In this document: piece after piece, positions 1 to 64,000 of the stretch
Position numbering within the stretch: position 1 is the stretch's first letter
Layout: every line of letters starts with the position of its first letter
From: Variovorax sp.
GTDB lineage: Bacteria > Pseudomonadota > Gammaproteobacteria > Burkholderiales > Burkholderiaceae_C
Assembly (NCBI GenBank): GCA_025352265.1
Contig: JANXTS010000033.1
Coordinates: forward strand, 1-64,000
DNA length: 64,000 nt
Direction of reading: 5' to 3'
The notes under the pieces: generated by a model
Seen by the model: the letters and a program-made list of their open reading frames with translations, nothing else
What the model was told of the DNA's origin: nothing
Databases searched by the model: none
Position numbers and translations under genes: made by a program

Positions 1-140
1 ACACCGTCGAGAACACCGGCCTGGGCACCTTGCGCGCCGGCAGCAACGTCAACCTCGAGATCGACACCGTCGCCCGCTACGTCGAGCGCATGCTGCAAGC
101 AGGCGTCCTCTCCATTCCGAATAAGAAAGACAACTCATGA
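1..140 (+). CDS. ribE: Riboflavin synthase alpha chain, C-terminal end (partial)
   Basis: The reading frame is open from the window edge to the TGA at 138-140 and encodes about 45 residues including VNLEID, ARYVERML and a polar tail ending KKDNS. This matches the end of the second lumazine-binding domain of riboflavin synthase, which dismutates two 6,7-dimethyl-8-ribityllumazine molecules to riboflavin. Its stop overlaps the ATG of the next riboflavin gene (ATGA), which supports the call and translational coupling. The start lies outside the window. Confidence 0.85.
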   Translation, partial: TVENTGLGTLRAGSNVNLEIDTVARYVERMLQAGVLSIPNKKDNS

Positions 141-1300
141 ACGCCTCCGCCACGTCGATCGCGCCGATTACTACTTTGAGCGCCGGTCACGGGGAAGCGC
201 CTATCTCGTCAGTCGAAGACATCGTGGCCGACCTGCGCGCCGGGCGCATGGTGATCCTCGTCGATGAAGAAGATCGCGAGAACGAAGGCGACATCGTCAT
301 CGCGGCCGATCACATCACCGCGGAGTCAATCAATTTCATGGCGCGCCACGCCCGTGGATTGATATGCCTGACCTTGTCGCGCGAGATGTGCGAGCGCCTG
401 CAACTTCCGCCCATGGTGTCGCGCAACGGTACCAAGCATTCGACGGCATTCACCGTGTCGATCGAAGCGGCCGAAGGCGTAACGACCGGCATCTCGGCCG
501 CCGATCGTGCCCGCACCGTGCAAGCGGCCGTCGCACGCAATGCGGTTGCCGCCGATCTTGTGCAACCTGGCCATATCTTTCCGCTGCAGGCGGTCGATGG
601 CGGGGTGCTCATGCGCGCAGGGCACACCGAAGCCGGCTGCGATCTGGCTGCGATGGCCGGCTGCTCGCCCGCTTCGGTTATTTGCGAAGTCATGAACGAA
701 GACGGCACGATGGCGCGCCTACCCGACCTTCAATTGTTCGCGGCCGAGCACGGCATCAAGATTGGCACCATCGCCGCCTTGATCGAACACCGCAGCCGCA
801 CCGAGTCGCTGGTCAAAAAGGTCGGCGTTCGCGAAATCCACACGGCGTGGGGCTGGTTCACCGCCCACGCTTTTACAGACAAGCCGAGCGGAGGCGTTCA
901 TTTGGCGCTGGTGCGTGGAAGCTGGACGCCGGAAGACACCGTCGACGTACGCGTGCATGAGCCGCTTTCGGTGCTCGACGCGCTCGAAGTCGATCGCTCG
1001 CTGCACTCATGGAGCCTCGATTCGAGCCTCGCGCACATCGCCGCCGAAGGCAAAGGCGTGGCCGTGCTCTTGAACTGCGGTGAATCCGGCGCCGACCTGC
1101 TGGCCCAGTTCGATGGCACCGCACGCCCGGCGCAAGCACCCGCGCGCGGCCGCATGGACTTGCGAAGCTACGGCATCGGCGCGCAGATCCTGCGTGAATG
1201 CGGCGTCCGCAAAATGAACCTGCTCGGCACGCCCCGCCGCATGCCAAGTATGGCCGCCGGCTACGGCCTCGAAATCGCCGGCTACCTTTCGAAAGACTGA
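137..1300 (+). CDS. ribBA: 3,4-dihydroxy-2-butanone-4-phosphate synthase with degenerate GTP cyclohydrolase II domain (RibBA/RibBX type)
   Basis: The N-terminal half (about residues 20-220) is DHBP synthase, which turns ribulose 5-phosphate into the four-carbon riboflavin precursor. It has the acidic loop [10 protein letters not shown] (43-52) and HTEAGCDLA with H163 and E165. The C-terminal half resembles GTP cyclohydrolase II ([12 protein letters not shown] and GYGLEI near the end). However, the zinc-binding cysteine cluster of active enzymes is absent: after VRVHE the sequence runs SVLDALEVD where a C-x2-G-x-C-type cluster belongs. That matches the RibBX variant described in Proteobacteria, so cyclohydrolase activity probably resides in a separate RibA. 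The start overlaps ribE and ribH follows after 4 bases, so it belongs to one riboflavin operon. Confidence 0.93.
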
Positions 1301-1304
1301 CGAC

Positions 1305-1769
1305 ATGCAAGGTTCGAACAAAGGAGCGGGCACCCCGCTCAAAGGCATCGGCTTGCGTATCGGCATCGTGCAGGCGCGCTTCAACGCGGACGTCACCGAT
1401 GCGCTGGCGCAGGCTTGCCTGGCCGAACTCGAAGCGCTCGGCGTTGCCGCCAAAGACATCGACCACGTGCAAGTGCCCGGCGCGCTCGAAGTGCCCATCA
1501 CGCTGCAGGCGCTGGCCGAGCGCGGCGGCTACCACGCGCTGGTCGCGCTCGGCTGCATCATTCGCGGCGAGACGTACCACTTCGAGCTGGTCGCCAACGA
1601 ATCCGGCGCGAGCGTGAGCCGCGTCGCGCTCGACTACCGCCTGCCCATCGCAAACGCCATCCTTACAACCGAAGACCTCGCACAAGCCGTGGCACGCCAG
1701 ACCGACAAAGGTCGCGATGCGGCCCGCGTCGCCGTCGAAATGGCGCAGCTGCTGGCCACAATTTCATGA
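1305..1769 (+). CDS. ribH: 6,7-dimethyl-8-ribityllumazine synthase
   Basis: Lumazine synthase condenses 5-amino-6-ribitylamino-uracil with the DHBP synthase product; RibE then uses its product. At 154 residues it has normal family length. It shows IGIVQARFN near the N-terminus, VPGALEVP (58-65) and the substrate/phosphate region [14 protein letters not shown], whose H92 is the probable catalytic histidine. It starts 4 bases after ribBA and its TGA overlaps the ATG of nusB. The ribE-ribBA-ribH-nusB order is a common proteobacterial arrangement. Confidence 0.95.
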
Positions 1770-2320
1770 CCGAAGACACCACCAAAGACACGACCAGAGA
1801 GCAAGGCGCCAAGCCGAGCACGCCCAAGCAATCCCGCACCGGCCTCACTGCCACAGGCGTTCGCAAAGCTTCGGCCAAATCGAATCGCAGCCGTGCGCGC
1901 GAGTTTGCATTGCAGGCGCTCTACCAGTACATCGTCGGCAAAAACGATGCTGCAGACATCGACGCCTTCACGCGCGATCTTGCCGGCTTTCACAAGGCCG
2001 ATGCAGCCCACTACGACGCGCTGCTGCACGGCTGCATCGAGGGCGTTGCCCAGCTCGATGCATTGATTCTTCCGCTGCTCGACCGCGAGATGGAGCGTAT
2101 CTCGCCGATCGAACATGCAGTGATGTGGATCGGCGTCTATGAGTTCCAGAATTGCCTCGACGTGCCCTGGCGCGTGGTGCTGAACGAATGCATCGAACTC
2201 GCCAAGGAATTCGGCGGCACAGACGGCCACAAGTATGTCAACGCCGTGCTCAATGGCCTGGCGCCACAGCTTCGCAGCGCCGAAGTCGAAGCCGACCGCC
2301 TAACCGGCAAGGCCAAGTAA
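1766..2320 (+). CDS. nusB: Transcription antitermination factor NusB
   Basis: I chose the ATG at 1766, which overlaps the ribH stop (ATGA), although the frame is open further upstream. The product is 184 residues. The first 37 or so are a polar low-complexity extension, and the NusB fold begins at [14 protein letters not shown]. Typical features include [16 protein letters not shown] and [23 protein letters not shown]. NusB pairs with NusE (ribosomal protein S10) and binds boxA RNA in rRNA antitermination. Coupling to ribH is conserved in many Proteobacteria. Confidence 0.95.
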
Positions 2321-2324
2321 AGCG

Positions 2325-3509
2325 ATGAAAATTTCATCGCGTGCCGAGCGCATTGAACCGTTCTATGTGATGGAGGTGGCCAAGGCCGCCAGCGCGCTCG
2401 CCCGCAAGGTTGCGCACACCGATCGGCCGATGATCTTCCTGAACATCGGCGAGCCCGACTTCACCGCGCCGCCGCTGGTGCAGGAAGCGGCCGCCCGCGC
2501 CATTCACGACGGCACCACGCAATACACGCAAGCGACCGGTCTCGATGCATTGCGAGAGCGCATCAGCGGCTGGTATGCGGAGCGCTTCGCCTTGGAAGTG
2601 CCAGCCCGACGCATCGTCGTCACCGCGGGTGCGTCTGCGGCGCTGCAACTGGCCTGCCTCGCGTTGATCGAAGCCGGCGACGAGATCCTGTTGCCAGACC
2701 CGAGCTATCCGTGCAATCGCCACTTTGTGAGCGCGGCCGACGGCAAGGCCGTGCTGGTGCCGACCACCGCAGCCGAGCGTTTTCAGCTTACCGCCGACAA
2801 GGTCGAAGCCCATTGGACCGACAAGACGCGCGGCGTGTTGCTCGCCTCGCCATCCAACCCGACAGGCACGTCGATCGCCCCCGACGAGTTGCGCCGCATC
2901 CACGAGGTCGTCACCCGGCGCGGCGGCATCACGCTGATCGACGAAATCTACCTCGGCCTCTCGTACGACGAGACGTTCGGGCAGACCGCGCTCGCCATCG
3001 ACGATCAGGTCATCAGCATCAACAGCTTCAGCAAGTACTTCAACATGACCGGTTGGCGCCTCGGCTGGCTGGTCGTGCCCGAAGCGTTGGTACCGGTGAT
3101 CGAACGCCTCGCGCAGAACCTGTTCATCTGCGCCAGCACCATCTCGCAGCACGCGGCGCTGGCCTGCTTCGAAGCCGAGAGCATCGCCGAGTACGAGCGC
3201 CGGCGCGCCGAGTTCAAGGCACGCCGCGACTGGTTCATCCCACAGCTCAATGCGCTCGGCCTGAACGTGCCGGTGATGCCTGACGGTGCCTTCTACGCCT
3301 GGGCAGATTGCACCTCGTTCGCGCAAAAGCTCGGCATCGAGGGCAGCTGGGACTTCGCTTTCGAGACCATGAAAAGGGCGCATGTAGCAGTGACACCCGG
3401 CCGCGATTTCGGCACCGCAGAGACCAGCCGCTTCGTTCGTTTCTCGACTGCGAGTTCCATGGCGCACCTGCAGGAAGCTGTCGAACGACTGAAGGCGCTG
3501 GCCCGATGA
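2325..3509 (+). CDS. Class I/II pyridoxal-phosphate aminotransferase
   Basis: This 394-residue fold-type I aminotransferase has the typical order of motifs: N-terminal NIGEPDF, LPDPSYP, ASPSNPTGT and the Schiff-base lysine K237 in NSFSKYFNMTGWRLGW. The family includes aspartate, alanine and aromatic aminotransferases, and substrate cannot be assigned from the sequence. The ATG lies 4 bases after the nusB stop, and its TGA overlaps the ybgC start, so it is probably cotranscribed with both neighbours. Confidence 0.9.
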   Translation: MKISSRAERIEPFYVMEVAKAASALARKVAHTDRPMIFLNIGEPDFTAPPLVQEAAARAIHDGTTQYTQATGLDALRERISGWYAERFALEVPARRIVVTAGASAALQLACLALIEAGDEILLPDPSYPCNRHFVSAADGKAVLVPTTAAERFQLTADKVEAHWTDKTRGVLLASPSNPTGTSIAPDELRRIHEVVTRRGGITLIDEIYLGLSYDETFGQTALAIDDQVISINSFSKYFNMTGWRLGWLVVPEALVPVIERLAQNLFICASTISQHAALACFEAESIAEYERRRAEFKARRDWFIPQLNALGLNVPVMPDGAFYAWADCTSFAQKLGIEGSWDFAFETMKRAHVAVTPGRDFGTAETSRFVRFSTASSMAHLQEAVERLKALAR

Positions 3510-3943
3510 GCTTCGCGTTCCCGATTCGGGTGTACTGGGAAGACACCGATGCCGGCGGCATCGTGTTCTACGCCAACTACCTGAAGTTCATGGAACGCGC
3601 GCGCACCGAATGGCTGCGCTCGCTCGGCATCTCGCAGCATGCCTTGCGCGAAGAAACCGGCGGCCAGTTCGTCGTCAGCGAAACCACGTTGAAATACCAC
3701 CGCCCGGCCCGCCTCGACGATGAACTGCTGGTTACAGCCGAAGCGCGGCACATGGGCTCGGCGTCCTTGATAATCGGCCAGCGAGTGCTATCAAAATCAG
3801 AGCAAGGACTTTTGCTCTGCGAAGGCACGATCCGCATCGGCTGGGTGGACGCCGCCACATTGCGCCCCGCGCGCATTCCGGTACACGTTTCGGGAACCCT
3901 CGAGCACTCCATCGGCTCCATTGAAGAACCATCCAAGCCATGA
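3506..3943 (+). CDS. ybgC: Acyl-CoA thioesterase YbgC, Tol-Pal associated
   Basis: The ATG at 3506 overlaps the preceding stop (ATGA) and gives a 145-residue hot-dog-fold protein starting MSFAFPIRVYWEDTDAGG. The EDTDAGG motif (12-18) carries the catalytic aspartate of the 4-hydroxybenzoyl-CoA thioesterase family and is followed by FYANYLKFMERAR. YbgC is the cytoplasmic thioesterase that heads tol-pal operons. The stop overlaps the tolQ ATG, as expected. Longer in-frame starts upstream lie inside the aminotransferase gene and are rejected. Confidence 0.93.
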   Translation: MSFAFPIRVYWEDTDAGGIVFYANYLKFMERARTEWLRSLGISQHALREETGGQFVVSETTLKYHRPARLDDELLVTAEARHMGSASLIIGQRVLSKSEQGLLLCEGTIRIGWVDAATLRPARIPVHVSGTLEHSIGSIEEPSKP

Positions 3944-4659
3944 ACCAAGACCTGTCGATCATCAACCTCCTTATCCACGCGAGTTTCGTGGTGCAACTGG
4001 TCGTGCTGTTGCTCGTGATCGTTTCGATCTCCAGCTGGGCCGCGATCTTCCGCAAGTTCTTTGCGCTGAAGCGGATGCGCGCGCTGAACGATGAGTTCGA
4101 GCGCGAGTTCTGGTCGGGCACCAGCCTGAACGAACTCTTTGCTTCGGCCGCGCAAAACGCCAAGCTCGCGGGGCCGATGGAACGCATCTTTGCCTCCGGC
4201 ATGCGCGAGTACCAAAAGCTGCGCGAGCGCCACGTAACCGATGCCGGCACGCTGCTCGACGGTGCCCGCCGCGCGATGCGGGCGAGCTTTCAACGTGAGC
4301 TCGATGCGGCCGAACAAAACCTCTCGTTCCTCGCGACTGTCGGCTCCGTCTCCCCCTACGTCGGCCTGTTCGGCACGGTCTGGGGAATCATGCATGCCTT
4401 CACTGGCCTGGCGGCGCTGACGCAAGTGACACTGGCTACCGTGGCACCCGGAATTGCAGAAGCACTGGTTGCTACCGCCATCGGCCTCTTCGCCGCCATC
4501 CCCGCGGTGGTGAGCTACAACCGTTTTGCGCGCGAGATCGACAAGATCGCCATCGCGCTCGAGACCTACATCGAAGAGTTCTCGAACATCCTTCAGCGGA
4601 ACCTGTCGGCCAACGTCAACCCGGCAAGCGCTGCGGTCTCGGCCACTGCCGGGCGCTGA
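3940..4659 (+). CDS. tolQ: Tol-Pal system proton channel subunit TolQ
   Basis: A 239-residue MotA/TolQ/ExbB family inner-membrane protein. One hydrophobic segment lies near the N-terminus (about 20-40) and two lie in the C-terminal half around TVGSVSPYVGLFGTVWGIMH and AEALVATAIGLFAAIPAVV, the family's channel-forming helices. With TolR it converts proton-motive force into movement of TolA for outer-membrane constriction during division. It overlaps ybgC by 4 bases and is followed by tolR after 2 bases. Confidence 0.95.
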   Translation: MNQDLSIINLLIHASFVVQLVVLLLVIVSISSWAAIFRKFFALKRMRALNDEFEREFWSGTSLNELFASAAQNAKLAGPMERIFASGMREYQKLRERHVTDAGTLLDGARRAMRASFQRELDAAEQNLSFLATVGSVSPYVGLFGTVWGIMHAFTGLAALTQVTLATVAPGIAEALVATAIGLFAAIPAVVSYNRFAREIDKIAIALETYIEEFSNILQRNLSANVNPASAAVSATAGR

Positions 4660-4661
4660 GC

Positions 4662-5120
<459 letters not shown>

Positions 5121-5124
5121 GCGC

Positions 5125-6126
5125 ATGTCGCTCGCTGCAGATCGTCCCGAGTTCGCACCGCCACCGCAGCGCGGCACCACACGCGCCGTCATCCTGGCGC
5201 TGATCGCGCATGTGTTGCTGATCGCAGCGCTGACCTGGGGCGTGCACTGGAAACGTGAAGCCGAGGACGATGCCGTCGAAGCCGAGCTGTGGTCTTCGAC
5301 CGTGCAGCAAGCGGCGCCGCGGCTCTCGGCCCCGCCCACTCCCGTGACGCCGCCGACGCCGTCACCTCCACCCAAGCCTGCCCCACCACCTCCTCCGCCG
5401 CCCGCACCGGCACCGCAAGTCAGACCCGATCCGACGCCCGCACCGCGCGCGCCCGACATAGCGCTGGAGCGCGAGAAAAAACTGAAAGAACAAAAGGAGC
5501 GCGAGCAGGAAGACGAGCGGCAAGACAAGCTCAAGGCGCAGCAGCAACAGCAGGCCGCGAAGAAGGCGCAAGACAAGAAGGAGCTCGAAGCCAAGCAGCG
5601 CGCCGAGGACGAGGCCGACCGCAAGTCGGAGCAGCAGCAGAAACTGGCAGATGCGAAAAAGGCCGACGCGCAAAAAGCCGCCGAGACCAAGAAGGCAGAA
5701 GCGCAGAAGGCGGCTGCGGCAGAAGCGAAGCAGGCCGACGCTGCCAAGCAGGCTGCTGCCGATCGCGCTGCCACTTTGAAACGGATGCAGGGCATGGCTG
5801 GCGCCACCGGTGCCGACGGCTCCCAAGGCACTGCGCTGAAGGCGTCAGGCCCCTCTGGTGGTTACGGTGCCCGCATCGCTGCCGCAGTGCGACCCAACGT
5901 GACCTTTCCCGACGCTGACACCGTCAACGGCAATCCAGCCGCCGAGTTCGAAGTGAGCCTGGCGCCTGACGGCACCATCGTCAACGTCAAGTTGAGCAAG
6001 TCGAGCGGCTTGCCGAGCTGGGACGAAGCAGCCGAACGCGGCCTGCGCAAGACCGACCGATTGCCACGCGACAACGACGGGCGTATCTTTCCGTCGTTGA
6101 TCGTTTCGTTGAAACCGAAGCGTTGA
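5125..6126 (+). CDS. tolA: Tol-Pal system protein TolA
   Basis: A 333-residue protein with classical TolA layout. It has one N-terminal membrane helix (about 20-40, VILALIAHVLLIAAL), a proline-rich stretch (about 70-105) and a long Lys/Ala/Glu/Gln helical rod (about 110-220). The C-terminal TolA/TonB-like domain contains YGARIAAAVRPNV, AEFEVSLAPDGTI and SLIVSLKPKR. TolA spans the periplasm and contacts Pal/TolB. Unlike the usual cluster, tolB and pal do not follow here; convergent dnaE does. Confidence 0.94.
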   Translation: MSLAADRPEFAPPPQRGTTRAVILALIAHVLLIAALTWGVHWKREAEDDAVEAELWSSTVQQAAPRLSAPPTPVTPPTPSPPPKPAPPPPPPPAPAPQVRPDPTPAPRAPDIALEREKKLKEQKEREQEDERQDKLKAQQQQQAAKKAQDKKELEAKQRAEDEADRKSEQQQKLADAKKADAQKAAETKKAEAQKAAAAEAKQADAAKQAAADRAATLKRMQGMAGATGADGSQGTALKASGPSGGYGARIAAAVRPNVTFPDADTVNGNPAAEFEVSLAPDGTIVNVKLSKSSGLPSWDEAAERGLRKTDRLPRDNDGRIFPSLIVSLKPKR

Positions 6127-6153
6127 AGTTGAAGCGTTGATTCGGCCGGGGAT

Positions 6154-9100
6154 CTACAACTCGTAGATCACCGCAGCCTTGCCGGCCTCGGCCTGCGCCA
6201 TCCAGCTCGCCAGGGCTGCATCGGTCGGAAAGAACTTGGCGCTTTCGCCCAGCTGCAACTCGACCAGAGCACCGCCCCGGGCCAAAGACAAACGCACGGG
6301 CAGCCCTTGCCGCAGTTCACCGTGCTCGCCCATCTCTGTGCGCGGTGGAAAGTCCCGGGCGATGCGCGCAATGTCCGGCGCCTTGCCATTGACCGCGACG
6401 CGCAGGAACTTGCCGAAGCGGCATCGCGCGCTTGCCAGGTCCCACACCTGCTGGACCTGAAAGCGGGCCTCGAAACCGCCGCGGCCCGGCTGCAGCTTGC
6501 CACTCACGATCACCAGTTCGTCGTCTTTCAGCGTGTTGCGATTCGCGTTGAACAGCGCCTCGTCGGCGGTCGCCTCGATCGAGTCCGACTTGTCGTCGAG
6601 CTTGAATATCGCCAGCCGCCCACGCTGTCCGTTGATGACCCGAAAGTCGCTCACGATGCCCGCGATCACTTGCGGTTCGCGGCTGTCCATCAGGTCACCG
6701 ACCTCGCGCTTGCAGAAGCGCCGCACCTCGTGCGCCACCTCGTCGAACAGGTGGCCCGACAAATAGAAGCCGACAGCAGTTTTCTCCAACGTCAAGCGCT
6801 CCTTCACGCCCCACGGGGTGGCATCGACCAACTCCGGCTCTTGCGCGGCCGAGCCATGCTCGCTGTCGCCAAAAATATCGACCTGCGCTGCATTGGCTTC
6901 GGTCGCGCTCGCGAACTCGAAAGCCTTGTCGACCGATGCAATCAACGATGCGCGGTTCTGCTGAATCGAATCGAACGCGCCGGCCTTGATGAGCGCTTCC
7001 ACCGTGCGCTTGTTGATGCGCTGCCGATCCACTCGCACGCAAAAGTCGAACAGGCTCTTGAAGGGTCCGTCGGTGTTGCGCGCCTTGACGATCGCTTCGA
7101 CCGCGAATTGCCCGGTGCCCTTGACGGCACCCAGGCCATAGCGAATCGACTTGTCCGTTACCGGCTCGAAGCGGTAGTTGCCGCGGTTCACGTCCGGCGG
7201 CTCGAAGCTGATCCCGAAGTTCTTGATCGCGTCTTCGAACAGCACCTTCAGCTTGTCGGTGTCGTCCATTTCCACGGTCATGTTGGCGCAGAAAAACTCG
7301 GCCGTGTAGTGGACCTTCAACCAGCCCGTGTGATACGCCAGCAGCGAGTACGCTGCGGCGTGCGACTTGTTGAAGCCGTAACCCGCGAACTTCTCCATCA
7401 GGTCGAAGATCTCGTCGGCCTTCTCCTGGCCGATCTTGTTGACTGCCGCGCCCTTGCGAAAAATCTCGCGGTGCTCGGCCATTTCTTCGAGCTTTTTCTT
7501 GCCCATCGCGCGGCGCAGCAAATCGGCACCACCGAGCGAGTAGCCGCCCAGGATCTGCGCGGTCTGCATGACCTGCTCCTGGTAGACCATGATCCCGTAC
7601 GTCTCCGAGAGCATCTCTGCGACCAGCGGATGCGGATACTCGACCGGCTCGCGGCCGTGCTTGCGCGCGACGAAGCTCGGGATCAGGTCCATCGGGCCCG
7701 GCCGGTACAGGGCGTTGAGCGCGATCAGGTCTTCGAGCCGCGTCGGCCGCGCGTCTTTCAGCATGCCCTGCATGCCGCGCGATTCGAACTGGAACACCGC
7801 TTCCGTCTTGCCTTCGGAGAACAGGCGATAGGTGTGCGCGTCGTCGAGCCTGATGTCTTCGTAGGCGAACTTTTCCTGGCCTTTATGTCGCGCGACGATG
7901 AAATCCTTGGCGATCTCCAAGATCGTCAGCGTGGCCAGTCCCAGAAAGTCGAACTTGACCAAGCCAATGGCTTCGACATCGTCCTTGTCGAACTGGCTTA
8001 CCGCGGAGTCGCTGCCGGGCTGCTGGTACAGCGGGCAAAAGTCGGTGAGCTTGCCGGGTGCGATGAGCACGCCACCCGCATGCATGCCGATGTTGCGCGT
8101 CATGCCTTCGAGTTTTTGTGCCAGCTCGACCAGCATGCGCACTTCTTCTTCCTTTTCGATGCGGGCCGCGAGCTGCGGCTCCATCTCGATGGCGTAGTTG
8201 TTCTTGTCGCCCTCGACCTTGGGGTTGGGCGGGTACTGGATCGTCACCGGCTGGCCCGGCTTGTTCGGAATGAGCTTGCTGATGCCGTCGCAGAACATAT
8301 AGCTCATGTCGAGCACGCGACCCACGTCACGAATGGCGGCGCGCGCGGCCATGGTTCCGAAGGTGGCGATCTGGCTCACCGCATCACGGCCGTACTTGTC
8401 TTTGACGTAGTCGATCACACGGTCGCGATTACCCTGACAAAAGTCGATGTCGAAGTCGGGCATCGACACGCGTTCCGGGTTCAGGAAACGTTCAAACAGC
8501 AGCTTGTACTGCAGCGGATCGAGGTCGGTGATCTTGAGCGCGTAGGCGACCAAGGAACCGGCTCCCGAACCCCGACCCGGACCGACCGGGCATCCGTTGC
8601 TCTTGGCCCATTTGATGAAGTCACCCACGATCAAAAAGTAACCCGGGAACCCCATCTTCAGGATGGTGTTGATTTCGAACTCGAGCCGCTCCACATAGCG
8701 CGGCCGCTCGACATCGCGCTTTGCGAGATCGGGGTACAGATGCGTGAGGCGCTGCTCCAGCCCCTCGAAAGATTCGTCGCGGAAGAACTCGTCGATCGGC
8801 ATGCGCACGCCATTGACTTCGGGCGTGGGAAAGTTCGGCAATTGCGGCTTGCCGAGCACCAGCGTCAGGTTGCAGCGCTTGACGATCTCGACCGTATTGG
8901 CAATCGCGCTCGGTACGTCGGCGAAGAGCGCTTCCATCTCCGAAACGGATTTGAAATATTGCTCCCGCGTGAACTTGCGAATACGTCGCGGATTGCCAAG
9001 AATTTCGCCTTCGGAAATGCACACGCGTGCCTCGTGCGCCTCATAGCCTTCACGGTCTGCGAACTGCACCGGGTGCGTCGCGACCACCGGCAACTTGAGC

Positions 9101-9669
9101 CGCGCGGCCAGTTGCACCGCGGCGATGACGTGTGGCTCGTCTTCGGGTCGACCGGCACGCTGCAACTCGATATAGAAGCGATGCGGGAACAGGCTGGCGA
9201 GTTGCAAGGCTACCGCCGTTGCCCGCTCTGCATGGCCTTGCAATAACGGCGCGCCGAGCGGTCCGGCTTGCGCGCCCGAAAGGCAAATCAGCCCGCCCTG
9301 CAACTCTTCGAGCCATGCCAGCTTGCAAACGGCTTGCGCCTGACCTCGGCCGACGTTCTGCGTCCAGGCGCGTGCCAGCAGCTCGGAGAGATGCAGATAG
9401 CCTTCGGTGTTTTGCACCAGCAAAACGACGCGCGTCACTGCGCCGATTTCGGCACCGAGGCCTTCGAGCATGACTTCGCAACCCAACACCGGCTTGACGC
9501 CTTTGCTGCGCGCCTCTTTGTAAAACTTGACCGCGCCGAACAAGTTGTTCAGGTCGGTAATGGCCAGCGCCGGCTGCTTGTCGGCAGCGGCGGCGGCGAC
9601 GACTTCGTCGATTCGGTTGGTACCGTCGACGACGGAAAATTCAGTGTGCAGGCGGAGGTGAACGAACAT
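6154..9669 (-). CDS. dnaE: DNA polymerase III alpha subunit
   Basis: The replicative polymerase subunit, about 1171 residues from the ATG at 9669, where the protein begins [16 protein letters not shown], the conserved DnaE N-terminus. A GTG 48 bases upstream would add 16 unconserved residues, so I rejected it. The PHP domain is N-terminal, followed by the polymerase palm with [14 protein letters not shown] and the metal-binding PDFDIDF. The finger region has MVYQEQVMQ and the helix-hairpin-helix region [13 protein letters not shown]. An OB-fold lies near the C-terminus ([11 protein letters not shown]). It converges with tolA and diverges from trhO, leaving only about 57-63 bases for both promoters. 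Confidence 0.97.
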
Positions 9670-9725
9670 GGATCGATTGTAGAAACTCGGCACTTCACGA
9701 TGCGATTCGGTGCTCACTAAAATGG

Positions 9726-10517
9726 TTGGCTGTGCAAGAAATTTTGAACATCGCCGCTTACAAGTTCGTAGGCATCGACGACGCGCCTATGCTGCGCGAA
9801 GACCTTCGTTCGCGTGCCCTGTCGGCTGGCCTCATGGGCACGATCTTGTTGGCGCCGGAGGGCATCAACCTCTTCCTCGCCGGCGCGGCGGAGGCGGTAC
9901 GCGGGTTCCTGTCCAGCTTGCGTGCCGACGTGCGCTTTGCTGACCTCGAAACGAAAGAGAGCTGGTCGGCCACGCAACCGTTTCGTCGCATGCTGGTTAA
10001 GCAGAAGCGCGAGATCATCCGCATGGACCATCCGGCGATTCAACCCGCAGCCGGTCGGGCGCCGGGCGTCGATGCGCTCACGCTCAAGCGCTGGCTCGAC
10101 CAGGGTCACGACGATGCCGGCAAGCAAGTCGTCATGCTCGACACGCGCAACGCCTTCGAAGTCGATGAGGGCACGTTCGAAGGTGCCGTCGACTGGCGTA
10201 TCGACAAGTTCACGCAGTTTCCGCAGGCGCTCAAAGAGCATCGCGAAGCATTGAGCGGCAAGACGGTCGTGAGCTTCTGCACCGGCGGCATCCGATGCGA
10301 AAAGGCAGCCATCCTGATGCGTGAAGAAGGTGTGACGGACGTGCTGCAACTCAAAGGCGGGATCCTCAAATACTTCGAGACGGTGGGCGGCGCGCATTAC
10401 CGTGGCGACTGCTTCGTCTTCGATGGTCGTCGGGCCCTCGCACCCGACCTGAGCGCGCGCTCGGCACACGCCAGCGCCCGGGCACCCGAAGACCCGGACC
10501 TCGCAATCAAGCACTGA
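9726..10517 (+). CDS. trhO: tRNA uridine(34) hydroxylase TrhO (YceA/UPF0176 rhodanese family)
   Basis: The product has an N-terminal acylphosphatase-like region ([23 protein letters not shown]) and a rhodanese domain with the active-site loop [12 protein letters not shown], the hallmark of the UPF0176/TrhO family. This family carries out oxygen-dependent 5-hydroxylation of U34 in tRNA. The start is uncertain: TTG at 9726 or GTG at 9732 are the only nearby in-frame starts, since the ATG at 9723 is in another frame. It diverges from dnaE. A 7-bp stem-loop follows the stop at 10524-10543. Confidence 0.88.
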
Positions 10518-10523
10518 TCGCGC

Positions 10524-10543
10524 ACCTGCCAGTGTCGGCAGGT
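10524..10543 (+). terminator. Stem-loop after trhO, possible terminator
   Basis: ACCTGCC and GGCAGGT form a perfect 7-bp stem around a 6-base loop, 6 bases after the trhO stop. No U-run follows, so intrinsic termination is only a possibility. Confidence 0.3.
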
Positions 10544-10576
10544 AGGCGTCAGGCAGGCTCGGGTATTGTCCGCGGC

Positions 10577-11275
10577 ATGCGCATCCTCCTGGTTGAAGAC
10601 GAACTCGACATGGCCTCGTGGCTGGTCCGCGCGTTGACGCAAAGCGGCTTCGTGCCCGATCACGCACCCGACGCTCGCACCGCAGAGGCCTTCATGGCCG
10701 GCACCGAGTACGACGTCATCGTGCTCGACCTGCAACTACCCGACAAGCACGGCATGAGCGTGCTGGCCGACATGCGAGATGCAGACAACCGCACGCCGGT
10801 GTTGATCCTGACTGCGCAAGGCGCGCTGCAAGACCGCGTGCGCGGCCTCAACCTCGGCGCCGACGACTTCTTGACCAAGCCGTTCGAAGTGGCAGAACTG
10901 GAGGCGCGACTCACTGCGCTGGTACGGCGCAGCCGGGGACGGCAACACCCGCGCATGCAGTGCGCTTCGCTGTCTTACGACGGCGAGAGCCATGCGTTCT
11001 CCCTGCGCGGCACTTTGCTGCCGCTGACGCCGCGCGAACAGGCCGCACTCACCGCCCTGCTGATGCGCAGCGGCGCGCCAGTGAGCAAGTCGAGCCTGTT
11101 CGGCAAGGTATTCACCAACGACAGCACTGCCGGTCCCGACGCGATCGAAGTCGTGCTGCACCGGTTGCGGCGCAAGCTCGAAGGCAGCGACGTTCGCATC
11201 GTCACTGTGCGCGGGCTGGGTTACATGCTTGAAAGCATCAGCGATGCCGCGGTCGATGTCTCAACAGAACACTGA
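10577..11275 (+). CDS. OmpR-family response regulator, TctD-like
   Basis: A 232-residue regulator starting MRILLVEDELDMA at the ATG at 10577; an upstream in-frame start adds 15 unconserved residues. The receiver domain has the E/D acidic pair, the phospho-acceptor D51 (VIVLDLQLPD), T79-type LILTAQGA and the lysine in FLTKPFE. A winged-helix DNA-binding domain follows (LTPREQAALTALL, then VLHRLRRKLEG and VRGLGYML). It overlaps the sensor-kinase gene by 20 bases and is clearly its partner. The TctD assignment rests on the kinase type and the adjacent tctA-like remnant. Confidence 0.9.
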   Translation: MRILLVEDELDMASWLVRALTQSGFVPDHAPDARTAEAFMAGTEYDVIVLDLQLPDKHGMSVLADMRDADNRTPVLILTAQGALQDRVRGLNLGADDFLTKPFEVAELEARLTALVRRSRGRQHPRMQCASLSYDGESHAFSLRGTLLPLTPREQAALTALLMRSGAPVSKSSLFGKVFTNDSTAGPDAIEVVLHRLRRKLEGSDVRIVTVRGLGYMLESISDAAVDVSTEH

Positions 11276-12800
11276 GCCGCGGCGCTTCGGCATTCGTGCG
11301 CGGCTGCTGGCACTGCTGCTACCCGGCCTCGTGGCGCTGCTCGCGCTCGACAGCTGGAACGACTATCGCGCCCTGTCGGAAACCGTCGCCAACGCTTACG
11401 ACCAGAGCCTGCTCGAACCGGTTAAAGCACTCGGCAACAGCATCGTCGTCCGGCCCGATGGCAAGGTTCAGGTACACGAAGCATTTTCTGTCGAAGCGAT
11501 GTTCGCGGCGACCAGCGCGCGCTACAAGCACCTGCATGTCGGCATCACGCGCGTGGGCACCGACGGGCCCGAAACAACGCTGATGGGCGTGCCCGACCTA
11601 CCCCCGCCGCCGGTCGCGCCACCCGATCTGAGCGCGGGCAAGCCGGTGTTCTACGACGCCTGGTACCAGGGGCGGCCGGTGCGTATCGCTGCGCTGCGGC
11701 AGACCGTCTACGACACCCATGACACCCTCCCGAGCCGCGACGGTGCCGCTTGGCAGGTGCTGATCCAGGCCGCCGAAAGCACCGGTCCGCGCACGCGTGC
11801 GGTCAACGAATCGCTGCAACAGGAAGTGTGGCGCGATGCCCGGATGCTGCTGGTCGTCACGCTGCTCGTCTGGCTAGGTGTCGCATGGACGCTGCGCCCG
11901 CTCGAACGGCTGCGAGCCTCACTGCGCGAGCGTCAACCCGACGACCTGAAACCGCTCGACTCGACCGGCATACCGCAGGAGGTGATGCCACTGGTCGACG
12001 CCGTCAATCACCACATTGAAAGTCATCGCGCGATGGTGGCCGAGCATTCGCAGTTTCTCGCAGACGCATCGCATCAACTGCGCACGCCGCTGGCGATTCT
12101 GTCGATCCAGGCGGGCTATGCCGTACGCGAAACCGACCCCGACCGCATGCGCGAATCACTGCGCGCCATCGTGACGCAACTGGCGCGAACACGTCGACTC
12201 AGCGAGCAGCTGCTGGCGTTGGCGCACGCGACGCACCAGAACAACGCGGGTGGTGCGCCGGCGCTGGTCGACCTCAACGCCGTAGCGCGCGCAGTGGTGC
12301 TCCAGTATCTGCCGCTCGCGCGAGAAAACGATCAAGACCTGGGCTGGATCGATGCCCGTGGAGACATCCCTTTCGAGCCCACCACTGAACCCATGCGGCC
12401 GGTGCTTCCCGTGCATGCGAACGAGGCCGAGTTGCACGAAGTGCTGTCGAACCTGGTGCATAACGCCATCAAGTACACACCACGCGGCGGCAGCATCACC
12501 GTGTCGGTACGGCGTGATGCGCGCTATGCGCTGGCCGAGGTGTGCGACAGCGGACCGGGCATCAGCGCCGATCGCCGTGTCAGCGTGTTCCAGCGCTTTC
12601 AGCGGGACGCATCGAGCGAGGCGCGTGCCATGCAAGGCGCAGGCCTTGGGCTCACCATCGCACGCAGCTATGCGCGCCGCAATCAGGGCGACATCGAACT
12701 GGCCGATGCGGGAAGTGCAGACGGCGCTAACGGGCCGGCCAGCACGGCGGGCGCAGGGCTGCGCGCGACCCTTCGCTTACCCTTGGCAAGCGTTAAGTGA
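11256..12800 (+). CDS. Sensor histidine kinase, TctE-like (2CSK_N sensor domain)
   Basis: A 514-residue membrane kinase from the ATG at 11256, which lies inside the end of the regulator gene. An N-terminal helix (LLALLLPGLVALLALDSW) leads into a periplasmic segment (DYRALSETVANAYDQSLLEPVKAL) typical of the 2CSK_N domain of TctE-type tricarboxylate sensors. A second helix is followed by a HAMP-like linker. The phospho-acceptor is H273 in SHQLRTPLA. The ATPase domain has NLVHNAIKYTP, CDSGPGIS and GAGLGLTIA. Kinases of this class usually control tricarboxylate (TctCBA) uptake, and a possible tctA stump follows. Confidence 0.9.
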   Translation: MSQQNTEPRRFGIRARLLALLLPGLVALLALDSWNDYRALSETVANAYDQSLLEPVKALGNSIVVRPDGKVQVHEAFSVEAMFAATSARYKHLHVGITRVGTDGPETTLMGVPDLPPPPVAPPDLSAGKPVFYDAWYQGRPVRIAALRQTVYDTHDTLPSRDGAAWQVLIQAAESTGPRTRAVNESLQQEVWRDARMLLVVTLLVWLGVAWTLRPLERLRASLRERQPDDLKPLDSTGIPQEVMPLVDAVNHHIESHRAMVAEHSQFLADASHQLRTPLAILSIQAGYAVRETDPDRMRESLRAIVTQLARTRRLSEQLLALAHATHQNNAGGAPALVDLNAVARAVVLQYLPLARENDQDLGWIDARGDIPFEPTTEPMRPVLPVHANEAELHEVLSNLVHNAIKYTPRGGSITVSVRRDARYALAEVCDSGPGISADRRVSVFQRFQRDASSEARAMQGAGLGLTIARSYARRNQGDIELADAGSADGANGPASTAGAGLRATLRLPLASVK

Positions 12801-12856
12801 TTACACGTATTTTGGGCATCGACAACGCGCCGTCGACACGAGCGAAAGGCGTTTGA

Positions 12857-13078
12857 AAGGCTGTATTTCTAGACTACCGCTGTGCGTTGCTGCGCTCCCG
12901 GGGTGACATGACGGTTTTCGTGACACGACCCATCAGCGGCACCTTCATCGGTCTGTGCGTGCTGCTACTAGCCGGTGTGATCTTCTCGGCATGGCGTGGC
13001 CGCCATGGCGAGACACCGTTGCCGGGCCTCGACCTGCCCAAGCCACCGATCGACGCCACCCCGGCGGTCAACGAGTAA
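12857..13078 (+). pseudogene. Probable C-terminal remnant of a TctA permease
   Basis: The stretch after the in-frame TGA at 12854-12856 reads ALLRSRGDMTVFVTRPISG, then one hydrophobic helix and a polar tail to the TAA at 13076. As I remember the family, TctA tricarboxylate permeases end with this pattern (SRGD..VF..RPIS followed by a last membrane helix). Only about 70 of roughly 500 codons remain, and nothing upstream to 12801 looks like TctA. Translation could still begin at TTG 12887 or ATG 12908 and give a 56-63 residue single-span membrane protein, so a small live gene is the alternative. The TctDE-like regulators directly upstream favour a decayed transporter locus. Confidence 0.55.
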
Positions 13079-13083
13079 ACAGA

Positions 13084-14004
13084 TCAGACGGGCGTGCTTT
13101 TCACGTCCGGCTCCTGAACCCCAAACGGGTGCCCCGGCAGCGGGATGAATTCCGTCTCGCCTGGCACATGGCCCATGCGCTGGGCGGCCCAGTCGGCGCC
13201 GGCCTGCAGGATTCGCTCGCGACGGCTCGAAACGAAGTTCCAGGTGATGTAGCGGGGCCCGTCGAGCGGTTCGCCGCCGATCACTACGAGTTGCACGGCG
13301 GCCGACGCGTGCAACGTGGCTCCCGCACCTTCCTGAAGAAACGCCATCGTGTGCGCCGGCACAGCGGTGCCGTCGACCGACATATCGCCATCGACCGCGT
13401 ACACCGCGAGCTCAGGTGCCAGCGCTGGCAGCACGAAGTTCGCGCCGGCCTTCAGTTGCACGTCGAGATAGATGGTGGGTGCAAACGTCTTCACAGGCGA
13501 CGTCTCGCCGAACGCGCTGCCGATAAGCACACGCACCTTGGCGCCCTGCTCTTCGCACGACGGAATGTCCGCAGCGGCCGTGTGCGCGAAGTTGGGTTCG
13601 GCCTCTTCATGCGCGAAAGGTAAGGCGGCCCAAAGCTGCAAGCCGTGGTTCACGTAGGTGTCGGACTTGAGTCGATCCGGCTTGCGCTCGGAGTGGACGA
13701 TGCCGCGGCCCGACGTCATGCAGTTGATGGCACCGGGGCGGATTTCCTGCGTGTTGCCGAGGCTGTCGCGATGCATCAACGCGCCCTCGAAAAGATAGGT
13801 GACCGTGGCCAGGCCGATATGCGGATGAGGCCGCACATCGTGCTCGCTGCCCGGTGTTTCAATGGCGGGGCCGAAGTGATCGAAGAACACGAATGACCCG
13901 ACCGATCGGCGCTTGGCCGAAGGCAGGAGGCGGCGGACTTTAAAGCCGCCGCCGAGGTCTTTGTCGGTCGGTGTCAGCAGTTGGGGTGCAGTCATGGCCG
14001 ACAT
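13084..14004 (-). CDS. Pirin family protein
   Basis: A 306-residue bicupin of the pirin family. The metal-site motifs RPHPHIGLATVTY and HSERKP and the phrase TSGRGIVHSE are characteristic. A C-terminal pirin domain begins around VKTFAPTIYLDVQLKAG. Bacterial pirins are metal-binding cupins, some with quercetin 2,3-dioxygenase activity and others regulatory; the role here cannot be told. It is the last gene of a minus-strand run (pirin, DoxX, flavodoxin, pirin), 6 bases after the flavodoxin gene. Confidence 0.9.
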   Translation of the reverse strand: MSAMTAPQLLTPTDKDLGGGFKVRRLLPSAKRRSVGSFVFFDHFGPAIETPGSEHDVRPHPHIGLATVTYLFEGALMHRDSLGNTQEIRPGAINCMTSGRGIVHSERKPDRLKSDTYVNHGLQLWAALPFAHEEAEPNFAHTAAADIPSCEEQGAKVRVLIGSAFGETSPVKTFAPTIYLDVQLKAGANFVLPALAPELAVYAVDGDMSVDGTAVPAHTMAFLQEGAGATLHASAAVQLVVIGGEPLDGPRYITWNFVSSRRERILQAGADWAAQRMGHVPGETEFIPLPGHPFGVQEPDVKSTPV

Positions 14005-14010
14005 GTTTCA

Positions 14011-14574
14011 TCAGGCTTTTGCAGAAGCCCAGCGTGCGCTGGCCTTGGCCACGCGCTCGCCGAACAGGCGTGCGGTGTCGAGGTCACCCTGCTGCATTTC
14101 GGCCGGCGACGCATCCGAAGGCGACTGCGCCATGGCGCCGCTGTACGAACCGACGTAGTTGACATCGTTGCGTTGCGCCGCCTTGCTGTTGCTCGGCATG
14201 ATGGCCGTGCCGACCCAGAGACCGCCCTGCTGCATTGCCAGCGTGAAAAGGTAGTGCAGCGTCGACAGCTTGTCGCCGTTCATGGTGGCGCTGTTGGTGA
14301 AGCCGGCGAACAGCTTGTCTTTCCAGGCTTGCGAGAACCATGGCTTGGATGAGGCATCCGCGAACTTCTTGAACTGCCAGCTCACGCTACCCATGTAAGT
14401 CGGCGAGCCCATGACGATGGCATCCGCCGCAGCCAAGATTTCCCAGCCACCTTCAGGCAAATTGCCCTCTGCATCGATTTGCACCAACTCGGCGCCCGCG
14501 CCTTCAGCCACGGCTTGCGCCATGCGCATGGTATGGCCGTAGCCGGAATAAAAAACGACTGCGATTTTGGACAT
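14011..14574 (-). CDS. Flavodoxin-fold NAD(P)H:quinone oxidoreductase (WrbA-like)
   Basis: A 187-residue flavodoxin-like protein. The FMN phosphate loop is YSGYGHT (9-15), followed by ADAIVMGSPTYMGSVSWQFKKF, the second FMN-contacting loop of the WrbA/NAD(P)H-quinone reductase group. It probably does two-electron reduction of quinones and so limits redox cycling. It sits between DoxX and pirin genes in an operon that looks aimed at redox stress. Confidence 0.88.
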   Translation of the reverse strand: MSKIAVVFYSGYGHTMRMAQAVAEGAGAELVQIDAEGNLPEGGWEILAAADAIVMGSPTYMGSVSWQFKKFADASSKPWFSQAWKDKLFAGFTNSATMNGDKLSTLHYLFTLAMQQGGLWVGTAIMPSNSKAAQRNDVNYVGSYSGAMAQSPSDASPAEMQQGDLDTARLFGERVAKASARWASAKA

Positions 14575-14610
14575 GTTTGTTCTTTGGGATATAGACGGAA
14601 GGCTGTGGGT

Positions 14611-15051
14611 TTATCGCTTGTCGATGCTCAAACGGCCGGCACCGAAAGCAGCCAGTGCGAGCAGGCCACCGGCAATGGCGATGTTCTTGTTGAAGTTGAT
14701 GGTCTGCATCATCTTCATCGCGTCAGGTGCGGCCCAGTACTTGTGGAACGCCAGCGCTGCAACAACGGTGAAGACAGCCAGCACGATGGCAACGATGCGG
14801 GTCTTGAAGCCGAGCAGCAGCGCGATGCCGAAGCCCAATTCCACGATGATCGCAACCACCGCAGCCACTTCCGGCAACGGCAGGCTGGCCGATGTGATGT
14901 AGCCGACGGTGCCGGCAAAACCCATCAGCTTGCCGATGCCGGCGGGGATGAAAAGGTACGCAATCAAAATGCGGCCGACAAGCGCCAGGATGTCTTGCAT
15001 CGAGGTGGTGGTAACGCCGGACGACGACATGGGTGCAGTGGTTGAGGCCAT
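14611..15051 (-). CDS. DoxX family membrane protein
   Basis: A 146-residue protein with four predicted membrane segments, including GRILIAYLFIPAGIGKLMGF, VAAVVAIIVELGFGIALLLGF and IVAIVLAVFTVVAALAFH. The first of these and the ELGFGIALLLG helix are typical of DoxX/SURF4-like proteins, small membrane subunits or factors often found with redox enzymes. It lies between the two upstream and downstream redox genes of the same operon. Confidence 0.9.
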   Translation of the reverse strand: MASTTAPMSSSGVTTTSMQDILALVGRILIAYLFIPAGIGKLMGFAGTVGYITSASLPLPEVAAVVAIIVELGFGIALLLGFKTRIVAIVLAVFTVVAALAFHKYWAAPDAMKMMQTINFNKNIAIAGGLLALAAFGAGRLSIDKR

Positions 15052-15102
15052 TGAAATACTCCTTATTTGAAAAAGAACCGAAAGACGGGCAAAAGGAAGA
15101 GG

Positions 15103-15804
15103 TTAGGCGGCGAGGTCGAACACCAGCACTTCGGCATCCTTGCCGGCACCGAGTTCGATCTTCGACTCACCTTCGATCATCGCCGCGTCGCCGGCCGACA
15201 ATTTCTGGCCGTTGACCTCGACTTCACCGCGCACCAGCTGCACATAGCTCTTGCGCTTCGGGTCGAGCGTGAGGCTGGCTTTTTCATCGCCATCGATCAG
15301 CGCTGCAAAGAGACGTGCATCGGCGTTCATGCTGACCGAGCCTTCGGCGCCGTCGAGCGACGCAACCAAGCGAAGCTTGCCGCGCTTTTCAGCGTCCTCG
15401 AACTTCTTCTGCTCGTATCCTGGCGCCACACCGCGCTCTTTGGGCTCGATCCAGATTTGCACAAAGTGAGTGGTCTCATCGGCCATGTGATTGAACTCGC
15501 TGTGCTGCACGCCGTGGCCTGCGCTCATGCGTTGCACATCACCCGGCGGAATGGACTTGACGTTGCCCATGCTGTCTTTGTGAGCGAGTTCGCCCGACAG
15601 CACGTAGCTGATGATTTCCATGTCCTTGTGGCCATGGGTGCCGAAGCCGCCCCCGGCCGCCACGCGGTCTTCGTTGATCACGCGCAAGTTTCCGAAGCCC
15701 ATGTGCGCCGGGTCGTAATAGCCGGCGAACGAGAAGCTGTGAAACGATCGCAGCCATCCATGGTCTGCATAGCCTCGTTCCTGCGATTTCCTGATGGTCA
15801 ACAT
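15103..15804 (-). CDS. Pirin family protein, YhhW-type quercetin 2,3-dioxygenase-like
   Basis: A 233-residue bicupin whose N-terminus MLTIRKSQERG, FHSFSFAGYYDP, GTHGHKDMEIISYVLSG and GHGVQHSEFNH match the YhhW subgroup of pirins. The histidines of HGH and HSE are the expected metal ligands, with the glutamate of DMEI. It is the first gene of the minus-strand operon and faces the LysR gene at 15951 across 146 bases. That space contains a perfect palindrome. Confidence 0.9.
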   Translation of the reverse strand: MLTIRKSQERGYADHGWLRSFHSFSFAGYYDPAHMGFGNLRVINEDRVAAGGGFGTHGHKDMEIISYVLSGELAHKDSMGNVKSIPPGDVQRMSAGHGVQHSEFNHMADETTHFVQIWIEPKERGVAPGYEQKKFEDAEKRGKLRLVASLDGAEGSVSMNADARLFAALIDGDEKASLTLDPKRKSYVQLVRGEVEVNGQKLSAGDAAMIEGESKIELGAGKDAEVLVFDLAA

Positions 15805-15923
15805 TCGAGATACCTCTGCCCCCGTCGAGGGGCCTTGCCAACTGCCGCGCCGGATGCGCAGCGGATAGCAGAGACTTTAGGGCGGGCGGTCCCTTCTGAA
15901 CGCACTCCGATTTGATGGCAACA

Positions 15924-15938
15924 TTCAAATTATTTGAA
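15924..15938. promoter_or_regulatory. Perfect palindrome, likely LysR operator
   Basis: TTCAAAT-T-ATTTGAA is a perfect 7+1+7 palindrome in the divergent region, ending 12 bases before the LysR ATG. It contains T-N11-A spacing as in LysR boxes. It probably serves autorepression and control of the pirin/DoxX operon. Confidence 0.55.
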
Positions 15939-15950
15939 CGATGATCGGCC

Positions 15951-16904
15951 ATGCCAACACCTCGTGATGTCCTGACGCCGGACGCCCTTTCGATGCTCCA
16001 GACCATCGTCAGCAGCGGCAGTTTCGCCGGCGCCGCACGCGCGCTCAATCTGGTGCCGAGTGCGCTCAGCTACCGCGTAAGGCAGATCGAAGATGCGCTC
16101 GACGTGTTGCTGTTCGATCGCAGCGCGCGGCAGGCGCGCCTCACCGAAGCCGGCACCGAGTTGCTGCGCGGAGCGGGCCGAATGCTGGCCGAGATCGATG
16201 CCGTCGCCAACCGCGTGAAGCGGGTCGCCACCGGCTGGGAGCCAATGCTCACGATCGCGATCGACAGCGTGATCCCGCGCGAGCCGATCCTCGACCTCGC
16301 CTGCGCTTTCTATGCGATCGATCCACCCACGCGTCTCAAGCTGCGCGACGAAACGCTGCTCGGCACCATCGAGGCCCTGACCACCGGCGAGGCCGACCTG
16401 GCCATCGGCAGCGTGCTCGATGCAGCCGGCCTGGCATTTACGGCGACCGGTATCCGTAGCCGGCCGATCGGTGAGCTGCACTTCGTCTATGCGGTCGCGC
16501 CGCAGCACCCGCTGGCACGCATCGAAGGCGTGCTGACGGACGAGGTGCTGCGACAGCATCGCGCTGTGGCCGCAGCCGACTCGTCTCGCTCCGGACCGAC
16601 CATGACGGTCAACCTGGTCGGCGGGCAAGACGTACTGACCGTGGGATCGATGGCGGCCAAGTTGGCAGCGCAATTGCATGGACTCGGCGGTGGCTTTTTG
16701 CCCGAGCCGATGGCACGCCCTTACATCGAAGCCGGCCATCTGGTCGAGCGTTCGACCTCGCGTGTGTTGCCAGTGGCGACCATGCACTGCGCCTGGCGTG
16801 TGCCCAGCGCCGGCAAGCCCGGGCGCGCCCTCGAATGGTGGCTCGCGCAATTCGACCATGCAGGAACGCGCAAGGCGCTGCTCGGGTGGCACCGGGGGCG
16901 CTGA
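15951..16904 (+). CDS. LysR-family transcriptional regulator
   Basis: A 317-residue regulator. The winged helix-turn-helix spans about 8-65 (ALSMLQTIVSSGSFAGAARAL, SALSYRVRQIEDALDVLLFDRS), followed by a substrate-binding domain with PREPILDLACAFY. It is divergent from the pirin/DoxX/flavodoxin operon. LysR regulators paired with pirin-type genes (YhaJ-like) are known, so control of that operon is the obvious inference. Inducer unknown. Confidence 0.9.
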   Translation: MPTPRDVLTPDALSMLQTIVSSGSFAGAARALNLVPSALSYRVRQIEDALDVLLFDRSARQARLTEAGTELLRGAGRMLAEIDAVANRVKRVATGWEPMLTIAIDSVIPREPILDLACAFYAIDPPTRLKLRDETLLGTIEALTTGEADLAIGSVLDAAGLAFTATGIRSRPIGELHFVYAVAPQHPLARIEGVLTDEVLRQHRAVAAADSSRSGPTMTVNLVGGQDVLTVGSMAAKLAAQLHGLGGGFLPEPMARPYIEAGHLVERSTSRVLPVATMHCAWRVPSAGKPGRALEWWLAQFDHAGTRKALLGWHRGR

Positions 16905-16964
16905 AAGCCGATGTAGAGTGCAAGCCAACTGTCATTCATCCGTTCAAAAAAAGAGAGACCCGAT

Positions 16965-18086
16965 ATGACCAAAAGCCCTCCTGCCAAGCGTCATCGAAGC
17001 GCTGCGACACCCGCAGCCAGTTCCGCCTCGGCCCAGCTGACCAAGGCGGCGCCAAAGACGGCGCAGCGCCACTACGCCGTCGTCGGCGCCGGCATCGCTG
17101 GCGTGGCGGCTGCACGCACCCTGGTGCAGGCCGGTCACCGCGTCACGGTGTTCGAGCGCGAGTCGCAGGTCGGCGGCCGGATGGCCAGCGACAAGACCCA
17201 GTTCGGCCGCTTCGACACCGGCGCGCAGTACTTCACCGTACGCGACCCACGTTTCGCCGCCGCCATCGAAACCGCGCCCGGCCTGTGCAAACGCTGGAGC
17301 GCCAACGCGGTGCGCGTGCTCGATGCGCATGGGCTCGTGGCCGAAGCCGCTCTGCCCTCGCTGGAGCCGCACTGGGTCGCGCAACCGGGCATGGACGCAT
17401 TGGTCGCGCAATGGGCGGTTCCCCTTGGCAGCAACGTCGTCACGGATACCCACGTCGTGCAGATCGAGCGTGACACCATCGACGGCAAGCGCTGGCAGTT
17501 GCGCACCGCCGGCGTCGACGATTCGGTACATGTGTATTCGGGCTTCGATGCGGTGTTGCTGGCAGTTCCACCTTCGCGCGCACGGCAGTTGCTCGGCGCT
17601 CATTCGCCCACCCTGACGCAGAAGATCGAGAAGGTCCGCATCGCGCCGTGCTGGACCTTGATGATCGCGTTTCCGCAAGCCAACCAGGCCAACATGTCGC
17701 ACCTCGGCCCGCAGTGGAACGCGGCGCGCAGCACGCACCACCGCGTGGCCTGGCTTACGCGCGAATCGTCCAAGCCGGGACGTGAACGTATCGAGCGCTG
17801 GACGCTGCAAGCCAGCGCGCCGTGGTCGCAAGAGCATCTGCGCGACGACAGCGCCCGCATCGAGGCAAAACTGCTTCGCGCGTTCTCCGAGATCACCGGC
17901 ATCCGCGCTGAACCTTCGTTTGCAAAAACGCGCTGCTGGGCCGAAGCGCAGACGCAAGTGCCGGTCGGCAAGTCGCACCTCTGGGATGCGAAAGCCCGCG
18001 TCGGCATCGCCGGTGACTGGTGCATGGGTCATCGGGTCGAAGACGCTTTTCTGTCTGGACTCTCCCTCGCCCTCGCCGCGCTGTGA
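16965..18086 (+). CDS. FAD-dependent amine-oxidase/renalase-like oxidoreductase
   Basis: A 373-residue protein. After a 36-residue basic, Ala/Ser-rich leader comes the dinucleotide-binding motif [15 protein letters not shown] (about 40-54) with the distal [12 protein letters not shown]. These are followed by [15 protein letters not shown], characteristic of the renalase-like branch of FAD oxidoreductases. The C-terminal flavin-binding motif is [20 protein letters not shown]. Substrate unknown. The TGA overlaps the GTG start of gluQ. Confidence 0.85.
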
Positions 18087-19012
18087 CCACATCGGGGTGC
18101 GCTGTCCGCACGGGGCGGTTCGCGCCCTCGCCCACCGGCCCGCTGCACTCGGGTTCGCTGGTCGCCGCGCTGGCAAGCTGGCTCGATGCACGTGCGCAGG
18201 GCGGACGCTGGCTGGTGCGTGTCGAAGACGGGGATACAGAGCGGTGCCTGCCCGGACTGGGCAAGGCAATCCTCGAGCAGTTGGCCGCTTGCGCGCTGGT
18301 GTCCGATGAGCCGCCGGTTTGGCAGACGCAACGTTTACCTGCCTACGGAGTCGCGTTCGATCGCCTCGTTGCCGCCGGTCTCGCTTACCCCTGCGGCTGC
18401 TCACGCGCCGAGATCGATGCCGCATTGGCGCAGCAGGGCGCATCGCACACGCGCCACGGCGAGCGCGTATATCCGGGCACCTGTCGCGACGGACTGCGTG
18501 GCAAAACAGCGCGCGCATGGCGCTTTGCCACGGCCCGCTTCGAAGAAGCGCAGGGCACCGGCGGCACCGCATGGACCGACCGCCGGCTCGGCCCGCAATG
18601 GCAAGACGTTTCGCATGACGTCGGTGACTTCGTGCTGCGCCGCGCGGACGGGCCGTGGGCCTATCAACTGCGCGTGGTGGTCGACGATGCCGAACAGCAC
18701 ATCACCGACGTCGTGCGCGGCGAAGACCTGACCGACAACACCGCGCGCCAGGTATTGCTGCAACTCGCACTCGGCCTGCCGACGCCGCGCTATCTGCACA
18801 CGCCGCTGGTGCTGGGTGACGATGGAGAGAAATTGTCGAAGCAACGCGGCGCGGCGTCGTTCGATACCAGCACGCCGCAAGCTGCACTGGCCGAACTCGA
18901 CAAGGCGGCAGGAGTGCTCGGCCTGCCACAAGCAAAACACGCAACCTCGCCGGCCGATGCGCTCACAACCTGGATTCCCCAGTGGACCGCTCTCTACAAT
19001 CCGCCGCCGTGA
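18083..19012 (+). CDS. gluQ: Glutamyl-queuosine tRNA(Asp) synthetase
   Basis: A truncated glutamyl-tRNA synthetase paralogue that attaches glutamate to queuosine-34 of tRNA(Asp). I take the GTG at 18083, which overlaps the preceding stop (GTGA), giving 309 residues. The class I signature is [12 protein letters not shown] (HIGH-like) and the second is EKLSKQ (KMSKS-like). A zinc-type cysteine pair occurs in YPCGCSR. There is no anticodon-binding domain, as expected for GluQ. An upstream in-frame ATG lies inside the oxidoreductase gene and is less likely. Confidence 0.93.
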
Positions 19013-20316
19013 TGACCCATCTCCCCGATACTCCCAACGACCCCGCCGATTCACCTCGAGACGATGCGGCTGCCGAAGCTTCAATTGACAAGTTGTCGTC
19101 AGACCCGACCCACCCGCTGCACCGCCGCCTGAAAAGTTTTGTCCGCCGCGCCGGCCGCACGACCGACGGCCAGGCACGCGCCTTTGCCGAGTTGGGCCCG
19201 GTGTTCCTGTTGCCGTACACCGAACAGACCATCGACCTCACCACTGTTTTCGGCCGCACGGCGCCAACCGTGCTGGAGATCGGCTTCGGCATGGGCGAAG
19301 CCACTGCATCCATCGCGGCTCTCATGCCCGACACCAACTTTTTGTGTTGTGAAGTACACGAGCCGGGCGTTGGCGCACTGCTCAAGCGCATAGGTGAACA
19401 GCAGCTAACCAACATCCGCATCTGCGCGCACGACGCGGTCGAGGTGCTCGACCACATGCTGCAGCCCGACTCGCTCGACGGCGTGCATGTTTTCTTTCCG
19501 GACCCCTGGCACAAGAAGCGCCACAACAAGCGTCGCCTGCTGCAGTCGCCCTTCGTCGCCAAGCTGGCCTCGCACCTGAGACCCGGCGGCTATCTGCATT
19601 GCGCGACCGACTGGCAGCCGTACGCCGAGCAGATCCTCGAAGTGCTCGCGCACGAACCGCTGTTGCGCAACACGGCGACCGACGCCGAAGGCTACGCGCC
19701 CAAGCCGGCGTATCGCCCGCTCACCAAGTTCGAGAACCGCGGCATCAAGCTGGGGCATGGCGTGTGGGATGTCGTGTTCGAACGCAAGGCGGCGACGAAA
19801 CAGCGGCCACCGCTGGTGCTGCGCAAGGCCACCGCCGCCGACGCCGCGCTCATCGCCGACATCCACACGCGCAGCCGCGCGACCACCTACCGCGGCATGC
19901 TTTCCGACGCCTACCTCGACAGCGAGATGGCGGCCGAAAGCCGGGCACTCTGGCAGTCGCGCGCGGAAGAGCTCGCAACGAATGCCGGTAACGTGCTGAT
20001 CGCAGAACGAGGCGGCCAGCCGATGGCTTTCGTCCGCGTGCTGGCGCCCGACGCCACCGGCGGCGCCTACCTCGACAACCTGCACGCGATGCCCGACCAA
20101 AAGGGTTCAGGCGCCGGCACTGCCTTGCTCGTGGCTGCCGGCCAGTGGGCGAAGGCACGCGGCGCCACGTACCTGCACCTGCGCGTGCTCGATGCCAACG
20201 TGGCCTCCATCGGCTTCTACGAATCGCGCGGCTGGCAGCTGACCGATCGCATCGAGGACATCATGGGTGGCCAGGAAGTGACGGCGCGGATTTATGCGTT
20301 GAGGTTGGACGCGTGA
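19012..20316 (+). CDS. trmB: tRNA (guanine-N7-)-methyltransferase TrmB fused to a GNAT acetyltransferase domain
   Basis: The first 255 or so residues are a complete TrmB, which makes m7G46 in tRNA. They include the SAM-binding stretch [30 protein letters not shown] and the usual ending [16 protein letters not shown]. The frame continues without a stop into a full GNAT domain ([14 protein letters not shown] to the end) with the acetyl-CoA loop region [12 protein letters not shown] and the typical [10 protein letters not shown]. Total length is 434 residues from the ATG at 19012, which overlaps the gluQ stop by one base, against about 220-260 for ordinary TrmB. The linker is short (AATKQRPP). 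Confidence 0.9.
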
Positions 20317-21101
20317 CCTTGCTCGACCTCGCGACGGTCCGCGCGTTCGAACAGCGCAGCTTCAACGCGTGGCCTGCGCGCGAGACGGTGTTCTTCAACG
20401 GCTGGCTGTTTCGCATGAGCGGCGGCTATACAAAGCGTGCCAACTCGGTCAACGCTGCCGAGGCGGGCGCATCTTTTGAGGGCGTGCGGGGCGCGGCGGA
20501 AACCTTCTATGCGCAGCATGGACTTCCGACTGTTTTCCGTTTGTCACCGTTGGCGACGCCAGAGGCCGACCGCGAACTGGCCGATGCCGGATACGCGTTC
20601 TTCGACCCGACGCAGGTGGCACGTGCGACGCTGAGTGCTGCGGCGCCGCACGCATCAGTGAACATCTCATCCGCACCATCAGCTGACTGGCTGGATGGCA
20701 TCGCCGCTGCCAATGGCATCGCGTCGACGAACCACGAACTGCACCACGCTATGGTTCGCTCCATCGCGCTGCCGAGCGCCTTCGCCACCTTGCAGGACCA
20801 CGGCGAGGCCATCGGCTTTGGGCTGGCGGTGCTGGAACGTGGCGCAGTGGGCTTCTACGACATCGTCGTGGCGCCGCACCGACGCGGGCAAGGTCATGGT
20901 CGTGTGCTCACCTGCGCACTGATGCAATGGGGCCGCACGAAGAGCGCGGAGTCTGCTTACCTCCAGGTGCGTGAGCAGAACGAAATCGCGCGGCGACTGT
21001 ATGCCCAGCTGGAGTTCGAGGACTTCTATGGCTACCACTATCGGGTGCCGGACAAACTGTTCGCGCGGCCGGGTTTGGTCCCGCTGGCCAAAAAGGATTG
21101 A
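20313..21101 (+). CDS. GNAT family N-acetyltransferase
   Basis: A 262-residue protein from the GTG at 20313, overlapping the preceding stop (GTGA). The N-terminal part has [30 protein letters not shown], a signature shared by a subgroup of two-lobed acetyltransferases. The C-terminal lobe has [18 protein letters not shown], the acetyl-CoA pyrophosphate loop (R/Q-x-x-G-x-G/A), and [13 protein letters not shown]. Substrate unknown. Coupling to the TrmB-GNAT gene may mean shared function or simply one transcript. Confidence 0.85.
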
Positions 21102-21183
21102 CCCTCGACCCGACCTGCGCCAGCGGCCGTGGCAGGATGTCCCGTCCCCGCCCCATCCACCTCTTGAGCCCGGAGTACTGCAG

Positions 21184-22287
21184 ATGATCCGCATCTTTCA
21201 CGACACACGCGAGACCGTGATCTCGGACGCACCACTCACCGATGCGCCAGCCACCGACGCTCTGTGGCTCGACGCAACCCAGATCCGCGAAGCCACCGGC
21301 TGGGATTGGAAGCCCCAGGGCTTGTGCCGCCACGACACCTGCATGCCAGTGCCGCGCAGCGCCGATCAGCCGATGGTCGACGGTAGCCGGCTCGATATCG
21401 CCGCCTTCTGGCGCTTCGCCGGCTGGCCGGTCGTGCATGACGAAAGCGGTCGCGTCTGGGTTCTTGGTGAAGGCGCCGCCAATCGCGCCGATGCCCTCAT
21501 CACCCTGCAGGCGCCAGACTTCGAACTGCCAGATCTCGAAGGCCGCATGCATCGTCTGTCGGACCTGCGCGGGCAGCGAGTCTTTCTAAGCACGTGGGCC
21601 TCCTGGTGAGGCTGCAGGTTCGACTTGCCCGTGTGGCAGTCCCTGCATGAAGCCGCCAAGGACCATGGCTTTACCGTGTTGGCGATCGCACTCGACGAGC
21701 CCGAGCCGGCGCGACCTTGGATCGAAGCAGCCGCCCCGACCTTTCCTGCCCTGATCGATCGCGAGCACCGCGTCGCAGAGCTCTACAACCTGGTCAACGT
21801 GCCGCAGGCCGTCTGGATCGACGAAACCGGCCGCATGGTGCGCCCGCCTGAAAGCGCCGGCTCGACCGACGGTTTCAACGAGCGCGATCGAACCACGAAC
21901 ACGCTACCGGCCGCGGTGCTGGAGCGCCGTGCCCGCGCTAAGGCGGCTTACTTCGACGCGGCGCGCGACTGGGCCTTTAACGGCGCGGCCAGCCGCCATG
22001 CCATGAGCCCCGACGAAGTGCTAAAGCGCCTGCAGGTGCCCGATGCCGGCATCGCCGAGGCGCATGCGCGCTTCAAGCTCGGACAGGTGCTGCTGCGCGA
22101 CGGACACGAGGCAGAAGCCAAGGTGCAGTTCGACGCGGCCTCGCAATTGCATCCGGACTCGTGGGCGATCTGGCGGCAGCACGCCGAGCGCGACGCACGG
22201 GGTCTGGCGGCTGGTGTGGACTTCTGGGCACGCCTCGATGCGCGGGCCGACAAGGCGTATTACCCACCGGCCGACATCCGCGACTAA
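21184..22287 (+). CDS. Redoxin/thioredoxin-fold selenoprotein with in-frame UGA (selenocysteine)
   Basis: The frame from the ATG at 21184 (good GGAG site 8 bases upstream) runs 141 codons to a TGA at 21607, then continues in the same frame to the TAA at 22285. The TGA falls inside the active site of a TlpA/AhpC-like redoxin domain: VFLSTWASW-U-GCRFDLPVWQ, where a cysteine is expected. This gives a U-G-C redox motif with U142 and C144. Downstream the fold continues (VLAIALDE, FPALIDREHRVAELYNLVNVPQAVWID), followed by a helical TPR-like tail (AEAHARFKLGQVLLRDG). Predicted length is 367 residues with no signal peptide. A SECIS-like hairpin follows immediately. A nonsense mutation or sequencing error is the alternative, but nothing else in the frame is damaged. 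Confidence 0.82.
21607..21609 (+). other. In-frame UGA, proposed selenocysteine codon 142
   Basis: TGA sits between TGG (W141) and GGC (G143), at the position of the first active-site cysteine in redoxins. Codon 144 is TGC, giving U-x-C. Confidence 0.8.
21613..21647 (+). promoter_or_regulatory. Bacterial SECIS-like hairpin
   Basis: Starting 3 bases after the TGA, TGCAGG (21613-21618) pairs perfectly with CCTGCA (21642-21647). After an unpaired TTC, GACT (21622-21625) pairs with AGTC (21638-21641). T21626 is bulged, GCC (21627-21629) pairs with GGC (21635-21637), and the loop is CGTGT. The bulged U, 3-bp upper helix and GU at loop positions 2-3 reproduce the SelB-binding features known from the E. 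coli fdhF element. Confidence 0.75.
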
Positions 22288-22827
22288 ACATAACCGCAGC
22301 GGCTAAGTCGTAGCGCTCGGCTTTCCCGACAAGCTGATGGCGTGCCCTGAGTCGGCGCGCGGCACACAGCGCCGGGACACTGGAATTTCCTGGTGCCGAG
22401 CGCAGGCGTGTGGTTAAACGCGCAGGCAGTCAATGGGGCGCCTGTCGCTCGAAGGTTCAATGCGGGGCGGGGTGAGTTTGACCTTGCCGGCAGAGCAGCC
22501 GGTCGGTGAGTCATCCTTTGCCCCGTTCCTGGTCTTAAAGCGCTTGCAGTGCATTTGCGCCACGTTCAACGAGCCGACTAGCGTCTCGCTGCAAGCGTTG
22601 CCCCTGCAGTTCCCACCTCTTTGAAGCGACAGATGTGAACTACATGAGTGAAGCGCTAAGCAAGGGCTTGAAACGGCTAAATGCGCCAAGGCCCAGGATT
22701 TTCCTTTAATTCTCTTGTACCAAATAAGCTCGCATGCAAGACTTCCCGCATGCGGATAGGCAACGTTGTGTCCTTGGCTTCGAGACTATGTCTTTTGCTA
22801 CGAAATTGAGATCCAGCGCTGCCGTTC
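22288..22827. other. Intergenic stretch with IS remnant
   Basis: This 540-base region has no intact gene. Its middle holds a decayed transposase fragment (22400-22632, minus). The last 150 bases are AT-richer and probably hold the promoter of the downstream MarR-type gene. I see no tRNA or clear terminator. Confidence 0.6.
22400..22632 (-). pseudogene. IS3-family (OrfB-type) transposase C-terminal remnant
   Basis: On the minus strand one frame reads LSLQRGGNCRGNACSETL, then VGSLNV, HCKRFKTR and AKDD. This aligns well with the IS3-type integrase stretch (MSRKGNCWDNACSETLFGSL...H..RF.TR..AKDE). After about 22510 the similarity continues in a shifted frame (RLLCRQGQTHPAPH against WLLWYNRTRLHSTL) and is broken by stops. 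Only the last part of the integrase domain survives and no terminal inverted repeats were recognised. It marks an old insertion next to the selenoprotein gene. Confidence 0.65.
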
Positions 22828-23358
22828 ATGGTCACTTCAAAATCTGTCGTCCTTTCAAAATCATCACTTCGCGGAGATGGGTTCGAAGAACTGTTTCTGG
22901 ACGCACAGTTGTGCTTCACCCTTTACGCCACGTCACTCGCCATGACGAAGGTGCACCGGCCGCTTCTCACTCCGATGGGACTGACGTACCCGCAATATGT
23001 CGTGATGCTCGCGCTGTGGCAGCACGGCGAAATGACTGCGGGCGCGCTAGGCGAACAAGTTGCGCTTGATTCCGGGACGCTGGTGCCGGTTGTTCGCAAG
23101 CTGACAACGCTAGGGCTTGTGAAGCGTGCACGCAATCCTGCTGATGACCGCTCCGTCCTGATTTCGTTGACCGCTGCCGGTCGCAAGCAGGCCAACAGCG
23201 CAAAGGCCGTCAAGAACCAAATAGCTTGTGCCACGCAGTTCACACCTGCAGAAATTCAGACTCTCATGCGCAGCCTCAAAAAACTCCGTGCGGCTTTGAC
23301 AGGCAGCGCCGCAACTTTCAGTCTTCCCGTTGTTCGACCCATCACCCGAAAGAAATGA
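22828..23358 (+). CDS. MarR-family regulator, OhrR-like peroxide sensor
   Basis: A 176-residue winged-helix regulator. Near its N-terminus [11 protein letters not shown] contains C29 at the position of the reactive cysteine of OhrR, followed by [20 protein letters not shown], almost a family signature. The DNA-binding part has [31 protein letters not shown]. OhrR senses organic hydroperoxides by oxidation of that cysteine and derepresses detoxification genes. The gene is translationally coupled (ATGA) to an exported hydrolase, and no ohr gene is nearby. The N-terminus is longer than usual, so the true start could be downstream. Confidence 0.85.
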
Positions 23359-24353
23359 AAATCATGTTTTCTTCAAAATTGCCCACCGGCTCAATTCCTT
23401 CGCGACGGAATCTCCTGCTGGGCAGTGCTGCTGCTGTCGCCGCTGTTGCGCTGCCAGTTGGTGCCGCTGCAACCGAAAAGGCTCGTTCGGCAAGTGCAAA
23501 GTCTCATTCCCACGTCGGCGCAAAAAGCTCCGCCAACACGATTACAACCAAAGACGGTACGCAGATTTATTACAAAGACTGGGGCTCGGGCCAGCCGGTT
23601 GTGTTCTCGCATGGATGGCCACTGACAGCAGATGCCTGGGAGCTTCAGATGGTGTATCTGAGCGAGCGTGGCTACCGGACCATCGCCCACGACCGGCGTG
23701 GGCACGGACGCTCCGGCCAGCCCTGGAGCGGCAACGACATGGATACGTATGCCGACGACCTGTCCACCCTGATCGAGAGCTTGGACCTTAAGAACATGAT
23801 CATGGTAGGTCACTCTACGGGCGGCGGTGAAGTTGCCCGCTATATCGGGCGCCACGGCACCAAACGCGTGGCCAAGACAGTGCTGCTCGGCGCTGTGCCG
23901 CCCATCATGCTCAAGACAGACGCAAACCCTGGGGGACTGACGATGGACGTCTTCGACGGCATCCGAGCGGGCGTGCGGGCCGATCGGTCCCAGTTCTTCA
24001 AGGACCTGACGGTTCCGTTCTATGGCGCCAACCGACCCGGTGCCAAGGTATCGCAGGGGCTGAAGGATTCGTTCTGGCTGATGGGAATGCAGGGGTCCTT
24101 GAAGTCCGAACTGGATTGCATCAAGCAATTCTCCGAAACCGACTTCACGGAAGACCTGAAAAAGATCAATGTGCCTACCCTGATCGTGCACGGTGACGAC
24201 GACCAGATCGTGCCGATTGCCGATTCCGCACTGCTGTCAGCCAAGCTGGTCCAAGGATCTGTCTTGAAGGTATACCCCGGTGCGCCCCATGGCCTGGCCA
24301 GTACGCATCAAGACCAATTCAACGGCGATCTTCTCGCCTTCATCAAAGCCTGA
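23355..24353 (+). CDS. Tat-exported alpha/beta hydrolase, non-heme haloperoxidase/arylesterase-like
   Basis: The ATG at 23355 overlaps the regulator's stop; an internal ATG at 23364 is possible. The N-terminus has a twin-arginine signal ([19 protein letters not shown], about residues 16-34). The mature alpha/beta hydrolase contains FSHGWPL (oxyanion region), the nucleophile elbow VGHSTGGGE with S154, the acid in [10 protein letters not shown] and a late histidine in GAPHG. This set is typical of cofactor-free haloperoxidases and arylesterases that can form peracids. A role in hydroperoxide metabolism is inferred from the OhrR-like partner. Confidence 0.87.
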
Positions 24354-24504
24354 CGCGACAGGGTTTTTTGAAAGTGTGTGGACGGCAATCGGTGCCACCA
24401 CACAGTCGATGGGCCAGTTCACATCAGTTGATTCAAGTTTTTGAGCGGATCGACCTGCACACAGGTTTTCGCGAACCCCATAAATTCAATAACAGAGACA
24501 AACC

Positions 24505-24837
24505 ATGCTGAAGCCAGAAATTCGTGCCGAGACAGACCCCAACATCGAGCGCATTCGCTCGCATCCGCTGTACTCGGTCCTGCGCGCGAAGCGCAACCGG
24601 TTGGGTTGGATACTGACGATTGCGATGTTCATCGTTTACTACGGTTACATCGCATTGATTGCCTTTGACAAGGCATTCCTTGCCCGGCCCATAGGCGCCG
24701 GCGTCACGACACTGGGCATCCCGATCGGAGTTGCCGTAATCGTCTTCACGGTCGCCATCGTGGGCTATTACGTTCGCCGGGCCAACAGCGAGTACGACGC
24801 GATGACCTCGCTTATTTTGAAGGAAGCCGCAAAGTGA
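24505..24837 (+). CDS. yjcH: DUF485 membrane protein YjcH
   Basis: A 110-residue inner-membrane protein with two hydrophobic segments ([20 protein letters not shown] and [17 protein letters not shown]). The N-terminal [16 protein letters not shown] is typical of DUF485/YjcH. It is regularly encoded directly before actP, as here, where its TGA overlaps the actP GTG. Thought to assist the acetate symporter; its exact job is not established. Confidence 0.92.
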
Positions 24838-26561
24838 ACCATCTTCTTCGGATCTTTTCGGGAGCGTTCGTACTCACCGTGGCGACCAGCGCGCTGGCGG
24901 CAGGCCCGGACCTCGGCAGCGTGGCCAAACAGCCAACCAATTGGACTGCCATCGGGATGTTCGCCTTGTTCGTCGCGTTCACGCTCTGGGTCACCAAATG
25001 GGCGGCGGCCAAAACGCGTTCGGCGTCTGATTTCTACACCGCCGGCGGCGGCATCACTGGGTTCCAGAACGGCTTGGCTATCGCTGGCGACTTCATGTCG
25101 GCAGCTTCGTTCTTAGGCATTACGGCCGCCGTGATGGCGACCGGTTACGACGGGTTGATCTACGCCATCGGGTTTCTTGTGGGCTGGCCGCTCATCACGT
25201 TCATGATGGCCGAGCGCTTGCGCAACCTTGGGAAATTTACCTTCGCTGACGTGGCGGGCTATCGCTTCAAACAGGCACCCATCCGTGCATTTGCCGCCTC
25301 TGGCACCCTGGTCGTCGTGGCCTTCTACCTGATCGCGCAGATGGTGGGTGCGGGCCAGCTGATCAAGCTGCTGTTCGGACTCGAGTACTGGATGGCCGTT
25401 GTCATCGTGGGCGCGCTGATGATGGTCTACGTCTTGTTCGGCGGCATGACGGCCACGACGTGGGTGCAAATCATCAAGGCGGTACTGCTGCTGTCGGGCG
25501 TCACCTTCATGGCGATTGCAGTGCTCGCGCAGTTCAACTTCAGCCCCGAATTGTTGTTCGCTAAGGCGGTGGAAGTGAAGACAGCCATTGCGGCCAATGG
25601 AGGTGCTTCGCCCGAGTCGGCGGCCAAGACCGGCCTGTCGATCATGGCACCGGGCGGCTTCGTGAAGGACCCGATCTCGGCCATCTCCTTTGGCATGGCG
25701 CTGATGTTCGGCACGGCGGGCCTGCCCCACATCCTGATGCGCTTCTTCACGGTGCCTGATGCCAAGGAAGCACGAAAGTCCGTGTTCTGGGCGACCACCT
25801 GGATCGGGTATTTCTACCTGCTGATCTTCATCATCGGTTTTGGCGCCATTACGCTAGTGCTCACCAATCCGGAGTTCGCCGACACCGCCAAGGGCATCAT
25901 CCGGGGCGGGGCGGGCACCGCGAACATGGCTGCAGTGCTGGTGGCCAAGTCGGTCGGTGGCAATGTCTTCTATGGCTTTATCTCAGCCGTGGCCTTTGCA
26001 ACGATTCTTGCTGTGGTCGCCGGCCTAACCTTGTCTGGCGCATCGGCAGTCTCGCATGACCTTTACGCCACGGTCTTCAAGAAAGGTAATGCCGACAGTG
26101 CCTCCGAGTTACGGGTCTCGCGCATCACTACGGTGGCGCTCGGGCTGGTGGCGATCGGGTTGGGTATCGCGTTCGAAAAGCAGAACATCGCCTTCATGGT
26201 GTCGCTCGCGTTTGCAGTTGCGGCCTCGGCAAACTTCCCCGTTTTGTTCCTCTCAGTGCTGTGGAAAGACTGCACGACGCGCGGCGCTGTGGTCGGCGGC
26301 TTTTTGGGTCTGATTTCTTCGGTCGGGCTGACCATCGTCTCGCCGTCGGTTTGGGAGTCCACCTTGGGCCACCCCGTAGGTTCCGCGCTGTTTCCGTACA
26401 CATCGCCGGCCCTGTTCTCGATGACGATCGGCTTTGTCGGCATTTGGATCGTGTCGTTGCTCGACCGCAGCCCGCAAGCGGCAAAAGAACGCGCGGCCTT
26501 CGGCGCCCAGCAAGTTCGCTCGGAGACCGGCTACGGTGCGTCTGGTGCTTCAGGTCATTAA
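24834..26561 (+). CDS. actP: Cation/acetate symporter ActP
   Basis: A 575-residue solute:sodium symporter starting at a GTG (GTGA overlap with yjcH). A short signal-like helix ends in SALAAGP. It is followed by SSS-family membrane segments with [33 protein letters not shown], the conserved first-helices region, and [21 protein letters not shown]. ActP takes up acetate and other short monocarboxylates. It sits between yjcH and acs, a complete uptake-plus-activation unit. Confidence 0.94.
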
Positions 26562-26580
26562 CCGCAGATAGGCAATTCAG

Positions 26581-28575
<1,995 letters not shown>

Positions 28576-28587
28576 GCGAGCGTACGT

Positions 28588-29406
28588 TTAGAAGAAGGCC
28601 ATGGTCCGCACTTCGATACTCTCGCGCTTTGGTGCGTTAGGTAGCGTGGTCGGATCTTCAAACGCGCTGTGCCCCATGAATCGCGCGCGGCCATCTGTTT
28701 CGGAATCGTAAGTCTTGAGAATTAATGCATGGCGCGCTTCCATGTGCGGAAAATAGCTCCAGCGATGCTTAGGCGAATAGCGCATCACGTAGATCTCGCC
28801 TGTGCGCTCACGGTACTTGAGGTCCATACGCAAAAGATCTTCTTCGTCTTGAGTTCGCGCATCGATCATGGCCAAAGGAAGTTCCTCGACTGGGCGATGC
28901 AGGGGCTTCCAGACGTTGTAGAACGCAACTCGCTGCTTAAGTAATTCCTGAGCGTCATCGGGTACGACTTCGCGGACACGTTGCGGCCCGCTTGCTGGTG
29001 TGTAGTCACTGTGCACCAGCATGACCGCTGGCCGCTGGACAGTCGTCTGCTTCGCAAGGTCCGCCGGTAAGCGCTTGCGGATCGTGTGATCGAAAACGAC
29101 AACGCGCTTGGCACCTGTGTGCTGCTTGATAAATTCGACGACCTGCGGATAGAAACTGGCGCGGATCGCCGAGTCGTCGTCGAACTGCTCAAACCGCGCT
29201 TCGAAGTCGTGCAGTTCGAAACCTTCGCGGTCCACCGACAACTCACCAGCACGAGACCACGCGTCCTCGATCTCGACTTCGCGCGTGTCGGTGCCAGGTG
29301 GATTCAGTTTGACAGACGGGTCAGGCTCATAGAAGTAATAGTCTGGCGCAGCGCCGTTGTCGACCGTGTATTGCATCGTTGCGCGCACAGATTTTCCAAA
29401 GCTCAT
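28588..29406 (-). CDS. CmcJ/NvfI (AsaB-like) family oxidoreductase
   Basis: A 272-residue protein from the ATG at 29406, preceded by a purine-rich site. A TTG 12 bases upstream is a weaker start. The sequence has VVVFDHTIRKR, VHSDYTPASGPQRVRE, FYNVWKPLHRPVEELPLAMIDART and YVMRYSPKHRWSYFPHMEARHALILKTYDS. These blocks are typical of the family that includes fungal AsaB and GA4 desaturase-like and bacterial CmcJ proteins, several of them Fe(II)/2-oxoglutarate oxygenases. Such genes are commoner in fungi. It converges with acs and is followed on the same strand by a GST gene upstream, suggesting a small xenobiotic or secondary-metabolite unit. Confidence 0.8.
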   Translation of the reverse strand: MSFGKSVRATMQYTVDNGAAPDYYFYEPDPSVKLNPPGTDTREVEIEDAWSRAGELSVDREGFELHDFEARFEQFDDDSAIRASFYPQVVEFIKQHTGAKRVVVFDHTIRKRLPADLAKQTTVQRPAVMLVHSDYTPASGPQRVREVVPDDAQELLKQRVAFYNVWKPLHRPVEELPLAMIDARTQDEEDLLRMDLKYRERTGEIYVMRYSPKHRWSYFPHMEARHALILKTYDSETDGRARFMGHSAFEDPTTLPNAPKRESIEVRTMAFF

Positions 29407-29457
29407 CTTTATTTCCAATCATGGTGTCCGGGTGAACGGTCGCCCGTTCACCGACTT

Positions 29458-30108
29458 TTACTGAGGACGAGTAGTGGTGAAGCCTTCGTAGACCGTCGTC
29501 TTTTGCCAGCACGGCAACTGCTCGACGCCTTCGGTCAACCAGCGGTGTAAGTTCCGATGGTCTTCAATAGGGAGCTTCTGCCAGCCGTGCAGGTGCATTG
29601 GCGCGGCCAACGCAATGTCGGCGATCGTGGGCTTGTCTCCAACGACCCACTGCCGGCCGGACAGACGTTTGTCGAGAATGCCGGCAAGCTTGTGAAACTG
29701 CTCTGAGTGCGCAGCGAGCACCGCGGGATCAGGGACGTCACCGAGCAAAGGCTTCACGCAGTTTTCCACCAAAAATACATAACAACTCGGAAACCAATGG
29801 GACCCTTCCCAATGCAGCCAGCGATTGATGTCGGCGCGGACGGCCAAGTCGCGCGGATAGGCTTCCTCGTTGCCGGCCTTGTCCGCCGCGTACTGCAACA
29901 TCACATTCGATTCCCAAAGCTCAAAGCTCCCATCGGTCATTGCTGGGACTGAGGCATTTGGGTTGAGCGATAGGTAGGGTTCTGCTTTGTGTTCACCTTT
30001 GAAATAGTCGACGTGGACCAGCTCGTACGGGGCACCGATCAGATTGAAACCGGCAATCACCTTGCGGCAGTTGACGGTAATGGGATCGGCATAAATCTTG
30101 ATGCTCAT
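29458..30108 (-). CDS. Glutathione S-transferase
   Basis: A 216-residue protein from the ATG at 30108, which has GGAG 8 bases upstream; the longer frame from 30192 is rejected. The thioredoxin-like N-domain contains NCRKVIAGFNLIG, NPNASVPAMTDGSFELWESNVMLQY (cis-proline and the glutamate/serine glutathione contacts), and an all-helical C-domain has PTIADIALAAPMH. Theta-like by appearance; substrate unknown. It diverges from the LysR gene at 30223. Confidence 0.9.
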   Translation of the reverse strand: MSIKIYADPITVNCRKVIAGFNLIGAPYELVHVDYFKGEHKAEPYLSLNPNASVPAMTDGSFELWESNVMLQYAADKAGNEEAYPRDLAVRADINRWLHWEGSHWFPSCYVFLVENCVKPLLGDVPDPAVLAAHSEQFHKLAGILDKRLSGRQWVVGDKPTIADIALAAPMHLHGWQKLPIEDHRNLHRWLTEGVEQLPCWQKTTVYEGFTTTRPQ

Positions 30109-30127
30109 GTATTTGTCTCCAGGTTTG

Positions 30128-30144
30128 GTGACTCGAGGCGTCAC
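30128..30144. promoter_or_regulatory. Inverted repeat in GST/LysR divergent region
   Basis: GTGAC-N7-GTCAC lies about 80 bases upstream of the LysR start and 20 bases upstream of the GST start. It is a candidate operator, short enough to occur by chance. Confidence 0.3.
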
Positions 30145-30222
30145 ACTGCACATCACTCTATGCATTGACGTCCTAAAAAGCATCTGATCCAATGCAAACC
30201 GATTGTCTCCAAAGTAGAAACA

Positions 30223-31122
30223 ATGGCTGTGTCCTACGATATGCTGGCGGCGTTTGTCAAGGTGGCCGACTGCGCGAGCGTTAGCCAGGCAGCCGCTTCA
30301 CTTTGTGTTGGCAAAAGCGTTGTCAGCAAACGTGTAGCGCAACTCGAGCAATTGATTGGCGTGACACTGTTCGCGCGCAGTACGCGCCGCATCGCGCTCA
30401 CACCCGCAGGCGAGGCTTACGCCGAATTTGCGCGCCGTGCACTGGCAGAGCTGACTGCCGGCGAGGAACGGCTTCTGGCTCTTCGCTCGGAGTTAACAGG
30501 CCGTATTCGCCTGTCTGCCACGGTGTCTTGGGGCCAGCGTGTGTTGGCCGCCAAATTGCCGGAATTCCTGCGCTTGCACCCTGCCATTGAAGTCGAGGTG
30601 CAACTCGTGGACCGCATCGTCGATGTCGCGTATGAACGGATCGATATTGCGCTGCGCTGGTCATCGACTTTGCCCCAGGGGTTGCTGAGCGAACCGATCG
30701 CCGTAGTTGGCTGGATACTGGTAGCAGCACCCGTCTACCTAACCAACACCGGCACGCCACTGGTACCGGCCGACTTGAGCCTGCACAGTTGCCTTTGCTA
30801 TTGGCGCGAAGCCTCCGACGATCTCTGGGTCTTGGCCTGCGTCGGAGAGCTGGCCCGCGTGCGGGTTCAAAGCCGCTACCACGTGGACAATCCCGAAGCG
30901 GTGACAGAGGCAGCGCTTGCTGGTCTGGGCATTGCAATGCTGCCTGAATATCTGTGCCAAGACGGTCTCGCAGATGGCCGTCTTGTTCGCGTGCTTGCCG
31001 GTTGGACACCGCAATCCAAGTTCGGCTCACTGATCAGTGCCGTGTCGACTGCCGAACGCATGCGGCTGCAGCGCAATCAGATCTTGATGGGTTTTCTAAG
31101 GCAGCAGTTTGCAGCTGCCTGA
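30223..31122 (+). CDS. LysR-family transcriptional regulator
   Basis: A 299-residue regulator with an N-terminal winged HTH (MLAAFVKVADCASVSQAAASL, KSVVSKRVAQLEQLIGVTLFARSTRRIALT) and an effector domain of the CrgA/DmlR-like type (FLRLHPAIEVEVQLVDRIVD, YERIDIALRW). Divergent from the GST and CmcJ-like genes and likely their regulator. Confidence 0.9.
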   Translation: MAVSYDMLAAFVKVADCASVSQAAASLCVGKSVVSKRVAQLEQLIGVTLFARSTRRIALTPAGEAYAEFARRALAELTAGEERLLALRSELTGRIRLSATVSWGQRVLAAKLPEFLRLHPAIEVEVQLVDRIVDVAYERIDIALRWSSTLPQGLLSEPIAVVGWILVAAPVYLTNTGTPLVPADLSLHSCLCYWREASDDLWVLACVGELARVRVQSRYHVDNPEAVTEAALAGLGIAMLPEYLCQDGLADGRLVRVLAGWTPQSKFGSLISAVSTAERMRLQRNQILMGFLRQQFAAA

Positions 31123-31202
31123 ATATGCAGACCCGCACGACATGCCGATCGACGAGGCTATGGCCATGACAAGAACGCACAACGGGACTGTCTCGCGAAA
31201 CC

Positions 31203-31234
31203 CCGGCGCTCTTGCCTGGGAGGTAGAGCGCCGG
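31203..31234. repeat. Perfect 10-bp inverted repeat, possible terminator or REP-like hairpin
   Basis: CCGGCGCTCT (31203-31212) pairs with AGAGCGCCGG (31225-31234) around a 12-base loop, 80 bases after the LysR stop. No T-run follows directly. Confidence 0.45.
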
Positions 31235-31287
31235 ATGCGAAGAAGCCGTTTCTTTTGGCTTGAAGGCTCTTGCTTGAAACCCAGTGC

Positions 31288-31419
31288 TTATTCGGGTAAG
31301 CCGCTGCCGGCGCGGCCATAAGCACGCAGTAGTGCTGGCCAGAGCGATTTTCTCTCTGGCTTGTCGGGGTTCATCGCCTCATCAATCAGTTTCTCAAGAT
31401 GGCCTACGGCGGCTTGCGT
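31288..31419 (-). pseudogene. Unidentified gene fragment (C-terminal-like)
   Basis: Between a TGA at 31420-31422 and a TAA at 31288-31290 the minus strand encodes HLEKLIDEAMNPDKPERKS, then LWPALLRAYGRAGSGLPE. The composition is protein-like, but it has no start codon near its beginning and no recognised family. It looks like the tail of a lost gene. The only start inside (ATG in EAMNP) would leave about 29 residues. Confidence 0.3.
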
Positions 31420-31494
31420 TCAACATCTTCATTCCAGCTCGGTTATTTATTCACTCGACACTTTCCCCTTCTATCGGGAGGTCTAAACAGGCGA

Positions 31495-33000
31495 TCAATT
31501 CAAGCGCTTGGCTTGGCCATCATCCTTGTACCAGTCAACCGTCACGCCACTGGTGTTCACGGTAATTGCCTTCGGCTCGGTGAACTGGTCATAGGACTCG
31601 ATGCCCGTCTCGCGGCCCACACCGCTTTGCTTGAAACCGCCCCACGGTGATGCTGGGTCCAACCGGTGGTGATCGTTGATCCACAGGATGCCGAATGTCA
31701 GCTTGCTCGCAACCCGGTGCGCACGTGCCACGTCGTTCGTCCAGATGGAAGCAGCAAGTCCGAAGCGCGTGCCGTTCGCGATGCGCAATGCATCGGCCTC
31801 ATCGTCGAACGGCATTACCACCGTGACTGGACCAAACACTTCCTCCTGACCAATTTCCGAGTCTGGATCGACGTCATACAGTGCAGTAGCTTGAAGATAG
31901 AAGCCGGCTCCCGCACCGGTCGCCACTTGGCCGCCTGCGAGCACTTTCGCGCCCGCATTGACCGCTCGATCGAGCATGGCAAGCACACGGGCTCGCGATC
32001 GTTCGGAGATGACGGGGCCGAGCTGTGTTCGCGGATCGGCGGGGTCTCCGACGCGAATCGATTCGACCTTTACCTTGAACTTCTCGAGGAACTTGGGATA
32101 CATGCTGCGTTGCACCAGAATGCGTGCGCCACAAACGCAAGTCTGCCCCGCTCCGATGAACGCAGCAAATGCCGCTCCGTTTACTGCACGATCGATATCG
32201 AGATCGTCGAACATGATGACGGCACCCTTGCCTCCGAGCTCTAGCGTTGTCAACGCGAAGTTGCGAGCTGCCGCTTCGCCAATTCCGCGGCCCACGTCGG
32301 TTCCACCAGTAAAGACGATCTTCTTCACCTTGGGATGATTGGCCAACGCTGCACCCGCCACCCGGCCTTCGCCGTTCACGACATTCACCACGCCGTCTGG
32401 AATGCCAGCCTCTTTCAGCAAGGCGACCAGCCGAACGGTCGTCAGCGGCGTCTGCTCCGAGGGCTTGATCACGACGCTGTTACCGGTGGCCAGCGCCGGA
32501 GCCAGGCTTTTGGACAAGATCATCAACGGATGGTTGAACGAGGTCATCAGCGCGACGACGCCAAGGGGCACGCGCTGCGTGTAGCAAAGATAGTCACCTT
32601 CAACCGGAATGACGTCGGTGCGACGCGTCAACGCGAGTGCGGCGAAGTAGCGGTAGAACTGCGGCAGCCGCGCAATTTGCGCTCGCGTCTCGCTGATCGG
32701 CCTTCCGTTGCCGAGCGTCTCCAAACGAAAGAACGCTTCGATGTCGGCTTCGAAGAGGTCGGCGAACTTGTTCATCACCTTAGCGCGGTGATGAACCGAC
32801 TTGTCTCGCCACACACCTTCATCAAAGGTCCGTTGCGCGGCCAGAACGGCGCGGTCGACATCGACCTCACCGGCAGCCGCAAGTACGCCGATTGACCTGC
32901 CTGTCGAGGGGTCGACGATCGGCATCGTTGCAGCCGATGCAGCATCGACGAACTCACCATTGATAAAAAGTTTGGCGTCGTGCAGGGTGATGTCGGTCAC
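31495..33000 (-). CDS. Aldehyde dehydrogenase family protein
   Basis: A 501-residue NAD(P)-dependent aldehyde dehydrogenase. It has SFNHPLMILSKSLAPALATGNSVVIKPSEQTP (cofactor binding and the early catalytic asparagine), FTGGTDVGRGIGEAA, the general-base glutamate in LELGGKG and the nucleophile C288 in GQTCVCGAR (C290 is a second nearby cysteine). It is the last gene of a minus-strand trio with an MFS carrier and an enoyl-CoA hydratase, 37 bases after the carrier gene. Substrate unknown; an aromatic or acyl aldehyde fits the context. Confidence 0.9.
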   Translation of the reverse strand: MTDITLHDAKLFINGEFVDAASAATMPIVDPSTGRSIGVLAAAGEVDVDRAVLAAQRTFDEGVWRDKSVHHRAKVMNKFADLFEADIEAFFRLETLGNGRPISETRAQIARLPQFYRYFAALALTRRTDVIPVEGDYLCYTQRVPLGVVALMTSFNHPLMILSKSLAPALATGNSVVIKPSEQTPLTTVRLVALLKEAGIPDGVVNVVNGEGRVAGAALANHPKVKKIVFTGGTDVGRGIGEAAARNFALTTLELGGKGAVIMFDDLDIDRAVNGAAFAAFIGAGQTCVCGARILVQRSMYPKFLEKFKVKVESIRVGDPADPRTQLGPVISERSRARVLAMLDRAVNAGAKVLAGGQVATGAGAGFYLQATALYDVDPDSEIGQEEVFGPVTVVMPFDDEADALRIANGTRFGLAASIWTNDVARAHRVASKLTFGILWINDHHRLDPASPWGGFKQSGVGRETGIESYDQFTEPKAITVNTSGVTVDWYKDDGQAKRLN

Positions 33001-33037
33001 AGTCGATTTCTTTCGTGATGTGTCGGTATTGGGAAAG

Positions 33038-34423
33038 TCAAGAGGACGCTTTGGAAAAGCCTGTTGGGCGCTGCGTCGAGGCCGGGTCGGTGGGCACTGC
33101 GCTCACCTCTTCGAGCGAGCGGCGACTCGATTCGATGCCGAAAAAGGCGACGACGAGAATCTGGATCACGAGCAGTGCAATCATCATCGTGAGAACGCCC
33201 AGGACTCCATACTGAGAGTAGAGCGAGACCACGATAAAAGGTGTGCCGATAGTTGCCCCTCGACCAAAGGTGTTGCAGATGCCCGATGCGCGCAGGCGGA
33301 CTTCGGTCGGAAAGAGTTCGGGCACGTACATGGCAAATAGCAATGCGACGAGCACGTAGATCGGAATCACCAGCAAGAGACCGACGATCGGCAAGAGGAC
33401 CGGGTCACGCACAAAGGGATATATCGCGCCAAAAATGGCAGCGATCGCAGACGCACAGATGATCATGGGCTTGCGTCCCCAACGGTCTGCGGTGAGCGCT
33501 CCGATACTCGCGCCGACAGGTGCACCGAACGACATCAACAGCGCAAAACCAAGCGACTTCGCGATGGTCATGCCTTCGCTGACGAAGAAAGTGGGAAGCC
33601 AGGTCACGAAGCCGTAGAGCAAGGTGTTGATGACGATAAGAACGACCGATCCGACGAACATACGCACGAGCATCTCGCGAGTCATGAGCGTGGAAAACGA
33701 ACGTGACACGGGGACTGTCGGCGCGGCAGACGGCGCGCTTAACGCACCCTTCTCCGCCGACACTTCCTTCTCAATCGATGTCATGAGCGCTTCGGCCTCT
33801 GCGGTGCGGCCAACCGATTCGAGCCAGCGCGGCGATTCAGGCAGCGACTTACGCAAGTACCAAACCACCAACGCACCCAGTCCGCCCACTATGAACATCA
33901 CTCGCCAGCCGAAGCTCGGCACCAACAACAGACCGAGCAAGGCGCTTGCCGGAAGGCCGGTCACGACGAAAGTGGCCATCCACCCTTGCAGTCGACCGCG
34001 CGCTGCAGGCGGTACGAATTCGGCAAGCGTGGAGTAGCCGACAACGTTTTCGGCGCCGAGCCCCAGGCCCATGAAAAATCGACAAACGATGAGGAAACCC
34101 ATCGTCGGTGCAAACGCCGATGCCAGCGAGGCGATCCCGAACAACGCGAGATTGGCTTGATACGTGAATCGCCGTCCGTATCGGTCACCCAGAAAGCCGG
34201 TGCCGAATGAACCGAGCATCATTCCAAGAAAGGTAACCGACACGAATAAAGCGTTTTGCCCCATCGTCGAGAACCCGCTCTGGAGCGTCGTGCCGAGCAC
34301 CGTCGACGCGATGTAGATATCGAAGCCGTCGAAGAACATGCCAATGCCGATGAGCCGCATGATTCTGCGGTGAAATCGGGACAGCGGTAGTCGATCGAGT
34401 CGGGCGCCTGCGTTAACGGACAT
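33038..34423 (-). CDS. MFS transporter, metabolite:H+ symporter type
   Basis: A 461-residue major facilitator with 12 predicted helices. GMFFDGFDIYIASTVLG in helix 1 carries the conserved DGFD acidic pair of organic/aromatic acid symporters, and FLGDRYGRRFTY is the signature loop between helices 2 and 3. RFFMGLGLGAENVVGYSTLAEFVP is the helix-4/5 motif, and a long central loop follows LPESPRWL. It probably imports the organic acid whose breakdown involves the adjacent hydratase and aldehyde dehydrogenase. Confidence 0.88.
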   Translation of the reverse strand: MSVNAGARLDRLPLSRFHRRIMRLIGIGMFFDGFDIYIASTVLGTTLQSGFSTMGQNALFVSVTFLGMMLGSFGTGFLGDRYGRRFTYQANLALFGIASLASAFAPTMGFLIVCRFFMGLGLGAENVVGYSTLAEFVPPAARGRLQGWMATFVVTGLPASALLGLLLVPSFGWRVMFIVGGLGALVVWYLRKSLPESPRWLESVGRTAEAEALMTSIEKEVSAEKGALSAPSAAPTVPVSRSFSTLMTREMLVRMFVGSVVLIVINTLLYGFVTWLPTFFVSEGMTIAKSLGFALLMSFGAPVGASIGALTADRWGRKPMIICASAIAAIFGAIYPFVRDPVLLPIVGLLLVIPIYVLVALLFAMYVPELFPTEVRLRASGICNTFGRGATIGTPFIVVSLYSQYGVLGVLTMMIALLVIQILVVAFFGIESSRRSLEEVSAVPTDPASTQRPTGFSKASS

Positions 34424-34499
34424 GTTGTCTCCAGCTCTTGTAGTGGTAATCGGGACAGGGGATTTAGGTGCGGTGATGACGCGGTGTGCGCGGTCTAAT

Positions 34500-35237
34500 T
34501 CACTTTCGCGCTTCGTCCATCAGACGAAGACTACGGACGACCAGCGTCTCGGTGGCCAAATTGAAGTTCTGTTCCAACGTGCCCTCCTGAGCTTGTTGAA
34601 AGAACGCCTTGCATTGACGAGCGCCATCTGCATCCAGGGACAGGATTCGATTGACGATGGCCTCTGCATCGGAGGTCAATGCGTCAGGTGCACAAACGCG
34701 CGTAACGAAACCGGCTTCGAGTGCTTGCTCAGGCGTGAACGCATCACCAAAAAGGACCAGCGGAAAACATGCCTTAGGCAGGCTGTAGCGCCCCAGGTAG
34801 GCCATGATTGCGGCCGGAGGCAGGCCCTTGCGCATTTCTGGAAACGCGAGCGTCGCCGTGCTGGACACAAGCGTGAAATCGCACAGGATGGCGATGCCGA
34901 GACCGAATCCGTGTGCATCTCCCTGGACTTCTGCGATGGTGATGAGCGACGTGCCGCGCAATGCCTTTTTGAGTGCAATCAGTCGAGACACTTCGGCATG
35001 AATCGATGCGGCATCTCGGCCGGAACGTTCGCGGCCTGTACAAAAGTTTGTTCCAGTTGCTCGGAGTCTGAGCACCCGCGCCGTGGCATGCGCAGCTTGC
35101 CCGGCAAGCGCGCCGAGCATCGCTTCGAACATCGCCCCCGTGACCTCGTTACCGGCGGACGGATTGTCTAGCGTGAAGGTCAGGACGCCTTCCGACTCCT
35201 GGATGGAAACGGGGGCGGAGAGAGTGGTGTTCTGCAT
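34500..35237 (-). CDS. Enoyl-CoA hydratase/isomerase family protein
   Basis: A 245-residue crotonase-fold protein. I chose the ATG at 35237, with AAAGG 8 bases upstream; a longer frame to 35750 would run through the divergent promoter and GntR gene. LTFTLDNPSAGNEVTGAMF and ATGTNFCTGRERSGRDAA give the first oxyanion-hole region. EVQGDAHGFGLGIAILCDFTLVSSTATLAFPEMRKGLPP gives the second. First gene of the minus-strand trio and presumably controlled by the divergent GntR protein. Confidence 0.88.
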   Translation of the reverse strand: MQNTTLSAPVSIQESEGVLTFTLDNPSAGNEVTGAMFEAMLGALAGQAAHATARVLRLRATGTNFCTGRERSGRDAASIHAEVSRLIALKKALRGTSLITIAEVQGDAHGFGLGIAILCDFTLVSSTATLAFPEMRKGLPPAAIMAYLGRYSLPKACFPLVLFGDAFTPEQALEAGFVTRVCAPDALTSDAEAIVNRILSLDADGARQCKAFFQQAQEGTLEQNFNLATETLVVRSLRLMDEARK

Positions 35238-35278
35238 AATTGATGCCTTTAACGGCCGAAATAATTCAGTGAATACAC

Positions 35279-35286
35279 TGTATACA
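35279..35286. promoter_or_regulatory. TGTATACA palindrome in GntR intergenic region
   Basis: A perfect 8-bp palindrome within two adjacent half-sites, AATACACT and GTATACAC, 42 bases upstream of the enoyl-CoA hydratase start. Candidate GntR half-operator or promoter element. Confidence 0.35.
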
Positions 35287-35309
35287 CACATGGAACCAAT
35301 GTCCATGTG
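35287..35309. promoter_or_regulatory. 8-bp perfect inverted repeat, candidate GntR operator
   Basis: CACATGGA and TCCATGTG are perfect complements around 7 bases, 18 bases before the ATG at 35328 and inside the divergent promoter region. Position and symmetry suit autoregulation and control of the hydratase operon. Confidence 0.45.
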
Positions 35310-35327
35310 GGCATTCCCTCGCCCTTC

Positions 35328-36044
35328 ATGACCGGTAGACCCACTCCCGACGAACAGCTCGTGGCAATCGCGACGAGGTATCACGCGACGCCTCGTCGTG
35401 AGGTCTCCGTACCAGATGCTCTGAGCGATACGGTCGTTGTTCCGACATTGCGAGAGGCGATCGTCGGCAACCTGCTCACGCCGGGGAGCCGGTTGCTGGA
35501 GATTCAGCTTGCCAAGCAGCTTGGCGTCAGCCGTACCCCTGTTCGAGAAGCCTTCGCTCAACTGGAACGGGAAGGGTTGGTGACGATCGTCGCCCGCGTC
35601 GGCGTCTTCGTGCGCGAGGTGACGGTGCGCGACGTCGACGAGATCTATACGGTGCGCGCAGCGCTCGAGGGGCTTGCGGTCGCGCTCGCTGCGCAAAATA
35701 TCAACGACATTGGTCGCGCGCGATTGAATCAGGCCGTCGACACGATGCAATTGAAAGTCGATGCCGCCGACCCAATCGCCTACGTGCAGGGACTGGACGC
35801 CTTCTACGCAACGGTCATGTCACTCGCCGATAACAGCGTGCTGCATCGCACTCACGATAGTTTGTTGGGCCCGGTGCGCCGACTACGCCGCATTGCAATG
35901 TCGCGCGAGGGGCGAATGGCGGCATCGTTCGAACAGACGGTAAAGATCCGAGATGCGTTGATTCGCGGCGACTTGGCCTGTGTCGATCTGATGCGTGAGC
36001 AGTTGGCCAATGCATGCAAGGCTGCAAAGGACGTGCTCGGATAG
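35328..36044 (+). CDS. GntR-family (FCD domain) transcriptional regulator
   Basis: About 238 residues from the ATG at 35328; a GTG at 35307 would overlap the inverted repeat and add 7 residues. After an unusually long 35-residue leader the winged HTH runs TLREAIVGNLLTPGSRLLEIQLAKQLGVSRTPVREAFAQLEREGLV. An FCD ligand-binding domain follows (VDEIYTVRAALEGLAVALAA and later MREQLANAC). FadR-subfamily regulators respond to carboxylic acids. Divergent from and probably controlling the hydratase/MFS/aldehyde dehydrogenase genes. Confidence 0.9.
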   Translation: MTGRPTPDEQLVAIATRYHATPRREVSVPDALSDTVVVPTLREAIVGNLLTPGSRLLEIQLAKQLGVSRTPVREAFAQLEREGLVTIVARVGVFVREVTVRDVDEIYTVRAALEGLAVALAAQNINDIGRARLNQAVDTMQLKVDAADPIAYVQGLDAFYATVMSLADNSVLHRTHDSLLGPVRRLRRIAMSREGRMAASFEQTVKIRDALIRGDLACVDLMREQLANACKAAKDVLG

Positions 36045-36225
36045 GGCGTGCGGCCGGCCTTGGTTCGACTTCTACGCCGGCGTCCGGCGAGCCTATGAGC
36101 AAGTCTTGCGACTCGCGCCGGCAAGGGAACTGTGCGGTGCACTGCAGGGTTGAAGCAATTTCGGCTTCCGGGACAAACATTAAACAGTGCCAAGACACTC
36201 GAACTCAGATGCGGACGCGCCGGGC

Positions 36226-37848
36226 TCAAACGAATAGCCGTGCGAGCACAGCGGGCAACAACCTCACGTCTCCCAACAAAGCGCTCTGCCCCACGCCAAA
36301 GATCCGTCGACTCGCCACCGCTCCTTTCGTATCGAGCAGCAACCCCAGCGTGCTGACTCCCACCAGCCGCGCCGATTGCACCGCATGCCGCGCGTCTTCA
36401 ATCAGATAGTGCGGATCGTGGATGTCGACATCGTGCGGCTCACCATCGCTCGTCACGACGATCAGTCGACGTGATGCTGACTGGGCCGTCAGCGCACGCG
36501 TCGCATGTCGCAACGCGGCGCCGAGACGCGTCGACAGGCCGCTCCGTAGGCCGCTAAGTCGGGCTGCAGTGCCGTCGCTCCACCGCTCATGGAAGTCTTT
36601 CACTCGCCAATGGTTTACGCCTTCGCGACCATCGGAGTCAAAGCCTTGAATTGCCAGCGAGCCACCCGCTGCGGCCATCGCACCGGCTAACAGCCGCGCC
36701 ACGCGCTGTTGAGTCACCAACTGGGTGCCGCGCGTGGCATCGCTGCCATGCGGCCGCGCGCTGGAGGCCGAGCTATCGATGAGCAACAGCACGGCAACCT
36801 TCTCGGCAGCCTGCGTCCATCGCGTGTGCACCCGCAACGCATCGGTGCCGCCGTTGCGCAGCGCAAGCACCGCGCTGACGGCTTCGTCGAGTTCGATGTC
36901 GTCGCCGTCGCGCTCACGCCGTCGCAGCACGCGAGCGCGCATCGATGACTTCTTCAGCACCAGTGTCAAGGCGCGCTGCACCTGCGCATCGTCGTCAAGC
37001 GTCTCCAATGCGGATGCATGCGTTTCATCCGGCTGTGCAACCTGCGGATGCCGCTCGTGCACCACGCACCAGTCCATCCGCAGCTTGCCGATTCGCCGGT
37101 CCCATTCCGGGTAGCGCCACTGCACGGGCGCAGGCGGTGTCGCATCGGCAGACCCCTCCTGCAAGCGTGCCGCGACGGGCACCGGTTTCGACTGCTCGGG
37201 CTGCTCGCCGGCATGGCCTTGCCAGAGCCAGCGGTTGTCGTCGCGGTAGCTCGGCCCCGGCCGATACATGCGCGCGTTGAAGCCCATGCGCATCTGGCCG
37301 ATGTCGTTGCCGAGGGCCGATGCCATCGCGCGCAGCCCATCGGGTTGCGACTGCGCCAGCACATCACCACCATCGTCGAGATAGAAGCGTGCCCTGCCCT
37401 TGCGCACCCACGGATGCGGATCGTCGTAGCCGGGATCGACAAGGACGCGTGCGAGACGAAGCATCAAGGTTTCGAAGTCGTCACCGTCCTGCGGCGTTGC
37501 GGTATGCAGTGGTGCCCAAAGCCGGCGCAGACCCGGCAGCTCGCGGCATGCGAGCGCTTCGACGCGCGCGTCCTCGAGCAAACCGAGCAATGCCTGCGTG
37601 ATCGGCGCCGTGCCTTCGCGCACGAACACACGGCGCGAAAAAACGAGATGTGCAGCAGCATGAGAGGTGGCTGCGCTGTACCAGCGACGGGCGTCGTCCT
37701 CGCTGGCGCCAACGCGTGGCAACGGAAGATGCAATCCACCGTCGGCGAGAAAAGGCGTTTGTCTCTCCTCCGTCCCGGCAGGCAGATGCAGCAGTGGCGG
37801 CGTCACATTCCAAAGCAACCTCAGCCAGGCACCGAGCGGGAGTCTCAA
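36226..37848 (-). CDS. VWA-domain protein, NorD/CbbO-like partner of the adjacent AAA+ ATPase
   Basis: About 540 residues from a TTG at 37848. No ATG or GTG lies in a better place, so the start is uncertain. The N-terminal two thirds is helical with no obvious motif. The C-terminal third is a von Willebrand A domain with the MIDAS sequence LLIDSSAS (D-x-S-x-S) and later VVTSDGEPHDVD. Proteins of this kind (NorD, CbbO) work with MoxR-type AAA+ ATPases as remodelling or metal-insertion chaperones, and such an ATPase gene ends 47 bases upstream. It is the last gene of the amidase unit, so its client is probably an amide-utilisation protein. Confidence 0.82.
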   Translation of the reverse strand: MRLPLGAWLRLLWNVTPPLLHLPAGTEERQTPFLADGGLHLPLPRVGASEDDARRWYSAATSHAAAHLVFSRRVFVREGTAPITQALLGLLEDARVEALACRELPGLRRLWAPLHTATPQDGDDFETLMLRLARVLVDPGYDDPHPWVRKGRARFYLDDGGDVLAQSQPDGLRAMASALGNDIGQMRMGFNARMYRPGPSYRDDNRWLWQGHAGEQPEQSKPVPVAARLQEGSADATPPAPVQWRYPEWDRRIGKLRMDWCVVHERHPQVAQPDETHASALETLDDDAQVQRALTLVLKKSSMRARVLRRRERDGDDIELDEAVSAVLALRNGGTDALRVHTRWTQAAEKVAVLLLIDSSASSARPHGSDATRGTQLVTQQRVARLLAGAMAAAGGSLAIQGFDSDGREGVNHWRVKDFHERWSDGTAARLSGLRSGLSTRLGAALRHATRALTAQSASRRLIVVTSDGEPHDVDIHDPHYLIEDARHAVQSARLVGVSTLGLLLDTKGAVASRRIFGVGQSALLGDVRLLPAVLARLFV

Positions 37849-37895
37849 CGCATCGAGCCGGCTTTGCTCGCTGAGATCACCGGAGGTGGTTGGGC

Positions 37896-38711
37896 TCAGA
37901 ACGAAGCCTCGACCGCCGCCAGCAACGCATCGCGCAAGCCAGCGTCGTCGGTGAGCGGCGCGACCAGCGCCATGCGACAGGCCGCAGCCGGGCTCGCACC
38001 GGCACGCACGAGCGCGGCAGCACGCACCAGCATGCGCGTGGATGCGCCCTCGTCGAGGCCGTGTCCGGCCAACCTGCGCGAGCGGCGTCCGAGCGCGACC
38101 AGAGCAGACGCCAGTTCGATCTCGACGCCGCTCTCGCGCATCAGGATTTCAGCCTCGTCCTCCGCGTCGGGATAGTCGAACTCGAGTCCACAAAATCGTT
38201 GTCGCGTCGATGCTTTCATGAAGCCGCTACCGGCACCCGGGTTGTACGAAACGACCAGCGCGAAATCGGGGTGCGCACGCACGAGTTCATTGCGGCGCTC
38301 CAGCGGCAGCATCCGGCGCGTGTCGGTGAGCGGATGGATCACGACAGCCGTGTCGGCCCGCGCTTCGACGATCTCGTCGAGGTAGCACAGCGCGCCGTGA
38401 CGCGCGGCAAGGGTCAGCGGGCCGTCCTGCCAGCGCGTCTCGCCACCGTCGAGCAGCCAGCGGCCAACGAGATCACCCGCACTGGTGTCGGCATTGCACG
38501 CCACCGTCACAAGCGGCCGGCCGAGCCGCCACGCCATGTACTCGATGAAGCGCGTCTTGCCGCAACCGGTCGGCCCTTTGATGAGCACCGGCAGTCGGCC
38601 CGCGTAGGCCGCCTCGAACATCTCGCACTCGTCGCCGATGGCGCGGTAATAGGGCTCGGCTTCGATGCGCCAGGGCTCGAGCACATCTGAACCCGACGGC
38701 ACCATCGACAT
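37896..38711 (-). CDS. MoxR-type AAA+ ATPase (CbbQ/NirQ/NorQ-like)
   Basis: A 271-residue ATPase from the ATG at 38711, which overlaps the amiE stop by one base. Walker A is GPTGCGKTR (46-54), Walker B ALCYLDEI, then SYNPGAGSGFMKASTRQRF (sensor and arginine-finger region) and LDEGASTRMLVRAAAL. CbbQ/NorQ proteins form hexamers acting with a VWA partner, encoded next. Pseudomonas amide operons carry an ATPase (AmiB) after amiE too, but that one is described as Clp-like, so position is similar while family differs. Confidence 0.88.
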   Translation of the reverse strand: MSMVPSGSDVLEPWRIEAEPYYRAIGDECEMFEAAYAGRLPVLIKGPTGCGKTRFIEYMAWRLGRPLVTVACNADTSAGDLVGRWLLDGGETRWQDGPLTLAARHGALCYLDEIVEARADTAVVIHPLTDTRRMLPLERRNELVRAHPDFALVVSYNPGAGSGFMKASTRQRFCGLEFDYPDAEDEAEILMRESGVEIELASALVALGRRSRRLAGHGLDEGASTRMLVRAAALVRAGASPAAACRMALVAPLTDDAGLRDALLAAVEASF

Positions 38712-39754
38712 CACCGGTGCACGCTGACCGTGTCTTGGTTGGGGATGCCTTCGATCGGCGCTTCCAATGTGCCGACGGTGGTCCTCGTGAACGACTCGAC
38801 CATCTCGCGCGTGCCCTGTGGATCGGCTATCCATTTGCCGTAGAACTCGAACGGGCAGTCGGCCACGCCCTTGTCGCCTTCGCGCGAGTTGATCAGGCCG
38901 GTGTAGCCGCGGTGCACCAGCTTGAAGAGATGGTTCTCAGACTGGCCGTGCTTGCGGAAGTCGCGAATCAGGCTCTTGCTGAGCGCCGCGTACTGGATGC
39001 CCATTTCTTCGGTGCCGCATTCGCCGAGCGTGCGACCGTCGAAGCCGATCAGCGCCGAATGGCCGAAGTACGAGTACACGCCGTCGAAGCCCGCCGCATT
39101 GGCGACTGCAACGTAAGTGTTGTTGGCGAAGGCCATCGCTTTGGACATCAGGATCTGCTGCTCCTTGGCCGGGTACATGTAGCCCTGGCAACGGATGATG
39201 AGTTCGGCGCCCTTCATCGCACAGTCGCGCCAGATCTCCGGGTAGTTGCCGTCATCGCAAATGATGAGGCTGATCTTCATGCCCTTGGGGCCGTCGCTCA
39301 CGTAGGTGCAGTTGCCGGGGTACCAGCCTTCGATGGGCACCCACGGCATGATCTTGCGGTACTTCTGGACGATCTCGCCCTGGTCGTTCATCAAGATGAG
39401 CGTGTTGTAGGGCGCCTTATTGGGGTGCTCTTCATGGCGCTCGCCGGTGAGCGAGAAGACGCCCCACACCTTGGCCTTGCGGCAGGCTTCGGCAAAGATT
39501 TCAGTCTCGACGCCAGGGATGGTGGCGGCGTTTTCATACATTTCGCCAGCGTCGTACATGATGCCGTGCGTGCTGTACTCGGGGAAGATCACCAGGTCCA
39601 TGCCGGGCAGGCCGGACTTCATGCCGATCACCATCTTGGCGATGGCCTTGCAGTTGTCCAACACCTCGGCCTTGGTGTGCAACCGCGGCATCTTGTAGTT
39701 GACGACCGCCACGCCGACGGTGTCTTTGCTGCTCGAGATATCTCCGTGAATCAT
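38711..39754 (-). CDS. amiE: Aliphatic amidase
   Basis: A 347-residue nitrilase-superfamily amidase very like Pseudomonas AmiE from its N-terminus (HGDISSS, then [13 protein letters not shown]). The catalytic triad is present at the same numbers: E59 in FPEYS, K134 in KYRK and C166 in ICDDGNYPE. It hydrolyses short aliphatic amides such as acetamide or propionamide to the acid and ammonia. The length favours AmiE over formamidase AmiF. It has its own 148-base upstream region with a TACGT-N6-ACGTA site, and is followed without gap by the ATPase gene. Confidence 0.95.
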
Positions 39755-39815
39755 GGTTCGACCTTGTCTGGGACTTGTTAGACGAAAGTCATTCTGCGAA
39801 GCGTCCGCACGCGGG

Positions 39816-39838
39816 CGAATACGTTGATTGACGTAGCC
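39816..39838. promoter_or_regulatory. TACGT-N6-ACGTA site upstream of amiE
   Basis: An interrupted palindrome (arms 39820-39824 and 39831-39835) with flanks CGAA and GCC, 66 bases upstream of the amiE start. The same sequence, flanks included, recurs at 46639-46661 with only four differences, all in the spacer. The shape suits a LuxR/NarL-type regulator such as the one at 50216. Confidence 0.6.
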
Positions 39839-39902
39839 GGCCGCGCACTTACGCCTGCGTTGCCCAACGAATGCAGGTCGGGCAACGGCTGCTCGACCAG
39901 CG

Positions 39903-40244
39903 TCAGTGGCTGATCATCCACGGCCGCCGCCCCGGCGCACTCTTGGCCCCGTTCGGTGCCGTCACCGTCGCGCCGCGCTTGGCGCCACTGCAACAGCCAC
40001 AGCCGGACGGATGCTTGAGCCGCGCATAGTCGCCCGAGCGTTTGGGCTCGTGCCGTGCCCGCTCGTTGGTTTCGATGGCGTTACGGGTACTGCCCGCCAT
40101 CAGCGCCAGGTTCGGCGCGAAGGCAAACACCCGCGGCGACTCGGCACCGCAATCAGGGCACTTTGCCGGCACGTCGCGCTGGCTCACGCTACGCAACGCG
40201 TCGAAGCCACCGCAATCACCACACGCGTAGTCGTAGGTTGGCAT
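39903..40244 (-). CDS. fmdB: FmdB family zinc-ribbon protein
   Basis: A 113-residue protein from the ATG at 40244, starting [20 protein letters not shown], the FmdB family opening. The zinc ribbon has two CxxC pairs (CGDC and CPDC), and the C-terminus has a further Cys cluster GCGCCSG. FmdB was named as a regulator of formamidase in Methylophilus; its mechanism is unsettled. It lies 11 bases after the fmdA stop in the same transcript. Confidence 0.9.
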
Positions 40245-40255
40245 GCGTGGCGCTC

Positions 40256-41482
40256 TCAGACGAGGTCGTGCGACAGCGGCATGTCGATGCTGCCGTCGAT
40301 GAACTTCGTCGGCCCATTGGCGTTCGGGTTGATGTCGAAGTCGAAGATCTCGGTTGGCAGCCACAGCGTCGCGCACGAGTTGGGCACGTCGACCACGCCG
40401 CTGATGTGCCCCTGCACCGGAGCCGTGCCGAGGATCGAATAGGCCTGTGCGCCCGAGTAGCCGAACTTCTTCAGGTACTCGATCGCGTTCAGGCAGGCCT
40501 GGCGGTACGCGACGTTGACGTCGAGGTAGTACTGCTTGCCAGACTCGTCGACCGAGATGCCTTCGAAGATCAAGAAGTCCTTGTAGTTGGGCGTCATCAC
40601 GCTCGGCTTGAAGATCGGGTTCTTGATGCCGTACTTGGCCATGCCGCCCTTGATGAGCGTGACCTTCATGTGCACCCAGCCGGCCATTTCGATGGCGCCG
40701 CAAAAGGTGATTTCGCCATCGCCCTGGCTGAAGTGCAGGTCGCCGACCGACAGGCCTGCGCCGTCGACATACACCGGGAAGAACACCTTGGAGCCACGCG
40801 ACAGATCCTTGATGTCGCAGTTGCCGCCGTGTTCGCGCGGAGGCACCGTGCGCGCACCTTCCGCAGCCGCCTTGGCCTTGGCTTCACCCGTCAGCCGGCC
40901 CATGTGGGCGGTGCCGGCCGAAGGTGGATTGGCCAGGCCACCGGTCGGGTTGGTGTCGATGAGTTGCTGCTCGCGCGTGTTCCACATGTCGAGCATCGGC
41001 TTGTCGGGGAGGCAGCCGATCAGGCCCGGATGGATCAAGCCAGCGAAGTTGACGCCGGGAATGTGACGCGAGCTGGTGAACATGCCCTTGAAGTCCCAGA
41101 TCGATTTCTGCGCTTCAGGAAAGTGTTCTGTCAGGAAGCCGCCGCCGTTCTTCTTCGAAAAGAAGCCGTTGAAGCCCCAGAGGGAATCTTGCTTGGCGCC
41201 GATGTCGAGCAGGTCGACCACCAGCAGATCGCCGGGCTCGGCGCCCTTCACACCCACCGGGCCCGACAGGTAATGCACCGTCGTCAGGTCGATGTCGCGC
41301 ACGTCGTCGGCGCTGTCGTTGTTCTTGATGAAACCTCCGGTCCAGTCGAAGGTCTCCAGGATGAAGTCGTCGCCGGGATTCACCCAACAGGCCATCGGAA
41401 TGTCCGGATGCCAGCGGTTGTGGATGTTCTCGTTCTCGGTGGGCGACTTCGTCAGGTCGACCTTGATCAGCGTGTCTGTCAT
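40256..41482 (-). CDS. fmdA: Formamidase, acetamidase/formamidase family
   Basis: A 408-residue FmdA_AmdA family enzyme (HNRWHPDIPMACWVNPGDDFILET, FAGLIHPGLIGCLP, GGNCDIKDLSRGSKVFFPVYVDGAGLSVGDLHFSQGDGE). These histidine/aspartate-rich blocks match Methylophilus formamidase, which splits formamide to formate and ammonia. It has a clear GGAG site 8 bases before the ATG. It lies between the transporter genes and fmdB, so imported amides are handled by the same transcript. Unrelated in fold to AmiE. Confidence 0.94.
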   Translation of the reverse strand: MTDTLIKVDLTKSPTENENIHNRWHPDIPMACWVNPGDDFILETFDWTGGFIKNNDSADDVRDIDLTTVHYLSGPVGVKGAEPGDLLVVDLLDIGAKQDSLWGFNGFFSKKNGGGFLTEHFPEAQKSIWDFKGMFTSSRHIPGVNFAGLIHPGLIGCLPDKPMLDMWNTREQQLIDTNPTGGLANPPSAGTAHMGRLTGEAKAKAAAEGARTVPPREHGGNCDIKDLSRGSKVFFPVYVDGAGLSVGDLHFSQGDGEITFCGAIEMAGWVHMKVTLIKGGMAKYGIKNPIFKPSVMTPNYKDFLIFEGISVDESGKQYYLDVNVAYRQACLNAIEYLKKFGYSGAQAYSILGTAPVQGHISGVVDVPNSCATLWLPTEIFDFDINPNANGPTKFIDGSIDMPLSHDLV

Positions 41483-41504
41483 CTCTATGGCTCCAGGGTT
41501 ATGG

Positions 41505-42206
41505 TCAAACGGAAAGGTAGGCCTTGATGTGGTTCACATCAGTTTTGTCGCGCGCGGTCTCGTGCACGAAGATGCCGCCCTCGATCACGAAGAGCCGGTC
41601 GGCCACGTCCATCGCGAAGCTGAGCACCTGCTCCGACACGATGATGGTGATGCCGCGCATCTTGCGGATCTCGTTGAGCGCCTTGGCAATGTCCTTGATG
41701 ATCGACGGCTGGATGCCTTCGGTCGGCTCGTCGAGCAGCAGCACCTTCGGGTCTGTCACCAGTGCGCGCGCGATGGCGAGCTGTTGCTGCTGGCCGCCGG
41801 AGAGGTTGCCTCCCTTGCGCCGCTTCATGTCCCACAGCACCGGGAACAACGCGTAGATTTCTTCGGGGATGCGGCGGGTCTTGGAGTTCTCCAGGCCGGT
41901 CTGGATGTTCTCTTCGACGGTCAACGTCGGGAAGATCATGCGGCCCTGCGGCACATAGGCGATGCCCTTGGCGACGCGCACATAACTTTCGTCGCGCGAC
42001 ACTTCCTGGTCCGCCACCTTGATGGTGCCGCTCTTGATTGGCAGTACGCCCATCAAGCTCTTGAACAGCGTGGTCTTGCCCATGCCGTTGCGGCCCATGA
42101 TGGCGACCGTTTCGTTGGCATAGCCCTCGAAGCTGATGCCGTGAAGCGCTTCGCTCTGGCCGTACGCTACGTGCAGGTCTTCTACCTTCAGCATGACGTT
42201 GCTCAT
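41505..42206 (-). CDS. urtE: Urea/amide ABC transporter ATP-binding protein UrtE
   Basis: A 233-residue ATPase of the branched-chain amino acid/urea class (LivF-like). Walker A GRNGMGKTT, signature LSGGQQQQLAIARAL and Walker B VLLLDEPTEGIQP are intact. The ENIQTGLEN and KTDVNHIKAYLSV segments are typical of UrtE. It has GGAG before the start. With fmdA directly downstream the substrate may be short amides as well as urea. Confidence 0.92.
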   Translation of the reverse strand: MSNVMLKVEDLHVAYGQSEALHGISFEGYANETVAIMGRNGMGKTTLFKSLMGVLPIKSGTIKVADQEVSRDESYVRVAKGIAYVPQGRMIFPTLTVEENIQTGLENSKTRRIPEEIYALFPVLWDMKRRKGGNLSGGQQQQLAIARALVTDPKVLLLDEPTEGIQPSIIKDIAKALNEIRKMRGITIIVSEQVLSFAMDVADRLFVIEGGIFVHETARDKTDVNHIKAYLSV

Positions 42207-42269
42207 GTGTTTGACTCCGATGCTGAACGGCGCGGCGGGGAATTTTGCGCAATGCGGGTGAACTTCATC

Positions 42270-43013
42270 TCAGTGCCCCAGGTACACGTCGATGACCTTG
42301 GGGTCTGCCTGCACTTGCTCCATAGGCCCCTCGGCCAGGATCTTTCCCTGATGCATGACGGTGACCTTGTGCGCGATGCGCTTGACGAACTCCATGTCGT
42401 GCTCGATGACGATGACGGAGCGGCCCTTGCAGATGCGTTGCAGCAGGTCAGCAGTGAGCTCTCGTTCGCGTGCGCTCATGCCGGCGATGGGCTCGTCGAG
42501 CATCAGCAGCTCGGGCTCTTGCATCAGCAGCATGCCGATCTCCAGCCACTGCTTCTGTCCGTGGCTCAGCAGGCCGGCTTCGGTGTCGAGCTTGTCGTGA
42601 AGATGGATGTCTTCGGCGATGGTCCTGACGCGGCTCTTGACCTCGTCAGTGCACTTGAAGGCGAGTGCGCCCATGACGGAGCGACCGGCCGGAAACGACA
42701 CTTCGAGGTTCTGGAAAACGCTCAGGTTCTCGTAGATCGACGGTGTCTGGAACTTGCGGCCGATGCCCAGTCGCACGCGCTTGTGCTCGGCCATCCTGGT
42801 GAGCTCGGTGTTCTTGAACTTGATGCTGCCGGCACTCGCCTTGGTCTTGCCGCAGATGAGGTCGAGCAGCGTGGTCTTGCCGGCGCCGTTGGGCCCGATG
42901 ATCACGCGGAGTTCGTTCTTGTCGATGTAGAGCGTCAGCGCATCGATGGCCTTGAAGCCATCGAACGAGACGGTCAGGTCTTCCACTGCGAGGGCGAAGT
43001 CGGTGTTGCTCAT
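42270..43013 (-). CDS. urtD: Urea/amide ABC transporter ATP-binding protein UrtD
   Basis: A 247-residue LivG-like ATPase with Walker A GPNGAGKTTLLD, the family-specific CGKTKASAGSIKF, GRKFQTPSIYENLSV, the degenerate signature LSHGQKQWLEIGMLL seen in UrtD, and Walker B LLMLDEPIAGMS. AGGAG precedes the start. It pairs with UrtE to power the UrtBC channel. Confidence 0.92.
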   Translation of the reverse strand: MSNTDFALAVEDLTVSFDGFKAIDALTLYIDKNELRVIIGPNGAGKTTLLDLICGKTKASAGSIKFKNTELTRMAEHKRVRLGIGRKFQTPSIYENLSVFQNLEVSFPAGRSVMGALAFKCTDEVKSRVRTIAEDIHLHDKLDTEAGLLSHGQKQWLEIGMLLMQEPELLMLDEPIAGMSARERELTADLLQRICKGRSVIVIEHDMEFVKRIAHKVTVMHQGKILAEGPMEQVQADPKVIDVYLGH

Positions 43014-43033
43014 GGGGTGCTCCTGGAACGGGT

Positions 43034-44233
43034 TCAGGCGCGCTGGGTACTGACGCCATCAGGCAGCGTCGGCTCGGCGGCGCTGTCGACAGTGGCGGCC
43101 ACGGCGGCCGCATGCAGTGCCGGCGACTGCGGTGCGTCATCGCCCAACGGCAGCAACTTGCGGCGCTGCAGGCGGGGCCTGATGTGCTCTTCCCATACGC
43201 CGGCCAGGCCCATGGGGAACGCCATGGTCACGCCGATGAAAAGGCCGGCCATCAGGAACAGCCACATGTCCGGAAAGCTTTCCGAGAAATAGGTCTTGCC
43301 GAAGTTGACCAGCAAGGTGCCGTACACCGCGCCGACCAGGCTCATGCGTCCGCCGACCGCCGCGAAGATCACCATCTCGACCGATGGCACGATGCCCACG
43401 AAGCTCGGCGACATGAAGCCGACCTGCAACGAGAACAGCGCGCCACCGATGCCCGACAGCGCGGCCGCCAGGCAAAAGGTAAAGACCTTGAAGTTGGCTA
43501 CGTCGTAGCCGGAAAAACGCACCCGGTCCTCCTTGTCGCGCATGGCCAGCAGCAAGGTGCCGGCCTTGCCGGTCTGGATCCAGCGGCACAGGATGATGCT
43601 GGCGAGCAGCAGTCCGACGCACAGGAAATACAGCACGTACTTGGCGTGATCGGTGCGCGTGTCCCAGCCGAGCACCGTCTTCAAATCGGTCATGCCGTTG
43701 ACGCCACCGGTGTAGCCCTGCTGGCCGATGATGAGCACCGTCAAGATGAGCGCGACGGCCTGCGTGATGATCGCGAAGTACACGCCACCGACGCGCCGCT
43801 TGAACATCGCGAAGCTGATGATCCAGGCCAGCAGCGTCGGTGCCGCGATCACCAGGATCAGCGTGAGCGTCAGGCTCTTGAAGGGCAGCCACATCAACGG
43901 CAGTTCGGTGATCTGGTTCCAGTCCATGAAGTCGGGGATGCCGGGCGTGGTCTGGATCTTGGTGGTGATCGGGTCCGAGGCTTCGAGCTTCAAGAACATC
44001 GCCATCGCATAACCGCCGATGCCGAAGAAGATGCCCTGCCCCAGGCTCAGCACCCCGCCGTAGCCCCACACCATCACCAGCCCGACGGCGACGAAGGCAT
44101 AAGTCAGGTACTTGCCGATCAGATTGAGCCGGAAGATGTCCAGGCTCAACGGCAGGATGACCACCAGCAAGATGGCCAGCAGCAACAGGCTGCCGAGCTG
44201 ATAGCGTTTGATGAAGGTTTTGAGGGCATTCAT
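43034..44233 (-). CDS. urtC: Urea/amide ABC transporter permease UrtC
   Basis: A 399-residue LivM-type permease with about ten hydrophobic segments, among them VMVWGYGGVLSLGQGIFFGIGGYAMAMFLK, the conserved Liv/Urt loop, and AALSGIGGALFSLQVGFMSPSFVGIVPSVEMVI, the EAA-like coupling region. A polar 45-residue tail follows. One base separates it from urtB. Confidence 0.92.
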   Translation of the reverse strand: MNALKTFIKRYQLGSLLLLAILLVVILPLSLDIFRLNLIGKYLTYAFVAVGLVMVWGYGGVLSLGQGIFFGIGGYAMAMFLKLEASDPITTKIQTTPGIPDFMDWNQITELPLMWLPFKSLTLTLILVIAAPTLLAWIISFAMFKRRVGGVYFAIITQAVALILTVLIIGQQGYTGGVNGMTDLKTVLGWDTRTDHAKYVLYFLCVGLLLASIILCRWIQTGKAGTLLLAMRDKEDRVRFSGYDVANFKVFTFCLAAALSGIGGALFSLQVGFMSPSFVGIVPSVEMVIFAAVGGRMSLVGAVYGTLLVNFGKTYFSESFPDMWLFLMAGLFIGVTMAFPMGLAGVWEEHIRPRLQRRKLLPLGDDAPQSPALHAAAVAATVDSAAEPTLPDGVSTQRA

Positions 44234-44234
44234 T

Positions 44235-45149
44235 TCAGCGTCGCACCTTGGAAGCGAAGAGACCTTGTGGGCGAATCATCAAGATCAGCACGATGAGCGT
44301 GAGCGTCAGCACCTTGGCCATCGAACCCGCCATGAAGAACTCGGTGATCGACTGCGTCTGCGCGATACCGAAAGCCGACACCACCGTGCCCAGCAAGCTG
44401 GCTGCGCCGCCGAAGGTAACGACCAAAAACGAATCGACGATGTAGAGCTGGCCCGAGGTCGGCCCCGTCGAGCCGATGGTGGTAAACGCGGCGCCGGCGA
44501 CACCGGCTATGCCGCAGCCGATCGCGAAGGTCAGGCGGTCGGTCTTCTTGGTGTTGATGCCGATGGCGTTGGCCATCACGCGGTTGGCGACCGTGGCACG
44601 CACGCGCAGGCCCCAGCGGCTCTTGCTGAGCGCCAGCAGCATGCCGCAAGTGACCACCGTGGTCAGCACCAGCACGAACATGCCGTTGATTGGTATGTCG
44701 AGTCCCGGGATCGGTGCCCACGAGCCCAGTAACCACTCGGGCAGCACCGGACTCACTTCCTTGGGGCCGATGAAAGTACGAAAGCACTGCTGCATCGCGA
44801 GGCTGATGCCCCAGGTGGCGAGCAACGTGTCGAGCGGCCGCTTATAGAGGTGGCGAATGAGAGCCCACTCGACCAGCCAGCCCGCCACGAACGCGAAAAA
44901 GAACGCAAGTAAAACGGCGAACGGAAAGTAGTAAGGCAGCAGCGTCGGTGCATGCTTTTCGACCAGCGTCGAGCCGAGGTAGATGGTGTATGCGCCGATC
45001 GTCATGAACTCGCCATGCGCCATATTGATGACGCCCATCTGGCCGAAGATGACCGCGAGGCCCAGGCCCATCAGCAGTAGCACCGCGAACAGGCTCAGCC
45101 CCGCGAAGCCCTGCATCAGGCCAATGTTCAGCAACTCTGAAAAACTCAT
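44235..45149 (-). CDS. urtB: Urea/amide ABC transporter permease UrtB
   Basis: A 304-residue LivH-type permease. GLGLAVIFGQMGVINMAHGEFMTIGAYT is the conserved first-helices region, and the UrtB-specific EWALIRHLYKRPLDTLLATWGISLAMQQ and RATVANRVMANAIGINTKKTDRLTFAIGCGIAGVAGA are present. About eight helices. It follows urtA after a 77-base gap containing a REP-like hairpin. Confidence 0.93.
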   Translation of the reverse strand: MSFSELLNIGLMQGFAGLSLFAVLLLMGLGLAVIFGQMGVINMAHGEFMTIGAYTIYLGSTLVEKHAPTLLPYYFPFAVLLAFFFAFVAGWLVEWALIRHLYKRPLDTLLATWGISLAMQQCFRTFIGPKEVSPVLPEWLLGSWAPIPGLDIPINGMFVLVLTTVVTCGMLLALSKSRWGLRVRATVANRVMANAIGINTKKTDRLTFAIGCGIAGVAGAAFTTIGSTGPTSGQLYIVDSFLVVTFGGAASLLGTVVSAFGIAQTQSITEFFMAGSMAKVLTLTLIVLILMIRPQGLFASKVRR

Positions 45150-45168
45150 ATCGCTCCCGCGTATTGCC

Positions 45169-45192
45169 CCCTCTCCCGAGGGCGGGAGAGGG
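45169..45192. repeat. REP-like hairpin between urtA and urtB
   Basis: CCCTCTCCC (45169-45177) and GGGAGAGGG (45184-45192) form a 9-bp perfect stem. With the adjoining TTGGGGTGAGGG it matches a palindromic intergenic repeat that I recall being widespread in Proteobacteria. Sitting after urtA, it could protect the urtA message or damp downstream expression. Confidence 0.65.
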
Positions 45193-45226
45193 TTGGGGTG
45201 AGGGTCGCCCCTCGGTGACTTGCGGC

Positions 45227-46495
45227 TTACTGGTAACCCTTGGGGAACGGATCCGGCTTGATCAGCTCAGGTGATTCCGACACCACTTTGAAGCTCCCGT
45301 CCGGCAAGCCCATCGCGATGCGCGACTTGCTCCACAGGTGATGGTTGGCGTCGAGCTTCACGTAGCCTTCAGGCGCTTGCTTCAATTCGATGCCCGGCGA
45401 TGCGGCAACGACCTTGTCGATGTCGAAGCTCTTTGCGCGCTCGACCGCAGCCTTCCACAGCCACGGGCCGAGGTAGCCGGCCTGGGTCACGTCGCCGATC
45501 ACCGAGTCCTTGCCGTACTTGGCCTTGAAGGCAGCGACGAATTTCTTGTTGTTCTCGTTGTCGAGCGACTGGAAGTACTTCATCGACGAGTAGAAGCCCG
45601 CGAAGTTCTCACCGCCGACACCGGTCATTTCGTCTTCCGTCACGGCCAACGTCACGAGCAGTTGCTTGTCACCGGTGATGCCGGCCGCCTTGAGTGCCTT
45701 GTAGAACGCGACGTTGGAACCACCGACCACGGCCGCATAGATGCAGTCTGGCTTCTGCAGCTTGATCTTGTTCATCAGCGAACCGAAGTTGGTGCTGCCC
45801 AGCGGGTAATACTCTTCGCCGACGACCTTGCCCTTCTGAAAATTCTCGATGTGCTTGCGCGCGATCTTCATCGACGTGCGCGGCCAGATGTAGTCGGAAC
45901 CGATCAGGAAGAAGGTCTTGGCCTTCTTCTCGGTCTTGGCCCATTCCAGGCTGTAAAGGATCTGTTGCGTGGCTTCCTGGCCCGTGTAGAAAACGTTCTT
46001 CGACTGCTCCAGGCCTTCGTAGAAGGTCGGGTAGTAGAGCAAGCCGTTTTCTTTTTCGAACACCGGCAGCACGGCCTTGCGCGAAGCCGAGGTCCAGCAA
46101 CCGAACACCGCAGCGCAATGGTCGTTGATGAGCAGCTTCTTGGCCTTCTCGGCAAAGGTCGGCCAGTCGGACGCGCCGTCTTCCTTGATGACCTTGATCT
46201 TGCGACCGAGGATGCCGCCCATGGCGTTGATCTCGTCGATGGCGAGCTGCTCGGCCTGGATCGAACCGGTTTCGCTGATGGCCATGGTGCCGGTCGACGA
46301 GTGCAGCTGGCCGACGGTGACTTCGGTGTCGGTAATGGCGAGCTTGGTCGTGTTGACCGAAGCGGTCGGCTGCGCAAAGGCAAGGCCACCCAAGCCCATC
46401 ATGGGCAGGGCGGCGGCGCCCTGAAGCAAGCGGCGGCGGCGCATCGCAATGCGCTCGGGCGATTCATCGATGGACGGGTCTTGATCGCGGGACAT
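45227..46495 (-). CDS. urtA: Urea/amide ABC transporter substrate-binding protein UrtA
   Basis: A 422-residue periplasmic binding protein with an N-terminal Tat signal (RRRRLLQGAAALPMMGLGGLAFA, about 19-41). The mature part has VGQLHSSTGTMAISETG, DWPTFAEKAKKLL, VFGCWTSASRKAVLPVFE and LYYPTFYEGLEQS, all typical of UrtA/FmdD/AmiC-like type 1 binding proteins. Urea is the default ligand, but the association with formamidase and amidase, and the absence of urease genes here, make formamide or acetamide plausible. First gene of the minus-strand operon. Confidence 0.92.
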   Translation of the reverse strand: MSRDQDPSIDESPERIAMRRRRLLQGAAALPMMGLGGLAFAQPTASVNTTKLAITDTEVTVGQLHSSTGTMAISETGSIQAEQLAIDEINAMGGILGRKIKVIKEDGASDWPTFAEKAKKLLINDHCAAVFGCWTSASRKAVLPVFEKENGLLYYPTFYEGLEQSKNVFYTGQEATQQILYSLEWAKTEKKAKTFFLIGSDYIWPRTSMKIARKHIENFQKGKVVGEEYYPLGSTNFGSLMNKIKLQKPDCIYAAVVGGSNVAFYKALKAAGITGDKQLLVTLAVTEDEMTGVGGENFAGFYSSMKYFQSLDNENNKKFVAAFKAKYGKDSVIGDVTQAGYLGPWLWKAAVERAKSFDIDKVVAASPGIELKQAPEGYVKLDANHHLWSKSRIAMGLPDGSFKVVSESPELIKPDPFPKGYQ

Positions 46496-46638
46496 TGGCG
46501 GTATCTCCAGGCTGGTTGAGGTTCAAAAGTGAGCGCGGGGCGCCGGGTATGCACCACAGCTGTGCGCCTTGAGTGATCGCACTGAGTGCGGCACACCGAG
46601 CGCCATGACCTGCACTCTAGAAACGGAATGCGTACTTC

Positions 46639-46661
46639 CGAATACGTCAATCAACGTAGCC
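46639..46661. promoter_or_regulatory. TACGT-N6-ACGTA site between urtA and the sensor kinase
   Basis: Arms at 46643-46647 and 46654-46658 with flanks CGAA and GCC, a near copy of the site at 39816-39838. It lies about 145 bases upstream of urtA and 120 bases upstream of the kinase ATG, so it could control both directions. Confidence 0.6.
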
Positions 46662-46782
46662 TTGCCGACCAGCCGTGCGGCGAGACTGGCTATCTGTCGC
46701 TGAGTTCGCTTGCTCCGGCGGAACGGACAAGGAGCGCTTCTTGCAGAGTCTTAGGCAAACACCATTCCTGATTGAACGGAAC

Positions 46783-49700
46783 ATGCCGCCCGCGAACCCC
46801 TCCGCCACCTCTTCCGCCCCGTCCTCCACACCGTCTTCCACGACGTCGCCCGTCACCGGTCAGAAGATTTTTCGCATCCGTCGCGACTACAACACTTGGG
46901 TCGCGAACGAAACGCTGGAGGACTACGCGCTGCGCTACACGCCGCGCAGTTTTCGGAAGTGGTCGGAATTCGGCGTGGCCAACACCGCTTTCGGCGCGAC
47001 ATCGTTCCTGGCGCTGGAGGCCATCGGCGGCGCCATCGCGCTGAGCTACGGTTTCTCGAACGCGCTGTGGGCCATCCTCGTGGTCGGCATCATCACGTTT
47101 TTGACCGGCCTGCCGATCTGCTACTACGCCGCCAAGTACGGCGTCGACATGGACCTGCTCACGCGCGGCGCCGGATTCGGCTACCTCGGCTCGACGTTGA
47201 CTTCGCTCATCTACGCGAGCTTCACTTTCATCTTCTTCGCGCTGGAGGCCGCCATCCTGGCGCTCGCGCTGCAGATGTATTTCGATTGGCCGCTCGCCGC
47301 CTGTTATCTGGTCTCGTCGATCGTCATCATCCCGCTGGTGATGCGCGGCATCACGATGATTTCCAAGTTGCAGCTATGGACGCAGCCGATCTGGCTGGTG
47401 CTGTTCCTTTGCCCCTTCATCGCGGTCGCGATCAAGAACCCACAGGCTTTCTCCGACTTCACCGGCTTGGTCGGGCGCATCTCGGGCAACAACGATTTCG
47501 ATCCGCTGATGTTCGGTGCCGGCGCCACGGTGGCGTTCTCGCTGGTGGTGCAGATCGGCGAGCAGGTCGACTACCTGCGCTTCCTGCCGGAGAAAACCGC
47601 CGCCAACAAGCGACGCTGGTGGGCCGCCGTGCTGGTCGCCGGACCGGGCTGGATCGTGCCCGGCATGTTGAAGATGATGGGCGGTGCCTTCCTCGCGTTC
47701 CTGGCGCTTCAGCACGAGATCAAGCCCGAGCACGCGGTCGAGCCGACCCACATGTACCTGGCCGGCTTCGCCTACGTCTTCCATGATCCGGCCTGGGTGC
47801 TCGGCATCACGACGCTCTTCGTCGTGGTGTCGCAGATGAAGATCAACATCACCAACGCCTATGCCGGCTCGCTCGCGTGGTCGAACTTCTTCGCACGGCT
47901 CACGCACAGCCATCCGGGCCGCGTGGTGTGGCTGGTGTTCAACGTGCTCATCGCGATTTTGTTGATGACGCTCGGCGTCTTCGCAGCGCTGGAAAAAGTG
48001 CTCGGCCTTTACAGCAACATTGCCATCGCCTGGGTCGGTGCGCTGGTGGCCGACCTGGTGATCAACAAGCCGCTGGGCTGGAGCCCCAAGTCCATCGAGT
48101 TCAAGCGCGCACATCTGTACGACATCAACCCGGTCGGGCTGGTGTCGATGCTGGTGGCGGCGACGATCGCGATGGTGGCCTATGCCGGGCTGCTCGGGCG
48201 CTGGGCCGAGTCGTTCTCGCCCTTCATCGCGCTGTTGACAGCGCTGCTCGTATCGCCGCTGCTGGCGTGGAAGACCAAGGGCCGCTACTACCTGGCGCGC
48301 ACCGACCTGCAGCACTGGGCGCCGGGGCAGATCGTGCGTTGCTCGGTCTGCGACAACGGCTTCGAATCCGAAGACATGGCTCACTGCCCAGCGTACAGCG
48401 CGCCGATCTGCTCGCTGTGCTGCACCCTCGAATCGCGTTGCCACGATGCCTGCAAGAAAGACTCGCGTGCGTCGGAGCAGATCAGCGTCTGGCTCAAGGC
48501 GTTGCTGACGCCGGCGCTGGCACTGCGGCTCAACTTCCGGGTGGTGCACTACATCCTCGTCACCGCGTCGCTGATTGCCTTGCTAGCCACGGTGATGGGC
48601 ATCGTCTATGCGCAAGAAGGCTTGCTCGACGCCACTGCCGCAGGCATGTTCCTGCAGGCGCCCTTTCTCAAGGTTTTCGCCTTGCTGTCGATGGTGGTGG
48701 CCGTGGCGGCATGGTGGATCGTGCTGGGCAGCGAGAGCCGCAAGATGGCGCAGGAAGAATCGAACCGACACAACCATTTGCTCACGCTCGAAATCGAGGC
48801 ACACGGGCGCACCGGTGCCGCACTGCAGGCCGCCAAGGAAGCGGCCGAGGCAGCAAACCAGGCCAAGACGCGCTACGTGGCCGGCATGACACACGAACTG
48901 CGCACGCCGCTCAACAGCATCCTGGGTTACTCGCAGATCCTGCTGAAGAACGACGACACCGCGCGGCCGCCACGGGAAGCGGTGCAGACCATCCACCGCA
49001 GCGGCGAGCACATGCTGAGCCTGATCGATGGGCTGCTCGATCTGGCACGCATCGAGGCGGGGCGGCTGCAGCTCGAATCGATGCCACTCGCCCTGCCCGA
49101 CTTTCTGGAAGAGGTCGTGCGCATGGTGCGGCCACAAGCCGAGAGCAAGGGCCTGGCCTTCGTCTACACGCAGAGCGGGCGCGTGCCGCCCTGGGTGCAG
49201 GCCGATGCCAAGCGGCTGCGCCAGATCCTCATCAACCTGCTGAGCAATGCGGTGCGCTTCACCGATGCCGGCAGCGTGACGCTGCATGTCGATGCACGCC
49301 GTCAGGTGTTGCGCTTCGATGTGGTCGACACCGGCATCGGCGTGGCGCCGCAAGACCACCAACGCATCTTCTTGCCCTTCGAGCGCGGTGCGGCTGGCCG
49401 GCGGCACGGCGGCGAACCCGGCACCGGTCTCGGACTCACCATCACCGGGCTGCTGACCTCGTTGATGGGCGGCGACCTGCAGCTCGCGAGCACGTCGTCG
49501 AAAGGCAGCGTCTTCAGCGTGCGCGTGTACCTGCGCGAAGTGGCCGACCCCGGTCCGCAGGTCGTGCCGCAGCGCGTGATTTCCGGCTACTTCGGCCCGC
49601 GCCGCACGCTGCTGGTGGTCGACGACCAGCCGGTGCAACGGCAGATGCTGGCCGGCATGCTGGCGCCGCTGGGTTTCGATGTGCGCGAGGCCGCGAGCGG

Positions 49701-50232
49701 CACCGAGTGCCTCGACAGCCTGCGCCAGCATGTGCCCTCGGCCATCCTGCTCGACCTCAGCATGGACGACATGGACGGCTGGGAAACTGCGGGCCGCGTT
49801 CGCGCAGCGGGCTTCGCGCTGCCGATCATCATCGTGTCGGCCAATGTGTTCGAGAACCAGGCCGATCGGTTGCGGTCGAACGATTGCCAGGCCTTCGTCG
49901 GCAAACCGGTGATCGAGTCCGAGCTCACCACCACGCTGGAACGCCACCTCGGACTTCAGTGGTTGCAACAAGGCCTGGTGCCGGCCAGCGGACAAGGCTC
50001 GCCGGCTGCCGAACCCGAACTGCTGACCTTGCCCGAAGAGGCACGCCATGAACTCATGCGACTGGTGCAGGTCGGCCACGTCCGCGGACTGCAACAGGCT
50101 CTCGACCGGCTCGCCGCAGCTCACCCCGACCTGGCCGCCACCTGCACGCACTTGCGCGGCATGGTGGCGCGCTTCGATCTCGACAGTTTCAAGAACGCAC
50201 TTGCCGAGGAGGCCCATGCCCCCAATCACTGA
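46783..50232 (+). CDS. Hybrid sensor histidine kinase with NCS1 permease-like sensor domain
   Basis: 1149 residues from the ATG at 46783; an upstream GTG at 46675 would overlap the regulatory region and is less likely. Residues about 25-490 are a full NCS1 (purine/cytosine/allantoin permease) domain: DYNTWVANETLEDYALRYTP, FGATSFLALEAIGGAIAL and LLTRGAGFGYLGSTLTSLIYASFTFIFFALE. A cysteine-rich segment follows (CSVCDNGFESEDMAHC, CSLCCTLESRCHDAC), then two more membrane helices. The kinase has H704 in THELRTPLNSILGYSQ, NLLSNAVRF, DTGIGVAP and GTGLGLTI. A receiver domain follows with D991 (LLDLSMDDMDGW), then a helical, HPt-like tail. It is divergent from urtA and overlaps the response regulator by 17 bases. 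Inferred role: sensing an amide or urea-like ligand. Confidence 0.9.
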   Translation: MPPANPSATSSAPSSTPSSTTSPVTGQKIFRIRRDYNTWVANETLEDYALRYTPRSFRKWSEFGVANTAFGATSFLALEAIGGAIALSYGFSNALWAILVVGIITFLTGLPICYYAAKYGVDMDLLTRGAGFGYLGSTLTSLIYASFTFIFFALEAAILALALQMYFDWPLAACYLVSSIVIIPLVMRGITMISKLQLWTQPIWLVLFLCPFIAVAIKNPQAFSDFTGLVGRISGNNDFDPLMFGAGATVAFSLVVQIGEQVDYLRFLPEKTAANKRRWWAAVLVAGPGWIVPGMLKMMGGAFLAFLALQHEIKPEHAVEPTHMYLAGFAYVFHDPAWVLGITTLFVVVSQMKINITNAYAGSLAWSNFFARLTHSHPGRVVWLVFNVLIAILLMTLGVFAALEKVLGLYSNIAIAWVGALVADLVINKPLGWSPKSIEFKRAHLYDINPVGLVSMLVAATIAMVAYAGLLGRWAESFSPFIALLTALLVSPLLAWKTKGRYYLARTDLQHWAPGQIVRCSVCDNGFESEDMAHCPAYSAPICSLCCTLESRCHDACKKDSRASEQISVWLKALLTPALALRLNFRVVHYILVTASLIALLATVMGIVYAQEGLLDATAAGMFLQAPFLKVFALLSMVVAVAAWWIVLGSESRKMAQEESNRHNHLLTLEIEAHGRTGAALQAAKEAAEAANQAKTRYVAGMTHELRTPLNSILGYSQILLKNDDTARPPREAVQTIHRSGEHMLSLIDGLLDLARIEAGRLQLESMPLALPDFLEEVVRMVRPQAESKGLAFVYTQSGRVPPWVQADAKRLRQILINLLSNAVRFTDAGSVTLHVDARRQVLRFDVVDTGIGVAPQDHQRIFLPFERGAAGRRHGGEPGTGLGLTITGLLTSLMGGDLQLASTSSKGSVFSVRVYLREVADPGPQVVPQRVISGYFGPRRTLLVVDDQPVQRQMLAGMLAPLGFDVREAASGTECLDSLRQHVPSAILLDLSMDDMDGWETAGRVRAAGFALPIIIVSANVFENQADRLRSNDCQAFVGKPVIESELTTTLERHLGLQWLQQGLVPASGQGSPAAEPELLTLPEEARHELMRLVQVGHVRGLQQALDRLAAAHPDLAATCTHLRGMVARFDLDSFKNALAEEAHAPNH

Positions 50233-51109
50233 AGCGGAGCGCCCCGTGGTGCTGGTCGTCGACGATGCACCGAGCAGCCTGGGCATGTTGTGCGACACGC
50301 TGGAGGCCAGCGGCTACACGGTGCTGGTCGCGGCGGACGGTGAATCGGCCTTGCAGCGGCTGGAACTCGTGGTGCCCGATGCCATCCTGCTCGACGGCAT
50401 GATGCCGGGCCTCTCGGGTTTCGAGACCTGCCGACGCATCAAGGCCAACCCTGCGTTGGCGCATATTCCGGTGCTCTTCATGACCGGCATGTCGGAGACG
50501 CACGACGTGGTCGAAGGCTTTGCCAGCGGCGGTGTCGACTACGTAGTCAAACCGATCCGTGCGCAGGAAGTACTGGCGCGGCTGCACACGCATGCACGCA
50601 ACGCGCGCATCACCCGGATGGCACGCGACGCGGTCGATGTCGCGGGCATGGGCGTGGTGTTCGTCGACACGCGCGGCCGGCTGGCCTGGCGCTCGCCGCA
50701 GGCTGCGCTGTGGCTGCACGCGCTCGGCGAACCCGCCGAGCCTGGCCATTTGCCGGCGGCGCTCGAAGACTCATTGGTCCACGGCAGCACGCGCGTCGTC
50801 ACCACCGCTGGCGGCACGCGGCTGTCGGTGCGCAACCTCGGCGCGGCCACGCTGGGCGAAACGATGTTGCTGCTGGCCCTGCACAAAGAAGGCCCCGCCG
50901 CATTGGCGCGCCTCACCGAAGCCGCGCTCACGCCGCGCGAGACCGAAGTGCTGTCATGGCTCGCCAAGGGCAAGACGAATCGCGACATTGGGGACATCCT
51001 GGGCATGAGCCCGCGCACGGTGAACAAGCACCTTGAGCACATCTTCGAAAAGTTAGGGGTGGAGACGCGATCGGCTGCGGCGGCGCTGGCGAGCGGGCAT
51101 CTGGTTTGA
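50216..51109 (+). CDS. LuxR/NarL-type response regulator
   Basis: 297 residues from the ATG at 50216, inside the end of the kinase gene. The receiver domain has VVDDAPSS, phospho-acceptor D60 (ILLDGMMPGLSG), MTGMSE and the lysine of YVVKPIRA. A central 80-residue segment (VVFVDTRGRLAWRSPQAALWL) looks PAS-like. The C-terminal GerE helix-turn-helix is LTPRETEVLSWLAKGKTNRDIGDILGMSPRTVNKHLEHIFEKLGV. It is the cognate regulator of the NCS1 kinase and the best candidate to bind the two TACGT-N6-ACGTA sites. Confidence 0.92.
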   Translation: MPPITEAERPVVLVVDDAPSSLGMLCDTLEASGYTVLVAADGESALQRLELVVPDAILLDGMMPGLSGFETCRRIKANPALAHIPVLFMTGMSETHDVVEGFASGGVDYVVKPIRAQEVLARLHTHARNARITRMARDAVDVAGMGVVFVDTRGRLAWRSPQAALWLHALGEPAEPGHLPAALEDSLVHGSTRVVTTAGGTRLSVRNLGAATLGETMLLLALHKEGPAALARLTEAALTPRETEVLSWLAKGKTNRDIGDILGMSPRTVNKHLEHIFEKLGVETRSAAAALASGHLV

Positions 51110-51247
51110 CGGGAACTGAAGCGCGCTGAATCCTGAAACCACCCGGGTGCGCTCTGCCAATAAGGTCGGTGGAATAGCAGCACGGCACGCAGCAGCGATA
51201 TCCGAAGCAGTCGTTCGATCAAAGCCAACGGGCGCGCTGTCGAGCCC

Positions 51248-52150
51248 TCAAGCTGTCTTGCGTTTGACGATCGGCGCCGATGATTTTGACCGGCCGCGCT
51301 GCTCCTCCCGGATCAGGTCCGCCAACAGCTTTACTTTGGGCTGCGGCGAGTCCTTGCGCCAGATGAGCATCGTCCTCACCGTCCGGAAATCACCCTTGAG
51401 CTTGTGCTCCGAAAGCCTCGCGCGCTCGGTGTAGGTGTCCAGCACGGCCGCCGGAATGAGCGCGACTCCCATGCCCGCTACGCAACACCCCAGGATGGCG
51501 TGGTACGAGCCGACCTCAATGATCCGACGCGGCGCCATGTTGTCTCTGGCGCACCAGGCCTCCAGCCGTTGACGATGTGGACAGTCAGGCTCGAAAACCA
51601 GCAGCGTGCCTTTTCGGATGTCGTGGGCAGAGCGAATCGGCGGGTGACCGACAGGACCAATGATGACCAGTTGCTCCGTCCACACCGCGAGGCTGTCCAA
51701 CCGCGGATCGGAAACTGGTTCAGCGACCAGTGCTGCGTCGAGTTCCCCCGACAACACGCGCATCGTCAGCGGACGCGGTGCGCCCGTCCGAAGTTCTATC
51801 GACAACTCCGGGTAGCGCTCGTGGATTTGCCCGAGAAGCGGCGGGAGACGGATGGCAGCCGTGCTTTCCATGGAGCCCAGATGAAGTACACCGCGCGGCA
51901 CTTGTTCGTGCATGGCACCACGCGCTTCCTCGGCAAGCGAAAGCAGGCGGTTGGCGAAGTCGAGAAGCACCTTGCCCTGCGGTGACAACTGGAGACGCCG
52001 GCCCTCCCGGCCGAAGAGTGCGACACCGAGGTCGTCTTCAAGATTCTTGATGCGCGTTGTGACATTGGACGGAACACGATGCAGGAGCGCGGCCGCCCGC
52101 GTGATACCGCCAGCCGTGGCGACAGCTTGGAAAACGCGCAAATGAGACAA
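51248..52150 (-). CDS. LysR-family transcriptional regulator
   Basis: About 300 residues. HTH region: LRVFQAVATAGGITRAAALLHRVPSNVTTRIKNLEDDLGVALFGREGRRLQLSPQGK; effector domain with GSMESTAAIRLPPLLGQIHERYPELSIEL. The start is odd. The only standard start near the family N-terminus is TTG at 52150 (M-S-H-L-R-V-F), while the usual LysR opening would be five codons earlier, where the codon is ATT (I-Q-N-I-D-L-S). It diverges from the ABM monooxygenase gene. Confidence 0.88.
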   Translation of the reverse strand: MSHLRVFQAVATAGGITRAAALLHRVPSNVTTRIKNLEDDLGVALFGREGRRLQLSPQGKVLLDFANRLLSLAEEARGAMHEQVPRGVLHLGSMESTAAIRLPPLLGQIHERYPELSIELRTGAPRPLTMRVLSGELDAALVAEPVSDPRLDSLAVWTEQLVIIGPVGHPPIRSAHDIRKGTLLVFEPDCPHRQRLEAWCARDNMAPRRIIEVGSYHAILGCCVAGMGVALIPAAVLDTYTERARLSEHKLKGDFRTVRTMLIWRKDSPQPKVKLLADLIREEQRGRSKSSAPIVKRKTA

Positions 52151-52177
52151 GTCTATATTCTGAATTGGAGAATGAAA

Positions 52178-52206
52178 TTGTCTTGATTATTCATTTTTCA
52201 AGACAA
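52178..52206. promoter_or_regulatory. 9-bp perfect inverted repeat, candidate LysR operator
   Basis: TTGTCTTGA (52178-52186) and TCAAGACAA (52198-52206) are perfect complements 11 bases apart in the AT-rich LysR/ABM divergent region. Good candidate for LysR binding and shared control. Confidence 0.55.
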
Positions 52207-52270
52207 CAACAGATTTCTAAACTGCGATCACTTCATTGTCGAAGCCGCACCCCTCCTTGAAAGACGCCCC

Positions 52271-52594
52271 ATGATCGTGACCGTTTTCAGATCCAGACTG
52301 AACGCCGAATCCCAGAATGAGTACCAGCAATCTGCCGCACGGATGAGCGAACTTGCCAAGGGCATTGATGGCTACATCTCGCACAAGGGGTTCACCGCCG
52401 CAGATGGCGAACGTGTGACGATCGTCGAGTTTGATTCCGAGGAAGGCTTGCGGGCTTGGGCGACCCATCCCGAGCACGTGGAGGCCAAGAAGATGGGACG
52501 GCAGTTGTTCTTCTCGGAGTACCGCGTGCAGGTTTGCAACGTAGTTCGGGACACAGCCAACAGAAAGCCCGCCACGCATCGCGTCGATGCTTGA
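52271..52594 (+). CDS. Antibiotic biosynthesis monooxygenase (ABM) domain protein
   Basis: A 107-residue single-domain protein of the dimeric alpha-beta barrel type: MIVTVFRSRL, ELAKGIDGYISHKGF, GERVTIVEFDSEEGLRAWATHPEHVEAKKMGRQLFFSEYRVQV. The W-x3-PEH-x3-KK pattern is typical of ABM/YgiN-like quinol or small-molecule monooxygenases. Divergent from the LysR gene and probably its target. Confidence 0.85.
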   Translation: MIVTVFRSRLNAESQNEYQQSAARMSELAKGIDGYISHKGFTAADGERVTIVEFDSEEGLRAWATHPEHVEAKKMGRQLFFSEYRVQVCNVVRDTANRKPATHRVDA

Positions 52595-52883
52595 ATGCGA
52601 AAAGGATGTCGATGCGGATGTGATCTTCCGCAACGCCGAGCGATGCAGCGAAAAGCCATGTCAACTTGCTTGGCTCAGCGCAGTCGTGCGCTTGCTCCAG
52701 CTTTTTTGGAGGACCAAATGCACCCGGGCTGAGCGCAGTGACAGGGTCGTTCCGCGGTACTGAATTCCTCCGGCGTGGCAGCACATCTCCGCCGCCACGA
52801 AATCTGGTCAACCCGTTCCAAGCCTGAGCTAACCGACTGCTTCTGGCCCGAAAGCGGCCATTCAATGTGACTGCCCTTACCGG

Positions 52884-54137
52884 TCAGTTCGACGTGGGAG
52901 CATTGCTACTCCGCTTGCTCACGCGTTCTAGGAAGCCATCTACGACCGGTCCCCACAACCCGGTCAAGGAAAGGATGTGATGGCCGTCTTGCCCCGAACG
53001 TGTTTCGAGCACATGGAACCGCCCCTGACCTCCGGCAACTACGAAGGCGTCGAAGCTCTTGCGACTGTGAACAACGCTATAGAAAGGATCGTTTTCCGCA
53101 TATAGCCATAGGCTCGGCCCGGGGAACTTGGCTCCTCTCTTGGCGATGACGGGATTGATCATCTCGGATGCGAACCCATGTTCATCAACCCAGCCGCCTA
53201 CAAAATTCAGAACGCCGCCGAAGAGATCGGGGTGCGACGCAGCGGATGCCAACGCAAGGAAGCCCCCACGAGAATGGCCTCCGATCAGAAGGTGGTCGCG
53301 GCTCACGTCAGCTCTCTCGAGCAGATGCTCTACAACGCATGCCACGTCTTGCAGTGCGCGCTCGAATCCTGGAAGAGCGTATCGGGGATCATCAGAGTAC
53401 TGCGACCGATCTGGTGAAAAGCCTTCGTCGTAAATTCCCCCCGACTTCCCGCGCCCGCGTCGCTGGGGGAAGACAACCATCCAACCGCGATCATTGAAGT
53501 GCTTAGCCAACGTAGGACTGGTCACCGTGCTGGTAAACAGCGATGGATCGTTTCCAACACCCGTCGAACCATGATTGAACACAAGCGTCGGGAAGGGACC
53601 CAGCCCATTCGGCTTGAACGTCACCATCTCGAGCGTGATTTGCTTGCCATGCTCGAACTCGCCGGTAGGCACGCGTTCGATGACGCGCCTTACTCCTGCA
53701 CTCCCATGTGACAGGACACCCGCTATCCATCTGCCGTCGACCTCGCGCCACAAAAGTTCAACAACATCCGGATTTCTCATTCGAAACCGGAGGCTTGCGC
53801 CGTTTGTCAATCGACCTCGAAGTTCGTTTCCGTGAATCTGAGCGAGTACACGTTCGCTATAGACACCCTGACCATCGGATGCGCGCGCACAAACGATGGT
53901 GGCGGCGTGGAGAGAAAGATTCTCAACTATCAGCTTGACGTCGCAGCTCCGGCCCTGGCCGGCCCATCCGGACCACTCGCCGGACCAGGCTGAGATCAAT
54001 GCCGGCAGATCGCTCGGCGGCTGTATTACCGCGATGTCGGCTGGCGCGGCAGCTTCAACTGTGCTCTCAGAAGCTTCCGGCTCCAGAGCACTCATGAACT
54101 CGGGCCAAATTGCGGTGGTCTCTTTTTCGGCGGACAT
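52884..54137 (-). CDS. Alpha/beta hydrolase (dienelactone hydrolase/S9-like)
   Basis: 417 residues. The N-terminal 150 or so show no recognised fold (WSGEWSGWAGQGRSCDVKL onward, lipocalin-like composition). The C-terminal hydrolase has TLVFNHGSTGVGND (oxyanion region), FPQRRGRGKSGG, nucleophile elbow IGGHSRGGFLAL, acid in LYAENDPFYSV and histidine in GQDGHHIL. No signal peptide. Substrate unknown; the two-domain layout suggests a peptidase or esterase. It is preceded by the phosphotransferase gene after 45 bases. Confidence 0.8.
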   Translation of the reverse strand: MSAEKETTAIWPEFMSALEPEASESTVEAAAPADIAVIQPPSDLPALISAWSGEWSGWAGQGRSCDVKLIVENLSLHAATIVCARASDGQGVYSERVLAQIHGNELRGRLTNGASLRFRMRNPDVVELLWREVDGRWIAGVLSHGSAGVRRVIERVPTGEFEHGKQITLEMVTFKPNGLGPFPTLVFNHGSTGVGNDPSLFTSTVTSPTLAKHFNDRGWMVVFPQRRGRGKSGGIYDEGFSPDRSQYSDDPRYALPGFERALQDVACVVEHLLERADVSRDHLLIGGHSRGGFLALASAASHPDLFGGVLNFVGGWVDEHGFASEMINPVIAKRGAKFPGPSLWLYAENDPFYSVVHSRKSFDAFVVAGGQGRFHVLETRSGQDGHHILSLTGLWGPVVDGFLERVSKRSSNAPTSN

Positions 54138-54182
54138 AGGCTGTCGAGTGCTACCTTCAAACGTCGGGTTGTACCCGTACTC

Positions 54183-55184
54183 TTAAGCGGGCAATTCCAA
54201 CGTCTCCCACTGATGCAGCAATGCGACCTGTCGGCGGAGCTGGTCAGAGGGCATCGTTTGCGAACCCCATACGGGGACTCGTCCTGCGTACTCTCCGAGC
54301 AACCAAAATTGCCGCACCGCCATGAACCGTGCGATGGCGGCAAAGTCGGCGTCTGCGACCGGTCTTTTAGCTCGGTAGGCAGAGATGTAATGTTTCCACT
54401 GCATCTCCGCCTTATCGGTCACCTTGGCGTCCGGGACGCGCGGGTACAGGTTCCATGGGTAGACCGCGAGCTCATATGCCAGGTAGCCCGGTCCCGCCTC
54501 GTCGAAATCGAAAAAAACGGCTCGGCGTTGCCCTTGGGCGTCGGTAACAACGAAGTTGTTTTGGCCATGCGCGTCGCCGTGGCACAGCACACGACTCAGT
54601 TCACCCAGGCCCAGGATTGCATCGTGTAGTCGCAAGCCCAGTTTCTCGAACTGGGGACGTAATTCATCAGTCATGGACGGCGCGCGAAGCAGGCCTTCCA
54701 GCGGCCTCAGCAGAAGGTAATCCAGGTCGAGCACGTAGTCGCTTGCCGGGCCCTGGTAGCTTTCGCCACCTCTGTGCAAGTCGACCATTCCGTGCGCAAA
54801 GGCTTGAATGTCAGCAGTTGCCTCTCCGGTGAACTCCCCGTCCAGAAAGTCGAAGAGCATCAGCATCCGGGGGCCTTCCGGCAGCAGCACCTTTATGGCA
54901 ACTTCGCCGGTCGCCGTAGTCACGCACCGAGAGACTTGGCAGCCGACGTGGGCCCAGTGCTCGAGCGCCGCAGCCTCGAACAAGACGTTGGGACCACCTC
55001 GCGGGCGCTCGGCACAAAGCCTCGCCACAACGCGCCGCCCGCTGGCAAAGCTCAGGCGATAAACCTGATTAAAACTTCTGCGCAGGAACTCACTCTCGAT
55101 GACGTCGCCGAGGCCGTAGCGGTCCTGGACCAAGGCGGCGATGCTGGCAGCCGTTGGCGTCGATTGCGCGATTTCCAATGACAT
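54183..55184 (-). CDS. Phosphotransferase (APH/SrkA-like kinase fold)
   Basis: 333 residues from the ATG at 55184, preceded by a G-rich site; the longer open frame to 55385 is not supported. The kinase-like fold has SFNQVYRLSF (nucleotide loop), the catalytic loop VLCHGDAHGQNNFV and the metal-binding FFDFDEAGPGYLAYELA. This matches the aminoglycoside/choline kinase-like family and resembles homoserine kinase type II or SrkA. Substrate unknown. Confidence 0.85.
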   Translation of the reverse strand: MSLEIAQSTPTAASIAALVQDRYGLGDVIESEFLRRSFNQVYRLSFASGRRVVARLCAERPRGGPNVLFEAAALEHWAHVGCQVSRCVTTATGEVAIKVLLPEGPRMLMLFDFLDGEFTGEATADIQAFAHGMVDLHRGGESYQGPASDYVLDLDYLLLRPLEGLLRAPSMTDELRPQFEKLGLRLHDAILGLGELSRVLCHGDAHGQNNFVVTDAQGQRRAVFFDFDEAGPGYLAYELAVYPWNLYPRVPDAKVTDKAEMQWKHYISAYRAKRPVADADFAAIARFMAVRQFWLLGEYAGRVPVWGSQTMPSDQLRRQVALLHQWETLELPA

Positions 55185-55445
55185 GCTGCCCCGCCAGAAA
55201 AGGCCGCGATCATGGCGCAACGATCGGTCGGGCTGGAGCGACGGCTTCTGGCCGATCAGCCACACGATGGAACGTCGATAGTCTGATTCAGAGGTCTTGC
55301 CCTCGACCACATCGTCCGTCATGACCGCCGATGACCCGGCGGCACAAGGCGTCAGCCGACTCGGCTTGCCAGTAACCACCGACACGAACTATCGCGCTAA
55401 CCGTTAGAGTTTTCATCGAGGTTCACCTCGCACAACAAAGACTCG

Positions 55446-56513
55446 ATGAACAACCAACAGCTCCCACCTGACCGATCCACCGGCTCGACCCCACTCCGAC
55501 TGGCGCTGATCGCGGCCGTCGTCGCAGTGATCGCAGCCGCCTTCGCTTACACCGCGGGCTGGCTTTCGCCCGACCGCGTCACGCAGACCAAAATCGTCGA
55601 CAACCTCGCGCCACCCGGCGGTGCAGCATTGGGTTTCCGTCGCAATCATTCGAAAGGCATCTGCTTCACCGGCACCTTCGAATCCAATGGCGCAGGCGCT
55701 GCGTTGTCCAAGGCGCAGGTACTTTCGTCCGGCAGCTTTCCGGTGACCGGGCGTTTCAATCTTGCAGTCGCCGACCCGAATACCGAAGACGCGACCTCGC
55801 GCGTGCGAGGCTTGAGTCTGCGCATTCGATCGCCCGACGGGCAGGAGTGGCGCTCCGCCATGATCGATGCGCCGTTTTTTCCAGTCGCGAGTCCGCAAGC
55901 TTTCTACGACCTGCAATTGGCACAGCAGTCGAAGGCTCCGGACGCGATGAAGAACTTCGTCGGAACCCATCCGGAGCTGGCAGTGTTCGGCAAGTGGGCG
56001 GGCAGCGCACCCTTTACCGGCTCCTATGCGGAGGAGTCCTACAACAGCCTGAACAGCTTCATTTTTACCAACGCGAAGGGCCAGGATCAGGCAATACGCT
56101 GGTCGTTCATTCCGGCCGCGTCGCCAGTCGCGGTGCCAGTCGACGAGCTCAAGAAACGCGGCCCCGATTTTCTGGGCAAGGACATCACCGACCGCGTCGC
56201 GCAGTCGCCTCAACGCTGGACCTTGATGGTCACTGCCGCCAACCCGGGCGACCCCACCGCCGACCCGAGCAAGGCCTGGCCTGAAGACCGCCGCAAGATC
56301 GACGTGGGCGCACTCGTCGTTCGCAAGATAGAGCCCGAAGCCGACGGCCCCTGCCGCGACATCAACTTTGATCCGGTCGTACTGCCCGCCGGCATGCGCA
56401 CTTCAGACGACCCGTTCCCGGCGGCGCGGTCGGCTGCCTACTCGGTGTCTTACAACCGCCGTACCGCCGAAGAAAGTAACTATCCGCGCACCGCGTCGGG
56501 AGCAAAGCAATGA
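55446..56513 (+). CDS. Membrane-anchored/exported catalase-family peroxidase (SrpA-like)
   Basis: 355 residues. An N-terminal hydrophobic anchor or signal (LALIAAVVAVIAAAFAYTAGW, about 18-38) precedes a small catalase fold. RRNHSKGICFTGTFESNG contains the distal histidine, SFPVTGRFNLAV and VRGLSLRI follow, and the proximal tyrosine region is probably RSAAYSVSYNRR. At this size it is a catalase-related peroxidase rather than a full catalase (about 480 residues or more). Coupled (ATGA) to a cytochrome b561 gene, which may supply electrons. Confidence 0.88.
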   Translation: MNNQQLPPDRSTGSTPLRLALIAAVVAVIAAAFAYTAGWLSPDRVTQTKIVDNLAPPGGAALGFRRNHSKGICFTGTFESNGAGAALSKAQVLSSGSFPVTGRFNLAVADPNTEDATSRVRGLSLRIRSPDGQEWRSAMIDAPFFPVASPQAFYDLQLAQQSKAPDAMKNFVGTHPELAVFGKWAGSAPFTGSYAEESYNSLNSFIFTNAKGQDQAIRWSFIPAASPVAVPVDELKKRGPDFLGKDITDRVAQSPQRWTLMVTAANPGDPTADPSKAWPEDRRKIDVGALVVRKIEPEADGPCRDINFDPVVLPAGMRTSDDPFPAARSAAYSVSYNRRTAEESNYPRTASGAKQ

Positions 56514-57079
56514 GCAACGCGAACCTGATCAAGCAGCGGTTCACGCCGCTCCAGCGTGCACTCCACTGGCTGATGGCGATCTGCATCATCGCGATGCTCT
56601 TCATCAGCGTCGGCATGGTGTCGACGATCAAGCCGCAATACCTCACGCTGGTGTCGATCCACAAGCCGCTGGGCATCACCATCCTCGTGCTCGCGGTCAT
56701 CAGGCTGATCGTGCGTTGGCGTGATGGCGCGCCGCCGCTGCCGGTCGACATGCCCGAGCCGATGAAGCTTGCCGCGCGGCTTTCGCATGCCGTGTTCTAT
56801 GTGCTGATGATCGCGATGCCGCTGATCGGCTGGGCGATGCTGTCGGCAGCCGACTATCCGGTGGTCGTTGCCGGCCTGCATCTGCCGGCCATCGTCTCGC
56901 CAAATCCAGCGTTGCACAGCGCGTTGTGGAAGACACACCAGTTTCTTGCCTTCAGCTTCTTCGCGCTGATCCTGCTTCATCTGGCTGCTGGACTGTTCCA
57001 CAAGCTCGTGCGGCGCGACGGCGTCTACGAAGCCATGGGGCCGACTGGCGGCTCAGTCGCTGCGAATCGCCCCGACTGA
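56510..57079 (+). CDS. Cytochrome b561
   Basis: 189 residues, four membrane helices with heme-ligand histidines: ALHWLMAICIIAMLF, SIHKPLGITILVLAVIRLIVRW, LSHAVFYVLMIAMPLIGW and KTHQFLAFSFFALILLHLAAGLFHKLVRRDG. This is the bacterial di-heme b561 (YodB/CybB) pattern, oxidising ubiquinol. Overlap with the peroxidase gene suggests an electron-transfer pair at the periplasmic face. Confidence 0.92.
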   Translation: MSNANLIKQRFTPLQRALHWLMAICIIAMLFISVGMVSTIKPQYLTLVSIHKPLGITILVLAVIRLIVRWRDGAPPLPVDMPEPMKLAARLSHAVFYVLMIAMPLIGWAMLSAADYPVVVAGLHLPAIVSPNPALHSALWKTHQFLAFSFFALILLHLAAGLFHKLVRRDGVYEAMGPTGGSVAANRPD

Positions 57080-57368
57080 GCGTCACTGCGCCACAAGCTG
57101 GCCATCGGCTGTTACCGCGACCTGATGCTTCAGCGCGGCTCGACGGTTCGCGTCGCGTCACCCGCGCCAGCGTTATCTATCGCAGCGCGATGCGGCGATG
57201 AAAGACGGGGTTTGACAGGGTCGGGCACAAAGCGATAAGCAAGGATGCCCAAGGCGGACCTGGGGTTTACGAGAGGCACTCATCGTCAAGTTTTTGACAG
57301 TTGCACAGCGGGTGCAGGTCTACAGTGGCCGCAGCCCACCCGCCACACAACAACGGAAGACAAACACG

Positions 57369-57959
57369 ATGAATGCAAGAGCTAAATTCGTCCGTATGCA
57401 GGACAGCACACGCGAAGACTGGCAAACGATTGGCGGTGAATTCATGCAGTTCGCAGGCGGCCTGCCGCAGCGCGTGGTCAAGCATCTGCAGATCCTCGAA
57501 GGCGACTACGGCGGCTTTCCGATCGATCGCTACACGCATTCGCTACAGACCGCGACGCGGGCGCTGCGCGATGGCCGCGACGACGAGTACGTGGTGTGCG
57601 CGCTGCTGCACGACATCGGCGACACGCTCGGCGCCTTCAACCACCCCGACATCGCCGCCGCCATCCTCAAGCCCTTCGTGACCGAAGACAACCTCTGGAT
57701 GGTGCAGCACCACGGCATCTTTCAAGGCCACTACTTCTTTCACCACATCGGGCTCGATCGCGATATGCGCGACAACTTCAAGCAGAGCCCGCATTACGAC
57801 CGCACGGCCGAGTTCTGCGAGCTGTACGACAACCCGGCATTCGACGCCGCCGCCGAGACGCTGCCGATCGCGGAGTTCATGCCGATGCTGCAGCGCGTGA
57901 TGGCGCAACCTCGACAGAGCATCTACAAGACCGTGCTCAAGACGCCCGAAGCCGCCTGA
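57369..57959 (+). CDS. HD-domain phosphohydrolase-like protein
   Basis: 196 residues from the ATG at 57369. HD superfamily metal residues are visible: H57 in YTHSLQTATRA, H81-D82 in CALLHDIGD, then VQHHGIFQGHYFF. Substrate unknown. It lies 35 bases before the class II aldolase gene on the same strand and is probably cotranscribed. The 289 bases upstream (57080-57368) contain no gene I can recognise. Confidence 0.85.
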   Translation: MNARAKFVRMQDSTREDWQTIGGEFMQFAGGLPQRVVKHLQILEGDYGGFPIDRYTHSLQTATRALRDGRDDEYVVCALLHDIGDTLGAFNHPDIAAAILKPFVTEDNLWMVQHHGIFQGHYFFHHIGLDRDMRDNFKQSPHYDRTAEFCELYDNPAFDAAAETLPIAEFMPMLQRVMAQPRQSIYKTVLKTPEAA

Positions 57960-57994
57960 GCTTCCCTCCCTCCACAACAACGAAAGACAACCCA

Positions 57995-58759
57995 ATGAAT
58001 GCCAGCACCCAAAACGTGAAGCAACTCGTCTCCGCCGAAGAATGGCAATTGCGTGTCGATCTCGCAGCCTGCTATCGCCTGGTCGCGCACCAAGGCTGGA
58101 GCGACCTCGTCTTCACGCACATCACCGCCCGCATCCCCGGCCCGGAGCATCACTTCCTCATCAATCCGTATGGCCTGATGTTCGACGAGATCACCGCGTC
58201 GAGCCTGGTGAAGATCGACATGCAGTGCAACAAGGTGATCGACTCGCCCTACCCGGTGAACCCGGCCGGCTTCGTCATCCACAGCGCCGTGCATGAAGCG
58301 CGAGACGACATCGTCTGCGTCATGCACACGCACACGCGTGCAGGCGTCGGCGTCAGCGCGCAAAAGAACGGCATCCTGCCGATCAGCCAGCAATCGACCT
58401 TCGTTCTGGGCTCGCTGGCGTACCACAACTATGAAGGCGTGGCCTTCCGCGAAGAAGAGAAACCCCGCCTGCAGGCCGCCCTGGGCACCGCGAATTTCCT
58501 GATGCTGCGCAACCACGGGCTCCTCACCTGCGGCAAGACGATCGCCGACGCATTCTTGTCGATGTACATCTTCGAAAATACCTGCCAGATCCAGATCGCC
58601 GCGCAGACCGGCGGTGGCGAGTTGACGCAAGTGAACCCGAAGATCGTCGAAGGCGTGGGCCTCGCGATGAAGGTGCAGACCGGCGGCCTCGGCGGCACCT
58701 TCGTCTGGCCCTCGCTGATCCGCAAGCTCGACCGCATCGACCCGAGCTACAAGGACTGA
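57995..58759 (+). CDS. Class II aldolase/adducin family protein
   Basis: 254 residues from the ATG at 57995; the frame is open far upstream only because of base composition. It has GWSDLVFTHITARIPG, HFLINPYGLMFDEITASSLVKID, the metal-binding VMHTHTRAGVG and the third ligand region RNHGLLTCGKTIADAF. The family includes fuculose-phosphate and ribulose-phosphate aldolase/epimerases as well as uncharacterised members. Probably works with the preceding HD protein. Confidence 0.88.
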   Translation: MNASTQNVKQLVSAEEWQLRVDLAACYRLVAHQGWSDLVFTHITARIPGPEHHFLINPYGLMFDEITASSLVKIDMQCNKVIDSPYPVNPAGFVIHSAVHEARDDIVCVMHTHTRAGVGVSAQKNGILPISQQSTFVLGSLAYHNYEGVAFREEEKPRLQAALGTANFLMLRNHGLLTCGKTIADAFLSMYIFENTCQIQIAAQTGGGELTQVNPKIVEGVGLAMKVQTGGLGGTFVWPSLIRKLDRIDPSYKD

Positions 58760-58835
58760 GGCGCGGTTGCCCGGACGCCTCGGCGCTCCCCGCATACTCC
58801 GCACTTTGCCGCAGCTGCAAGGCTGCGCTGCCGAC

Positions 58836-59516
58836 ATGCCGGGCTATCAAGTCAAGCTGGACCACATTGCCATCGAGGGCGTCGACGACCTCGTTATTCG
58901 CTCGCTGCTCGACCGCCAGCAATTTTCAGATCCCGAGGGGGAGGCGCACGACCTCGGCATCTCGTCAGCCACCTGGCCGCTGTTCGGACTGCTATGGCCA
59001 TCGGGCGCGCAGCTCGCGGCACGCATGGCGCTGCGCCCACTGGTCGAAGGCGAACGCATTCTCGAGATCGGTTGCGGTCTGGCGTTGGCGAGCCTGGTCG
59101 GCCATCGACTCGGGCACGACATGACGGCCAGCGATTGCCATCCGCTCGCTGGCGACTTTCTTGTTGAAAACCTGCGCCTCAACAGCCTGCCGCCGATGAA
59201 GTACCGGCACGGTGACTGGCGCATCGATCCGCCTCCTTCGACGCGCCAACTGGTACATGGCTCGTTCGACCTCATCATCGGCAGTGACCTGCTCTACGAG
59301 CGCGACGACGATGCGCACCTGGCCGGCTTTATCGGCCGCCACGCCGCCGTCGGCGCCGAAGTGTGGATCGTGGACCCGAACCGTGGCAACCGCCCGGCCT
59401 TCAATCGGCAGATGGCGAACGAGGGGTTCTCGATGCAGGAAGAAAAGCTCGACCGGCTGGCGACGCCCGCAACGGTCGCATACAAGGGGCGGATGCTGAC
59501 TTACCGGCGGGACTGA
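58836..59516 (+). CDS. Class I SAM-dependent methyltransferase
   Basis: 226 residues from the ATG at 58836 (MPGYQVK); a TTG at 58767 would add 23 residues of doubtful character. It shows DRQQFSDPEGEA, WPLFGLLWPSGAQLA, the SAM-binding motif LEIGCGLALASL and DLIIGSDLLYERDDDAHLAGF, the pattern of the lysine methyltransferase-like (METTL/Nnt1) family. Target unknown, possibly a protein lysine. Confidence 0.85.
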   Translation: MPGYQVKLDHIAIEGVDDLVIRSLLDRQQFSDPEGEAHDLGISSATWPLFGLLWPSGAQLAARMALRPLVEGERILEIGCGLALASLVGHRLGHDMTASDCHPLAGDFLVENLRLNSLPPMKYRHGDWRIDPPPSTRQLVHGSFDLIIGSDLLYERDDDAHLAGFIGRHAAVGAEVWIVDPNRGNRPAFNRQMANEGFSMQEEKLDRLATPATVAYKGRMLTYRRD

Positions 59517-59611
59517 ACGCCACATCACGGACACTTTTTCGCCCGTAGCTTGAAACAGGTTCATCGTTGACCCCGTCTTAGAACTCGACAGCCGGCATCC
59601 CGTAACACGCC

Positions 59612-60385
59612 ATGACCCCAACAATTTCTCCCTCTGTCATTGCCGCATTTGCACCCAGCGGCACGCTGCGTGCATCGATCAACCTTGGCAACCCGATCCT
59701 TGCGCACCCGGACGCTGGTGGCGCGCCGGCCGGGGTTTCCGTCGACCTGGCCCACGAGTTCGCGCGTCGGCTCGGCGTCGGCATCGAGCTGGTGGTGTTC
59801 GAGAAGGCTGCCGCCTCCGTCGAGGCCGTCAAGAACGAGAAGGCCGACATCGGCTTCTTCGCCATTGATCCGGCCCGCAGCGAAAGCCTGCGTTTCACCG
59901 AGCCCTATGTGCTCATCGAAGGCAGCTATCTGGTGGCGGACGCATCGCCGCTCACCGACAACGCCGCCGTCGATCGAGCAGGGCAGCGCATCGCCGTGGG
60001 CTCAGGCAGCGCCTACGACTTGTTCCTCACGCGCGAAATCAAGCAGGCCGCAATCGTTCGCATGACCGGCGCTTCAGTGGTGCTCGCTGCACTGCGTGAC
60101 GGCCAGGTCGAGGTCGCGGCGGGCATTCGTCAGCTGCTTGAAGGCGAGGCGCAACGTGCGCCCGGCGTGCGCATGTTGCCCGGACGCTTCATGGTGATCC
60201 AGCAGGCAATGGGCATGCCGGCCGGTCGCGGGGCCGAAGCGCATGCCGTGCTCGCGGCCTTTGTCGAAGAAATGAAAAGCACGGGCTTCGTTGCCGCCGC
60301 GCTCACGCGCCATCGCATCGTAGGTGCCGTAGTAGCTCCGTCGCAGCCGGCTGACCACAGCCCTCAGCAACAAGCTCATCCGTAG
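59612..60385 (+). CDS. Family 3 extracellular solute-binding-domain protein without signal peptide
   Basis: 257 residues of a periplasmic-binding-protein fold: [52 protein letters not shown], and the second lobe [20 protein letters not shown]. The N-terminus ([17 protein letters not shown]) is not a signal sequence and I see no better upstream start, so it may be cytoplasmic. There are no transporter genes beside it. It overlaps the end of dadA by 10 bases, convergently. Confidence 0.82.
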
Positions 60386-61629
60386 CGCGCGACCGTCAGC
60401 CCTTCCATATCGATCTCCGGCTCGCGTCCGTCGATCAGATCCGCCATCACGCGGCCCGTACCCGCAGCCATGGTCCAGCCCAATGTGCCGTGGCCGGTCG
60501 CCAACATCAGGTTGTCGATGGAGGTTGCACCGATGACGGGCGTGCCGTCCGGCGTCATGGGGCGCAGGCCAGTCCAGAAGCTCGCTTCTTTCACCGGACC
60601 ACCGCGAGGAAACAGATCCGTGACGACGTGTTCGAGCGTGTCACGCCGACCCTGATCGAGCGCGAGGTCGAAGCCCGACAACTGTGCAGTACCACCAACG
60701 CGGATGCGATCGCCCAGGCGCGTCACCGCGACCTTGAAGGTCTCGTCCATCACCGTCGATTCGGGTGCGCCACTGGCGTCGGTGATGGGCACGGTGATCG
60801 AGAAGCCTTTGACCGGGTACACCGGCAACCCGATGCCGAGCGGCTTGAGTACGGCGGGCGAATAACTGCCGAGCGCGACCACATAGCGATCGGCCTCGAA
60901 GGTGCCGGCGTCGGTACGCACGCCCGTGATGCCGACGCCGTGACGTTCGATCGCCTGGATCGAAACGCCGAAGCGGAAGGTCGCGCCTGCGGCTTCGGCC
61001 AGCTTGGCCAGCGCCTGGGTGAACTTGAAGCAGTCGCCCGTTTCATCGCCCGGCAAACGCAGTCCACCGACGAACTTCTCTTTGACGCCAGAGAGTGCCG
61101 GTTCGTATTGCACGCAGCCATCGCGATCGAGCAACTGGTAAGGGACGCCGGATTTCTTCAGCACTTCGACGTCTTGCGCAGTGCCGTCGAGCTGGTGTTG
61201 CGTGCGGAACAATTGCAGCGTGCCCTGCGCACGATCGTCGTACTGGATACCGGTGTCCGCGCGCAAGGCTTTCAGGCAATCGCGGCTGTACTCGGCCAGG
61301 CGCACCATGCGGCCCTTGTTGATCTCGTAGCGCGCCTCGGTGCAGTTGCGCAGCATCGACAAACCCCAGCGCCACATGGCGGGGTCGAGCATCGGCTTGA
61401 TGACCAGCGGGCTGTGCTGCATCAACATCCATTTGATCGCCTTGAGCGGGACGCCGGGACCAGCCCAGGGTGCCGAATAGCCAGGAGAAACTTCGCCGGC
61501 ATTGCCGAAGCTGGTCTCCATTGCCGGTGCGGGCTGGCGGTCCAGCACCGTGACCTCATGGCCGGCGCGGGCCAGGTAGTACGCGACCGAGGTGCCGATC
61601 ACACCGCTGCCCAGGATCAAGACTCGCAT
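60376..61629 (-). CDS. dadA: D-amino acid dehydrogenase small subunit
   Basis: 417 residues from the ATG at 61629 ([19 protein letters not shown]), the classical DadA N-terminus with FAD-binding GxGxxG. Also [53 protein letters not shown] and the C-terminal FAD contact [14 protein letters not shown]...[14 protein letters not shown]. It oxidises D-alanine and other D-amino acids to keto acids and ammonia, feeding electrons to the respiratory chain. The panE-like gene lies upstream on the same strand, 19 bases away. Confidence 0.94.
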
Positions 61630-61648
61630 GCCAACCTTTGTTCGTTTC

Positions 61649-62764
61649 TTACAGATCCAGTGCGTCGTGCAATTGCTGTGCCGACCAGCGCTGCCGCATC
61701 GGCGACGCACCGGAAGACTGCCCCGCCTGCGCTGCCGCCTCCAGCAATGCCACCATCTTCGCATTGCGTGGTGCGGCGGCACCGATCGATTGCGCCAGCC
61801 GCACGACCTCGCCGCTCAGCGCATCGATCTCGGTGCGCCGGCCCAGCGCGAGGTCATCGGCCATGCTGGAACGCGCCTTGGCATCGATCTTCAGCATGCG
61901 CGCAGCGACGACGCGAAAGAGCCAGTCGGGCAAACGGAGCAAGCCCGGCAAGCGATGGGCCGGCAGGGCAGCCACTTGCGCCGGCGCGATACCCGCGCGC
62001 TTGAGCACCGACAGCGCCTCGTCGATCAAAGCAGCGAAGCAGCGGCGATAACCACGATCCAGCAACTGATCGCGCAGGGGCAAGCCGGAGAGCGCATTGA
62101 CCGGATTGTTGAGGTTGAGCAGCAACTTGCCCCACTGCACCGGCAGCAAGTTGCCATGCAGGTCGAGCGGCACACCGGCGCGCTCGAACACTGCGGTCCA
62201 TGCACGAAGCGAGGCGTCGTCCTGCGCCGCGAGTCGGCCCGGCGTGCCGCGATGGAATGCACCGGGACCGATCTCGGCCACGTTGTACGGAACCATGCCG
62301 GGCAGTACGTTCAAATGTGGCGCAGCGCGCGAGGCTACGGCTGCGTTGGAGATGCCGTTCTGTAACGAGAGGATCGGCGTGCCGGGCGGCAAGACGGCGC
62401 CGAGTTGCGCGGCCGCCTCGGCGGTGGCGCCGCTCTTGACTGCGAGCAGCACGAGCGCAGGTCGCGCGTTCGCAGGCACTTGATCCAGCAATCGCAGATC
62501 GACGGCGGCAACGTGGTGCTTCGCACCATCGAGATCGGTCAGTGACAGCCCGTGCTGCGCCAAGGCCTGCAGCACACGTGGTCGACCGACGAAGCTCACG
62601 CGCAAGCCCGCAGCCGCGAGACTTCCGCCGATGAAGCAGCCGATGGTGCCGGCGCCCATGACCAGAACCTCGCCCGGCACGTTGCCGGGCGCAACGTCGG
62701 CAACAGCGTCGGCAACAGTGTCGGTCAGTGCGGGCACCGTGTTCAGGCGCGTTCCGCCACCCAT
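61649..62764 (-). CDS. 2-dehydropantoate 2-reductase family protein (PanE/ApbA-like)
   Basis: 371 residues. After a 30-residue leader containing a [11 protein letters not shown] repeat, the NADP-binding motif is [20 protein letters not shown], followed by [20 protein letters not shown] and the catalytic lysine region [21 protein letters not shown]-terminal ketopantoate reductase domain ends in [18 protein letters not shown]. Ketopantoate reduction is the family reaction, but many paralogues act on other keto acids and this one is longer than PanE (about 300). The start overlaps the alaS stop by 22 bases. Confidence 0.85.
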
Positions 62765-64000
62765 GCGTGCACAGACTTCAAAGCCGCCGGCAATGCTGCG
62801 GCATCGGTGCCGCCGGCCATCGCCATGTCGGCCTTGCCGCCGCCCTTGCCGCCCACTTGCTGCGCGACGAAGTTGACCAGTTCGCCGGCCTTGACCTTGC
62901 CTATGCTGTCGGGCGTAACGCCGGCCGCGATCTGCACCTTGCCGCCCTCGACGGCAGCCAGCACGATCACCGCGGTCTTCAGCTTGTCCTTGAGCTTGTC
63001 CATGGTGTCGCGCAGCGTCTTGGCGTCGGCGCCTTCGAGTTTGGCGACCAGCAGCTTGACGCCGTTGACGTCGATCGCCTGGGCGATGAGTTCATCGCCC
63101 TTCGACGACGCGAGCTTGCCTTTGAGCGCCGTGACTTCGCGCTCCAGCGCCCTCGCCTGATCGAGCACTTGCGTGAGCCGGCTCTGCAACTCCGCGGTCG
63201 GCGCCTTGAGCGTCGCGGCCACGCTGTGCACGGTCGATTCGAGGTCTTGCAGGTAGTGCAGCGCGTTCGCTCCGGTCACCGCTTCGATGCGTCGCACGCC
63301 AGCGGCCACGCCGCCTTCGCTGACGATCTTGAAGAGGCCGATGTCGCCCGTGCGGTTCACGTGCGTGCCGCCGCACAACTCTCGGCTGGAACCGATGTCG
63401 AGCACGCGGACCGACTCGCCGTATTTCTCGCCGAACAGCATCATGGCGCCGGTCTTTTGCGCCGACTCCAAGTCCATCACGCGCGATTGCGTCGCGACGT
63501 TGGCGAGGATCTCGGCGTTGACGCGCTTCTCGATCTCAAGCGTCTGCGCGTGCGTGACCGAACCGTTGTGCGCGAAGTCGAAGCGCGTCTTGTCGGCATC
63601 GACCAGCGAGCCCTTCTGTTGCACGTGCTCGCCGAGCACCTCGCGCAAGGCCTTGTGCATCAGGTGGGTCACGCTGTGATTGCGCATGGTCGCAGCACGG
63701 CGCTCGCCATCGACCGCCGCCTTGACCGCGTCGCCCACCTTCAACGTGCCTTGCGTTTGCGTGCCGTGATGGCCGAACACGTCGGCCTTGATCTTCTGCG
63801 TGTCCTCCACGCCGAAGTGCATGCCTTCGGCCGAGAGAAAACCCTGGTCGCCGACCTGACCACCGCTCTCCGAATAGAAGGGCGTGGTGTCGAGCACGAC
63901 GATGCCAGGCTGACCTTCCTTGAGTTCGGACACCGGTGCGCCTTCGAAGTAGAGCGCCTGCACGATGGCCTTTTCTTCGAGGTGCTCGTAGCCGGTAAAG
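62743..64000 (-). CDS. alaS: Alanyl-tRNA synthetase, C-terminal half (partial)
   Basis: The frame is open to the window edge and the start lies beyond it. The visible 419 residues begin [20 protein letters not shown]. They contain the editing domain with [16 protein letters not shown] (H-x3-H zinc ligands) and ELCGGTHV (C-x3-H), a coiled-coil linker ([20 protein letters not shown]) and the DHHA1 C-Ala domain ending [13 protein letters not shown]. These parts clear mischarged Ser/Gly-tRNA(Ala) and hold the tRNA elbow. Confidence 0.96.

Follow-up and report, generated by a model that had tools for sequence, protein, structure and literature searches.

The 64-kb stretch of Variovorax sp. DNA analysed here (the window) contains a plus-strand frame running from an ATG at 21184 to a TAA ending at 22287, in which codon 142 is TGA. 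When this TGA is read as selenocysteine (Sec), the frame encodes 367 residues with the motif WASW-U-GCR around codon 142. It contains no further stop, as the sequence-only reading had stated, and homologues are read in the same frame. The following features were assigned:

21172..21175, plus strand: GGAG, 8 nt 5' of the ATG, from its sequence a likely ribosome-binding site
21184..22287, plus strand: predicted selenoprotein gene, ATG start, 367 codons with UGA as Sec, TAA included
21184..21501, plus strand: N-terminal domain, residues 1-106, with Cys48 and Cys53
21325..21342, plus strand: CX4C motif, Cys48 to Cys53
21508..21834, plus strand: AhpC-TSA / TlpA-type thioredoxin-fold domain, residues 109-217
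21607..21609, plus strand: UGA codon 142, putatively read as Sec
21613..21615, plus strand: Cys144 of the UGC motif, proposed resolving cysteine
21625..21639, plus strand: proposed bacterial SECIS hairpin
21910..22242, plus strand: helical region at the C-terminus, residues 243-353; TPR_14 matches it once and weakly (295-335), below the Pfam cut-off

Just downstream, at 22828-24353 of the window, Pfam recognizes a MarR-type regulator and an alpha/beta hydrolase.

The open-frame geometry around the TGA was considered as evidence and rejected. Stops preceded by at least 140 and followed by at least 200 open codons occur 19 times in the window, 11 of them being TGA (codon 142 included), and because such flanks are shared by all 19 stops the geometry was discarded. 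A Pfam check with X at the stop covered five of the 10 other TGA sites, four minus-strand sites and the gene end at 18084 lying outside it, and none of these five was crossed by a domain.

At codon 142 the situation is different in that the AhpC-TSA domain spans the TGA (residues 109-217; 70.3 bits vs. a cut-off of 26, E 1.8e-19). The same stretch is matched by the Redoxin family (43.3 bits vs. 26.6). When the two halves were searched separately against the NCBIfam model NF041054, they matched adjoining profile positions, 8-115 for the N-terminal and 117-315 for the C-terminal half. Since AhpC-TSA crosses the TGA and the halves adjoin in NF041054, they form one fold, in agreement with the earlier claim that both are needed. 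A thioredoxin fold with the cis-proline loop is present.

In protein databases, Sec members of this family appear as two separate fragments split at the UGA. Searching with the N-terminal domain gave 40 proteins; 38 of them stop at WASW and one at WAAW, directly ahead of the UGA. Among the matches listed (the best 120 of 1074 and the best 120 of 849), 77 are C-terminal fragments of 200-259 residues; 72 of these start at codon 150 (21631) and three at codon 148 (TTG, 21625). The sequence-only reading had expected gene callers to end the gene at the UGA and start a second one at 21625; the first part agrees with the database entries, while most C-terminal halves start at 21631 instead. Two entries differ at the Sec position: P0201 has Trp there (WASWWGC), which may reflect translation of TGA with table 4 by its source, and P0207 reads WASWSEC, with Ser-Glu-Cys at or beside it.

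Taken at face value, these fragments would describe two genes, the first coding for 141 residues up to the TGA and the other beginning at GTG 21631 or TTG 21625, exactly as gene callers divide them. Such a split would run through one thioredoxin fold right at the catalytic residue, and 101 of the 103 entries of at least 300 residues among the matches listed unite the two halves through a CGC motif. We therefore consider two genes highly improbable, and the one-frame selenoprotein is retained below.

Bacterial and archaeal genomes were scanned with the family alignment, which gave 301 relatives; the 80 best were retained. The codon aligned to 142 is TGA in 75 of these 80 and TGC or TGT in the remaining five, that is, Sec or Cys as anticipated in the sequence-only reading, and the TGA-type loci come from several phyla. 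It is this homology, not the open frame, that exceeds chance. The comparative DNA set comprised 85 genes, 78 of Sec type and seven of Cys type. It should be mentioned that one Reyranella metagenome-assembled genome (MAG) carries two TGA-type copies (L073 and L099), and that in locus L096 a TAG near codon 99 also breaks an otherwise open frame, possibly marking a decayed or miscalled copy.

The gene is rare. In a set of 198 genomes covering the genus, family and order (own genome included), only the own genome and one other of the same genus (G026) have a close orthologue; that of G026 shows 93% identity and likewise has TGA at codon 142. The next match has E 6e-19, with 40% identity across the redoxin domain. 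At E 1e-40, the gene was detected in 2 of 398 genomes sampled from the phylum, the own one among them. The N-terminal half from a Variovorax MAG is 91% identical, and a Pseudorhodoferax relative (69% identity) has the Cys form; judged by these nearest kin, the host probably belongs to the Comamonadaceae, near Variovorax. In the order of Myxococcus eversor the gene occurs in 3 of 79 genomes, in all three with Cys codons.

These data bear on the possibility that the TGA is a nonsense mutation in a pseudogene or a miscalled Cys codon. Cys codons are one base away from TGA, Cys forms do exist in near relatives such as that of Pseudorhodoferax, and stops with open frames on both sides are common in the window. 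The TGA is, however, shared with an independent genome of the same genus and with 75 of the 80 best relatives, which makes a sequencing error very unlikely; the codons of the proposed hairpin are constrained and the Sec genes are present (both described below). We accordingly assign this explanation almost no probability and continue with the selenoprotein.

The machinery for Sec insertion was searched for in the host genome. Profile searches for tRNA-Sec, selB and selD gave weak matches in all 14 control genomes, and for this reason only scores above the cut-offs were counted. The selA, selB, selC and selD genes, which the sequence-only reading had proposed to look for, all score above curated cut-offs:

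contig C31, 11015-11106: tRNA-Sec (selC), 80.4 bits vs. a cut-off of 47, anticodon tca (ARAGORN)
contig C31, 11200-13089: selB
contig C31, 13316-14677: selA
contig C21: selD

Above its cut-off, tRNA-Sec was found in 55 of 64 TGA-type genomes; the 64 comprise the own genome, G026, 15 and 46 genomes of the loci and G432, the last 46 and G432 having been scored with stricter filters than G026 and the 15; 13 of the 75 TGA loci fall outside this count. All nine of the 64 genomes in which tRNA-Sec was not detected are MAG records. Among the genomes with Cys-type genes, tRNA-Sec is present in five of seven (the five myxobacterial ones) and was not detected in two. Thus, having the Cys form does not depend on a missing Sec machinery.

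Downstream of the UGA, a hairpin with the stem YUGYC/GGCAG and the loop CGUGU begins 15 nt past the codon (21625-21639). Numbered from the U of UGA as 1, bases 19-23 pair with bases 29-33, and none of the 78 Sec-type genes lacks any of the five pairs. CGUGU makes up the loop in 76 of 78, with its GU invariant, and this hairpin is all that an RNAalifold consensus of 76 Sec-type sequences retains. These features agree with the bacterial SECIS as characterized in PMC1088965, a stem-loop with a small apical G-containing loop just after the UGA.

Codon usage points in the same direction. Among 314 columns of the Sec-type genes ranked by conservation of the third base, codons 152, 148, 150 and 149 are in the top seven, together with the TGA column and codons 347 and 212. 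Leu148 is encoded only by TTG or CTG (39 and 38 of 77), Val150 by GTG in 76 of 78 and Gln152 by CAG in 78 of 78 Sec-type genes. GTG at codon 150 occurs in none of the seven Cys-type genes, of which five are myxobacterial kin of one another. Against this, the folding energy of the 78 Sec-type genes is only modestly lower than after reshuffling of synonymous codons (mean z -0.89), compared with a mean z of -0.26 in six Cys rows, one of which duplicates L052. Against shuffles, the own sequence gives z -2.20 for a structure longer than the shared hairpin.

The hairpin sequence is partly fixed by conserved residues, and its stem varies only between C and U and on one side. No Rfam SECIS family was found at 21500-21800, where a permissive scan gave one match (E 8.3) taken as chance, and RF00031 matched neither the host genome nor any of the 14 control genomes. 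The assignment of the hairpin consequently rests on comparison and not on a curated model; it provides good comparative evidence for recoding, not proof. Taken together, the single frame with its conserved TGA, the fold, the hairpin and the Sec genes point to Sec insertion at codon 142, and the locus very probably encodes one 367-residue selenoprotein with UGA decoded as Sec at its active site, as the sequence-only reading had suggested. Counting against it are the modest folding energy and the other limits of the hairpin named above, the NF041054 score just short of its cut-off (see below) and the nine TGA-type genomes in which tRNA-Sec was not detected.

The same reading had called this selenoprotein unrecognised, which holds for ordinary gene calling only. 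A 'Prx-like (UGC-containing)' family with 46 Sec and 855 Cys sequences is listed in the 2008 Global Ocean Sampling study (PMC2398784), a 'UGC-containing Prx-like protein' is tabulated in a 2022 review (PMC9312934), and a 'UGC-containing TlpA disulfide reductase family protein' appears in a 2026 review (PMC13188914). By their table descriptions, these selenoproteins share with ours a pfam00578 or TlpA-type domain and the UGC motif. Because the family is tabulated in print, as far as these tables describe it, and modelled in NCBIfam, we regard the protein as a member of a catalogued selenoprotein family. No functional characterization of the UGC-containing Prx-like family was found in the literature searched.

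The best NCBIfam match is NF041054 (WAxxUGC_long, 'ResA-like WAxxUGC motif-containing protein'). Domain order and U-G-C motif are common to both, the WASWUGC motif and the full-length architecture are present, and profile positions 8-315 of 354 are matched, although the score (295.3 bits) is below the cut-off of 300. The same-genus orthologue scores 289.4, and among eight database homologues (269.1 to 337.4) three reach 300 and five do not. A Cys-form relative from Myxococcus bears the NF041054 name in NCBI.

With respect to function, the top structure matches by Z are ResA/DsbE-type reductases. ResA/TlpA oxidoreductases have a CxxC motif, whereas this protein has UxC, with one residue between the two instead of two, so that the motif is indeed shorter, as had been pointed out from the sequence. 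It also differs from them by its extra N- and C-terminal regions and in that no export signal was seen by eye at the N-terminus; the selenoprotein is probably soluble in the cytoplasm. Cys144 is Cys in 84 of the 85 genes.

An alternative within the selenoprotein reading is a mainly peroxidatic role, as in peroxiredoxins or GPx, in place of disulfide oxidoreduction. The peroxidatic motif of peroxiredoxins is PxxxTxxC. In the position of its Thr, three residues before Sec142, stands Ala139, which is Ala in at least 97% of the 85 genes, and the PxxxTxxC motif is absent. In addition, GSHPx stays below its cut-off (19.0 vs. 27), and the structure matches mentioned above favour reductases. The peroxidase role thus appears unlikely, though it retains an appreciable minority chance, and the initial proposal of a peroxidase or reductase is narrowed, by inference, towards the latter. 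We infer a soluble thiol-disulfide oxidoreductase with Sec142 as the attacking and Cys144 as the resolving residue.

The N-terminal domain has no Pfam match, and Foldseek against PDB gave nothing significant for it. Its CX4C pair is nearly invariant: of 82 genes long enough to cover the two positions, 81 have both cysteines, the other three of the 85 genes compared falling short of them. This domain is a less described part of the family. The single gene without Cys144 among the 85 (L088, positions 6001-7110, from a SAR324 homologue) also lacks both N-terminal cysteines. In this natural variant the UGA is kept, Cys144 is replaced by Ala, and Sec is the sole residue left of both motifs.

A mechanism can be proposed as follows. 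The hairpin 15 nt past the UGA would recruit SelB with Sec-tRNA(Sec), and SelB would decode the UGA as Sec at the position of the nucleophilic Cys of the TlpA/ResA-type thioredoxin fold. Sec142 would then attack a substrate disulfide (or a sulfenic or peroxide group), Cys144 would resolve this intermediate with formation of a Sec-Cys bond, and the centre would be reset by a thiol donor; the N-terminal CX4C pair may relay electrons for that reset. Sec insertion itself, the substrate, the reaction direction and the relay role of the pair are what we infer. More speculatively, and with rather low probability, the protein could be a two-module selenoenzyme in which the Cys48/Cys53 dithiol reduces the short-ring UGC centre from within the protein or relays electrons to it, so that the enzyme would recycle its own selenenylsulfide.

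Exchange between Sec and Cys was followed in two quick trees built without bootstrap, in which the change counts carry no direction. The tree of 177 rows (78 Sec, 99 Cys) requires at least 18 changes, 11 of them forced by well-supported branches. With 27 fragments added, labelled Sec by their start position and not by DNA, 19 changes are obtained, again with 11 forced. A Cys-to-Sec reversal in the own lineage was considered on the basis of a supported 53-row clade of the first tree (50 Cys and three Sec). It is not claimed, since that tree omitted the Sec fragments and the gene sits among them once the 27 are added. The trees thus suggest at least 11 Sec/Cys switches within the family, an aspect less described so far.

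In summary, the locus appears to hold a well-supported selenoprotein that ordinary gene calling cuts in two. The 78 Sec-type and seven Cys-type genes with DNA form a set for testing the recoding hairpin against Cys forms, and from the conserved CX4C domain at the N-terminus comes a concrete idea, open to testing, of how a UxC centre could be recycled.
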